Assembly: GCA_950295325.1 (NCBI GenBank)
Contig: OX485803.1
Location: 50,669,554-50,733,553, forward strand
DNA from: Polytrichum commune
Taxonomy: Eukaryota; Streptophyta; Polytrichopsida; Polytrichales; Polytrichaceae
DNA: 64,000 bases
Direction of reading: 5' to 3'
Below, piece by piece: positions 1-64,000 of this stretch (position 1 is its first letter; each line of letters begins with the position of its first letter). The translations under genes and the position numbers were made by a program. The notes under the pieces are model-generated. The model was not told the DNA's origin, did no database searches, and worked only from the letters and a program-made list of their open reading frames with translations.

Positions 1-494
1 TAGACATGTTGGGGACCTTGTGAAAAATCACCACTGGTCCCGACCAGGCTGAACTTTCTGAGCAGAGGAATTTTTCCCCATTGGTCGGGTAGGTGGGGGA
101 AAACTTTACATGCTGGGGAATTTTACCTTCTGACAATTGGCAGGGGCATAGCTGTAGCTGGCCTGTTTTGGGAAGGTGGCAATGCAAGAGGCATTGCCGG
201 CACGCTGTCTGCAACTCGGGAACTAACTAGCTAGCTAGTATGGGCTCTGCTTTGTTATGCTCTCGGTGTCTGACAAAATTATCTGTAAATGCTACAAGCC
301 CGATTCCTAAGTCTCAAGTGAAGCGTACCAATTTGTGTTTCTTGGTACAAAAATTTGTACTAATTTCTGTACCAATTTGTACTTTCCTGTACCAATTTGT
401 GTTTCTTGACTGTGCATGCTGCTTTCTGGTTGACTTGTTATGAGATGCCTCCGCAACGATTAGCCCGTCCTCAAGCTATGATCATCCTCTCAAC

Positions 495-720
495 TCCAAT
501 GATCGGGGAGAACCAGCAGTTAGTTACAAATGAAGTGGTTGAGTTTGAGAAATAACCGGTTGAAGTTCAAGACTGCAGGAAAATTACCAATCATTTTGGA
601 GGAATCTATGGAATATACCTCAATTTAATAAAGGAAAACCAAAGGATGTCAACATGTAACCAGTTGGACTTGCAAACACTAGGATCTCAACCGATTATGC
701 CCAAACAATCTCCCCGATCA
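495..720 (-). repeat. CCGGTT-rich dispersed repeat, copy 1
   Basis: This segment of about 225 bp matches, in inverted orientation, 26,200-26,430, and is related to 52,270-52,510 and part of 60,790-60,910. Shared landmarks are an 'aaccggtt' core, 'acatgttga' followed by a pyrimidine-rich stretch, and a 'gatcggggag' end. It has no coding potential and looks like a non-autonomous element or part of one. The class is not determined. Confidence 0.6.
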
Positions 721-1138
721 CTGCTCAACTCTCAAAGCCATGGAGGAAGCGTAGCTAGATTGATTGAGCATGGATGTTGATCCAGCTTTAGGAATCTGGC
801 AGAGCCTTATTGAACCCTGCATATACTGATTCTCTTGGAGTACAGATGTTCTTCAGTCACAACAACAAGGCTTCACACAGGTTTGGGTTTTGGAAGAAAT
901 AGACAGACAAACCAAATACATCCAAGACAAGATTTGGTTATTTCTATTTCTAGAATCCCATGAGGAAGTGAAGTGTAGGGTGGAAACGTCTGCAACTTTG
1001 GCTTGATAGCTAGAATTTTGGATTTTGGAGGGTCACAGTCACATTTTTGAGACAGTCTGTGGTTATACGCTTATTGGTGTCTGCAAAGTTCTTGAATTAT
1101 TTGTCAACAGATGGAATAACATTACTCAGCTGATGAGT

Positions 1139-1260
1139 TGTGTTCAGTTGTCTTGCCTTCAGATTCAATATGAAGTATTGGGATTCCGACATCCGGAGGT
1201 TTTATTCTTGAAACTACTATAGGGCCCATGAACACAGCTCATCACTAGGTAATGTTATGG
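1139..1260 (+). repeat. Dispersed repeat shared with 27,711-27,835
   Basis: About 120 bp align in the same orientation with 27,711-27,835. Both contain 'attcaatatgaag' and 'ccatgaacacaact/gctcatca' and end in 'taatgttatg/taatgctatg'. It looks like an old transposon fragment. Confidence 0.55.
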
Positions 1261-1617
1261 GAGTTCTTCCTCAGTTTGCTAGTGATGTATACTTGTTTCT
1301 GCTTGCCACTAAAGTTATGTTACATTCTTAAATAAATTGTTTTTTTAATATATATTCCGCTTAGAAGCTTATAATATGATAGTACAGAATAGGTTTCTAA
1401 AACCCCAGATGTAATTCTTTCCTCCTATGTTATACCTTATAAATGTGTAAGAAGATGTGTCATTCTCTGGTCTCACCTACATTGGAAATATTTTTGGAAG
1501 GGTGCCTTAAATTAATACAAACATGGACAAGTAGGAATGTATCATGACCCGAATATGATGAGAGATGTTTCACCACTTGAATAAGAAACCTACAATTCTG
1601 AATCATCTTTACTAAAC

Positions 1618-1975
1618 TAAGGGCCAGTTCACACGGGTCCCAGCATGGAGGCAAAGTCCCAACTTGTGAGTCTCAAGAAATCACTAAAATATGGTTAAAT
1701 ATCATTAAAGTCGGATCTTCATTATTTTATGCAAAAATATTCACATGATTTGGGTTGAGAGTTGGGTCTAGCTTTTTGCTCGACCCAACTCGTAGCACAA
1801 GACCCGAGCCTCAACTCCAAAAAGTGTTGCCATGTAGGCATTCATGTCATAATTAGGACTTAGGACTTGGGACCCCATGTGAAGTGGTAAGTCCCAACTT
1901 CCATGCTCTCAATGCTTGAGATTGGATGGATTGACCTCATTAAGACTTGGGTACCCATGTGAACCAACCCTAAAT
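1618..1975 (+). mobile_element. MITE with ~25-bp terminal inverted repeats, copy 1
   Basis: This non-coding element is about 355 bp long. Its left end 'AGGGCCAGTTCACACGGGT' is an imperfect inverted repeat of its right end 'ACCCATGTGAACCAACCCT'. A second full copy lies at 15,428-15,776. Internal landmarks shared by both are 'ttgagagttgggt' and 'cttaggacttgggac'. No transposase is present. A clean target-site duplication is not obvious, so the superfamily is left open. Confidence 0.75.
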
Positions 1976-2639
1976 TTACCAATTAATGAGGGTGATACTA
2001 ATTCAAGTCACATGCACAATCTAGCCAAATCTCAAAGTTACCAAGGGTTGAAGTTATTATTCGAGTGACACTAAATTTACGACTACGGTAAATACCATGC
2101 TCGTTTACCATAGATTTCAAGAAAATCAATGCATGTTTGTGACTAGTGCGTGACACATGCTTGTTAGTGGATAGTGCCAAGCACTGACACTTTTAGTGAT
2201 TAGTGCCAAATGTTGGTACTTTCATGCCAAGTGCCAAGATGAACAATGCTTCCTAGATCTTTTGGTGGCACTAATTCATAGCTTAAAGAAATTGAGTATC
2301 ACCTTCATTGATTTCCCACACTCATTAATTGGTATAGTTAATGTAGTTGCAACATCACTTTGGCAAATGATGATCCAAACGTTGCAATTGGAATTGTGAA
2401 GGGTCTTCTAGTCACCACCACAATAAACATCAATGACTTTCATTGTAAAAGGCTTTAGTCTATAAATGCAAGTAAGGGCTCTTAGGTCAAATATTTTAGA
2501 GTGAGATGTGATATTTCCTTGGAACATCTATATACAATGGAGTTTGTGGTGATAGTGACTTGACCCAAAATATAGTGAACACAACCCTTCTCAAAAAAAA
2601 AGGTGACATGGCATTTTGCCCTCATCTATTATTTGTTAC

Positions 2640-2945
2640 AACATGTCCAAGTTCACCACAATTGTTTGAAATTACAAACCCATGTGGTAGCAAAATGATT
2701 GCCACATAGGTTGGATTGAATAATTTTGGATGGTAATGAGCCACCAAATTTCTACAACTGGGTTGGGAGTCTACAAAAGATGGACATGTCCAACTAGCTT
2801 TCAAAAGAAAAATGGCCACATGCCAAAAATACTTTCCAAAACAAACATGTGACAAAAGAAACATGAAGCAAATGTGAAAAGGTGGGGGAAGACAAGTGCA
2901 AAAGGTGGACATGTTGGGGGAAACTAAGGGGAGGTGGTGGTCGTA
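2640..2945 (-). repeat. Dispersed repeat shared with 27,040-27,300
   Basis: Read on the minus strand, this matches 27,040-27,300: 'cacatgtttgttttgg', 'ggcatgtggcc', then 'catcttttgtggactccca' or close variants. The open frame across it on the minus strand has a cysteine-rich look, but it is a translation of repeat sequence and I do not call it a gene. Confidence 0.6.
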
Positions 2946-2959
2946 TTAAACAACATCTT

Positions 2960-5640
2960 TAGATATTATTTACTACATCAATTTCTATATGTCACATCAT
3001 ATTTTGGATTGATATGACATTTGTTTGTGAGTTGTTACTTATCTTTTTTGAAAATCATGCTCTTATGCCTTTCTTGAAATGATCTTTTAATATGTGCACC
3101 CATGCAATACGCAATTGAGTATATAATATTCATCAAAATAAAAGATATTTCATCCTTGTAACCCAATACCCATCCAAATTTGTAACAAAACTCATCCATA
3201 AAAAATAACTCTTTTAATTTTGAAGAAGGATAGTTATGAATTTCCAAATCAAGTTGGAGGGAAATTATGCAAGACAATGTGCTTATTAACTACACTACAA
3301 GTTCTTTATGGAGCGTAACATGCTTGTCATTAACAAAGAAAAATGCTCACAAGGGCTTTATATAATAGGTAAGGTCCTAGGGATGGGGCCTTATGTGAAT
3401 AAAGGCCTACATGAGGGCGGGAACCCAAAGGTTGGCCAATGTTCACGAAGGACCACAACCCTTACAAAGCGTAAAACCATTCCACAAAATTTGACCACTA
3501 GATTCAAGAGGCAATGGCAGCTCCGATTGCGTCACACAAGAAACCCTACCATGATCCCAGTGGACAATTTTGACACGTAAGGTGCCCATCAATTCCAAAG
3601 AGAAATTTGTGACATGGTTTACATGATTCAGAATGTCCAAGAGCAAGGGCGATGTGTGAATAAGGGCCCCTTCTAAGGGTGGGAGCCCAAGGGGTACGGT
3701 GAGCCCTTAATCATGCAAACCCCCCCCCCCACACACACACTTTTGGGCATTATCAAGCATAAGTGCCATAAGGTTTATTATGACCTTTAGGTATTGATTA
3801 GAGCACCTCAACCGTCAATCTACTTAAGGTCTTGGAGATGGGAGGATTTTGTTATGTTAGGGCCTGCTGGATTTAATGGCGGGATATTACCATTTGTAAG
3901 GCACCCGCCAACTAAGAAGAAGAAAAAGTTGTTGGGGTTTTACGGACTACATAACATACAAGAGGAGAGTGGATGATGAGTTGCAATAACAAAAAGACAT
4001 CTATTGACTCTCTTCCGTTATGGGACGTAAACGGTCTATTCATGGATGTAAATTATAGGTTGTGGATGAATTTCTCTCTACGTAGATTGGAAACCGCAAG
4101 CGAGTTGTTAGAAGTGCTATCCACTTGGATGAACGACTGGTTATGGCCAAGAAGCCCTTTCAAAGCAGGCAATCAGGCAGACGGGGAGGAGGCCAATTGT
4201 ACATGTACTTAATACCCAAGGAGGGAGAGATGTGCTAACCCCACCCCAACTTACATCTTAGGGGTGCTTTAGATGGGGGTCCAAGGGGGAGGGTCCAATA
4301 AAATGGAGCAATGCTATTGACCAAGAGGTGTAACTCATGCTAATGATCTGAACCAAGAAATGAAGCTCAAATAAGAGCTCATGTTTTGGAAAACCATTAT
4401 GAAAAGTAGGATTCAAAGGGTCCGGTACAAGGGTTCAATTCAATGTCCGGGGAGAACCAATATTTAGTGTAATGGCGGCCGATTGGTTTTGTGAAAAGTC
4501 CGGTTGAATTGGGAAAGTGGAGGATGTGAAACCGGTGCTTTTTAAAATAAAAATGGATTTCAACCGGCAACCATTTTGAGGAGGAGGATTTTTACCCGGA
4601 TGAATTGTGAAATAGGCGGAATTCATCCGGTTTGATTCATCTAGGGTTGGATATCATCTGGTTCTACGGTTTAGGTTGTGTGTTCGTTGTAGGCTTGTAG
4701 TGATTTGGTGAATGGCGGACATGCAAAGCATTTGCTTCATTATTACATTTCATTGTTGACGGCTAGTGTTTAGAATGCTTTATGCGTGTGTCTATGGAAG
4801 ATCTTCGTGGTGATCTTGATAACGTACTAATGGAAGCCATAGCTTTATGAAGGAACTCTACAAAGTTTAGATAGTTATTTTCACATCCACAAAGATACCT
4901 TTCAGGGTGTTTTCCTCTTGAAGGTGAAGATGATGCTGTTGATTTTGACTTTAATGAATTTCAATTGATGAATTTCATTTTTGTATATAGTATGGTATGT
5001 TAGGTTACTCTTTTATCATGCTATGGCCTCAAATCTAATATGAGGATTTAAGACCTACGTATGATAGAAGAGTAAATCCATGGCCATCAACCGGTTGATG
5101 GGTTATTATAGGTTCAACTCCTGCTATGGATAAATTGTTGATCATTGTGGTTGTTTCTTGTATGTAGTGAATTGTTGATCATTGTTGTTGGATGTTGATA
5201 TCATTACATATTATTGTTATATGTTGATATGTTCTTTGGAAGTTGTTGTTGAATCGTGTATGTTGTTTGTAGATATAAATATGTACATTGAAAAAACGAC
5301 TTACTTATCAATGCCCAAGTTTTTGACCGGTTGTCATTACAATGAAGAGGAAATTAGCCGACACTTGAAAAAAATTATAAGATATTGGCCAGTCCAAATT
5401 AATGACAACAAGTTTGCAACTGGTCAAATCCTTAAAAAACCGGTAGAAGTTGTGAAGGGGCGAATTTTAGCTGGTTGAGCTCAAAAGTCTCCCGAACCCT
5501 GGTTCAATTTGCCTAGCATTGCTTCAAATGGGTCCCTATGTTCTTGGACCGTGGCCCTCCCAAGTCTAATTAACGCCTGTCTTCATTTCAACGAGTTTTG
5601 CAAGGGCTTAGTCGAAAGTCGAGAAACCCTAATACCACCC
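2960..5640. other. Gene-free stretch with degraded repeats
   Basis: No gene is supported. A 45-60 bp motif containing 'gtgaataa(g)gg' and 'ggg(a/c)gggaacccaa(a)gg' occurs at about 3,372-3,435 and again at 3,647-3,705. Open frames at 3,308-3,580, 3,794-3,976 and 3,973-4,212 show no recognisable domain. CCGGTT-rich sequence is present at 4,430-4,640 and 5,300-5,510. Positions 5,655-5,690 hold a CT-rich tract just upstream of the maturase gene, which is a plausible core-promoter pyrimidine patch. Confidence 0.45.
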
Positions 5641-5754
5641 TAAACCGTAGCTTATTCTATCCACTCTCTCTCTCGTTCTTCGAGCAATCCGACAGAGGCA
5701 GACACGAAATTCTGGAGACCGCGACGATTGTTTTGATCGCTAATGTGATCTGCC

Positions 5755-7108
5755 ATGGCTGGTAGGGCTCGCAAATTTGGAAGCTCTGTTTCCACATCGC
5801 GGAGAATTTTGTTTGGGTTTAGTCGAAGGCCATGGGACCATCATCAGCAGGCTTGGAGTTTGCATTCGTGTCTCTTTCCTGGATTCCAATCGAATTCATC
5901 AGCACGTCATTCATCGTGGTTGCACCATCCTCCACAGGTAAATGGCTATACTTTCCGGAATGTGTTGCAAAGCCTTTCCTATAGAGCTTGACGTGTAGTT
6001 CAGGAATGTTCTTTGTCCGCTTTGCTACCTTCAAACCCTCTTTGCGAAGCATCAGGAAGGGCAAGAGTGCTCTCTACAAGGAATGTATCTTTTCTGGATT
6101 CCAATTTATCTCAGCATGTCATGCATCGTGGTTGCATCCTCCACAAGTAAATGACCATTTTTTTCTAGAATGTATTACTTTGCCTATCCCACAGAGCTCG
6201 ACATGTAATTCAGACATGTTATTGTCTTCTTTGGTAGCTTTAAATCCTTTTTGTGAATCATCGGGAAGGGCAAGACTGTTCTTTACAAGGAATATAACTT
6301 TTCTGGATTACAATCGATCTCATGAGCATGTCATTCGTTGTGGTTGCATCCTCCACAGGTGAATAGCCGTATTTTTCAAGAATGTGTTGCATTGCCTATG
6401 GCTCGGAGCTTGACATGTAGTTCAGGCATGTTATTTTCCACTTTGCTACCTTCAAACCCTCCTCGTGAAGCATCAGGAAAGGGGAGAGTGTTCTTTACAA
6501 GGAATGAAGGCACAGCGAGAGGAGCACTGGTTGAGGATGAAGGATGGAGCTCATCTTCAGAGAGCGAGGATGAAGTGGAACAGTACGATGTTAATGTGGA
6601 GAGAAGAACGAGCGATGACAATCACATCACAGCAAGGCCACATCTGATGGCCCCCATCCGAGACTTGATAGCGGATGCAGTGAAACGAGGGTATGCGAAA
6701 TACAACTCTTTGGGTCTGGCAAGGGCAACTGCAAACCCTAGGTTTGTCTCGGCGAAAGATAGCTCCATAGTAAATCATTATTCTGCGGTCATCAATGTCA
6801 TCGTGAAGTACTACTCCTTTGTGAACAAGAGATCGTCTCTTTGGAAGGTCACTTCCATTTATCGGAAGTCGTGTGCACTCACGTTAGCCAGGAAGCACAG
6901 TTTGCGGTCCTCCAAAGCCGCATTCAACAAGTATGGCCCTAATTTGAAAATCTCTGAGCCTGACCGGGAGCCTGTGATATTGTATTATCCTGACTCTTTA
7001 AAGACTACTGGAAAGTTCAATACAATGTCTGCTCGGTATAGTGAGGTGACCATCCTCCAGGAGCCTTTCGATAAGCGAGCTCGCAGGGTGGCTGGATTTA
7101 AGTCATAA
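5755..7108 (+). CDS. Nuclear-encoded group II intron maturase, domain X only (mitochondrial type)
   Basis: The C-terminal 200 codons, about 6,510-7,108, resemble the domain X (maturase/thumb) of plant mitochondrial intron-encoded maturases. Recognisable blocks are 'HLMAPIRDL', 'VNHYSAVINVIVKYYSFV', 'YRKSCALTLARKHSLRSS' and 'SLKTTGKFN'. The reverse-transcriptase domains and an endonuclease are absent. Domain X binds intron RNA and aids splicing. A start at 5,755 (tgccATGGCT) gives a basic, Ser/Arg-rich N-terminus suited to organelle import. A donor follows at 5,937/5,938. An acidic linker (SSSSESEDE) precedes domain X. Bases 5,881-6,507 are three tandem copies of a ~210 bp unit, and the exon junction is uncertain. 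A splice from 5,937 to 6,359 keeps frame, and an internal ATG lies at 6,398. I cannot tell an expressed gene from a recent pseudogene, but the last 250 codons are intact. Confidence 0.6.
5881..6507 (+). repeat. Three tandem ~210-bp copies inside the maturase gene
   Basis: Units begin at about 5,881, 6,096 and 6,305, giving periods of 215 and 209. Each contains 'ggatt(c/a)caat', a 'cctccaca(g/a)gt(a/g)aat' donor-like site, 'acatgta(g/a)ttcag' as an acceptor-like site, and 'ccttcaaaccctc' followed by 'ttacaaggaa'. Small indels put the copies in different frames. The unit spans the end of exon 1, a short intron-like piece and the start of the following exon. Confidence 0.85.
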
Positions 7109-8493
7109 ACACAAGTTCTTGTGATTCAAGATACTCCAAGAAAGGAAATGCAAGAAGGATAACAATCAATACGGAGTGTTTTCTTCAGTTCAAGCTCTTA
7201 CTGCACTCTTCACCATGGTAAGAAACTATATCCACCAATTTGGGGAAAATCGTCTCTAGTGAGTACAAACCCACACATAGTTAAATTGCACAATGCGTCT
7301 TTATTAAGTGCACTCAACTTAGGTCAACAGCGCAAGTGCAGCAAGGTCTGGTGGGTACACTGCGGAATTTGAGATAACCAAGAACATCTGTACATTGGCT
7401 CTTCAAATTATGTTTGTGGATTAATGGTTTATCTGGAGAAATTACTGCAAACACCAGTTGTTGATTCTTAAGCCCGTCTGAGAAATGAATGAAATTCAGA
7501 AAATGCAGCTGCTGTGAAGGATTGGCACCCCACCAATGACATCTTTATACGTATCACACAGCACATAGGTTATCATGTGCATGTGAATCTGCATAGCTGT
7601 AGGTTATAATACTTTGCACAACTGGATCTAAACTAATCAGTGGCAGTGAGTGATGGACTTCTTTTGGACCACTTATTTTCACCACTTACTTTCACTTCTT
7701 TTGAACAGTGTAGTATATAGGTGCTATAAATAAGCTTGGCATATACCAAGGAGATTGAAATATAAAAAGCAGATCGAAATGTTTGAATGCATCAAAATTA
7801 CAATGCTCAACAATTGACCAAGTTTGTGACCAAGATTTGATATCTAAGGTACATGAAAATTCACAATTCTGCACAGCACTGACTAAGAATTTGAACACCT
7901 CCCACTGAATTGTTTAACTGCAATTCTGTTAATAGAGTGTACACCCTATGGGTTACTTGAGCTTTGCAACATTGCTCTGTTTCTAAACTGCGTGTTGAAC
8001 AGCTTTGCACATATTACAACTTGGGCCTCATGACGCCAAGCACAAAATTCTGAAGGCTTTGTTGTGATCCATTAAAGGTCACCATTTCATTCATTGATGA
8101 ACTTAGCAGCTATAACATCTGCCTCTGCTCTGGTCCAATCTGAGAATCCAGGCTGCTGCTTCTACACCCTTTTTGTCTATCCTTACATCAACTACCTAGA
8201 CTCCCACTACATTCATTGCAAAGGCAATAGGTAATCTGATTTACCGTATTGACCATTGGTTGTAACAACGCGCAGGTGTTCTTGGTCAGACATCTATTTT
8301 ACATGAACGTTGATACACAATGAAAGATGAACTCTGCAGAGAAGAATAGAGCGAGCAGGGGGATGTGAAAGAATCTCTCATAAGTGTATGAATCTGCAGA
8401 ACAAAACGACACAGCAGACAGCTTGCCATCTGCCAGTGTCATTCCTGCCAACTATAAGTAGCCGTGGAAATATCCACAAACAATTGGGGGATC
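7109..8493. other. Intergenic space between convergent genes
   Basis: This separates the maturase gene stop from the stop of the minus-strand CMT1-like gene and should hold both 3' untranslated regions. I see no further gene, repeat family member or RNA gene in it. Confidence 0.5.
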
Positions 8494-11400
8494 TTAAAAG
8501 ACTCCAAGAAGAGTAGCAGCTGCAAATACAAGGAACAATACTCCTCCTGTGTAACCAATCTGCAAGTTCAAACAAGAGAAAATAAATTGAGAGATCACAG
8601 TATAGGAAGAACCATACAAATTACGTCTTGCAAGAGTTTATGGTGCTAAGATTGCAGCCCAAAACATTGATGAGCAACATAGGTGGACATCCAACTTAGA
8701 ACACTTAGCCTAAATCTACAATGCTTGCAAGAATAATCAAGCCAAAGACCTTTGAAATCTGTGAATGCTCTTGGTCAACTTCCTATAGATTGACAGCAAC
8801 TCACATTTTTGTAAAATAATAGTCGTTGTGAGGTGAGCACGGAAGTGGAACTGTGCCATTTGTTTTTGCAATTCATTTGTGAGAATAAGCCTCTGTTAGA
8901 ACAAAAGGGTGAAGAGGTGGAGACAGATGCTTACAACTTTTTCAGAGATGTATTGAGCAAGGAATGCCCCTCCAAGAACTGCAAGTGCAGTGGCTATCAC
9001 ATGACCTGCTATGGCGCCAGACGCCACCCCCCATGGTGACTGCTCCAAAGAATTCCCCCAAGAATTCCCCCATTTCATTAAAGAACTGGATTGATGCATC
9101 GAACTCCTTGTCCATTGCCCCACTAAGGTAAGCGTGTCTTAAATGGTGAGTTCTGTTGTTTGCCATGATTCTCAACTTGGATTTTAGAGTTGGGATTTTT
9201 CTTGGATCCGCAAATATGATACACGTTTTTAGCAGCAATTTGTGGAGTTTTCTGAGCTCCTCTGTTGCTGCTATGAATTTTCAAAGTCAAAAGTTCCAGA
9301 GCCATAAAATGACCAAGTAGCGCACCCCCCCCCCCCCCCACCCCCCCAAATTATGTTGACTAGTGAGCCTAAAATGCTTAACAAATTTTGAGCAAATAGT
9401 CCAATCTATTTTTTAACCATGATGCCTTTTTGGTGTCCATTCTTAGATCCACACCTAGCCACACATCTCTCAAATATATGTGTCTGATTGATATAACCAA
9501 CCTAATAAGGCACGTATACCTTCCTCGAATACCATACATGCAATTCGTAACCTTCACCTTTGTCTGGCTTAACAGCACAAAATATTGGGAATATTTCCTA
9601 GTCTCTTCACTGAAGCAAAAGTCCTCATGCCAGTAATTAACATCTGAAACCTCAAATGTTGAAGCAAATTTTAAAAAGAGCGCGTGTGAGGGCTGACCTG
9701 AGCAGCTCCAAGAGCAACAGTGGCCAGCATTGATCGATCACCCCATTCCTAAGGCAAACAAAGAAATCGATGCTAAAACATGAGTGTCAGATTTATAAAC
9801 CAATGGAGGGATGTTGGAACAAAGAAAATTTCTACTCTTTGGATGAATATATCAATTTCAATCACCAAGTAGAAATTCCAATAAAAGCTACACTAAAAAG
9901 TCCTATTAATGTGGGCCACAGTAATTCTCTAGAACCCACATTAATTTTCAACCCACGCCAAAATTTTCCTTTCAAAATGAGTGTGGACCATGTGTATCAT
10001 TTTTCTAGGAAATTGGTGTCAGTGACTATTTTATTTTATTCTACTTTTGATGTAAGGTGACTTTTTTCTTTTATGTAAGGTGTTGGTCAGAAGTCTCCAA
10101 GAAGACTTAGGGAAAGACCTGGGGTCTTGGGTCCAATTTATTTTCACATTAATTCCATCCAAACTAATAAGATTATTTAGTGTTCTGAGTTGTTGGACAC
10201 GCAATGTGGCATTGAGAAGGACTAATAAGGAAATACTTTAGTGATGCCAAGGATATTGTTGCATGAGTAAGCCATGAGTTGAGAACTTACGGCCACAAAT
10301 ATGAGACTGAATACTTCTGTCACCACTTCCAGTGGCGTAGCCATTCCCTTAGCCTGGATATACCGCAATATAAGTTCAACTCTAGAAATACAGAAAATTG
10401 TGCCATTTAAAGTGCACAAAGTAAAGGACCAAAGGAAGTCCATATGGTGCATTTGCAAGAAGAAATATGAATCAATGAAGAAGTCACATACTTGCAAGGG
10501 AAATATATCTTTGCTTATATTCAATGGCACGTTGATGTTGGTAGTGGCCTTATAACACTGATGAACAGTAAATGGGTATTCCTGTAGTACATTATGCACA
10601 ATATTTGAAGTGAAAATTCATAGTTGATCAGAGTAACATTTGTACCTCTTTCTCCAAAAATTCTTGGGCATCTGCGAGTTCACCCAACTCTGATGACTTT
10701 TCCAAGTCTTTAGCAGGTGCAGATGGCAGGTCCCAGGCAGCTTTGATTGAGCGGAACCCAAACCATATGAGGAGAGCCACAGCTGCATATTCTCCAATTG
10801 GAAGAGCTACAGATAGCAAAGACAAAGTTCAGTCAGTGCTGGAAATCACCGGGTTCCAATAAATTTACTTAGACCATTTCCTTCAAGAATAATACAGTAG
10901 GTCAGCATTAAAAGATATTGTCTATCATCACCCTTTTAACCTGAAGAGCCTTTAGAAGATGTGATCCAGCAAGAGAAAGTGGTCAGCTGATTGACAAATG
11001 ATTGCAAAAATTCATGATTAATGGCATGGAATGGTAAATTCCATGATTAATGATAAATTTCATGCAGATGCTTACTAGTTTGAAGTTGGGCTGGAACACT
11101 GTGGAATATGCGTCCTATGATGACAGAGATTACAGTCATCAGTGCAAGTGCACCACATGCTCCCACAAGAACCTGCACCCTTCAGACCAGTTCAAGAAAG
11201 ATGTGGCAATGGGTTTAACCTCATTAACAGAAATATGATTAAGGGCTGTTACTCCTACTTACTGAAAGACCAACTATTTACATTAACGTTGTTGTTACCT
11301 ACATCGTGTCTCTCAAACAATTATCACTAACAATTTAAGTTCAAAGATTCTCTCTCTTTCTCAGTACCAAATCCTCACAAAATAGATGCCCTATCATTAG

Positions 11401-14400
11401 CATAACTACTTGAGAAGGCTGTCACTAGAACCACGTATTCCAATTTCTGGATTACTAATAGGATCAAAATTTATAGGATTTTACAAATCGAACGGTTGGA
11501 GGCAGAACAAACCAGGAGCTTGGAATGCCGCATAGCGAGAAGAGCTGCAATAAAGAATGTCTGACACAACCGACAAGTGTTCCTGTGTTATTATCATGGT
11601 ATTTCATTTTTTATTTTAAACACATCATCATCATCATCAATTCAACATCTTGAAATTTGGTGTAGATGGTATTATATTTCATCAAATATTACACAAGAAA
11701 ATCGCATACTGTTGTTTTCCTAAGCATATAGTAATTTCTGCATATTGCAATATTTTGTTCATTGAACTTCACTTATGATTAACACTATGAATGCAAACAA
11801 CGATATATACCTTGTCCCCAATCTCTGACACAAAGATAAGAGCGAACGCGGCACTAAAGCCAGACTTTGCAATTGCATCCATCAGGGCGGTAGGGCCCCC
11901 ATTGGCCAGAGTCACAGCAACTCCTACCAAAGTCCCAAGACCCACTAATGCGGCTACCCCTATTATGGCTCGTAGGCTCGCCTTTTCTTTCTCCTTCGGC
12001 CTGCAGCAAAAGGAAGCAACACAGCCTCAAAAAAACAAATCGAGCAACAAAATGACCTCCATACCCATCTTGCTGAGTCCTCCATACTACTATGTGCAGA
12101 ATGAGCAAAGTCTCACAAAGCCTGCATGACACAACAGAGAGCTATAAGAGCAACTCCTACGGTTGCTGTAAAATGATTCTCTCAATAATCGCCTTTCAAA
12201 GTTTTTTGGGCGAATGCAGTGTGCTTGTCCCATCCATAAAGTCCATATAGATCATGAATCTTCATTGGCCACCGATTATTGAGCGAGAGACAACCCTCTA
12301 AAGTCCTTGGTCACTTGATTCCAAGGGTTGTAGGGGTTTAGAGGATTGACTCTCTTTCAACGATCGGTGGGCAATAAAGACTTGGATAACATTTGGGCAT
12401 TAGTTGTCGTGAGTTTAACCAAAGTTTTGGTCGGGAGTTGGTTGTTTTGCGCACAAAACTTTCCATGTTCGTTAAGTTTTCGGTGCATGCTTGGAGTCGG
12501 TATAGAGGTTTAAATGAAGACCATTCTATATGAAATCCTTTGGGGGCCAAACTCATTTTAGCACCTCCTGGCATGCCAAAATGAGTTTGACCCTCAACAA
12601 ACCGATGTAGGAAGTCCTTCATTCAAACCTCCACACCAACTCCAAGCATGCACCAAATACTTACTGAACATGGAAAGTATTGTATGCAAATCAACCAACT
12701 CCCGACCAAAACTCCAGTTGAATTAACAGATAACTCTATTGTGCGTGGGAAGGGTATGCAATTTTGCTCCAAAATAACCTGGAAAGACGATTATTGAACA
12801 AATCATTTTACAGTGATGGTTAAGATGCACTAACAAACCACAAAACTGAACCCGCCTGTGCGTGCAACCATCAATAAATCATGATGTTTGTTGCAACCTA
12901 AACGAGTTGTAGTTTTTGTCACGACACCTAAACCTTTACCTTCTGCCAGTTGTAAATGTGTAGTACCTTAACCTTCACCATACATACAGTATATAGGACT
13001 GGTATATTAGCACCCCTCCCACTAAACTAATTGACCAATGTAAACTTGAAGGATATTCGAACCACAATTTCAGTACTGAGATCTAATATGGAGTGATGCT
13101 CGTCACTCAGTTCTAGGGCAGCCAGTACTAAATCAAATTCCCTGCAAGTAATCTTTCAACTTCCTAGTAGTGGAATAGGTGTGACCATCCATTCTCTCAA
13201 GTACAAAGACTATTTGGCAATATAAAATCAAAAAATTGCGCCTTGATCAAAAGTCAAAAGTTCTGTAGAGCTTGAACATTGTATAGTAAATTTAATGCAA
13301 GTAGATCATTGCGAAGACAAAATCCAACATGCATTGCAACTTACTGGTCAAGGGAGAAATCATCTTTCTTCTCAAAACCTGATCCTTGCTGGCGGCCACC
13401 ATCTGCATCATATGGGCCGACATTGGACGTTGCATTTACTCTTAATCTTGGAGCAATTGCATATTCAGCTGCACATTCCAAAAACAGTCACTTGCGTCAG
13501 ACCCCAGGAGCAATTATGGCAAAGGGTGGACAAATCAACTGCTCCAGGTAATTTTCACATATTAGAAAGAGGCCCCATGGAAATGGAGGAAAGAAAGATA
13601 TGGGAAAAAATTAATAACAATAGCAGGCTTCAAATGCACTCTGCCATGATGAGGTGATCCAAATTGCAGAAGAATGCGGGTGAAAAAATGAAGGTCAGGG
13701 CTAAAATGTCCAACACGCAAAGATTAGGGTAACAATCAGATACTTTGAGAACACAAGCGAGTTATGACCAGCATTCCTATGACCAGACAATCATATGACA
13801 AGACAAAGAGGATTGGATTAGAAGCACCAACCAGTAGTCCTCCACTCAGAAATCCCCTAGTTAACTTAAGTGATGCCTGCCAGAATCTGCAATCTCTCAA
13901 GTGATGCCTGCCAGAATCTGGTGATGGGAATGCAACCACTTTGGTTTCGATATTCTTGCTCTTAACCTTTCGTGTCTAGACAGCAAGCTCAATGCCTTAA
14001 AATCCAAGACGACAACCCATGTCATCATTGGCTTCTAGAACAAGAGAGAGTACTTACTATAATTTGCTCCTAGAAGATACCAAAAAGAGTAGGGGAGCTA
14101 AGATGCTTCTCCTTAGCATATTACAAGTGCCCCAAAATCTGCTATAAAGATGATAGCAATGCATCATGCATTGCGTGATGCTTCATATGATGTATCACGG
14201 TCACGGTCGCTTGAACAGATTCGAAGGCTTCTTTAGGTTTGTTAGCAGAATATGTCAAGCTCAACATATCTACCATACGTTTTGAGATTTTGGAACAGCG
14301 AGAGCGCATGAGTTGAAACATCACCAAGACACCATCCCACAAAATTTGACTTCACAGAATGCGTTCCTCCTCAAAAATCCTCGTGAAATGCATCATCAGC

Positions 14401-14675
14401 TGACAGCAATTGTGACCCACCTCCACCATACCCAGCTCAGAGAGAGACAGTCAAAAACAACAACAACAACAACAACAACATTACCCAGTGCACTTTCCTT
14501 GTGAGGAAGAAATCTCACCTCTTCTGGAAGCAGCTGGAATCCTTCTAAGCAATGAGGTTCCCAGGAAACGCATTGACGTCTGTCCCATCCTCCTTGTTGA
14601 GGAATCTCCACCACCAATTGCAGCAGCCGGAGGCTGCATGCCACTAAGGATGAGCTTGGGCCCAGCCATGGCCAT
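8494..14675 (-). CDS. CMT1: Chloroplast GDT1-family manganese transporter (CMT1-like)
   Basis: This UPF0016/GDT1 cation transporter moves Mn2+ (possibly Ca2+) across the chloroplast envelope and so supplies the water-splitting complex. Ten exons in minus-strand order: 14,675-14,519; 13,468-13,345; 12,000-11,811; 11,560-11,513; 11,172-11,076; 10,806-10,646; 10,347-10,291; 9,748-9,698; 9,039-8,935; 8,559-8,494. All phases close, giving 351 aa. The N-terminus (MAMAGPKLIL..., Ser/Arg-rich) is a transit peptide. Both family motifs are present: EIGDKT at 153-158 and EWGDRS at 279-284. About seven hydrophobic segments follow residue 105. The C-terminus (GGVLFLVFAAATLLGVF) and 'RSMLATVALGAAQ' resemble CMT1 more than the thylakoid paralogue PAM71. 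An in-frame GTG lies at 14,693, but the first ATG is at 14,675. There is no sign of damage. Confidence 0.92.
9325..9347. repeat. Poly-C/poly-G tract
   Basis: This is a run of almost uninterrupted C on the plus strand within an intron of the CMT1-like gene. It is a microsatellite, and its exact length is prone to sequencing error. Confidence 0.8.
9355..9500 (-). mobile_element. Family F element, partial, in a CMT1 intron
   Basis: It shares 'actagtgagcct(a)aaatg', 'gagcaaatagtccaatct' and 'gtccattcttagatccacacct' with the minus-strand copies at 61,495-61,800 and 63,365-63,690. Only one end of the ~330 bp element remains. Confidence 0.65.
9890..10170 (+). mobile_element. Family B element in a CMT1 intron
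   Basis: This non-coding element contains 'ccacgctaatt'-like ends and the internal 'gaagacttagggaaagacc...gtcttgg' found also at 22,500-22,925. It lies between the exons at 9,698-9,748 and 10,291-10,347. Confidence 0.6.
12399..12740. mobile_element. Family A foldback element in CMT1 intron 2
   Basis: The two halves are near-complete inverted copies. The left arm reads 'gtcgggagttggttgttttg' then 'ggtgcatgcttgga'. The right arm reads 'tccaagcatgcacc' then 'caaccaactcccgac'. The centre is 'ggcatgcc'. The right end is 'ggataactct'-like. No coding capacity is present. It is one of six copies in the window, all in introns. Confidence 0.85.
13868..13925. repeat. Short tandem duplication
   Basis: The motif 'agtgatgcctgccagaatct' occurs twice about 33 bp apart in the first intron of the CMT1-like gene. 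On the minus strand it duplicates an acceptor-like 'tctggcag'. No exon was assigned here because the flanking exons already join in phase. Confidence 0.7.
14458..14480. repeat. (CAA)n microsatellite
   Basis: Seven CAA units, just inside intron 1 of the CMT1-like gene. Confidence 0.9.
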
Positions 14676-14697
14676 GGCTATGGCTGCACACACAACC

Positions 14698-15205
14698 CAC
14701 CTGCACCGGTGATCAAAATTGCCACCAACTTCCTTGCTCCCTCAAATTACTCACAGAAAAGAATCAACAATGATGTGACCATAGGCTACTGGATGCCCAA
14801 TGCAAAACCTTATGATGAAAATGGCCAGCTTAGTAAAAGAAGAAATGCCGCATGCAACCTATCCCACACACATGCTTATCCACCTGCACCGGTGCTCAAA
14901 ATTACCGCCAACCAACTTCCTTACTCCCTCAAATTTACTCACAAAAAGAATCACCGATGGTGTGACCATAGACAACTGGATGCCCAATGCAGAACTATAC
15001 GATGAAATGGGCCGACTTAGTAAGAGGAGAAAAGCCCAATGCAATCTAAGTCACTCTGCACGCATACATACTTATCCACCTGCAACAGTACTTACACCAC
15101 CACTCACTAAAGTGCTCAAACTTGCAAGGACAGAAAAACAGAATGCGCGCACAAAATGGGCAAACGAAGTGCGGGATGGAAAGAGCACCCAATGCAATCC
15201 AACTT
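14698..15205. repeat. Tandem ~185-bp repeats in the CMT1 promoter/5' leader
   Basis: Units start at about 14,698, 14,881 and 15,077, each opening with 'cacctgcaccggtg' or a variant. They run through 'actggatgcccaatgca' and '(c/t)ttagtaa(a/g)ag(a/g)ag'. The third unit is partial and diverged. The first starts 23 bp upstream of the CMT1 start codon, so these repeats occupy the leader or promoter of that gene. Confidence 0.85.
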
Positions 15206-15427
15206 GAGTTATGTCTGTGTGCGTATGAGTTGTCTTGCCTGCACTTGAAGAGGAGAGTGTGAGGTAAGTTAATACTTATTAGTTGGAGCTTCAACAAGTT
15301 CCATAAGTTGTTGTCATTCGCACAGAAAAGGTTTGACCTGTGCACTAGTGACAGAGAGGCATGTGGCATGGACCTTATCGAGTGGGCTTCATTCGGCATC
15401 CTTTTAGGTAGTACTAGGTGCCCTTTA

Positions 15428-15776
15428 CGAAGGCCCAGTACACATGGGTTCCTGAGTCCCGAGTCCCAACTTTTGAGCCTCAAGACATCATTAAAATATG
15501 GTTTATATTCATTAAAGTTGAATCTTGATTATTTTACACATAAATATTCACAAGACTTGTGTTGAGAGTTGGGTGTAGTCTTTTGCTCAATACAAACCCC
15601 GAGCCTCACCTTCAAAAAGTGTTGTCATGTAGGCGTCCGTATGTCATACTTGGGACTTAGGACTTGGGACCCGTGTGAAGTGATAAGTCCCAACCTTCAT
15701 GCTCTTAATGGCTAAGATTGCACAAATTGACCTCAAGTGACTACAGACTTCAGACCCGTGCGAACCGGTCCTAAGC
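15428..15776 (+). mobile_element. MITE with ~25-bp terminal inverted repeats, copy 2
   Basis: This is the second copy of the element at 1,618-1,975. The ends are 'AGGCCCAGTACACATGGGTT' and 'CCCGTGCGAACCGGTCCT'. It has the same internal order and similar length, with numerous substitutions, so the insertion is old. Confidence 0.75.
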
Positions 15777-16626
15777 CTAATCACAATGGAAAGTGATTTT
15801 CATTGTTGGCCCTCTCAATTTCATACAACAACGTTTCCATACGTCACTTTTTTGATGTCCTTGAATGAATGTGTCCATCTTATGATGAATTAGTGGATGA
15901 ACTTGTTTGGCACAAATGGTGATTTCACAATTTAGAAAGCTTATCATAACGGTATTTAAATACATTAGCTCATTTTTGTGGGCCTGGTTGTCTTCTAAAA
16001 GTTTGTCCCAAATCAACCTGGGTGTATGCTCCCCCACTTCTAATGCAAAAGTTGAATTTGAGACTTAGAAGCAAGGAACACCAATTAGGATGGCCTAGCT
16101 GTCCTTGCCCTTTATTTGGTGGAGAGAGAACTCCACTGAGGAGCTAAGTGATGGTCACAAATTTGAGATGCAAAAAATTTGTGGACGTACAAATGGGGTA
16201 CAAATTGGACAATACTTATTTGAATGCAACAATTTGGTAGTAGCTTATCCTTGTCTTCCACATATAATATGATTTATATAGTACTAACTCATCATAACTA
16301 TATATGCTTAAGAAACTTTGGGAAATGCAATTGTGTGGGACACATCTTAGGAAAAGGTTTACCTTTCAAGCTTTCAAGAACTAAGTAATGTGAAATTAGA
16401 TATTAAACAACTTACTAAATTTGGGATGCAATCCAACTCAAACTTAAGTTCTGTGTGGCAAAGGAAATTCAACATCCATTTGAGCAATGGGGCAGTTCAA
16501 AAATTGTGACTGAGTTACAAAAGCCATGTTCTTCTCAAGTTTAAGAATTGACCTTCCAATAAATCATGTGATAACATGTTTGCTTCATGTACTCTAAGTA
16601 CACATGAGCTCCTAGCTAACACAGAT
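15777..16626. other. Gene-free stretch
   Basis: No gene, RNA gene or clear repeat was recognised. The sequence is AT-rich with scattered stops in all frames. Confidence 0.4.
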
Positions 16627-16841
16627 CTACACTAAATACGATATTTAGTGTCACTTACTATTTGGAATTACACAACACTATAATTGTTTATTGTACACCT
16701 CATCTTTTACCAACAAAGGTCAAGTTGGTTGTTTGGACATTATAGAGCATTAACAGCTTTACTTGGTATTAAATTAATAGTAAATATTAGGAATGTGTAA
16801 CTCCAAATAGTAAGTGACACTCAATATCACATTTAGTGCAG
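16627..16841. mobile_element. Family C MITE (CTACACTAAAT ends)
   Basis: An element of about 215 bp that starts CTACACTAAATACGATATTT and ends in the imperfect complement ATTTAGTGCAG. Subterminal arms 'agtgtcacttactatttgga' and 'tccaaatagtaagtgacact' extend the inverted repeat to over 40 bp. It is closely related to 26,570-26,789. Confidence 0.85.
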
Positions 16842-16898
16842 TTTTTGTTGCACTTCAATACTACCACAGGCAAGATCTAGAATGGGGAGATCTGACCA

Positions 16899-17169
16899 CT
16901 ACACTAAATATTGTATTTAGTGTCATATGAAATTTCTGTCACTGGTAACTTCTCTAATGACACTTGTTGGGAATAGTTTACAAGTACTGTCGATGAAGAT
17001 TCGGTTAGTAAGTGACAGTAGTGGCAACATTGTAATCTATATTACCCAAATTCTGTTACAAGATATGACAAATAATGTTAGGTTATAATGATGATTACAT
17101 GGGCAGTTTACAATTAGTATTGAGCAAGGCAAATGAAATTGGTGACACTAAATACAATATTTAGTGTAG
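16899..17169. mobile_element. Family C MITE, second copy, 57 bp from the first
   Basis: It begins CTACACTAAATATTGTATTT and ends 'AATACAATATTTAGTGTAG', a near-perfect terminal inverted repeat of about 20 bp. The centre differs from the 16,627 copy and contains 'gttaggttataatgatgatta', which is shared (inverted) with 22,200-22,490. Confidence 0.8.
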
Positions 17170-17856
17170 TTCCAGATGGGCAGGAAGAATGAGTACTGGA
17201 AGAATGACAAAGACAAACCAATTTCTCCACTCCACATCACATACACACTTATAATTTATGTTTACCTCAATATCGATATATGTTTATGTGGCAATTCTGC
17301 GTCATTTAACATCAATCCCACTTGACTTCATCAGACATGAATGTCACAGTGCACCTTCTGACATGTAGATATCATTTCTAATGAACCCCAAAAACAGTAC
17401 AAAATCCTTCATATGTGTAGAAGAGTTCCTACATTTGGGCCTCTTCTACCCACTATCTCAATTCAACAAAAGAAAAAGGAGTTCGAAATCTACATGCTAG
17501 CGTAGACAAAAATGGTCTCAATCCAGTTTTAGAGGCACCTTGGGCCCTCCTGGTTCCTGAAACATTGTGTATACTCCACCTTCCAATACTCATTATGATT
17601 AAGAAGACGACGCAGTTCCTCCAAAACCACATCTACCACAATCTCTGCATAATGTACACTCCATAGAAACATATCTTCACCCACAGATTCTCATCCCTGA
17701 CTTGTTGGTCCATTCAACAAATTCGCTGTTGGATGTTGGTGTTGGTGCCATACTGATGAACTGCAAATTGCCTCACCAAAATCCCTCCAAAATTTCTCCA
17801 ATGTGGTTCAAGTTCTGCAGAGAAAAGCTGAATTTTTCGTACTCATTGAACCCTAC
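17170..17856. other. Intergenic, 3' flank of the 513-codon gene
   Basis: No coding signal recognised. It should include the 3' untranslated region of the minus-strand gene ending at 17,857. Confidence 0.4.
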
Positions 17857-19398
17857 TTACCCAAGAGCAAGTCTTTGAAGAGCGATTTTTCGTGCTCGAA
17901 GCACCTGCTTCTTGATGCTTGGGGACAGGGTAGGGTCTTCCAAATAAGCATCGTACGCCTGCAACCGCTCCTCCTGAGCTGCCCTTGCAGAAGCACTCAA
18001 ATTATTACCCAAACCCGCGATCATTCCTGATGTTGATTTTGACTTTGTTGACATTATCATTGGACTTGACTCCGCTGTGTGCTCTTCTCCTCCCTCATAG
18101 TAATACGATCCAACTGTGACATAAGATTTTGGAGACCGTGGTTCACTCTCGGACCTTGATTCGGGGTAAACTCGACTCGAAGGAAGTGAGAAGCTGGACG
18201 CACACGACTCGCTGCCACTTGAAGCTTTTTGATCCAGGCTGTGGAGTGTGGAAGTATTATCTTTCGTGTCAATTGCCATGGAAGAAGAAGAAGCTGTGTC
18301 ACTCAGGGTTCGACTGTGGCCTTTTGGTTGTGAGCATTCATTGCTCCCAACAGACTGCTGAGACTCCATGTCGTCAATATGGTGCTTCTCCACTGCATTT
18401 TCTAATCTCTTAACCAAAGTCGCTTTAGCAATATCTAAAACATCTTCAGGCTCCTGGGAAGATTCAGTGTCCTCCTTGCTGAAATCATGAACTTCATCAA
18501 CACTTTCCAGTTCCTTATTGCCAACAGAATTCGTTACCTCCACAAGGTCTCGACTCTCCGATACACTTTCGTGAAGAGAAGTAGTACCACGAGTATGCTC
18601 AACATGCTCTGCCTTCAGGTTACAAAATTCTGGAACGTCACACTCCTCAAAAGATTCCACAAATTCTTCTTTCTGCTCAGCAATCAACCCGTTACCAGAT
18701 TCTGAAACTACAAATTCCTGGGAGGGCTCAACATACCTATGATTCTCTTTTCGAGAACCATCTGCTGTGTGAGCTTTTGTGACACTACTGCCAGAAGATT
18801 CATGTGGGGATGATTCTTCAAGCACTGATCCACTCTCAGACACGCTCTGTTGAGGAGCACAAACAATATGCTCAACCTCAAGAGATTGATGCTCGTCTTC
18901 CTTCTTTTCCACAGATGATTGTGGGCTAATTACGACGTGATCCATTTTCTCAAACTTCACCTTGACATTACCCCTGCTTGAGTTCAAGTGGCTTGTAGAG
19001 TCTAAAACACTGACCATGCAAGAGTTGCCATTCTCGTTCTCATCTTCGCCATGCTTCTTTGAGTGAACTTCGAGATGTATCACACTGTCCAATGTGATCC
19101 TGGTTACCTCATCTTTGGCTGGCACTCGCAGAACCTCAGTTGCTTCTGCTACGTTGGAATTCTGGTTCACCTTCACATGAATATCTTTCAAGGTTGTGCC
19201 ATTCACATTCATCTCCATCTCTGTGTCTTTACTGGCATGATTGTGGTCATCTGTTGATCGCCTACCACTAAAAGGCTTGAAGGAGAGGACGATGGCTGCT
19301 CCTGCCAAGACACTTGCAAGAGGGAGATTCTTGCCTTTTCCTTGTGTTGTGTAGGCTGCCACTATTGCACACACCACGGCACCAATCCAATGGGCCAT
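17857..19398 (-). CDS. Unrecognised membrane-anchored acidic protein, 513 aa
   Basis: This is one uninterrupted 513-codon frame, far longer than any chance frame in the window. Residues 1-45 contain two short hydrophobic stretches (WIGAVVCAIVAAY and LPLASVLAGAAIVLSF) separated by a basic loop, suggesting an N-terminal membrane anchor or hairpin. Residues 46-440 are hydrophilic and rich in Glu, Ser, His and Val, and are likely disordered. The last ~45 residues are compact and charged (QEERLQAYDAYLEDPTLSPS, then a KKQVLRARKIALQRL helix), the only part that looks like a folded domain. The ATG at 19,398 is the first in frame. I do not recognise the family. An endomembrane or organelle-surface scaffold is possible, but that is only inference. 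The 5' leader probably extends upstream past 19,700. Confidence 0.8.
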   Translation of the reverse strand: MAHWIGAVVCAIVAAYTTQGKGKNLPLASVLAGAAIVLSFKPFSGRRSTDDHNHASKDTEMEMNVNGTTLKDIHVKVNQNSNVAEATEVLRVPAKDEVTRITLDSVIHLEVHSKKHGEDENENGNSCMVSVLDSTSHLNSSRGNVKVKFEKMDHVVISPQSSVEKKEDEHQSLEVEHIVCAPQQSVSESGSVLEESSPHESSGSSVTKAHTADGSRKENHRYVEPSQEFVVSESGNGLIAEQKEEFVESFEECDVPEFCNLKAEHVEHTRGTTSLHESVSESRDLVEVTNSVGNKELESVDEVHDFSKEDTESSQEPEDVLDIAKATLVKRLENAVEKHHIDDMESQQSVGSNECSQPKGHSRTLSDTASSSSMAIDTKDNTSTLHSLDQKASSGSESCASSFSLPSSRVYPESRSESEPRSPKSYVTVGSYYYEGGEEHTAESSPMIMSTKSKSTSGMIAGLGNNLSASARAAQEERLQAYDAYLEDPTLSPSIKKQVLRARKIALQRLALG

Positions 19399-20261
19399 AG
19401 GAGGAAACTCCTCACCCTCAATTTCCTATGTAGTCCAAAATGGAGCTCAAATAGTGAACTATTCGGAGACACAAAATTGTCTGCAAGTGTAAATAGATTA
19501 TGTCTATCAAAATTGATACCTAAACATATGTGCAGAAACCCTACCGGATGCAAACTACCCCGGTGTCAAACCTTCATGTGGACATCTATCTGTTGTGTGC
19601 TGTACACAACATTCTGCACTCTCTTGAAAAAATGTGAACAAGTTCACACATTTCAGAGTCATATGCTTCTGAAGGTATTTACATGCATGAAGTGATTCCT
19701 TGAGGAGGAACTCAAGGACCAGGTGTCACATCCTTACTGTTGGAACTGGCCTCACAATCTGAATATTTCCAGTGCAGGAAGTTTTGCACCCATCACAAGC
19801 TCAGCCATCTGAACCAAGCATATCCTTCAATATGTCTTAATTCATTTGCAACGACAGTCTCCATTGGATAAGTAAACTACAGGTGAACCTTGCTCCATCA
19901 TTTTGGTACCATTAAACATCCGTTGTGTTCTCGGTGGAGATTCATTAACAACCTGCTGAGGACAAAAATCACTTAATTCAGCCACATTAACAAGTTTCCT
20001 GTTGGAAAGCACATTCAAAAAAAAATACTCATTTAGGAAAAATCTCAGAATACTACTTTGGTATCATCACTCTGGAACTCGGTAAAGGCAATACTTGGAG
20101 TATTCTTCAAACATAACCTAATGCATAAGGAGAAAGTTGTTGGCCATGGTATGCCTACCGACAAGGAAGTTGCTCCAATCAGTAATATAGCGAATTCAAC
20201 TCTCGACGTCTTATTGTTTCACCCCTGCAGAGCAACACATATCAGATAAGTGGGTCTTAAA
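19399..20261. other. Upstream region of the 513-codon gene
   Basis: No other gene recognised. This probably contains leader exons and an intron of the minus-strand gene, but I could not fix splice sites. Confidence 0.35.
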
Positions 20262-20600
20262 CAGACACATTTCTCTCTGGACCCACTTCTCATAGGACAT
20301 GAAACACACAATTAGTGTGAGATGATTAGCAAATCCAAATTGTGTCTGTAGCCACTTTCCTCATAATTTTCAGAGCTCGTATGCATATCCTGTTCACTGT
20401 CAAAGTGAAGATTCTCTTTCTCATTAACTGATCATATAGGTCCCCCTGATTATTTTGATTATTGATTCTAGAATGGTTAGCATATTTTGAGCACGTAATT
20501 CAATATCTTTTTCAATACATGTCTTTGTGGTGTCTGTTCTTATTAGATTCACACCCACCCATACACCAAATAGACACATCTACCTTACGGCATAAGGAAT
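20262..20600 (-). mobile_element. Family F element
   Basis: A minus-orientation copy of a ~330 bp non-coding repeat: 'acccacttctcataggacatgaaacacacaattagtg' through 'gtgaagattctc' to 'tgttcttattagattcacaccca'. It is nearly full length relative to the copies at 46,305 and 50,255. Confidence 0.8.
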
Positions 20601-22199
20601 ATACCCAACTGCTTGTCCAGTAAAGAGTTTCTTTTTTCAAAAAGTGTCCATTCCAATTGAATTCCACTGTGCAAATGCACCACATCATCAGCAGGGAGCT
20701 TACCAAATGCTTTGAGGTTCATTTGAGACTTTGGAAGAGAGCGCGACCAAGCGACCAATCAATCCCCTGCAACGAAAATACAAAATGACATCAGAACAGA
20801 AAAGAAAGTAGCATGTTCATTTATGCAACTAACAAGTACCCTGCTAGAATCATAGCCAGAGCACAGAAACCGCTGACCTAAGATAATGACACACACTTCC
20901 AACATCAATAATATAGCTGCGGGTGGGCAGTTTCAGAGTTCCAAGCAGAGATTGACAGCCCAGATGAAGCTTGCAAAAAACTTTCTGTACTGAATTTTTT
21001 TAAGGGGGTTTAGCGGATAATTACAAACTCCGCTCTCCAAAGCTTTGACAACAGAAATAGACCCACGTCTTCACGAGGCCACTATAGTTGGGAAAATACT
21101 CCAAGATTGGGGCATAGCGGTTGGGGAAATGTAATTCTTGGTTGTGTTTCAAGCAACTATTGCTACCCTTAGACTGCAAAACATATAGCATGCTTAACCT
21201 TCAACATATGTTCTACAGAGAACTGATTTGCCTAACCCTTCTCTGTTAGAAAGTGGAGAAACTGTCCACGACTTAGTGTCGAGATTTTTCTAACACCGAA
21301 TAAGTTCGTCAGAAATAGAGTACCGGAATCTAAATATCCACAACATCTAGTAAATTCTCCGCAAACCAGATTGAAAGCAAGCATGAGTGCAGTTCATAGC
21401 GAGAACCCATTTTGCCATCCCTCTCATACAGTGACATAAACTCTTACTGAAGAGGAACTAAGTTCGGTGCAACCAAAACCCCCCAACAAAGTGTAAATTC
21501 ACACCTTCCCTTGAATTGCGTACTACGAGTGTATAAGCAAGTCAGCCCACCCCATAAAAAAAAACAATAAACACAAAGTTTGTAACCTGCACAGGCAGAT
21601 GGCAAAGTGGGAGAGGAAGTTGTGCACATCTGAGGCTAAGTTGGGAAGTTAAACCCCGGCAGCAAGGATCCCACGAGAAGTGAAGCTAGGCGGGAGATCG
21701 TAATTTGTTTGAAGGCTTGTTGAATCGGCCCTACTACTAAGAATAGACGGCAGTTTGGAGTTCGGATGATCTTCAACTGAAAGCTTACTTTGACAGCTTG
21801 ACAGATGAGGTGAGGTGAGGTGAGGTGAGATGGGTTTTGTGATGGGTTTGTGAGATTGTGATCGGCTGCGGTGGGAACTTAAGCTTATGAGCTGAGTGGA
21901 GAATGATGCGTGAGCCTACGAGAAGAGAGGTTCCATGTCACTTCTTGCCACTCCCGCCATGTTTTGGCCAACGAAGTTGGCTGGTCACGGGGCTTTGACG
22001 GGAGTGACGGGCGATGACGGGCGTTCTGACAGGCCAGGCTGATTCTGGTGCTGGATTAGATTAGGAGTCCCTGGCCTAGCTTACTCTGCACTTTACCCCA
22101 CTGTCCTTACTTTTTACCTTAACGCGGCAACTAAGTTACGCTAAATATTCTATTTGTCTTGCACAATATACTAATGCTAAACCACCCGTGTCATGTCAC
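20601..22199. other. Gene-free stretch; possible promoter of the 513-codon gene
   Basis: No coding frame is supported. A GAGGT-type pentamer repeat (about five units) lies at 21,804-21,830. On the minus strand it is an ACCTC-rich tract that could be part of a distal promoter for the gene starting at 19,398. Confidence 0.35.
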
Positions 22200-22490
22200 C
22201 GACACTAAATGTAAACCTAACATTATTTCTCATTCTTTGTAAATAAATTTGGGCATTATAGATTTGCAATGTAATCATTATTGTCACTTACTAAGCGATT
22301 TTTCATCCAAATTCCAATTATTTATGACAATATTTCATCACACAACTGTGAGGATGCAAAACATACCAAAAGTGGATGAACTAAAGTAAATTGGGATGAC
22401 AATATCTGCATTATTAATAAGAAGTGTCATTAAAAGCCCTACCACGTTGACATAAAATGCCATATGACATTAAATACACTATTTTAGTGT
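22200..22490. mobile_element. Family C-like MITE, diverged
   Basis: It begins 'GACACTAAATGTAAACC' and ends 'CATTAAATACACTATTTTAGTGT'. The internal 'taacattatttctcattc' and 'gtgaca/gtcatt' blocks match the inverse of 16,899-17,169. Confidence 0.6.
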
Positions 22491-22499
22491 AACAATAAA

Positions 22500-22925
22500 T
22501 AGTCCCTTTGTGATGGACCACAATAACTTTTTAGAGCCCACGCTAATTCTCATAATGAGAATAGTGTGGGCCATAATGTTATTCAACCCACGCTAAATTT
22601 AAGTAGAAAATTAGCGGGGGTTAAATTATATTTTCTAGGAAATGAATATATGTGATTCTTTCATTTTGTGCTACTTTTGTCCTATAACGATTACTCAATG
22701 TGTTGGTCGGAAATCCCCATGAAGACTTAGGGTAAGACCATGGTCTTGGACCCACATTAAGTAATAGTTATAGGACAAAAGTAGCATAAAATGAAAGATT
22801 GGTTTTCTAGAGAAAAAATATTTTGACCCCCGCTAATTTCCTACTATCCACCTTGACCATAAGATTAGTGTGCCCCACGCTAATTTTTCACCCACATTAA
22901 TAGGATTATTTACTGTGAGATGTGG
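22500..22925. mobile_element. Family B foldback element
   Basis: It contains a long inverted repeat. The left arm, from 'ttagcgggggttaaa' through 'tttcattttgtgctactttt' to 'gtcctataac', is mirrored by the right arm from 'gttataggac' and 'aaaagtagcataaaatgaaa' to 'tttgacccccgctaa'. The loop includes 'gaagacttagggtaagacc'. Related copies lie at 9,890-10,170, 27,490-27,690 and 34,585-34,870. It has no coding capacity. Confidence 0.8.
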
Positions 22926-25900
22926 GTAGGGAGGGAATTATCAATAAATTGATATACTAAGTTAAACTGGACATAGTCCAAGCCCTTAATTATAACATGA
23001 AGAATTCTATCTTAGGATCCTCCTATAGAAGTGTATGGTAGGATCTTACGATAGAATATGCAAAGTTAGTTATGAAATTATTAGAAAAACATTGTTATTA
23101 TATTTTCATTACTTATCATTCAATTACATAGATTTAACACCAAAGATAGACATCTCCTTTTTCCATCATATTTAATTATCATGACATTCAATTTTTCATT
23201 GAGGATTCACATACCTCGTAAAATTTATGTATATTGGAATTGTATCGACATACCTCTGACATAATCAAAGCAACCCAAAAGTTCAAATTCAAATTCTCTC
23301 CCTAAACCTTAGGGCCGTCTTTTGTATCATCTACCTTTACTTTGAAATTCTCAATCACCGCATATAATAGAGAAAAAAAATACGTCTCCCTTATGTATAC
23401 TATGTACACTACCGCCTCAAATGATACCCCTTTTCTACATCCACATTAGTTTTTGCAAGGTATGAAGAGTCCACCCTCTGGGAGATTGTCCTCTTCATTA
23501 TCATAATTGGAGTTGAGATGCAAAAGTTGTAGGAGATCAAAGTGAAGATTGCCATTCACCTAAGCAATCATGCATGCCCTCTCATGACAAGTGATCACTT
23601 TTGTCTTGATTTTTTATCTTAGAATGGTGTCTACATCACAAGCACATAGTTAATCCCATCATAACAAGTGTGTTGTTGGCGTTCATTCTTGACTGCGAAC
23701 CTTGCCATATACCACTCAAATATAGGTGTTTGATTCAGTAGAGTGGCCCACATAAGGCTCACATGTCTTGTGAATTGGCTTGCACTAGGATCAAGGACCA
23801 AAAAATCTCCAAGATTGAGCAACATCTGGACCCGGGAGTCTAATATACTAGGATCCAACTCCAAAATATGAAAAATGAAGTAGTGTTAATTTAATGCGCC
23901 ATGTGTTTTTGCCAGTTCTTGTTGGTCCCAACTCAAAAATGCGTTTCTCCTACTCCAAATAACCTACCTACAAGCTTGGGTCCAATTTTTGAGCCCGAAA
24001 GTAAAGTCCATTATGGGGTACTTGGAACCCCGAGTTTCTTCAACATCGACCCTACATAATAAACAGCCTTCAAGTAGATCCAACAACCAAGGGGATCCCC
24101 CAACTTATTACAAATCGGGGAACAAAAGAAAGAGAAAAGAAGAAGAGCAGAACAAACAATTGGCATGATTGACTCTCGATTGTACTCCTAGTCCATTAGG
24201 ATTTAAAAGGAATTCTCTAGCTTTAAGCATGCTTGCAACAAGAAAAAGTCATGGAACAAAAACTACATGTTGAAGTTTTTAAAGTGCCTCCAATATTTCT
24301 TCATCTTCAAATCAACAGTTACATGTTATGTTTCATCTTGTTTTCATTCATTTCTCTGTCGCATGCAAATTGAAATAACTCTTCATCCACTTTTCAAAAC
24401 AAAAACATAGTGTGGTGGGGTTTGTTTACTACAAAACAATGACCGTACAACGGATATGTTTTCTCATAATATTATTCATATAAGTAATGAGGTTTGGTGG
24501 GACCATGAATATGTCATGTAAGGTGCTAGAATTATACCTTATGGATGCTTGTCTAAGTGGATTCAGCATGATAAAATGGGGTGAAGCAATGTCATTGATT
24601 ATTATCATAATGGAATAGCTGATAGCAACTGAATAGTGTTATGTAGTGGGTTGTGGGGATCAAAAAATCACTAACCTATCACATAACGTAGTTTTGTTTG
24701 GGAGTGGACTACGAGAGGTAGGCCCAAACCCAGTCCACCGAATAATTACTTTGTCTATTATGTAGTACTTAGGTCTCACCATGGAGAACCTCGAATTAGG
24801 GTCGTTTTAGACTACAACAAAGAAGTGTACCGGTTGAGAATCTTAGGGGAATGGAGCAATACGATTATTTACAAAATGAGTCCTTCACCAACTGAGGTTG
24901 ACACTACGACCAAGACTTCTATGATGCATAACTTCAAGCATGAATGAAAAATTGACATGGCTACCAACATAGCAACACTTTTTGCTAGGAGAGTTCTCTG
25001 GAGGTCAAGTTTCTTGGACAACCTCAACCCCCAGCATAAAAACTTGGGCTCTGGAGAACTCCAACTCGAGGCATTTTAAAAAGAAATTATTTTTTCCATC
25101 TTGTCCACCATACCAACTGTTGCCTTATACAACCTTGTCTTGAGCTGAAATTCTTGACCAACCGGTGCACTTCTTCACCATAGTCTAAACCGACCCTCAG
25201 TGCCAAATGAAGGTGTCAGTGTTTGTTGGTGGATTGATGTGACTTAGCAGGCCTGTGAATTTATTTTAGTTTTTTGTGAAGTCGGTTACTTAATTACAGC
25301 ATTTCCCAGGGTAAAAGCAACATTGACATTCCCATGCTCGTGTTAAATCCTGGAAGGAACTAAGCATGCACCGACAGAGTTAATTAGTTGGTATCTTATC
25401 TGAGCCTTGTGGATGCTTGGAAACTGAGCTAACTTACGAGTCAGCATGGGTTCTTGAGCCCACACAAGTGCTGTCTGCTAGAATAGGATTGCATTCATTT
25501 TCCTTCACAGATAAGTAAGCCCACTACAGTGTGACGTCCAGTGCTATGGTCGGGGAAAACCGACGGCTAGTTCATTATCAGCCGATGGATTTCCCCTCAT
25601 GGCCGGTCCAAATTTCCAACCATCGGATGACAATCCAACTGTAATTTCAATCCTCCGGCAATTAGCCGATGGACCAGAAAATGTCCCGGAAATGTAGCCG
25701 ATTCTTCTTGTGAGTTACTGGGTTTCAACCGGAAGCATCCAGAGCGCTATTTGTCTGGGGCATCTGATGATGCACTTGAGGAAGTACCCTAAACCTTAAA
25801 CTTTTTGAATTATGCAACCTTTCCATGACCAAATCCAATTGCTTTTATGAAGAATTGGGGGACCCTTTGGCTTTCAAGCGGTGAAGGCATTGCTAGGTTC

Positions 25901-26199
25901 AATTCCTGCCAAGGATATTAACTCTTCAAATTTAAAGTTTTGAACATGCCTTTCTTTTCGCTTATTCAAGATTTTATACTAGGAAATTATTTCTAATAAG
26001 TTTTCATACATTTTTTAAACAATTAGTGCCGATATGAATTCCATTTAATCGGATATTGGCCAATGAAAATATGAAAATATAGGCAATTGGCCGATTGATT
26101 TTACAAAAGACCGGCTCTTGCTGATGTAAATTGGAAAAAATCCGACCCTTCGTAGCAACTACTGGCAATTAGCCACTAGGGCTTCAAAAACTTCCCGAA
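22926..26199. other. Long gene-free stretch
   Basis: No gene recognised. A diverged piece of family F is visible at about 23,675-23,760. A small segment at 24,590-24,640 resembles the flank of the inverted lipase exon at 53,875-53,940. From about 25,530 the sequence becomes rich in CCGGTT/CCGAT motifs and leads into the repeat at 26,200. Confidence 0.4.
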
Positions 26200-26430
26200 C
26201 TCTGGTCCAGTGATCGAGGAGATTTTTGGGCATAACCGGTTAAGATCCTAGTGTTTGCAAGTCCAACCGGTTACATGTTGACATCCTCCGGTTTTCCTTT
26301 ATTAAGTTGGGGTATAATCTATAAATTCCTCTAACATGATCGGTAATTTTTATGCAGTCTTGAACTTCCACCGGTTATTTCTCAAAATCAACCGGTTCAT
26401 TTGTAACTAACTGCCGGTTCTCCCCAATCA
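26200..26430 (+). repeat. CCGGTT-rich dispersed repeat, copy 2
   Basis: Inverted relative to 495-720 and same orientation as 52,270-52,510. It has at least four 'accggtt' sites within 220 bp. Confidence 0.65.
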
Positions 26431-26569
26431 TAGGTGACGTCTGTATAGTGTGGCCCACACTACGTTAACTCTTTGATCGTTAACCCAATTTGCAATCACT
26501 AAGTTGGGTGACGACCAACGAAAGTGGCATTGGACACTTGTTGCTACATGTTAGCATCACTACACTAAT

Positions 26570-26789
26570 ATATTGTAATTTATTTAGTGTCACTCAGTAC
26601 TTGGAATTAGCGATGTTATATCTATTTATTATACATCGCGTATTTTACCAACAAATGTCAAATTGGTTGTGTGGAGATTATAGGACATCAACAACTTTAA
26701 CGTAGTAAACAAACTATATTAATAGTACAAATATACAACATTGTGTAGCTCCAAATAGTAAGTGACACTAAATTCAAATTTTAGTGTAG
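26570..26789. mobile_element. Family C MITE
   Basis: A 220-bp element with ends CTACACTAA and TTTTAGTGTAG and the internal 'ttaccaacaaatgtcaaattgg' block, also found at 16,627-16,841. Confidence 0.85.
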
Positions 26790-27039
26790 CTTGGACCCGT
26801 ACCATTCCGGCTTGTTGCACCCATGGATATGAATTAATATCCTGGATGAACCCATGTACAACCATACACTCATGCAACCAAATGTCCATGCATGTGCGTA
26901 CCTGCCGTATGCATGTATGCGATGCCCATGCTCGTAAGCCCCACATGACCCGCCATCATATCCCATGGAGCATTTTAAGAAGAGAGAAAAGAACTTCCAT
27001 TTCTTTTTAATTAAGTGTCCTACTTTATCTCATTGCCCA

Positions 27040-27300
27040 TGACATGTCGCCGCCTTAGCTCCATGCATACCAACTCCCCCTTGTTCCCTCATCCTGCCCA
27101 TCATTTGCACTTGTTAGCCCCCAAACTTTCCACATTTGTTACCTTTTCTTCTTCTTTTTATCACATGTTTGTTTTGGGGAAGAATTTTGGCATGTGGCCC
27201 ATTTTCTTTAGAATTAGATGGACATGTGTCCATCTTTTGTGGACTCCCATCAACACGAGCTCCATTGCATATAGATGGAGGTCACTTGATTAACGGGTAG
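27040..27300 (+). repeat. Dispersed repeat shared with 2,640-2,945
   Basis: Opposite orientation to the copy at 2,640. It shares 'tttgcacttg', 'cacatgtttgttttgg', 'ggcatgtggcc' and 'catcttttgtggactccca'. Confidence 0.6.
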
Positions 27301-27489
27301 CACATCTTTATCTATCTATATGTCTCTATATATAGTGTCTTTGTGTGTGTGAGAGATACAAAAAAAATCAACTCAATAGTACCATGGTTAAAGGACAAAA
27401 AATGATAATTATGGCTAGGGAGACACACCATTGTTTTCATGGCTTTTGTTTTTGGGAACTACATTAAGTAGTTATAATATCGTGGGAGG

Positions 27490-27690
27490 AAAATTATTGT
27501 GAAAATAATTGACACGGGTCACTCTTCTTCTCTAGTCAAGGTGGAAATAACGTGGGTCCAAGACCCTGGGCTTTCCCTTAAGTTTTCCTAAATTTTTTTG
27601 ACAATCACCTCACATGAAATCAAAATAGTCACATTATATTGAAATTAACATAAATAAAATAGTTACCCACATCAATCATGAGCTACATAA
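27490..27690 (+). mobile_element. Family B element, partial
   Basis: It shares 'tctctagtcaaggtggaaataa' (or the close variant at 34,650) and 'gtgggtccaagaccctgg' with the copy in DRP1 intron 15. Confidence 0.6.
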
Positions 27691-27710
27691 CATTACAAAA
27701 CTAATGAGTT

Positions 27711-27835
27711 TGTGTTCAACCACCTTCACTTCAAATTCAATATGAAGCAGTGGGACTCCCGCATCCGAAGTCTTTATTCTCGAGTTTATTGTTGGGTCCA
27801 TGAACACAACTGATCATTAGATGAGTAATGCTATG
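27711..27835 (+). repeat. Dispersed repeat shared with 1,139-1,260
   Basis: Second copy of the ~120 bp repeat described at 1,139, in the same orientation. Confidence 0.55.
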
Positions 27836-27944
27836 TACTATGGTCATGCAAAATAATACATTAATGATAACCATATTGTTTAGGGAAAGGCAACTTACAC
27901 AAGAATGATAAAAGTGTCCATGTAACTCAAAAACTTTTCTTGTG

Positions 27945-28118
27945 ACTAACCCTCATAACATTACTCAACTCAACACCCATTGTTTGTTCAATGAACCCTC
28001 ATAATATAATAGTCGGATGTTCAAGAGACTCAACTTTTTGAGCATCCAACTGTTATATTATGAGGGTCCAACTGAACAAATATTAGGTGATGAGTAATGT
28101 TATGCTCTATTTAACCTT
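27945..28118. repeat. Large imperfect palindrome upstream of DRP1
   Basis: Left arm landmarks: 'cataacattactcaact', 'tttgttcaatgaaccctcat', 'aatataatagtcggatgttc'. Right arm landmarks, inverted: 'gagcatccaactgttatatt', 'atgagggtccaactgaacaa', 'gatgagtaatgttatg'. The arms are about 75 bp and the spacer is short. It is probably a foldback MITE about 700 bp upstream of the DRP1 start codon. Confidence 0.8.
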
Positions 28119-28399
28119 TGAAGGATAACTCTATTGCTTCTATAGGCGAGATTGTCACATTTGAAGTCAACAACTAAAGAATCAATCACCTCATCAACTC
28201 CCCAATGGATGAATAATTTTATATATTCATCCATAATGGTGTGCCGATCTTCCATCCGTCCCGGGCGTGCTTCTCCTCCGACTATGGAACACCATGCCTT
28301 CAGGCCTTCGCTTGTACTCCGCGCCTCCCACTCCCTCTCCCTCAGATCTCTCCCTCTTGCTACTCCCATCTTGCGCAATCTGCTGCTATTGCATCACCA

Positions 28400-28815
28400 C
28401 TCGCACCCATAGATCTCCCACAACGCTGAAAAAAAAATTGTCCCCTCACCAGATCGATTCATTTTTGCAGCATTGGACCACAATCACGTAAGTGCGTTCC
28501 TACTTCTCTTCCTCATCACTCTGGATCTGCCTTACATTTTCACTCACATTCATCATCCTTGCTCCTCCCCCACTCAGTGTAGTGGATTCTCTTTTTATTG
28601 TCGGTCCAGATCCCGGAGGCGTTTCTGTTTTGTAAGAATCACATCTTCTTTCTCATGGGTCACCTTGTTGATGCTAACTCCATCTGATGGATGTTGAAAC
28701 AGGCCAGTTTTTTGCTCCACAGGTCTGGATCCTGTTTTGCATTTCATTGCATTCATTCATTCCCCTGTCAGAAATCTTCCTCGGGTTAGGGGGAACTGTG
28801 TGTTAAATCCGAAAG
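28400..28815 (+). promoter_or_regulatory. DRP1 5' leader, probable leader intron
   Basis: A CT-rich sequence at 28,280-28,400 (TCTCCCTC-type pyrimidine patches) precedes a probable transcript start. 'CAC|GTAAGTGCG' at about 28,490 is a good donor, and AG acceptors such as 'ctccacag' lie near 28,720, so the leader is probably spliced. The exact sites are not proven from sequence alone. Confidence 0.35.
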
Positions 28816-31800
28816 ATGGATAACTTGATAGGCCTGGTTAATAGGATCCAGAAAGCTTGCACTGCCCTTGGTGACTACGGAGGTGACAATGCTGTTGCAA
28901 GTCTTTGGGATTCCTTGCCCTCAGTGGCTGTGGTGGGAGGTCAGGTATGTGTGTCTGTCTTTCTTTCTTCCACCTCACAATGTTTATGTCAATTTGAATT
29001 TCTTTCATTCATCCTTGGTATCCTCTCTGGGTATTCACCTGCCATTAATAAGAAGTGTTGATGATGTTGCTGCCTTCTTCCAACACAGTTGGGAAGAGGG
29101 TTACTTAAAATGGATCAGTTTTGAGCTGATGGGCCTAGTGCTACCATTAGATTTCCCCTCTGTGCTGTCCCGTGAAATTTGACAGTTATTTTGTTTTGGA
29201 TTAGATGATCAGCCATGTGAGGTGGTATGGGAATTGTTGTTCAAGGAATGTGTGAGTGTTGTTGGAAGAAACTCTGATATCCTTGGTCGAGAATCTTGAA
29301 GCCGTTGAAGTATGGAATATATAAGTGTTGATGTCTTCTTGAGCTTCCATAGAGCTGGAGAAAATGGAACTCATAAGGATCAGTTATGAGCCGATGAGCT
29401 AGTAGTACTATCATTAGATTACCCCTCCGTGATGTCTTATGTAATTTGACAGTTATTTGTTTTTGGTTTAGATGATCAGCCCCATAAAGGTGGGATGGGA
29501 ATTGTTGTTCAAGTAAGGTGTGAGTGTGGTTAGAAAAAGCTCTGCTATTCTTGGTCAAAATTCTTGAAGCCATTGAAATATGAAAAATGTGATGGTGCTG
29601 GCGCTTAGTTGCTTTTTTGCAACGCAAATTGTTGAATTGGACATGGTCACAATGGGAATTTCTAAATATGACGAATACCTGGAATTGGATTTTTGCAAAA
29701 TCAGGGTGCCTCAAGGATGCTTTTGAACTTGAAATTGGGAAGGAGAGGGACTTTTCTTGCTTAATCAGCATGCATTATCTTAGTTACGAGACATTGAGTT
29801 CTGTTAGTGCTCATTAAGAAGAGTAATGAGTAGTAGGAAGGGATACTCCTTTGATACATAGTGAAGGCCAATTTGAGAATCTGCCAAATTCTGAAATTTG
29901 ACGGAGATCTTCTACTTTATATGGGTTGCACTCAATTTCATCTCACCTGTATTGCAGAGTTCTGGAAAGTCGTCAGTTCTTGAGAGTATTGTTGGCCGGG
30001 ACTTCCTTCCTCGGGGTTCAGGTAAATTGGCCTTTTTTTCAATAGCTGATATATTATCTCTGTTGGAGTATTATACTCACAAGATTATGAACCAGAGCCT
30101 AGAGTTGGCTGAGTATGAGATTACATGTGTGTAAACAAGGAAAACAATTTTGTGTGGCAGGTATTGTCACAAGGCGACCACTTGTTCTGCAATTGCACAA
30201 GACAGATGAAAAATCAGTCGAGTATGCTGAGTTTCTTCATATGCCCAAGAAGCGATTTTCAGACTTCGGTATGAGTCTTGTCAACCAAATCCCCAGGGCT
30301 ATTGAGTGACTTCCTTCAAATGTTACTATCCTACAGTGAGTCTAATTTTTTTTGCAGAAATTTGAATGTCAAAAACCTGAATCTAGTATTGAGATCCGAC
30401 ATGTTCTGTGCAGCTGCTGTCAGGAAAGAGATTTCTGATGAGACGGATAGAATGACGGGCCGCGGCAAAGGAATTTCCCCCGTGCCAATCCATTTAAGTG
30501 TTTATTCGCCAAATGGTGAGAGTTGAAGAACTGTTGAATTCTTTCTAGGGATACTGCAATGTCATTTGAATTCTATCAGGTCTTCTTATGTGAAAGGCTT
30601 CAGATGATTTTGATAAGTGTTATGTTGACACTAGTGAGTGGGAGATTTTGTTTACTTCATTCTGGCTCTAAATTGACTGATATTTTCTCCTGTTTGCAGT
30701 TGTTAATTTGACTCTTATTGATCTTCCTGGGCTCACCAAAATTGCTGTTGGTAAGTACTATCATCAACGAGGATCTCCATAACTCAAACCTTTTGGCAAA
30801 CTTTGAACTCCACTTCATGTACAAAATGATTCACACCAGTTTCTGTGAAGGAAGATACATCAACCTTGCCCATATTAATTGGAGCAAAGCGGATGAGCAT
30901 TCAAACTTAGTTTTTTGATTTCCTTCTTTGTTGCCATGGCTTCTGAAATATTATCTGCATGTGCAGATGGTCAATCGGACAGCATTGTTGCTGATATTGA
31001 ACAAATGGTTCGGCTTTACATTGAAAAGGTATCTGCCAAACTTTGTTCTTTTTTGGATTTTTCTAACACTCAGGTCAATGTCTTGGCAGTCTGCATTCAC
31101 TTATGGTTCTTAGAATGAACCACAGAAGATTTTGGTATTAACTTTGTGTTCATGTCTGTTTTTTGCAGCCAAACTCCATCATTCTTGCTGTATCACCAGC
31201 CAATCAGGATATTGCTACATCAGATGCAATTAAGATAGCTAGAGAAGTTGATCCACAAGGTGACTTCAACGATCCACAACCTGAGTATTTGCAATGCACT
31301 CAAACCTGAGAGAAGTGTTTGCAAATATTACAGTTGTAAGAGGCCAGAATCATGCATTGCATGTTGGCAGTTTGAACCGAGTTTGCTTCTATTGAAGGGT
31401 ATCATTTAATGATTACTTAATGGCATCAAAATTGCAGGTGAAAGAACTTTTGGTGTTCTCACTAAGCTGGATCTTATGGACAAGGGTACAAATGCTCTTG
31501 ATGTAAGTGGGATGACACAAAGACATGACTGTCTTTAAAGCATATTCTAACCTTTTTCTTACCTATATATTTGTTTTCTGCTCTTTGGATTAATAAGTCA
31601 AAATGCATATGTTTCAAGAAGATTTTCTACCTTTTCATCATGAAATCATTGCCTCGCGTTATTAATGCAGAATAAATAGGTTAAGATAAGGACCTTGGAC
31701 AAAGAAGCTGACATTTTGTTACTCCTACGTCTCACTCAATCTTTTTCTTAATTGTATGGGCAGGTATTGGAAGGGCGGTCGTACAAATTACAGCACCCAT

Positions 31801-34800
31801 GGGTAGGAGTCGTTAATCGTTCTCAGCAGGACATCAACAAGAATGTAGATATGATAGCTGCAAGGCGTAGAGAACGGGAGTATTTTCAATCAAGTCAGGA
31901 TTATGGCCACCTCACTAGCAAGATGGGTTCTGAATACCTGGGGAAGGTTCTTTCAAAGGTACAAGTGGACCTCCAACACAACTAATTAATTGGACAATTT
32001 CTAGCTAGTTGAAGTTCCAACCCATCATGCTAAAAGCATAGGTTAGACAATCCAAATAATTGTGTGCCGTGGTCTGTGATGTGTATTTTTTATTTTTATT
32101 TTTATTTTATTAATTCAATATAAATATTCCCTTCGTGATGGATTAACAAATCTGTTTTATGACTTCCTGCTCACTATGATTTTTCCTGCCTTCAGCACTT
32201 GGAAGCAGTGATCAAGTCTCGAATTCCTAGTATCTTGGCTATGATCAACAAAAGCATTGATGAGATTGAAGCTGAACTGAACCAGATTGGCAGACCTTTG
32301 GCAAATGATGCAGGGGTAAATTCTTGAACTTCCTGTCAAATTTATTTCTATGAGACCACTGTAGTATGTTGCAACCTCTAAACCCTAAACCCTTGCCTGA
32401 TTTGGACCTGCAATCATGGTTTGGGATATTCGTATATGGACAGGTCTCCTGAAGATGACCCTCTGTATGAGGGCATGACAAAAAGGTTTTCTAAATCTGT
32501 TTACAAAGCTAATGACAGGTTTGATTGTATTGCAGGCCCAACTGTACACCATTCTGGAGCTCTGCAGGGCGTTTGATCACATCTTCAAAGAGCATCTGGA
32601 GGGAGCGTAAGTGATGACTACACTTGTTGATGTTTTTATGGTTACCGTGACTTTCTGGTTATAGGTGCTCTTGTCGAGTCTTTGCATGTGTGTTGGGTTA
32701 AATTGAGGGTATTAAAATTGACTCGATGAACTTTTGGCTGGGAGTTGGTTATTTTGGAGCTAGTGTGGAGGTTCAAATGAAGGGCATTCTGTATTGGTTC
32801 CATTTCAGGGTCAAACTCATTTGGACATGCCATAAAGATGCCAAAATAAGTCTTGTCCCTCAACAAACCAGTATAGGTTGCTCTTCATTGAAATTCAAGC
32901 ACTACCTCTGAGCATACTCCATGAGTGAGAAGAAAATATTGATTTTGTGTGCAGACCATCTCTGGACGAAAAGTCCCATTAATATCTATTTCAGTCCACT
33001 GAGACTAGGTATTTCTGAGTTATCCTCTTAATTCTCTTTATGTTCACAGACGCCCAGGTGGAGAGAAAATCTATGCAGTATTTGATAATCAACTACCTGC
33101 TGCTCTGAAGAAACTTCCGTTTGACAAGCATCTTTCAATGAATAATGTGCGAAGGATGGTGTCGGAGGCTGATGGTTATCAACCCCATCTTATAGCCCCT
33201 GAGCAAGGTTACAGGCGGTTGATTGAAAGTTCCCTTCTCCTCTTCAGAGGTCCAGCTGAGGCAGTTGTTGATGCGGTATGTAATAGTTTTACCCATTTGG
33301 CTACCCTTCAATCAATGTACCCTTTTAAGAAATAGTAATGAGACAAATAGCCTTGAATATCACAATTAGTTTTGAATATAACAATATACTACCAATCATT
33401 CACTCATGTTTGTGTGTTTGTTTTGCTGTGAACCTGCAGACACATTTCATTCTTCGGGACCTTGTTCGACGATCAATTGGGGAGTGCTCTGTAAGTTTCA
33501 AACCTTTGCTTTGAGAAATTACATCTGCTTTGACCGGCCTTGCAAGTTTTTTTGGATCATTTGTGGATGTGAAATTGAGAAGAGATTCTTCATACTGAAC
33601 TCAATTTTGAAGGATTCATCTAAACCTTGAATCGCTTAGATAAATTCAAGGTCTCAATACTCTAAACTCACACACTAACGATAGAATATTATTTGAAGCT
33701 TCGCCCTGTGGCTCACACTAATACTGTAGCTTTTCTCATGGGTTATTTTGATGTTGTGTATTGTAGGAGCTGAAACGGTTCCCAACATTGCAAGCGGAGC
33801 TTTCCCAAGCAGCCATTGAGGCCTTGGAAAGGATGAGAGATGAGAGCAAAAAGACCTCTTTGAGGTTGGTGGATATGGAGGCCAGCTATTTGACAGTAGA
33901 CTTCTTCCGCAAACTGCCTCAAGATGTTGAGAAGGGTGGAAACCCAGCAACCTCCGCAATGGATCGGTACACTGATAATCACTTGCGACGAATTGGTGAG
34001 AAATACCAAATTGTTTTTGTCAGCCCTACTAGTTAAAGAAGTCTTCAGCTTTTCTTTGGAAGTCCAGTTTCACATCATTGAGATTTTATAGCACTTGATT
34101 GAGGGGTTTATAGCACTTTGTAAGTTGCAACCATATTAAGTTTTCCCTTGTTTCTTGTAGGTTCAAATGTGTCAGCATATGTGGGCATGGTGTGTGATCT
34201 GCTTAAAAATTCCTTACCAAAAGCAGCCGTCCACTGTCAAGTTCGGGAGGCCAAGCGCTCTTTGCTAGACCATTTTTACACCCAAGTTGGCAAGCGTGAG
34301 GTACGAATGTTTCTCTTTGTACAGTTTGGTATCTTTGCATGCATCCCCCATGTAATTCTTTCTTTTGAAGGGACACATGTGTATCAATTCTCATTTGAAT
34401 CAATTCATCATCTTTTTGAGTCTTTGTGACAATGGGTTGGTGAATCCCAGAAGCACAAGGCCTCGAAAACTTTTTATGGTATTTAGTGTCACTATTCGTA
34501 GTTATGCAGTCCTTTTTCCTTTTTACTGACAATGTCAGTAGTTACCAAGTGAGGTTCTAGAATATCTCCTCTTCACTAAAATCTCCTATTACTATGGGTG
34601 GAAAGTCAATCTGGAAATAATCAATGTAAGCCACTCTGATTCTCTGGTCAGGGTGGAAATAATGTGGGTCCATGACCCTGGCTCTTCCTGGGGACTTCTG
34701 ACCAACACCTCGAGTATTACATGTAGTTCAAGGGCAAAAGTAGGATAAATAGTCACCATATCAATTTCCTACATAAACAATTAATGTGGCCTACATTAAA

Positions 34801-35126
34801 ATTAAACTAGAAATTTGGTGTGGGTTGAAACTTAAAGTGGTCCACACCTATTTGTACTTAGTTTGCAAAATGAAGAATTTCTTAATTAAAAGTCATAGCA
34901 TTTTGTATTTCCACATAGTAAGTGACTCTAAATACTGCAAACACAAGTAGTGCGTCTTTGACTTTATTTCACTGATTTGTTCTGTTGATACATCCAGGGA
35001 AAGCATTTGTCACAAATGTTGGATGAGGACCCTGCTCTCATGGAACGCAGAAGTCAGCTGTCGAAGAGGCTTGAGCTTTACAAGCAAGCCCGGGATGAGA
35101 TTGACTCCGTTTCGTGGTTGAAGTAA
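28816..35126 (+). CDS. DRP1: Dynamin-related protein, DRP1 class (phragmoplastin)
   Basis: A large GTPase that pinches and remodels membranes at the cell plate and in clathrin-mediated endocytosis. Sixteen exons: 28,816-28,944; 29,958-30,021; 30,161-30,268; 30,414-30,515; 30,700-30,750; 30,967-31,028; 31,169-31,259; 31,438-31,502; 31,764-31,958; 32,196-32,315; 32,536-32,606; 33,050-33,275; 33,440-33,490; 33,767-33,995; 34,161-34,300; 34,998-35,126. Phases close to 610 aa, the usual length for this class. The GTP-binding motifs are intact: G1 GGQSSGKSS (41-49), the G2 threonine in GIVTRRP, G3 DLPG (142-145), G4 TKLD (211-214). A stalk and a C-terminal GTPase effector region follow. There is no PH or proline-rich domain, which separates DRP1 from DRP2. 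The ATG sits in 'aaagATGGA'. Introns 1, 11 and 15 carry repeats. Confidence 0.97.
29103..29595 (+). repeat. Tandem duplication (~264 bp period) in DRP1 intron 1
   Basis: Two direct copies start at about 29,103 and 29,367. Both contain 'gatcagtt(t)tgagc(t/c)gatg', 'tttgacagttatt', 'ttagatgatcagcc' and 'gggaattgttgttcaa', ending with 'ttcttgaagcc(g/a)ttgaa'. It is non-coding. Confidence 0.85.
32714..32985. mobile_element. Family A foldback element in DRP1 intron 11
   Basis: Left arm 'gggagttggttattttgg', centre 'gccataaagatgcc', right arm 'ctcaacaaaccagtatagg' through 'cgaaaagtcccatta'. It is shorter than other copies, with an internal deletion. Confidence 0.75.
34480..34938. mobile_element. 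Family C MITE interrupted by a family B element, DRP1 intron 15
   Basis: The outer ends read 'atttagtgtcactattcgta' (left) and 'catagtaagtgactctaaat' (right), the family C terminal arms. Between them about 34,585-34,870 matches family B ('gtggaaataatgtgggtcca', 'ggggacttctgaccaacacc'). This reads as B inserted into C, although exact junctions are blurred by decay. Confidence 0.6.
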
Positions 35127-35644
35127 ACTACATTAGTTTCTTGAAGCAGCTCTACTTTTGGATACATTTCCATCATTCTTAAACCTGCACTACTTACAGT
35201 GCTGTCATTTAGTGAGTGAAAGTCATTATATTGATTGATGTTGGTGAAAGTTCTTCAATTAACCAACAGCAGCATATGCAAACTTAAACCCCCACAATTG
35301 AGAAAACTAGGAAGGTCACGACCTGGTCTGGGAGATGACCAGTCATTCTGTATTACATGCAATACAGTGATTTTTGAGCTGAGAATGTATACTCAGTGTG
35401 TTTGATTTATCCCTAGTAAATGGAGGTATTTACCAGACAAGGGATGAGTGGAGCAACTTACTTTGTTGGTTCCCAGTTCTGTGCACTCTTCAGTTCACAT
35501 AAACTCATAATGATATCAACAGATTTACCATTCAGATGTGTGCTACAGTGCAATGCTACAAATGTATGTTAGATTATTTCCATTGCAATTTGTTCTCTTG
35601 AGAGTTTTGTCAGTTGTCAATTTGGAACACATCACATTGGTTTC
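35127..35644. other. DRP1 3' flank
   Basis: No repeat or gene recognised. It should contain the DRP1 3' untranslated region. Confidence 0.4.
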
Positions 35645-35825
35645 ATGTTTTCACCAATACTGCTCATTTGGTTTGTCTCAATTCCATGTGTCGGGGTGTA
35701 CAATATTTTGACAGATTATCCTGCTGTCGTCAAAGCCATTTCTCCTCACTATATTTTTGAATACTTCATCCGATATCAAAAGAAAGGTTTGGTGGCACTT
35801 GGAGGTGTTGTGCTTTGCATCACAG
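35645..35825 (+). pseudogene. Orphan exon of a KUP/HAK/KT potassium transporter
   Basis: Sixty open codons match one conserved block of plant KUP/HAK/KT K+ transporters: 'FSPILLIWF', 'GVYNILTDYP', 'VKAISPHYIFEYF', then 'GLVALGGVVLCITG'. The frame ends exactly at a GT donor (CACAG|GTACC), where the family continues with 'TEAMFADLGHF', which is not present downstream. I found no other KUP block in the window. It is therefore an isolated exon left by deletion, or carried in by transposition. Codons are undamaged, so the loss or transfer may be fairly recent. It could not make a transporter alone. Confidence 0.75.
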
Positions 35826-37220
35826 GTACCTCTCACGAGGCTTACAATTCATGTGGACTTATATCTGATCTACGTTTGCCTTGATTCTGCTGCCTTCTTT
35901 CTTCTGTCTCCTATGAGTTGGTTCCACTTCTGGTTTCTGTCATACTAAATCCAGCTCATGGCCCCTTATTGATGCAGCAGTTAGGTGAAGACAAGATTGC
36001 CGTTATGACCAATTTTTCTCTCCACTTCCTATAGCATTCCAAGATTCATGTAAATTTTTGAGAAAGGTATTCATTTGATCAGAATTGTAGCCTGCAAAGG
36101 GAATTTTAGTAGATAGGGATGCACTTGAAATAGGATGCTGTGCTTTACCTGTACTTTCTGGTTGTATTTCGGTATGTCTTTGTGGTTGAATTGTTTGTGT
36201 ATATTATTAGTAGGCACGGAGGCTGGAGTTTGGTGGTTTAACAACATTAGAAAGATGTTGCAAAACTATTAGGTTAGTGACGTGTTAAGGACCGCTTTCC
36301 TTCCGAAAACATATCTTCTCCATTTACATAGATTGCTATGGAAAAGCCAGATAAATTTCAATGTTAATGAGGTTGAGAGAGGGAATGGTTGTATACGAAA
36401 AGTACCTCTCATTCATCCCACATAAAACCCCTTAAATAGTATGCAGTCTGGAGGTTACTTTTTAGAGTTGATTTGACACTGGAATTAGCTTTAAAGACCC
36501 CAAATCAGTCTACCGGAGGTCATTTAAGATGAATCAGCAGCAAATCCAGGGGAAGTCAAGTTTTTATGTAGGATGGATGAGAGGTCTGCTCGCATAAGAT
36601 ATTCCCTCTCCTGTGGGTTGCAACGGATAGATTGTCACAGTTGCTAACCCTATATATTTCACATGTGAATGCAAAGGATGCCCCAGTCTTGTATCTATTC
36701 TAAGAAGTTTATCTCAACCAGTCGATTGCTAGATCATTCTAGAGTGTTATTTCCTGGGGAAGGGGCACTGCTCTACATTTATCTATCTAGTCTACTACCT
36801 CGTCGCAGAATCTTCACAATTGTATGACTTTAGTGGTGAAGGCTGACATGAGGAAGGAAGTCAGGACCTTGAAGGGTTTCTACATCAATAATTTTGATGA
36901 AGTGCGACAAAGCCTGATACTCTCTCTGGGCAACCAAAACAGTCCTCATAAAATAATTTGTGTCAATTATGCACTTTGAGGGCCTCTATGATTCCAGAGA
37001 TCATGAAGACAAGATGCATTAACAAGTCACAACACACTGCAAATTACAATCTCCCATGCTTGTTCTCACTATTTATTTGGATATATATATATATATATAC
37101 CTAACATTAAGGAAGATGGTCCTCTCTCAGCCCTTTGTCAATGAAGTAGTTCTTCAGAAGGGAAATTTCCAATGCTTTCTGATACTCTCATGAGCCTCAA
37201 TATCACATGTTGTGAAACCT
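35826..37220. other. Gene-free stretch
   Basis: No coding signal recognised. A short (AT)n microsatellite lies at about 37,081-37,099. The 3' untranslated region of the PLAC8-family gene should start just left of 37,221. Confidence 0.4.
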
Positions 37221-39118
37221 TCACATCTGAGGAGTCATGCTTTGCTCCATAGGAGGGGTCATGGGCATGTAAGGCTGGTATGCAGGGTGGAGAGTGCGAC
37301 GACGAAGCTCACGGCCTTCTTGACAAAGAGCACATGAGTGGAACATTGCATGCGAAAAGATGTCGCAAACTGTATCACAACGCTCCATGCGCTCCTCAGT
37401 TGATGCTCCTCCACAGCAGCCAGCAAATCTAGCACCATTTCCCTGTAGGAAAGAAAGAGAATACAGAACCACAACAATCTCACATAACCTCCAAAACCAA
37501 AACAATTGCCAGTATTCTCAATGAAATAACCTCACTAGAGTCATCGTTTAGCTCAATGGGACCTTCCGCCAGGAGTTGGTCCCCTATAATTTCCCATTGG
37601 TTATTTTGCATACAAAATCAGTAATCTCTTTCTACTTGTGGTGCATGCTTGGAGGTAGTTATGAATCATATGGTCCCAACAAAAAGTCCCAACAGAGTAA
37701 TACAGTAAATACAGCTACCCCTAACAACTTCATTCTCTTGAAAGTCACAAGCTGTCATCTAAGAAAAACATCACAATCCAATTTTGACAGCGAAAAAGCA
37801 AAGGAAGAATGCCATTTCTTGAAAGTGCAGGCACAAACCTCCAAGTTATACTTCCGTCGCAAAGCAATACGTGATCCAACGGAGAAGCAGGGGGCCAGAT
37901 TGTTGGAGTTGAACAACGAGACTCCCAGAAAGTAGAGACCACTGTAAATCAAACAGTGATGTCGGAAGACGTTCTCTGCAGGATACATACGCTCCATGTT
38001 GCTGCCATAAAGAACACATGGTGCAAATGCTCCAAGAACACCTGACATCAGATATAGAATTATACCACATAAGTTAAGCCTCAGCATCTTAATGCACTAG
38101 GAGTCATATGTAGGGGATGCTCATCACAATGTACAGATTGTTTACACCAAATTGTTTACAACATCATCAACATTCACCAAATGACAACAATTCTCACTCC
38201 TCAATCTTCAACATGTTTGGTCCACTGCTTGGTAAGAAGAGAATACCCTGTATGGAACCCTTTTCCTCAAATAGCATCCAGCAACATTCAAGCTCTTTGA
38301 GGAACCCAAATTTCATAACAATTATGCCACCAACCTAGAAATCTGATACAACTGCAAAAAAGAAGTGATTGTTCTTGCACATTCCACATCACAACTTGAA
38401 ACTTCTGCCAGAAATAATGAAATTCACATCCATACTATGTGATTCTCTGAAACTTTGTTGACTAAGAAGACCTTGCATGGGAAAGAAGAGGGACAATTAT
38501 GCCACTCAACCTAGAATCCTGGTGCAACCGCAGGAAGTGATTGTTCTTGTGGAAACCACATTCTGACGTGACACTACTGCCAGAAATAATGAAATTCACA
38601 TCCATACTATGTGATTCTCTGAAACTTTGTTAACTAAAAAGACCTCCCCATGCATGTTGAAAAGAACAGGACATAATTTTGCCACCAACCCAGAAATTTG
38701 GTACAACTGCAAGAGGTGATTGTTCTTGCAGATACCACATCAAAACTTAAAATTACTGTCAGACATAATAAGTTCACATCCATACGAAGCAGTTCTCTGA
38801 AGATTTGTTGACTAAGAAAGAAAACTCTCAAAAGAAGAGGGAACAATACTCACAAACTTCAAGATCACTGCTGAAATGCTCGTCTCCTGTTCCTAGGCAC
38901 GCAAAGAGGCCAGTTGACCACGGAGTAGTGCGAGGAACTGGGGCGCCCACCACAACAGTTGAGGCAGGTCCAACGGGCACTCCGGTGCTTGCCTCTTCTT
39001 CACCATCATTTTTAACTGGTGCATTCTTTGTCTCGGGTTCCTTTTCCCCCTTGTACAACTTGCATTCTGCAAGCAAAGCCTCTTGTTCCGCCAGTGTCTC
39101 TTGCTGTGTTCTGTCCAT
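37221..39118 (-). CDS. PLAC8-family cell number regulator / FW2.2-like protein
   Basis: Plant PLAC8 proteins sit in the plasma membrane and act in cell-number control or divalent metal (Cd, Zn, Ca) movement. Three exons in minus order, 39,118-38,854, 38,041-37,839 and 37,442-37,221, join in phase to give 229 aa, the size of CNR8-type members. Residues 1-75 are an acidic cytosolic head rich in Glu, Ala and Pro. The PLAC8 domain starts near residue 70 (LFACLG) with the junction-spanning 'EVCVLGAFAPCVLYGSNMER'. A hydrophobic segment (CLIYSGLYFLGVSLF) follows, then the cysteine cluster GCCGG and 'CALCQEGRELRRRT'. The C-terminus is Pro/Met-rich. A leader intron is likely (donor 40,173, acceptor 39,129). 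The gene is divergent from the phosphoesterase at 40,793. The choice of CNR8 over other PLAC8 clades is inferred. Confidence 0.9.
37543..37702. mobile_element. Family A foldback element, deleted, in PLAC8 intron 2
   Basis: The left arm 'ccaggagttggtcccctat' to 'gtggtgcatgcttggaggta' is followed almost at once by the right end 'caaaaagtcccaacagagt'. The centre and most of the right arm are missing. Confidence 0.7.
38321..38823. repeat. Three tandem ~177-bp repeats in PLAC8 intron 1
   Basis: Units start at about 38,321, 38,496 and 38,675. Each carries 'gccac(c/t)caacc(t/c)agaa', 'gtgattgttcttg', 'gcagacataat/gccagaaataat' and 'ttcacatccatac', and ends near 'tttgttgactaag'. Units 1 and 2 share a 54-bp block with a single mismatch, so amplification is fairly recent. 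Confidence 0.88.
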
Positions 39119-39128
39119 TTTAAGAAAC

Positions 39129-40173
39129 CTGCAGCACAAATAAAGCACAGTTTCCAACACAATTAGGCAAATGATGGCATAATACCATAAGAATGTTGTG
39201 TAGTCCAAGAAAACACAAGATCTTGAGGGTTGAATGATCAGACGTAAAGCTAAAGCTAGAAGACATATCCTTCGTGAAGGATTTCCAAAAACAATCTCAC
39301 ATAATGCCAATTTGTACCATTTCAATCTCTCGAAACAATCAAACAGGTAGTGACAACAATATCATCAAAGTTGCAGATAAAGACATGCACTAAACCGACA
39401 TTACCATTCAATAGTTGCATTACTTTCCTAAACGCCAATTATACACAACAGGAATAGAAGGAAGCCGACTATGGGTATGGTATGAGCTCTGGAAGAAGAC
39501 AAAAAGGTCTCCAATTTCACATGCCATCATCCTCTGTTCTCCCCCCCCTCCCCCCGCTAAAAATTATATTAAAATAATAATAATAAAAAACTCTGACTAC
39601 CACACATTGTACAAAGATCACCCCAAAAATTCACTATGCGAATTATAGAGACAACAATCAGGACACATATCACCTCCAAGGGCATTAGCTAACAACATTA
39701 CTTAAATCATCACACATATCCGAACATCCCAGACAGACAGAGAGAGAGCCCAAAATTAGGCCAGAGCGGAACGGTACCAAAGAGATCGGCACTGTCTTCT
39801 TCCAGCTTATAATACATAAGAAAGACATTGTTTGAATTCAAAGCCTCCAAAACACAAGATCAAACACAAACACTCTTATGTGTGTCTCAATCACATGCAT
39901 CCAGTTGGGAACAATTCACATACATAATTCGGCCACAGGCGTGATGCGCAAGAAATGACTCACCAGATGTAGGACACGGCGCTTCAGTGTGCTCAAGAAG
40001 CCAAAGAGAATACAAAACTTTGAGCGGTCAAGTAAAATGTTGCTCTGCAATCTGCACACCAAGTCAGGCACTGGGATCAATATAGGTGAAGTGGGTTGTA
40101 TGAGGAATGATCATATGAGGAGGATGAAGAAGGAAGAAGGAAGACATAAAAGGACTCGTCGGAGCGCACTAAC
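39129..40173 (-). other. Probable leader intron of the PLAC8 gene
   Basis: On the minus strand 'CTTCTAG|GTTAGTGCG' at 40,174/40,173 is a donor, and 'TTGTGCTGCAG|GTTTC' at 39,129/39,128 is an acceptor ten bases before the start codon. No other gene is seen in this 1-kb stretch. Confidence 0.45.
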
Positions 40174-40792
40174 CTAGAAGCTTCCGGCGGACGATCGTCG
40201 ACATAATTGACGACTAGTTCCTTGGAATAGCCGACGCGTGTCCCCTGGTCGGTGACATTTCGGTTGCCTCTGTTGACGATATTTTCTTTCGACAACGAAC
40301 TTCGTCCAAAGAACAACAACAACGTCAACTCTTCCTTTCTCCTTCTCCTTCGACTTTTCCCTCCAAGTCTTCTTTAAAGAAATCTGACTAAGTTGCAACA
40401 ATGCAGCTCCCTCAAAGGAAGCAACAATGATGTAGATCCTCTTATTCTCTTGGGGAATGTGCTTATCGGGTGCACGAGTTGATGAAGGTAGTACTCTGTT
40501 TGTGTGCACGAGAAAACTGAAGCCACTGTTCCATTTTTCCTCTAAACTTTTTGGTGAATTTAGGGTGAAATCTTCGTGAAGATTTTTTGTACGGAAGATT
40601 GCAAGCAAGCAAGGGTTTGATAAGCTTATGTCCAAAAATCAACACATGCTATCAGATGATGTTGCTACCATAAAGGAAAGGGTACTCAACGATTATTATT
40701 TATGAGGAAGAAGGATTTGGCCATCGTGGGGTTGGGGTGCAGAATCTGGTCTCCATCCTTCGGGAAGCCAATTTTGTGAAGAAAATTGAAAG
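40174..40792. promoter_or_regulatory. Bidirectional promoter region, PLAC8 gene / phosphoesterase
   Basis: The inferred first leader exon of the minus-strand PLAC8 gene and the ATG of the plus-strand phosphoesterase are about 620 bp apart and point away from each other. The interval has a CT-rich patch at 40,330-40,370 and no intervening gene, so it must hold both promoters. Confidence 0.5.
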
Positions 40793-43700
40793 ATGGGGGT
40801 TAGGATGCATCATCAGAGGTGGAGGGTGGCAGCTGTGATGGGATGTATGTGGGCAGTGAGTTTAATGTATGGCGAGGTTTTTTCCTACTGGGTTCCTCTT
40901 TTCAGGTGCCCTTGGCCTCCTCTGCCTGTAAGTGCTCCAATTCTTGCATTATCACCACCAAAAAATGGAGGAATATTATTAGAGTCACCCCTAAACTCAA
41001 ATGGGGCTTTTCGTCGCGAGTTGGTCGTCTATGATTTGTCATTGGTTGTTTTTCCTACAAAATCAATACCTTTATTTCTTTCCACTTGTGATGGTGCATG
41101 CTTGAGGTAGGAGTTGAATTTGAATGAAGAGCAGTAACCTATTTCGTGAGGTTGATTGAGGCAAAACTCATCATTATAGGATCTTTTTGGCATACCAAAA
41201 TGAGTTTGATTCTCTCAATGAATTGCCATAGAATTTTTTCTTCAAATCTGCACACTACTACTACCTCCAAGAATGCACCGAAAACTTACCGAACATGGGA
41301 GGTGTTGTATTCAAAACAACCAACCCCTGACCAAAAGTCGGGTGGAGTGAACGGATAACTCTATATGGCCTATCTCAAAACAGGGGAAATCGTTGGAAAA
41401 AGCTCAAGTTGATGATCCTTGTTGGTAATAGGGGATTTGGGGCCAGGATTTCGTTGAGAATCTGTCAAGAGTGTTCTGTTACCTTATGAGGAGTTGAGGA
41501 TGGTTCGCATTTGGACACATTTTTGTGCCGAAATATTTTCTTGTCTCGATGATGGGTAACCCTTGATGATTCTTGATGGTAAAATTCATAGAATTGTTTT
41601 GCAAGTGGCTGTGATTTGCACTTTGATGTGTGTTATGGAATGCAGAATGCATCTGGAGTGGACGATGCATCAAGTAATGCAATCCGGGTTGCAGTCATTG
41701 CAGATCCTCAGGTTAGTAGGTCTGCCGTGGTTTAAATAGAGTGTATTCTAGTAGACCTGTTAAGAAGAGGAAGTGAAAATAATGTCATTTGTGACAACGG
41801 TGATTAGTTAAACGTGGTTTGTATTTGAATCAAGGTTGTTCATACGAGCTCAATGCTCTCTAGAATTCATTCTACATTTATGTATGTTCTAATTAAAGAA
41901 TGCATATGATAAGTGGGCTGATTTTAGATAGGGCCATTTTTCACACTTTTACGAAAAATTATCAAGAAACAATCTTAGATCCCTCCGTACCCCCAGAATG
42001 GGCCTCTCGGACCTTTAAGGTTTAAGCTTTTGAGAGAGGGTTTAAAGTGTACTTGCGGATCTGGTGTGGCCTCACTTGTCTGCAACTGAAAATGTAGTGA
42101 CACAGAAATTGAATTGTAGTGACAATCAACACTTTAAGCTTAGATTGACACATGACACTGCTCACAGAGACAATCTGTGTGACAATGAACTCAACAAATT
42201 TCCACAGATTGGAAGGGACTTAGCTTTGTTTGTTGCTTACTTTCAGCTCACAGATCGGACATCATACAACCAAAAGCCTGGCTCGTTAGGTCTTCGGCTC
42301 ACGCAATTCTTTTCGGACCTTTACATGCGCCGGGCCTTCCGCTCTTCTGTGCTTGGCATGAAACCAAACCAAATTGTCTTTCTTGGTGACCTTTTTGATG
42401 GTGGTCCTTACCTCACACTTGAAGAGTATGTCCTTGTTCTCACTATTCCTCATCTATGTGTGCTGAAGATCACAGAAGCAGAAATGCTACTTAATACAGA
42501 ATGCTTGCCAGGAGATTTTTCTTCAGGTTTGTAGTTTTTTTGATTTCGTAGGACAGAACACATAAATAAAACTAGACAACCTGGTCTGCACAGTGTCATG
42601 AATCTGAAAGTATGTACTGGTGTCTAGCATTTTTGGCATAAGCTTATCAATTGGTATTTTTCATGGAAATGAGGTGGGCACCTTATATTGGCCATAACTA
42701 GGTTTGTCTTACGTGGTGGATCTAATAACTTCTAAACTCAATCATACGCCCAGTAGAGGTATCCTTCAACTGAATGAGACTTTTCGTTGGGAGTTGGTCC
42801 CTACGATTTTCCATTGGTTGTTTTGCATGCAATATTGATACTTTCTTTCCACTTGTGGTGCATGTTCAGAGGTTGGAACATTTGAAGTTGAATGAAGAGT
42901 AAGCTCTTTCGGTTCAGTGAGGGCCTGATGCATTTTAGCAGCTTTTGGCATGCCAAATGAGTTTAACCTCAATGAAGCACTATAGAATGTTCTTGTTCAA
43001 ACCTGCACACTACCTCCAAACATGCACCGAAAATTTACTGAACATGGAAATTGTTATATGCAAAATAATCAATTCCTGACAAAAAGTCCCATCAAGTTAA
43101 AGGATATCTCTTGTACTTCTGGTTTTTACCATATGTTTGCCTAGCTCAGGGTCAATATAATCTGTACTCTGGTACAACTGTTATTTTTTCGTTTTGTGTT
43201 TGAGATGGAGCTGCTATATCTGATGAATACACCTCTGTATTCACAGATGGCAGGAATCATTGAAACGGTTTGAACACATTTTTGATCAGTCAGAGGGGGG
43301 ACTGAAGCCAGGAAGGCAGAAGCCAGCAATTCCAGTAAATACTCTCCCAGGTAACCATGATCTTGGTTACGAAGCAGTGCAGGCTTCCATACCTGAGGTA
43401 TTAATTTCCTTGCTCATTAAATCTTACATTCTATGGCGTTCTCAGTTTATATAATAGAGTTTTCCTCTAACTCAACATGATTTTTGATTGGGAGTTGGTT
43501 GATTTGCATAAATATCTTCCGTGTCTGGTAAGTTTTTGGTGCATTGCTTGGAGGTATTGTAGAGGCTTCAACAAAGAACATCCTGTATCGAACTATTGAG
43601 GGCTTGAAACTCATTTTGGCATGCCAAGAGGTGCTAAAGTGAGTTTGGTCCTCAATGAATCAGAATAGGTTGCTCTTCACTTAAATTCAAACACTTCCTG

Positions 43701-46700
43701 CAAGCATGCACCACAAGTGGAAAGAAATATTGATATTGTGTGCAAAAAAGGATCTTTGGAGAATCATAGGGGACCAACTCCTGACGAATAGGTAGTCCAT
43801 TAAGTGAAAGGATAACTCTAATATCTGCATTGCAAACTACATTGTGCTAGTTTCCCAATCATGACTGACATGGTTTTTTTGGACTGGAGTGAAGGTGGTT
43901 GAGCGGTATCAGGAGGTGTTTGGTGGGTTGGATCACAATGTCACAATTGGAGGTGTAGAGTTTGTGTTTGTGGATGCACAAGCTCTTGATGGTGACGACC
44001 ACCCCTTTAGTTTTTGTATTTCCTGAAAAGTTTCAAAAGTGAATATTCAATATACATTTTTAGGTCATGATAACCTCAACATAGGCTGAGGCTCATTAGG
44101 TACCCTAACTTGGCACAACTTTGTTACTGCAATGTAAATTAATGCATCAAATTGCAGAAAAGAGGCATGGAGGTCTTGGGAATCTTTTAATGATTATCAA
44201 CTTTTTGATGAAATTCTTTAAACCTGTTTCATAGTAAGGTGGCAAAGAAATGGAGACTTCTTAGTATTTTAGCTCGTCAACGGTGAACTGATACTGAGTT
44301 TGGGTTCAGGGTAATTTTGGGGGTTCAAACCTTTGTGAAAGAATTGCTGATAACCATGGAACCAGCTCCTTGTTTGCTGCAGGATCAGGAGATATTGCAG
44401 CCAGTTCATGGAACTTTGTACGCCAGAAATCTGAAGGTGATTGATCCCAGTCAAAAAAGACTTCATCCTTGTTCATCATAACTCTGGAAGGCGTTGCAAA
44501 GTTTGTTGTTCCGAGTTAGTCAAATTTGTGTTGTGCCACCTTGCTGAGTGAAGGCACAAGTTGTAAATGTGGTTCTTCAATCATGTTGAGTATGAAACTT
44601 GGGTAATCCATGGATATGCAGAAGTTAAACCGCCTCTGAGAGTTTTGGTGACGCACATTCCACTCTACCGACCTGATGATACACCTTGTGGTTATAATCG
44701 TGCATCTGAAGTCATCAATCAGGTGCAAATTTTAAACTCTTGGAGGCAAATTCTCAACCATGGGCATAGCTTTCTCAAGAATATCTCACACATAATATAT
44801 GTGCTTCAGAGATGCTAAGAAACAACATCAATTTTCTGGTCATGTTGCCTGTATTAAACAATTGCCTTTGACTTATATAAGCCCTACTTCTCATGTACGG
44901 GATATATTGATGGTGTCCTATATAGGCTTGCACTATAGAATTGTGCTGCCAAAAACCTACAACTAGAATTTTCATTTGAAATGGGTTTCACTTGATTGTA
45001 GAAACAACTCTTGGCCAAGCTTGAAATTGTTTTGGTAATTGTTGTGGTTTCAGAGAATAAGAAATAGCCAGTTCCAGCCATTTAAAATCACGTAAGTGCT
45101 CCATGTCCTGCATGGTTGTTTTGATGTAAAAGATATTTGCTGATCATCACTTTCCTATGGTTACGTTTGGTATAATGAGCCCTTGCCTTTGAAGACAAGT
45201 TTGACAATTGAGGGGACATAACCTTAATACAAACATACTCTGAATATTTTGCAGCATGTGTGCGATTCAGCAACAAGCTATATTACTATAAATATTTTTA
45301 TATTGCTTTGTACATATTAAATATCTTCTACGTGAACCTACTGATAGATGGTTCTTATATACTATATAGGTACCAGAACTACTTGACGGAGGCTTCTTCA
45401 GAAAGGCTTCTGGATGCCTTAAATCCTGTAAGTCATGAAGATCAGGTCACATACCAATTGAGATGTTTAACTCTTAAGCATCAAAAAAGTACCAACAGGG
45501 CTTTAGAGAGAAGAAAAAAATTGAGATTTTGTTGTTGAGAAACTTATCTTCAGCCATCTCTTTAAAAAGTAACTCTTTGTTGAAGTAGCTTTATACTTTT
45601 TAATGAGATTCTCTGATTACAGAAATGAGATGAAATTAGGGTGCACATATTGTAAGTATGTGAAGGAATCCGGGGTACAATTCTATGCAATGTCTTATAT
45701 TTGTAGCCATCCTTTCTACACATGATTGTGGTGTTTTCTATCTTTCAAACTTTGTTGTGCAGAAGTTAGTTTTGAGTCTTGGGACACAATCTCATTACAT
45801 AATACTTGCTATGATTGTTTTTGAAGATTTGCAATGAGAATCTTATACATGGTTTTTTGCCAATTCAAGAGTTCAAATTTAGCGTTCAACTGTATGGATG
45901 TAATCTTAAGTGTTTTGTAACAAATTCTCTTTTAGTGTAAACAACATTTGGGCAATGCAGGTCTTTCATTTCAATTCATCTTAATTTTGAACATCACCCT
46001 CTGATCTTTATGGGTTAACCAGATGCCTGCTGAGAATATTGATGGATTAAAAACCACATAGCTTCTGGTTTGGTGAGCTGTAATTCTGTTTGCAAACTGT
46101 TGCTCATATTTTTACCCTGATGGTGATTGTCAGATTATGGTGTTGTCTGGACACGATCATGATCAGTGTTTTCTTGTTCATAAGTCCAAACAAGGCCCTG
46201 TTCCGGAGGTACACTTCTCTTCTTCTTTGAATATTTTATTTATCACAATCTTGTAATCTGTCTTTGCAAGGACCTTAAGGTACACTGGTGTTGATCCACA
46301 CCCCTGAAATGTGGAGACCTATATTTGAGTGGTGTTTGGTTAGGTGTGAAGTGACAAACGGACACCAAAAAGACGTTTTGAAAGAGATTGGACTATGTAA
46401 ATAGTTTTTTGTTAAGCACTGTAGGCTCAATAGAATCATAACTGGGGGATCTATATGACCTTTTAATGTGTTTGATAATCCTCACTTTGAAGTGCATAAG
46501 ATCCAAAAGTTATGAGGAGAATGGCTACAGACACGATTTGGAATTGGCAACCATCTCGCACTAATTGCGTGTTTCACATCCTATGAGAAGTGGGTGCACA
46601 GATAAAAGTGTCCATTTAAGGCCTGCCTACCTTAATGCACACACTTATTTTTGCAATGGTTTTAATGTGTGGCCAGCATACGGTGGGAACTTTCAGCTGG

Positions 46701-48412
46701 CAGCAGGGCAACCACTACCCCTCCTTCATGTTACTTTCAATTGCACCAAATTCTGTGGGTGCTTCAAGCCTAGAAAATGTGGTTGCCACTAGCTTGTGCT
46801 TCCTTCCAGTGCAACTCGCCATATATATCTGGTACTATTCATATTCGGTAACCCTTAAGGACAGGGGGTATGTTATACGGGAGACATAATGATTTGTACG
46901 AATCACCAACAAGTTTTGATATATTGTTTGGTTTGGTCCATCATGATGAAACCATATTCAGGACAACTTTTCAAAAAGAGGAAGTGGAAATAAAGTCATA
47001 TGTGACAATGGTGATTAGATATATGTGATATGTACTTGAGTCTAGGTCATTATACAAGCTCAAATCTCCTTGTTGTTCAATCTTATATGTATGTGTCCTC
47101 CAATTTAATTAATGCATATGATAAATGGGGTCACTTATAAGTTTAGGGAGGAGTTTGTCTGACATAGTTTTGAAGGAATTACATGGTTGCCTTTCCTTCT
47201 TTGCTTGCCTCGCTTGGCTAATAAGTTTGTGGAATTCTCCTACTTTGATCATACATCAAACGACACGTTATTCCTCAGCAGCAAATGGCTTTTTCTTTCT
47301 CTATTAATGATTTTATGTGCACATCAGGTATGGAATATTACTGGTCATCACTTTTCTGGCACTGATGTTCTGGCCATCGCAAGGGTTGCAACTTGGGTGG
47401 TTTTTTGAGCAAATGAAGGAAGTTTCTGGCGAAATTTTCAAGTATCAAAGTTTGAAAGCCAAGGATGAAGATTCAGAGTGGGAAATGATCTGGGATGCCG
47501 AGGGTGGTATGCACTTGATCAACAAGGGACCCAAAGTTGTGCCCTCGACTGTAGATCTGCACACACCTGGCAAGAGGTACAATAATAAAAACTGATCTAA
47601 GACCTCCATTTTTAAGTGTTTTACAAACTAGTAGACATCCTAAAACATGAAAAAGCATGTGTTCTTCCACCAAACCTTGGATACATTGAGATTGTTATCC
47701 TATGCTAAAAATTGAGTGGTGTCCTTTTCAATCTGTAGGACTAATTTTGTTCAAACTTTGTTTAACTCCTAAACGTTTTTGGAGCCCGATTTGGGCCTTT
47801 CATACATACATTATTTTGAAATTACATCACAACATATATCTACGTTCTACAATTTTTTAGGAGACAAGGATAGCTTGTTGTCATGGAAGGTTATATTTCT
47901 TGACACCCACACAAAGCAAATTAGAAATAGTTTCATATCATCTAGTTTAAAGAGAGAAGACACAATTAGTATGAAATTGCTAAAAATGTTTAGGGGTTAA
48001 ATATGCCAAAAATTGTTGATGAAACAGTACGTACTTCATTAAGTTTAATATGTTTGATGATGTTAGTCCAGTGATTTATCCGATACAGATTAGTGACCTG
48101 ATCAACCTCCAGCATATTTTGAATCTAGTGTTGTTCCTTTTCAACTCTTGATATTTGAGAGGTGCGTTTATCTGCAGGGGAAATGTGGCGAGACGGACAG
48201 GTCATGAAGTGAATACAGACTCCATTGTGAAGGTGCCATCTGATTTAAGCACATTGAGCCAAAGCCCAAATACATTTCTCCGCAGAGTGAGGACTAGAAC
48301 ACGACCCTTTTCAGCTAGAGTGAGGCAATGTCTTGGGCCAGTTGCTGTTTTGGCTGCTCTTAATTTCAGCTTCTATGTTCTCTTACTCATGAAAGATTGG
48401 GGTCCACTTTAA
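40793..48412 (+). CDS. PGAP5/Ted1/Cdc1-type metallophosphoesterase
   Basis: Proteins of this family are ER or early-secretory membrane phosphoesterases; animal PGAP5 and yeast Ted1 trim ethanolamine phosphate from GPI anchors before ER exit. Thirteen exons: 40,793-40,927; 41,646-41,711; 42,247-42,425; 43,247-43,397; 43,895-43,991; 44,383-44,436; 44,622-44,722; 45,054-45,091; 45,370-45,427; 46,134-46,208; 46,677-46,831; 47,328-47,576; 48,178-48,412. All phases close, giving 530 aa. The metal-binding motifs are complete: ADPQ (64-67, the Cdc1/Ted1 variant of DxH), FLGDLFDGG (112-120), GNHD (162-165), VTHIP (His239), GHDH (299-302). A hydrophobic N-terminal segment, a hairpin around exons 11/12 (LCFLPVQLAIYIW and YGILLVITFLALMFW) and a last segment near the C-terminus make it multi-pass. 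Introns 1, 3, 4 and 10 contain mobile elements. Confidence 0.95.
40977..41362. mobile_element. Family A foldback element, phosphoesterase intron 1
   Basis: Nearly full length: left 'gcgagttggtcgtctatga', 'gatggtgcatgcttgaggta', centre 'ggcataccaaaatgagttt', right 'caagaatgcaccgaaaactt', ending 'gaacggataactct'. Confidence 0.85.
42757..43110. mobile_element. Family A foldback element, phosphoesterase intron 3
   Basis: Arms 'gggagttggtccctacgat' / 'gtggtgcatgttcagaggt' on the left and 'caaacatgcaccgaaaattt' / 'aattcctgacaaaaagtccc' on the right, centre 'ttttggcatgccaaatgagt'. Confidence 0.85.
43460..43820. mobile_element. Family A foldback element, phosphoesterase intron 4
   Basis: Left 'tgattgggagttggttgatt', centre 'cattttggcatgccaagagg', right 'caagcatgcaccacaagtgg', ending 'gtgaaaggataactct'. 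It lies only about 65 bp from the exon on its left. Confidence 0.85.
46305..46640 (+). mobile_element. Family F element, phosphoesterase intron 10
   Basis: A plus-orientation copy: 'cctatatttgagtggtg', 'gagattggactatgt', 'atagaatcataactggggga', 'ccatctcgcactaattgcgt', 'gagaagtgggtgcaca'. Its right end lies about 40 bp before the acceptor of exon 11 (46,676). Confidence 0.85.
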
Positions 48413-50254
48413 TAACAGGTTGGAGGTTTGAAACTGGTCCTTCATTTTGCTTCATCTCTAAGAGTATAATTGGTATAATTTTCCTTTTATGACTTCAACA
48501 TAACATATTGTTGTTGAATACCTCCATGTCATATGTGAACCTTGAAGATGGCAAGAACGTTCCTGATGCCTGTAACAGAAGTTGCAACCAGTGACATGCC
48601 TGAGTTATCCAAGCTGCAGTAGAAGCTACTTTTGCAATTGAGATGCGGAAACTATAAGATTTTATTTGACAACAATTATGGAAAATCTTAGCTGAAGGAA
48701 GGAGATAAGTTAAAATTGGGTTAAAATACTCAAAGAAGTAAGAAGAGACCTTGTGACACATAGTGTTGTTGTTAGCAAATCTTACTTCTCTTTGTTAGTA
48801 TTCCAGTACATAATTATGCCGAGATTAATTTTGCATGAACTATCCATCTAGTAACTTGTTTGGTCTTTAACAAGTTATAAATATTTGCTCTGTGACAAGG
48901 ACCTTCTGGAACACAGTAGCAGTAGTCTCCAAGCCAAAGTGAAACTGATGGTCTTCAAACGAGGTTGTTGTATTGTTCAGAATTTAGCTCTTTTAAATGA
49001 CTTGCCTCTGTAATCATGTTGTATGTTTGTATGTTGTATGTAATCATGTTGTATGTATATCAAAAGTCCAAAACTTGCAAGGTACATCCGCAGCTTTCTC
49101 CAGTACGACTAGTAGGCTGCTGAGTACAATTCTTTTCATCTGGAACGATGACAAATGTCAAATGCACTTCTGAATGCCACTGTTTGACTTACCTATCATC
49201 ATGGTGCCAATTTTCATATGTTTCTCATTTATTGGGGTCAACTCACACGGTACAAACATCCAACCAGGTGGTGTGTGCTGGAGTAATTCAAATGCCAAAT
49301 ACTCTGTTGAATAGACTTATGTCAGTATTACCACTTCCAAAAGAACTCTGTTGTTGTACAGTGATCAGACTCCATCATGTTGAAGCACGTCTGTGCTAAA
49401 AGAAATATATATGTCTTCAAGAAAGTCCACACTAATTCTAAGATGAATTTTAGATATTGATCCAGCTGAACATGAAGTTTAGTGTTATATTTGTGTCGAA
49501 GATAACAAACTAACTGGATTTTACAAAAGAAACTTGTCATGAGTCTTACTTGTAGGTCACATTACTGAATCTGCTACTGTTGATCACAAGGAGTGATATT
49601 GACATGGAAGATCGACAAAACATGTTGGTTGTTGAGAGGACTACTATGATGTGAAGATGATAACCTTTACACAAAGGCAAACAATCGAGTACATTTGGGG
49701 CAAAGTCCAGAATATATAATTGTTTATAGAATCTAATACAGAATGATCGGATATGCCATTGTGACATAGCAACATAGAAATGGAACTTAAGGTTTCCTGC
49801 TAGACCCAGTTGGATGCAACAGCTAGAGGATATTCTGCACAAGCTGCGAAGGGGGTCATCATCTTGCACACAAAATTACCCATTCAAGGACTTGTCTAAC
49901 CTAAACAAGCTCAAATTCTATCAACTCTAATCCTTTTTTACAACCTACAGAGACTTCAAGTCAACATTGTACATATGTGCATATACTTTACCTTCATTTG
50001 TAGTACTGTGCAACTGGATAAAGGAGTAGAGCACACAAAGTGACGCAGAAGTTTTGGGTCGCTGGGACATTCAATCTATAACAAATTTAAAAGTACCATT
50101 CCAAGGCAGCACTCTCTGATCATCCATAAATTTCCATCACTTGTGGTGAATGCTTTTATTGGATTGTTGACCGGAGGAATCATCAGCACTACATGGCTTG
50201 CAGATAAAATATACTAGTTTTGCTTGTTTAGTATTTTCCTTAATCATACACCTG
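48413..50254. other. Gene-free stretch
   Basis: It includes the 3' flank of the phosphoesterase gene. A short duplicated 'gtaatcatgttgtatgt' pair lies at 49,011-49,056. No coding signal recognised. Confidence 0.4.
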
Positions 50255-50600
50255 TAGTATTTGAGTGGTGTGTGGTTAGGCGTGGATCTAAGAATGGGCA
50301 CAAAAACAACATCATGTGCTTATAAAAGATTGGACTATGTGCTAAAAAACTGTTAATTATTCTAGGTTTGATAGTCAACATAATTGGGGAATCTAAATGA
50401 TCATGTAATGAGCTCAAGAATCTTCACTTTGATAATGAATAAGATATTCATATGAGCTCCAAAAATAATAAGAAAATGGTACGGACATGATTTAGAATTC
50501 ACAATCATCTTGAATCAATTGCGTGTCCGGCATCGCACAAGAAGTGGGTGCAGAGCTAAAAGCGTCTATTCAAAGCCCGCCTATCGTAGGAGGAGTACTT
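50255..50600 (+). mobile_element. Family F element, intergenic
   Basis: It contains 'tatttgagtggtgtgtggtt', 'agattggactatgtgctaaa' and 'gtcaacataattggggaatc'. The last string is the uninterrupted counterpart of the site where another copy (55,500) carries a nested insertion. Confidence 0.85.
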
Positions 50601-51666
50601 GATCACAGGAAGCTGCCTCACATCAAATCATATTGCACCTAGCCAAATTGCAGGCAGGAATTGGTCGTGAGTGATCTTGACAGAGAGAGCTGCAGTGTGG
50701 ACACTAGCTACTGGTGGGCTCATCGTTGATCATGCCACGCACGTCTTCACGTAGTACTTGTGATAACATCAACGAAGTTACATCACTTGTTCTTTCATGT
50801 ATTGAAGCAGTCGTCGAATCTCATGACTTTATAGCGCAGTGGTACTATTATACTCCGGGTGGCAATCCTGATCATTTTAAGATCAGGGCTTAATTCTAGG
50901 GTTTAGGGTTTAAGGTTTGGACCTATACTCGTTATAAATCACTTCTTCTGCATCTAATGAATTGGTTTGGTTTGGTTTGGTTACACACGCCGGAGGAGCA
51001 ACATGATGCTGTGGAAGAGAGAAGGCACTGAGAGGTATCCCATTGATAGATTCCTTTTGTGTCTGAATTAGAACAACTGGTCTCACTACTGGAATCCAGT
51101 GGAGCTAATGTCATATTCGTTTTTCAGCTTTGTGACATTCTTAGTTTCCACTGAGAGAAATTGTCATATTTGTGACATTATTGTGTGTTCATAAGTTGAT
51201 ATAAACGCAGTCAAAACGCATTAGTGTTTATACTTTCAGATCTACTTAATTAGCATATATGAGAAGACTAGGGGTCACCATCCAGACACCTTAGGTACAT
51301 ATTTATAAATGCTCAAAGGAATTTATAGTCTCTATAAATGCTTAGAGGCGATACCTAGTGTATGTGGTTAAAAAAAAGTGTCTTACCAGCTCCAAACCAG
51401 GTTGTAAAGAAGGGTGCTACAGTGGCACTATATATACATGGGTACTCGACATGACATTTGCAGACGAAGAAGTATTGATGCGAAGACATGTCGATCAAAA
51501 GTACTACTTCATGAGCTGCAACAATTTAGTATGCTTGAAATTTACATATATTTGTAAAAGAAGTTTGAAGTTTGGGCAAAAACCTTGGCTGAGGGAGATG
51601 GCAGCAGCTTGCCATAAACTCCTCAACATGAGTTGGAATGAGTGGCATCATCGATTTTGTGTGAGG
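50601..51666. other. Upstream region of the lipase gene
   Basis: No gene recognised. The frame upstream of 51,667 stays open on the plus strand from 51,358 but shows no family similarity before about codon 140, so I treat it as leader or promoter. A telomere-like 'tagggtttagggttta' pair occurs at 50,896. Confidence 0.4.
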
Positions 51667-52032
51667 ATGAGAAGTAGGAGGATCATCACGTTGAGTAGTA
51701 CTTTAGTCATGTACCCGATCATCTCGATGGTGCTGTGGGATTGTAGAATGGGCATAACTTCTGTCGAGGCCAGTCATGCTGCTGCTGATGAATTTGGAGT
51801 GATCCAAAGAGCAGGCAGTAGTAGAAGATTTCTCTCTGCAAGCAGTTACAGTGCTGGACTTTGTAAAAGCATAATCCAAGTGGCCGGCTATCCATGCGAG
51901 GAAATCAAGGTAACCGCAATATGCTTGATGACTACTTTCCATACAGACAATTATAATTGGACAGACGTAGTACCACCCTTATAAATTACATCAGACGACT
52001 TAATATATAGTTCATGTGTGATGCTCAAAAAA

Positions 52033-52052
52033 TGATGATGATGATGATGATG
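52033..52052. repeat. (ATG)n microsatellite
   Basis: About six ATG/GAT units just before the acceptor of the second lipase exon. Confidence 0.85.
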
Positions 52053-52269
52053 TTTGTGCAGGTAGAAACATTTGATGGGTTCTTACTGGGGATGCAACAC
52101 ATTGCGTATGGATCTACACATGCAACCAATTCAACAGCACCTCGACCCCCTGTGTTCCTTCAACATGGCCTAATCCAGGTGCGTAGAGACTCCATCTCTG
52201 TTAATAGCTACATTATTTGGATTTACATTTCTGGATGATATATACCTGTAAATGATGATTATCAGTAGT

Positions 52270-52510
52270 AATCGTAGCGGTGTTCGGGGGGACCTTGGTC
52301 AGAATCGATTGGTTGAGATCCAAGTGTCTCCAAGTCCAACCGGTTACATGTTGATATCTTTCGGTTTTCTTTTGTGAATTGAAGGTATATTCCATTGATT
52401 CTTTTGCAATGATCGGCGATTTGCCAAAAAGTCCTGAACTTGAACCAGTTATCTCTCAAACTCAAACAGCCCATTTGTAACTAGCGGTGGGATCCGCCCA
52501 ATTCGTAGAG
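52270..52510 (+). repeat. CCGGTT-rich dispersed repeat, copy 3, lipase intron
   Basis: It aligns with 26,200-26,430 ('tccaaccggttacatgttga', 'atgatcggcgatttg', 'catttgtaacta'). Confidence 0.65.
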
Positions 52511-53394
52511 TTGTAGAGCAACTAATTCTGCCACATGCTCGACATATATGCGTGTGGGTTTTTTGTTGGAACTTGTGGGATGTGATGTTAACATTCTTAA
52601 GTAGCTTAAGGTCAACACACCTAACACTGACAGAATAAGCGCTGACCATAGTTTCTATTTATCTAAATTTCTGAAAATATATGTATTCTTGTTTGCAAGA
52701 TCAAGAGGACCCAAACAACACATTGTTTGGATATTATATGCAAAGTTGTAATGGTTAACGTTGCATTCGTAGGCGACCTAAAATCAACATGTAGATATCA
52801 GATGTTCAAGGGGTGTATATCCTCGTATCAATATGTACCTATTGTGTAAAATTCGAGGTGTTGGTTTTGGATATACATATTTTATTCAACTTCCAATGCA
52901 AATGAAATAATATTTTAGGTAATCCCGATATCCGACGAATGATTCTATCCAGGACGCACTTCTTCAAGTGACTCTTGGTAGATGGAACATATCTTAAAGA
53001 CATGCAAGGAGGATTTAGAGCTAACATAGGATCTTGTAAAACATGATTAAATTCTGCAAGTCTAATGTGCAACAGGGAAAAAGTAAAAAGTAAAAACATA
53101 AAATAAGGTTAAATCACAATGTCAAATGCCCTTGTAAGGTTCTATCACTATATTTGTTAATTAGAGACTTTGGAAAGTCTCAAAATAAATGCAAATAATT
53201 TAATATCTAGTTCAATTTCTTATTATGATGACATGTATTTGTGCCAAATTGGTTAGTGCCGCCCATGCAAATCACTTTATTAAGTCACATTGAATATATT
53301 TTTGTGTTTTTCTTGTTCTTTATTTGAAAAACTACGTCCTTCAATAATCTCAAAATCATGAAAAAGTCTCCGATTACTGAATATAATGATACAT

Positions 53395-53690
53395 GTGTTT
53401 AGAAGAGATTGGACTACGCGCTCAACATTTCGTAACCATTCTAAGCTTAATAGTGAATATAATTGGCAGGGGATCCATATGATGATTTACTAATGCAAAG
53501 GGAACTTCACTTTGAGAATGAATAAGATACTCAAATGAGTTCCAAAATCACAGAGAAAATGGGTACGGGTGCGATTTGAGATTGCTAATCATCTTGCACT
53601 AATTGTGTGTTTCAAACCCTCTGAGAGGTGGGTGCATAAGTAAATTCGATGTCCATTTAAGTCCCACTTACCTTACCACAAAATTATGTA
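53395..53690 (+). mobile_element. Family F element beside the inverted lipase exon
   Basis: It contains 'agagattggactacgcgctc', 'gtgaatataattggcagggg', 'gagaatgaataagat' and 'cttgcactaattgtgtgttt'. Its right end is about 35 bp from the donor side of the inverted exon. Confidence 0.8.
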
Positions 53691-53724
53691 GTAGGAAGTG
53701 AAGAGCAGGTTAATGGGTATGTAC

Positions 53725-53865
53725 CCAATTAGAGGATGAGAGAGATGTGTGGCCATGACTCCAACGGGTGCATCGCATATTGCCAATCCAGACATCAAAA
53801 CCTTGATCCGCTAGCATGTATGCAAGTGATTGATCCAGAGGGTTCAGTACCCAGTCGTCTCCCCC
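53725..53865 (-). pseudogene. Inverted lipase exon
   Basis: On the minus strand a 141-bp (47-codon) open exon is bounded by an acceptor (GGTAATGCAG) and a donor (GTACAT). It encodes GGDDWVLNPLDQSLAYMLAD then 'QGFDVWIGNMRCTRWSHGHT', the block that follows 'LQHGLIQ' in plant acid lipases. Phase 0 at both ends matches the preceding plus-strand exon at 52,178. No stop or frameshift is present. The next exon of the family (FWDWSWDEL to GHSQ) is absent downstream on this strand. It is either an inversion within the surrounding lipase gene or a fragment of another lipase gene. Confidence 0.85.
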
Positions 53866-55499
53866 CTGCATTACCATGATCATCTTATCACAACATTCAT
53901 AGCATTATTCAGTTGCTATTGGCCATTCCAATGTTTAATGAAAATGCAGCACCCAAGTTTATCAAACTGAATCTTAAATGGCAGTGTTGGTAAAAAAATA
54001 ACCAAATAACCATGGTATAGTTTCTGATAGTATCGCACTTATTCCCAGCCCCACCCACTCTCTATACTCAGCTAGATAATGTTATTTTTTCATTTTTATT
54101 TTCCATTGCCGAAAAACATACTAAGACTATTGAGTGCACATGGTGGAATCATATTACCCCAAGAGTGAGACTCCTAAGTATGATTCACTAAACAATATTA
54201 ACTCTCAAACATGTGTGACTACATTCTCTTTCCATACTAGCTTTGAAAATAAAATTTCAAGATTCAAGGTCTATGAGCACTTGCATGGAATGCCAAGCAT
54301 AATCAAAGTGGCAAGCTCTCATTAGTTGACACCTAATTGTTGATGCCTATCTTTGGGCATAAATTCCATGGATTCTTTCATTTGAGATTGTGAGGGAGGA
54401 CATAGTAAGAATTAAGCTAAAATCAAACTCAAGTAATATAATGTTTGAAGATGGAACTCGATAATGAAACACGAAGTTGGTATTACAATAGATTGTTACA
54501 AAAAGCCCAATAGAATTTATTGATTTTGCCATTTCTGGATCAAACAGGGAACAATCATGGCCCTGGCAGCGATGTCAGTGGCTGAAACCAAAATGTCGGA
54601 CATCGTGAAAGCGTTTGTTCTCTTGGCCCCAATTGCATACATGGAACATATTCAGTCGCCATTTCTGACTGTTTGTGCTGACATCATGCTCGATGTGGTA
54701 ATTAACCCATTCTTACATCATGTTGAAATCCTATTATAGAAAACTTTCTGGTCAGGTATACTTGTGTGCTTGATCTGAAGCTGGCGTATTCATTGATGCA
54801 TGGTAAAATCAATGATCTCAATTTAGCCATGTGCAGATTACATTGCCATGTCTAATATTTGTTAATTATAGCAGACTTCAAAATTTAGATGCTATCCCTC
54901 TTAGTGGTTGAACTGGTTTAATTTGTCACAGATTGTTGGGTGGTTCGGTACAAGAGAATTCACCCTATACAAGTGCGTTCCCCCTCATTGCCTTGTGAAT
55001 CTGATCAATTCAAAGCTACTTTTGTAACTACAATGTCTTCAAATTTAGTGCAGAGCAACAAACTTGTAAATTATTCTGCCACTGAGGATGCAACTCATCA
55101 CATATTTGCAAAGGGTGGTGTATTTATGTGTTTGTTATAACTCTTAAAATTTTATGTAGTGATCTATGACGTAATTACCTAACAAATATCTTTGAAGAAA
55201 ATAAGAAAACTGTGTAATTATTATGACTTGTCTAAGGAGTTTATGATGTTATTTTGACATTTTATTGTTTGTACATGATAAATTTTCCTCCGGAAATTTT
55301 TATTAAACAACTCAAATAATCCACAAATTTGGTGATTGCACAACCAGTGAGGTGGGCGCAAAGCTTCTGGAGAGGGCATGCGGAGACCCAAACGTGGTTT
55401 GTGAGAGTCTGATAGATGCAGCTGCAGGTAATAAGAAATTATCCTTCACAGGAATTTGAGCTGCTTGCATCCTAAGATAGACATGCATACTTCCTTATA

Positions 55500-56345
55500 A
55501 TTTGGACACCTATATTTGAGTGGTGGATCTTAAGAGCGGACACCAAAATTACATGTGTTTAAAGGGCATTGGACTACGTGCTTAAAATATACTAACTATT
55601 ATGGACTCAATAGTCAACATAATTGCCCAGGGAGTGCACTGTTCAAGTACTGTATTTATACACGTGGGTGCACAAAAGGGGTATTATTTAAAACAAGCAT
55701 GTACAAAATGTACGTACAAGAGACATATTGCTATTAAGCAAGAAGTAGATATACATGAGGCTATAGAAAAATATATGTAAAGTACGCATTTACGCATTTA
55801 CGCGTTCAAGTCAGACCTGGACCAAGAATCATGTGTTTTTTCATCCACTAAGTAACGATTTTATAACTAAAAATCCATGATTTGATATTATACATATAAT
55901 AGGGCCATATTTTTGCATTTCCAAACATTTGTACACATGTTATATACAATTTCTGTATTTTTTTTGGACCCTTGTGTACGTATGGAAATGTATTTTGAAG
56001 CAATGAGATTTGTAAGTATATTGCTTGATTTTAGCAAAAATAAAATGTATACAGGGGTATTTTAATAAGGGGCATGCACGCACGTGATGCTTGGTTTTAA
56101 TGAATAGTGCACTCCCTGAGCATAATTGGGGAGACCTGTTTGACCACTTTTAATGAGCATGAGAATCGTCGCTTTGAAAATGAATAAGATGTTCATCTCT
56201 GCTCCAAAAATTATTAGGAAAATGACTATGGGCACAATTTGGATGTGCTAATCATCTCGCATGAATTGCATGTTTCATATCTTACTAGAAGTGGGTCGAA
56301 AAAGGAGAGTGTCCAAATTAGGCACATCTACATTAATTCAAAACT
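55500..56345 (+). mobile_element. Family F element split by a nested insertion
   Basis: The left half, 55,500-55,625, has 'cacctatatttgagtggtgg' and 'gactcaatagtcaacataat'. The right half, 56,121-56,345, has 'gagcatgagaatcgtcgctt' and 'catctcgcatgaattgcatg'. Joined, they match the uninterrupted copy at 50,255-50,600. Confidence 0.85.
55626..56120. mobile_element. Nested hAT-like MITE with 8-bp target-site duplication
   Basis: The 495-bp insertion has ends CCCAGGGAGTGCACTGTTCA and TGAATAGTGCACTCCCTGAG, which are inverted repeats with two mismatches in 20. It is flanked by the direct repeat CATAATTG (55,618-55,625 and 56,121-56,128). An 8-bp duplication with CAGGG-type ends fits the hAT superfamily. 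No transposase is encoded. Confidence 0.9.
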
Positions 56346-57550
56346 GATTAAATTCTTCCAAACCAGTCTCACCTGCATTGGTTGCATTCGATTAACATTT
56401 CAATCTCACGGGCATCAACATTTGATCTGCAGGAAATAATTGCTGTTTCAATAAATCCCGAGTCTATTATTACCTACAGTGGGAGCCGCAATCCACGTCC
56501 ACCAAGAATTTGGCACATCTTGCACAAAGTAAGAATTTGATGAGACTCTATGTCCTTACTGTACCCATAATGGAAGAGAACAGCTGGATCTTGGCAATTA
56601 ATCTAATAATCTCACCGGGGTCTCACCTTTCTTCACATGCAAAGTTGACATGCAGATCACCTTCGGAGTTGATGGACCCAGGGGTGATGAGCCAAGAGTT
56701 CAGGGTTTGGTGTAGTGATTTAGCCGGGGATTTAGGGTTTAGGGTTTAATGCATTGTCCAAAGGCATTCGAATCCACAACTTCCAGGGGTTCACTCCTGC
56801 ACACTCCTATTAAATGTCTCAAAGCAAATATATAAAATATCTATCATTTTTTAGGGTACCTGTTGGAAACTCATTTTTGAAAACACGATGCTATATTTGT
56901 AGAAAGTCCTTCAAACACATAGAATATTCTATGAATATATGCATTACTTCGTAGCCTCTGAAAATGCCCGTTTATTTTAGGTGCCCACTCACATTAAAAG
57001 GGAGTGACCCCCAGGCCAGAACTACATGTGAATAGTAGATGATTATATGGCTTTGTGCAGCTTAGAAGCATCTAGTGTGTTATTCTCTGGTAACAATCAC
57101 GTCATTGACAACCATAACAGAGGCTATAGATTACTTCTTTCTAGCACATGATTGAGATTTTTTGTTGTTGCATATTGATCATACATCCAAACAGCTAACT
57201 TTCGGATTGTCCTGATGATCATTACAGTGATACGAACGGGCAAATTTTCAAGGTACGACTATGGCTTGGCTGGAAACCTCGCAAACTACAGACAACTGAC
57301 CCCTCCAGCATATGCACTCGCCAACATCCCTGCATCAACAAGAGTGCTACTAATTTCCGGAGGACATGACGTCTTTGCAGATTCGAAGGACGTGGCAAGG
57401 CTGGTGGAGGAAATGCCATGTCCAGTGCAAACCCTCAACCTTCCGAACTATGGCCATGCCGATTTTGTGATTGGCACAAGAGCCAACGTGGACGTCTACA
57501 TGCCCATCATTGCATACCTCCAATCTCTCATGCAATCGACAAATCCCTAG

Positions 57551-58985
57551 TCGATTGACCTGATTGAGAAGGTTTCACTTTCCAATGCCTTATGTTGTCC
57601 ATTGAAGTGTTAAATTGGCAAATCCATGGCCTTGTCTTTGTTTATGGAGTCTCCACCTTCTTATTTAAGTCACTTTGTGAGCAAGGTGCACACAGGTCAT
57701 GTTATGCCTCCACGTGGTTTATATTTTTTAGGTGATCATTTAACATTATATGCAAGCTTCGTGTAACAATGCACGCTTAATTTTGGGTGTCCACAATAGG
57801 TCACAAACTGAAATAATTGCACCTATGTTAGCATTTTTTAGTAACTTGTGAATAGTTTCCATCTTTGATTCCACATTATGCCCAGAAGTCCAAACGGCTA
57901 TCAGACTTGCTGATGATTAATTCCATAATGTGACTAGTTGTGGGGTATTGTTAGATTACTTGTCAGCTCCAGTTGGGTAATTCAAGGATATTTGACTATA
58001 TGATCACCTACTTTTCTTCAAATTCAAAAATTAATAGGAAGCATTGATGAGAAATCGATTGTTGAATTTTTGATTTGCTATATAGAAAAGATGAACCGTG
58101 TGAACTTTGAAGCATATAAAGCTACAGTTGTGTCGATGATGAGGGATATGTCGATGTGGAGTTGAGGAATCATGAGAGCAGGCATGTGGGTTGCATGTAA
58201 CATTGAACATAGCTTCATTCTAGGGTTGTAACCATTTGTTAGTGGTCAGTAATTCACTACATGCCCATATGGGCAATCATAACTTAATACATCAAGGACT
58301 GCACTTGTTGAAGGAAAGCATCTTGCATAATCCAATGACTTTATTCTCAGCAAAAGCTCTGGAATCTATATCCCAAGTAAATGTGGTAGCGTGCGGGTCT
58401 CCAAAGTCCTAACAAAGGGCTCAATGGTGGCTACATGTATACAAGTAAATCTTAGTAGTTATTTATTACCGGTGACCAATATGAGAAATGCTCTTGGAAT
58501 GTTTCTTTCTAAAAGGCATATGTCAATGATTGTAACTTTTAAGTTGTGTGCTAATGTTTATTGGCTCGTTAGGAGCCATTTTTCACCTAGAGTCCAACCT
58601 ACTGAAAGACATGCCAAAGAGGGGATGTGGTATACAAGGGCAATAAACCATGTGATCTGAAATCTAGTCTTACATTTTTTGCTCCAAACAATTTAAAATT
58701 CAGCCATAAACTCCATAAAAGGTTAATATATAGATTTAGCCTTTCTTGCAAGATGATAGATGTCTTCAAGGTTTTGGGATTGCAGGGTTGGATATTGGCA
58801 TCTTTACGATGGATACTCCTCACATTAGCTAATTCAATAATGTATGACACTAAAAAGGAAAAAAATTGGAAAGCCCCATGATCTTCATACTCTTAAACCG
58901 ATAGAATGTAGGTGCAGGTCATGTATGTGGAATGGATTGGAATTTGGGACTCACATATATGCGACAATTTGAAAAAAGAAGAAGT

Positions 58986-59026
<41 letters not shown>

Positions 59027-61494
59027 CCCCAAATGGTAATTAAGCTCACAACTTAAATTTGCAATTTGCAATTTTCTCCCAAAGCTCATGTATACCTTCT
59101 TGTGAGGAAGTATCCATGACAATACAGAACACAGGTCTGTATGCCTGTAATGTTGAGGAAGACCCAAGTTGATCTTCTTCTAATTATTTTCTTACATAGA
59201 AATTTCTTGCTTGGGCCTCATGGGTTGTTGATTATTTCATCATCCAGTTGCAAGATTATACACAAGGTGCTTGGATAGATCATACCTCTTGTACTTCATC
59301 AATTATTACCAGAAGTGCACCAAGCATCCTGGTTCTTGTCATCCTTGTTATAACAAACATGAACTTAAATTGATTGTTCCAGTACAAAGTTGACCTCTTG
59401 ACTCCCTTCCATGCAGGATAGAAATTGAATGGTTGCCGAAACTTCGCAAGAGTGTCAATATAGGCCTGACCCTTTGGCCTTGTAAGTTGTAACTGTACCA
59501 AAAACCTGTCACCCATCTTTTGACTTCGGTGGAAATGTTATGGTCATAACTTGGCCATTAAACTTACGAGTACAACTTACACGTATTTTTTAAGACCAAG
59601 CTTTATGGGTACTCAATGCTCAACTATTAATTTCTTCTGCTCTAACCTAGCCTGTCCTTTCATGGATGGCGAGAGAACTTGAGGTTCCTATAGCTAGAAC
59701 CCACCCCGCAGCCAGGTTCTCTTAATGAACAAAGAGCAGATGCTTTGCATAAATGCTAAAACCTTTTGGCTGTAACTTTACTTAACCCAAACTTTAGAGT
59801 GGTGTCGGTCAGGTTGTCTAGATTGTGGTTAATATGATAGTTGTGAGATACTTAGAAATTGCTATAACTCTAAGCCTAGGCTCTGAAGGGAGATTTCATT
59901 TTTAAAGTGAACACTTCTCAAGGAATCCCACCTCCAGGCTTCTACACTGCATAGGGTCTTTAGTGTGACTAGCCTAAGTGAATTCTCTATCATTTCAAGT
60001 AAATGTATCATAGTACTTACTTTAATATTTTAAATATTTTAAATATTGGACCAAAGTACAAGGGAAAATAAAATGTTTCATTAAATAAGTTGGAGGACAC
60101 ACTCGCACGGCTCCAGGTGTCTTAACTTGTCAAAAAGTGGTTAAGAATTTATTTAAGTAACTTGGAATCACAACTCAACCTAACAAGTCATGCTATTCAA
60201 AAGGTCACCCCTAATGACCCTATTTCGTGTATTGAATGAGAAGGAGGAGTATGTTTCCATAAGCTTAGGTTTTGATTCTTTTTTCTTGGTAAGTCAGTCA
60301 ATCATGAGTAAATTTCCCAAATCCTCTCATCGTGATAATAAAGACAAGAAGAGTACCTAATAAAGAATATTTTTCAATCCTCCGCTTTCCAAAGATGTGA
60401 GATTTTGTGGTGTTATTAGTTAAGGAATAGAGTATAATCAAACGGAAACCATTCTCATCCGCACCATGTATTTGGGTTGCATTAAGTTAAGTTTCTCATA
60501 TGCAAGCAACCTTCCATGTGTTCAATTAATGTCAATTATTTGACACAAATTTACATATTATATGAATTCCATAGCACCTAAATGGGCCTCAAAAGACCAC
60601 TTGCATACAATTAAGTCCCAGAGCTTGTATTCAATGACAGTGTTTCACTCAAAATTATCATATTGAATATGTTGGTAAGAGACTAATCATGATATAGTTC
60701 TCCAACACTATATGAAGAATTCCCGGCCCCATCCAACTTCTATACTCAACTAGATAATTTTAATATCTTTTGAACTTCCTTACTATATTTAGGTATATTA
60801 TATACATTCATCTAAAATGATCGGTGATTTGCCTAGAGCCTTGAATCTGAACCAAGTATTTACCAAACTCAACCAGTCCATCTGTAATAAGCGGTCAGGT
60901 CTCCCTTTTCGTAGTAGCACACATCTCACGCAACTGAAAAAATTGCAAGGAATTACCGTTACCATGGTTTGCAAAACATACAACTTTGCAGATGCCTAGG
61001 GTATGACGTGGATCGTGTGCGAGTCCCTGGTGAGATTGCATGCAAATACATATGATATTACATCACCAGGAATGTAATGTAGGTATACCAGCATAGATCA
61101 GCTCTTCAATTCCCAGGGACTGGCAAGAATAGGATACCTTGCTTCTCAAGAGTTTCTTGCGGTTATCAAATCCCAGCTAGCCTGCAGCGTAAGCTTACAG
61201 ACAGTCTCGGAGGGTACACATGAGACAGACAGGGAACCCCAGAAGAAGTGTCTGAATGAAAGAGCAGAGATATATAGTATATGGTATGGCAAGTTACGCA
61301 GAGTGTCTGACCACATAAAATTGCAGGCCACAACTGTTTTTCTGGTATACATATGCTTCCTACTATGCTTATCTCAACAGTTCCAGCAGTCAAACTAAGA
61401 CCACACCAGGTCTAGCTGTTGGAGTTTCGGCATCCACAAGAAATGTGAGGGAGACGTGTGGTATTTGGATACTTTTCTTGACTCTGCGCTCACT
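57551..61494. other. Gene-poor stretch with degraded repeats
   Basis: No gene is named. A minus frame at 59,280-59,516 (78 codons; 'FRQPFNFYPAWKGVKRSTLY', 'GALLVIIDEVQEV') reads like conserved protein, but I do not recognise it. Positions 60,720-60,758 resemble 54,042-54,081, and 60,790-60,910 resembles part of the CCGGTT-rich repeat, so this area may share ancestry with the lipase introns. A (TG)n tract next to (AT)n lies at about 58,988-59,026. Confidence 0.4.
58988..59026. repeat. (AT)n-(TG)n compound microsatellite
   Basis: Alternating AT followed by alternating TG, about 38 bp in total. Confidence 0.9.
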
Positions 61495-61800
61495 TCTTGG
61501 AGGATATGAAACACACAATTAGTGCGAGATGATTAGCAAATTCAACTTGTGCACATTGTCATTTCCCTCACTTTCCAAAGTCTATGTATGTGAATCTCTT
61601 ATTCATTGTCATGAACATGATTCTCATGCTCATTAAGTGGTAAAATACATCCCAACAATCATGTTGACTAATGAGTCTATAATGTTTAGCATATTTTGAA
61701 CACGCAATGTATCAATCTCCTTCAACACATGTCATTTTAGTGTTCGTTCTTGGATCCACACCTAACCACACACCACTCAAATGTAGGTGTCTGATGAAGA
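61495..61800 (-). mobile_element. Family F element
   Basis: Minus orientation: 'gaaacacacaattagtgcga', 'gttgactaatgagtctataa', 'cttggatccacacctaacca', 'ccactcaaatgtaggtgtct'. Confidence 0.8.
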
Positions 61801-63364
61801 TGAGTAATTGAATTAGGCACATCTAGGTACCTCATAATGAACACCAGGAAGCTATGGACAACATAACCGGTGAGAGGAGTGGTTGTACCAAGTTGACACG
61901 CCATGGAGTGGTGGGTCCAAGTCCACCTACTCAAGTTGGTTGATGTAGTAGTCATAATTGATCAACTCATGGACAACATCGGGGAATTATGGATGATGTA
62001 GTGCCTCCATGGGTGAAACATTAGGACAAGTTATGATAACCCTTTTGCTCTTGATGAGAAACCAATTATGTAGGAGCACCAAGTTGCACTAAGGCCTAAT
62101 CTTGGGGTCCTAGCCAATGGTGGACCGGTATATAGGTGAATGCATGGTATCAATAATCAACAACAATAATGGTATCAAAGAGCCTACCCATGGGTATCAT
62201 AATTGTAACACCAATCAAACACTGATATTTGATGGGTATGTCAAGGTGAGAGAATCTTTGTATACCCGAGTTATTATTTGGGTCAATACCATTCTAAACC
62301 ATATTGATACTAGGTGATTTTACCTAGGTATGAAAGATCTTGCATGGTAATATTGAATGGTATCAAAAACAAATATACCGTCAAATACCCATACCCTAAT
62401 GGTATCAAAAAGTATGAAATTCTCATTATGTACACCCAAATGATACCAAAAATAGAAAATACGAATTTAACAGTCGCCCTTGTGATTGGTTGCTTTTTAG
62501 TCTTAGCTATGAGGGCACGAGGAACTCCATTAACAAAAACCAATGGTAAGATAGATGAGTAACAAGGCATTTGGGGATGGGACAAAAACTACCCAACATG
62601 TCATTGCTTGGTAGATAAAACAGTGAACATATGTGAAAGCTACTTAACTAAAACCTACTTGAAAATCTCCAGAACAAGTTCTTATAGGTGCATTGGGATA
62701 GCCGGATGCCTCCGCTATAACCAAGGGAGCTTTACCCGGTTTTTAGGAAATACTTGGGGTCTTAGCTAAAGTCGGGTGGGAAGGGGACATCAGTGGTATA
62801 TGACAAGGATTATAGTGAAGAACTTCTAGATTCAACAAGGGACATAATTGGGAAAACCTATACGATCACTTAAAAAGAAAGGGAATCTTCAAATTGATCT
62901 CCTATAACTTCAAATGAGAATATGCATGATTTGCATGAACTGCTAACCAGATGCGATCCAATGGTCAATAATGTGCCATATACCTGAGTAAGGAGAAAAG
63001 GAAAGAAGCATTAAGATATCAGACACAATCATGAAACAGAGGACAATGCAGTACTACTAGCCTTACTGTCAAGGTACAGGCTTCTCTTATTCAGTGTCTG
63101 CAAAGTTTCTGGCACCAGTGGCTAGCTACTGGCATGGTGTCAGGCCACAGGCGTTTCTTTCAATCAATGTCTCGACACTCTCGAGTAAAATAAACTGTGT
63201 TGTATCATTACAGTTCTGATCATCAACTACATGTTGGGAGGATGCAGGATAGATGGATGGGGGTAGAAATTTAATTTACAATATTGCAAGAAAAATAATT
63301 TGACAGGGATGGTAACTTGGTAGATATACATCATCAGATGCTTTTCTTTAATCTGCATCAACCA
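61801..63364. other. Gene-free stretch
   Basis: Between 62,110 and 62,460 the motif 'atggtatcaa' or 'tgataccaaa' recurs several times in both orientations, suggesting an old foldback or microsatellite-derived segment. No coding signal recognised. Confidence 0.4.
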
Positions 63365-63690
63365 CTTCTCACAGGATACGAAACATGTTATTAGTGCAGA
63401 TGAGTGGCAAATCCAAATCGTGCCCATAACCAATTGCCACATAATCTCTGGGGATCACAAGAATATCTTTTTCGATTTCAAAGTGAAGATGTTGGTGCTC
63501 ATTCAGTGGTCATATAGATTCACCTAATCACATTGACTAATGGATATAGAATGGTTATCACATTTTTTAGCACTTTAGTCCAATCTCTCTTGAACACATG
63601 TCTTTTTGTCGTTCGTTCTTACATCCACACATAACCACATACCACGCAAATATAGGTGTCTGGTATTTCTATATTGGATTTAAGCATGTC
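63365..63690 (-). mobile_element. Family F element
   Basis: Minus orientation: 'ttctcacaggatacgaaaca', 'gtgaagatgttggtgctcat', 'atccacacataaccacatac', 'cgcaaatataggtgtctg'. The remaining 310 bp to the window end show nothing I can identify. Confidence 0.8.
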
Positions 63691-64000
63691 TACCTTAGTA
63701 CACAGTACTGTCAGAAATATTTCAATTGCAAGTTCGATGATAATTCAAGCTCTAAAATAAGTTACAGTACACAAGCGCCCGCAGAATTTGAAACTCTGCA
63801 GATGACATGCATTTCTATTTTTTGGTAGTGCACTCTAATTTCATAGCCTACGCCACAGCATCCACCACATGCATGGCTGCTGATCCAATCAGCATAGAAA
63901 TTTGGCTACTACTGGGTCACTTATACTCTGCTCAGAGATTTGGAGAGGATGATGCTCTACGCTAATTTGACAGTTTGGTCATCTTATTCCTTCAGGCCTA

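Follow-up and report, generated by a model that had tools for sequence, protein, structure and literature searches.

The acid lipase gene at positions 51598-57550 of the window, the whole 64-kb stretch of Polytrichum commune DNA that was analysed, retains eight of nine exons. Exon 3 lies on the minus strand, and exon 4, which should carry the catalytic serine, is missing (Table 1). This arrangement is best explained by an intact nine-exon moss acid lipase gene that was, in all likelihood, disrupted when a short segment was inverted and exon 4 deleted, whether together or in separate events. One breakpoint lies inside a dispersed repeat that has been split in two. The original prediction had described the inversion of exon 3 and the loss of the serine exon, and both claims are supported here; the breakpoint within the split repeat is new and goes beyond that prediction. 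No publication on this lipase locus was found among the top-ranked papers of the literature searched.

Structure of the lipase locus

Joined in order, the eight exons encode 419 amino acids with no stop and in phase throughout, and every internal exon boundary has an AG acceptor and a GT donor. The plus-strand exons alone also join in frame, giving 372 amino acids. The ATG at 51598 was picked as a putative start; the exon 1 reading frame is open from 51346, and other ATGs exist on both sides in the same frame.

Table 1. Features of the lipase locus, in positions of the window
Feature	Positions	Strand	Remarks
Exon 1	51598-51909	+	N-terminal region to ...GYPCEEIK, start putative; tblastn to P0001/P0003
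Exon 2	52062-52178	+	VETFDGFLL...FLQHGLIQ, PF04083 region
Repeat, right terminal piece (model 314-334)	52588-52608	-	nhmmer, weak alone (E 0.033), collinear with right part
Repeat, right part (model 212-315)	52883-52987	-	nhmmer about 72 bits; ends at left breakpoint
Inverted segment, about 1,376 bp	52988-54363	-	flip rejoins split repeat
Second, different dispersed repeat	53390-53675	.	within inverted segment; intron 3 in inferred old order
Exon 3, inverted	53725-53865	-	GGDDWVLN...SSSNW, AG acceptor and GT donor intact
Repeat, left part (model 48-206)	54201-54364	+	nhmmer 108.7 bits; ends at right breakpoint
Exon 5	54548-54697	+	GTIMALAAMS...IMLDV; tblastn
Exon 6	54932-54972	+	IVGWFGTREFTLY; tblastn E 0.15 alone
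Exon 7	55348-55427	+	NEVGAKLL...DAA; tblastn
Exon 8	56433-56528	+	GNNCCFNKS...NLAHLAQ; tblastn
Exon 9 with stop	57228-57550	+	MIRTGKF...QSTNP; presumed triad Asp (GGHDVFAD) and His (YGHADF)

According to the original prediction, seven plus-strand exons were intact and mostly in phase, the remaining exons were free of stops and frameshifts, and the exon expected after 52,178 lay on the minus strand with its splice sites and phase preserved. All of this holds: the eight exons, including the inverted one, join in phase, no stop, frameshift or splice lesion was seen in any of them, and the placement of exon 3 was confirmed both by joining, its phases being compatible with exons 2 and 5, and by tblastn. 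The tblastn match of exon 3 with P0001, the closest homologue among the matches listed, has an E-value of 1.3e-18 and is consequently not a chance match. Identity to P0001 is 74% for exon 3, 57-82% for exons 2 and 5-9, and 29% for exon 1.

The partial alpha/beta-hydrolase lipase region PF04083, which has four matches in the genome, is present at 67.7 bits (cut-off 27), and among the matches listed the closest homology is to moss proteins. Outside exon 4, exon content and motifs resemble those of gastric/lysosomal-type acid lipases of plants (PF04083), such as Ceratodon purpureus P0002. The moss locus differs from these, and departs from a functional lipase of this type, in that the exon with the G-H-S-Q-G serine is missing and the exons are not all on one strand, exon 3 being inverted. 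We take this serine to be the nucleophile from its role in gastric lipase. The Asp and His motifs retained in exon 9, predicted to be catalytic, are presumably the other members of the triad, and their counterparts in P0001 (D369 and H398) are invariant in 30 aligned homologues.

Exon 4 of P0001 comprises 37 amino acids (residues 163-199, RFWDWS...YVGHSQ). A profile of this exon, built from 119 of the 120 listed homologues, scored at best 8.2 bits on either strand of the window and 10.8 bits in 20 flanking loci, which cover about 99 kb on each side; these weak scores are read as chance rather than as a real exon. The same profile scored 71.5 bits at the paralogue locus L005 and 61.7 bits at L006, and L006 shows exons 3, 4 and 5 as individual matches in the usual order, all on the same strand. 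As originally predicted, the serine exon was found on neither strand of the window. A whole-assembly search for the missing block, which the prediction had also proposed, used a 48-amino-acid piece spanning exon 4 and returned four matches, all at other lipase loci and none at this one. Relocation of exon 4, nearby or elsewhere, was rejected on the basis of the flank profile and whole-assembly searches. With P0001, 13 of 19 genome matches fall at other loci with 29-57% identity, which suggests that no other locus in the genome carries this gene in intact form, as in a unitary pseudogene.

The split repeat and the probable inversion

The dispersed repeat of about 290 bp is uncut in 40 of the 42 genome matches listed and is split in two at the lipase locus, where the only copy in the window is the cut one. 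When the inverted segment is flipped in silico, the repeat profile reaches 191.3 bits, against 108.7 and 72.1 bits for the two parts, and exon 3 returns to its expected place. In a control of 200 random flips, 199 scored 115 bits or less and one scored 157.8 bits. The repeat copy at locus L015 matches the re-joined order in a single alignment with 141 bits over the junction, while the halves give 108 and 50 bits. With BLAST, the L006 copy did not align over the cut after rejoining (90.6 bits in either order); it is nonetheless a full copy of the repeat by profile (model 33-330). Since full copies occur only in L015 and L006 among the window, the 20 flanking loci, L005 and L006, two unrelated complementary pieces lying 1.2 kb apart would be unlikely. 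At the cut, the copy at the lipase locus lacks six columns of the model, of which each of the 13 aligned copies has at least five. No target-site duplications of the repeat were discernible by eye among these 13 copies. The arrangement is read as an inversion because a single flip rejoins the repeat, with 6 bp lost, and restores the place of exon 3.

Repeat parts at both ends of the inverted piece are a feature of an end-joining inversion with a break in the repeat. A first break would have fallen within the repeat, at that time inside intron 2, and a second between exon 3 and exon 5, after which the 1.38-kb piece would have been rejoined backwards by end joining with the loss of 6 bp at the repeat. 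In the simplest case, this event would also have removed exon 4 (111 bp) and some intron sequence at the far junction. The spliced product would be limited to one in which exon 2 skips to exon 5, which is the in-frame product of 372 amino acids. A pair of long inverted repeats was rejected as the cause of the inversion, since those reported in 50000-59000 are only 20-27 nt in length; recombination between opposed copies of the element was also rejected, the window having the one cut copy. Six-base inverted words are found at the two ends, ATGGAA (52982-52987) and TTCCAT (54364-54369), and may be due to chance.

Age of the damage and alternative readings

The suggestion in the original prediction that the damage is recent is supported by the lesion-free exons and by exon 9, which has no window-specific changes in 106 residues versus five in the relative P0202. 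With no lesion in the eight exons, neutral divergence is bounded (95%) at 1.3-2.3%, depending on which of three indel rates is assumed. This figure limits the elapsed time only on the assumption that the gene now evolves neutrally, and exon 3 by itself gives a weak bound of 9-15%. The joined protein departs from the homologues at 6 of 83 conserved columns, of which one, Gly175 to Cys, lies in exon 3; apart from this change, an exon-by-exon comparison found no sign of decay in exon 3. Because 16 of the 120 listed homologues deviate at six or more of these columns, the protein looks constrained rather than decayed. On the best reading, the locus is expected to be a null allele or a young pseudogene, since the skipped product would lack the nucleophile serine as well as two core-sheet strands. 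In the P0001 structure model, residues 116-162 (exon 3) and 163-199 (exon 4) together supply strands 139-143 and 192-197, helix 169-188 and Ser198.

The locus very probably records a real inversion of about 1.38 kb plus deletion of exon 4. No feature of the second junction links the two changes, and a simple inversion between the 6-bp words would explain the flip alone. An independent deletion of exon 4, before or after the inversion, is nevertheless rather unlikely, given that it requires two lesions in one short interval of an otherwise undamaged gene. An assembly error that flipped the segment and left out exon 4 is improbable. Repeats are abundant at the locus, as might favour such an error, but its reported inverted repeats are far below long-read length. 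Moreover, the rejoined repeat lacks 6 bp common to every aligned copy, which means that the flip is not an exact mirror image, and this gene's exon 4 is found nowhere else in the assembly, so unflipping fails to give an intact gene.

The opposite strand of exon 3 and the repeats close by could also indicate that it is part of a different lipase gene or of a captured piece of a gene, the former having been raised in the original prediction. This reading is scarcely credible: when the window and its flanks of about 99 kb were searched by tblastn with the 120 homologues (E 1e-3), no lipase exon besides exon 3 was detected on the minus strand, the phases of exon 3 match exons 2 and 5, its identity to P0001 is in line with that of its neighbours, and the flip that rejoins the repeat puts it in the right place. 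The lack of decay might instead mean that the locus still yields a useful serine-less protein of 372 amino acids. Exons 2 and 5 do join in frame, the plus-strand exons carry no lesion and exon 9 is without window-specific change, but recency accounts for the same facts, and according to the P0001 model such a protein would lose two core strands, a core helix and the nucleophile. In addition, none of the 120 listed of 216 matches has more than 60% identity to the joined product, in a search that required proteins of similar length and in a database from which this plant's RNA may be absent. We consider this reading very improbable. The more specific proposal that the inversion-deletion allele is segregating in living populations, with a stable serine-less exon 2-5 protein kept by selection, for example as a non-catalytic lipid binder, is a long shot.

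Relation to known rearrangements

A precedent for the inversion of a single internal exon in a plant gene exists in the HLH gene of Triticum urartu, in which exon 3 and its introns are inverted in one lineage at a transposon-rich place (PMC5144955). Unlike at the lipase locus, the first two exons of that gene have moved away and a translocation junction lies nearby, and the portions of that report considered here describe no repeat cut by the exon inversion. Between human and chimpanzee, 203 inversions did not arise from element pairs, and 63 of these have an L1 or Alu over just one of their two breakpoints, with microhomology proposed; some of the element-pair inversions invert exons or have lost part of the inverted sequence (PMC2603318, in the portions considered). 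Those inversions involve L1 and Alu retrotransposons, whereas the moss lipase locus involves a short dispersed repeat with short inverted ends.

Gene finders could join the seven plus-strand exons or split the locus, and would then report a lipase that should not work. On the best reading, the gene was lost in an unremarkable way and is seen at an early stage: a plant gene break by an inversion of less than 2 kb plus a deletion, cleanly readable before any point lesion is seen. Its old order could be inferred from a cut repeat within one genome alone, and a repeat copy whose pieces face away from each other could reveal small inversions in any single assembly, with no need of a sister species.

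Lipase exons and the missing exon 4

Eight exons of the lipase gene, seven on the plus strand and one on the minus strand (exon 3, 53725-53865), join into a stop-free product of 419 aa, with AG and GT at every internal boundary and all phases compatible. This bears out the original prediction of seven intact plus-strand exons and one minus-strand exon retaining its splice sites and phase. The joined product matches PF04083 at 67.7 bits (Pfam). P0001, the best of the listed homologues, shows 60% identity with 81% of the query covered, and P0002, a protein of the moss Ceratodon purpureus that is also among the closest listed, 58% with 74%. Three solved structural relatives are listed, one a lysosomal acid lipase and the others gastric lipases. 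The missing block shows in both structure alignments given, where query residues 183-189 (seven residues) face about 45 chain residues.

Of the 120 listed homologues, 119 carry a block of 33-35 residues at the exon 3-5 gap. Exon 4 is three residues longer than this aligned block because the aligner matched exon 3's final W with that of FWD; in P0001 it comprises 37 aa (residues 163-199). A profile of the block scored 71.5 bits at the paralogous locus L005 and 61.7 bits at the paralogous locus L006, at most 10.8 bits in 20 flanking 10-kb loci, and at most 8.2 bits in the window, where the GHSQ exon had been predicted to lie on neither strand. A 48-aa piece of P0001 spanning the block was searched against the whole genome (408 Mb, 64 contigs), a check that had been proposed, and gave four matches of 32-48% identity, all at other loci (see table). 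Of 19 matches to the full P0001, six are exons of the studied locus, five on plus and one on minus, and the other 13 lie elsewhere. At the sensitivity of these searches, exon 4 of the studied gene is thus absent from the assembly.

At L006, the exon 3, 4 and 5 blocks are separate matches on one strand in normal order, and exon 4, flanked by AG and GT, measures 111 bp. The serine motif of this paralogue is GYSQ, not GHSQ. Two more distant lipase-like loci (C2:58047856-58050296 and C5:46359695-46362112) carry exon-4-like blocks with 31-45% identity to P0001.

Split-repeat pieces in the window (13-copy profile) and genome matches to the exon 4 block (48-aa P0001 query)
Feature	Location	Strand	Remark
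Split-repeat piece, model 48-206	54201-54364	+	
Split-repeat piece, model 212-315	52987-52883	-	
Split-repeat piece, model 314-334	52608-52588	-	weak alone
Exon-4-block match (L005)	C2:51.09 Mb		
Exon-4-block match (L006)	C1:64.40 Mb		
Exon-4-block match	C5:46.36 Mb		
Exon-4-block match	C2:58.05 Mb		

A repeat cut at the probable inversion breakpoint

In the comparison of the locus with its flanks, positions 4322-4475 and 4482-4570 of the flanking locus L015 match window 54203-54363 (+) and 52987-52897 (-), respectively. L015:4300-4610 (311 bases) gave 42 genome matches including itself, a lower bound on copy number, as 40 of 922 candidates were scored. The element cut at the locus is, on these matches, a dispersed repeat some 290 bp long, since 40 of the 42 run across the cut site of the window copy, starting no later than query position 34 and reaching at least 293. 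Its consensus ends, CATAGCATTCTTAAG and CTTAAGAATGTTATG, are almost inverted repeats of one another, which we read as MITE-like.

The 13-copy profile found three pieces of the repeat in the window and no others. When 52988-54363 is reversed, the first two pieces fuse into a single match of 191.3 bits, and exon 3 also comes to lie on the plus strand between exons 2 and 5; one of 200 random flips of this stretch exceeded 115 bits (157.8). The consensus GCCTTC between the two pieces is absent at the locus, and at least five of its six columns are filled in 13/13 aligned copies. The inverted piece is bounded by a 6-bp inverted word, ATGGAA/TTCCAT, which may be microhomology that was used, or chance.

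A full copy of the repeat family lies in the exon 4-5 intron of L006 (3337-3629; paralogue at C1:64.39 Mb). Counting against the proposed rejoining, BLAST of this copy against the re-joined order gave no extension across the cut, although the profile covers the copy in full. The 274 bp at window 52609-52882, inside the split repeat's right end, were probably inserted, and TA may overlap at the edge. Elsewhere, the exon 7-8 intron holds a dispersed repeat (55523-55633 and 56121-56349) interrupted by a stretch of about 490 bp with 91% complementary 22-nt ends (55624-55645 and 56101-56122), and a tandem array of three copies of a 212-bp unit occupies 5874-6505.

Proposed event, product and age

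The locus has very probably undergone an inversion and a deletion of exon 4, in one event or two. The old order would have been exon 2, intron 2 with the uncut repeat, exon 3, intron 3 containing another repeat (53390-53675, reversed), exon 4 and exon 5. The present order would arise in one step if breaks fell in the first repeat and to each side of exon 4, the middle piece was put back in reverse, and exon 4 dropped out; exon 4 may have been lost in the same event as the inversion.

In the predicted structure of P0001 (mean pLDDT 86.4, 30 sequences), exons 3 (residues 116-162) and 4 together hold strands 139-143 and 192-197, helix 169-188 and Ser198. Because an exon 2-5 splice would remove both strands, the helix and the serine, the spliced product is expected to have no lipase activity.

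The damage had been predicted to be recent, or else the locus to be still in use in some other form. None of the eight exons contains a stop, frameshift or splice lesion; assuming neutrality since the event and indel rates of 0.15-0.05 per substitution, the 95% bound on neutral divergence is 1.3-2.3% for all eight, 1.5-2.7% for the seven plus-strand exons and 9-15% for exon 3 alone. Over the 106 residues compared in exon 9, whose close relatives are P0202 and P0203 (93% identity), there are no window-only changes, five P0202-only changes (one of doubtful direction, as outgroups carry the P0202 residue) and eight at which P0203 differs from the other two. In the set of 83 columns with conservation of 90% or more, the locus protein has 6 deviations; 16 of 120 homologues have six or more. 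These data are consistent with a young event and would also be consistent with continued selection.

The event type is already known from other cases. In Triticum urartu, a single exon of a plant HLH gene is reported to be inverted along with its introns (PMC5144955). Among the human-chimpanzee inversions described, some have a mobile element across just one breakpoint, and exon inversions are also known (PMC2603318). What is new here is a well-resolved instance of this known type of event in a moss.
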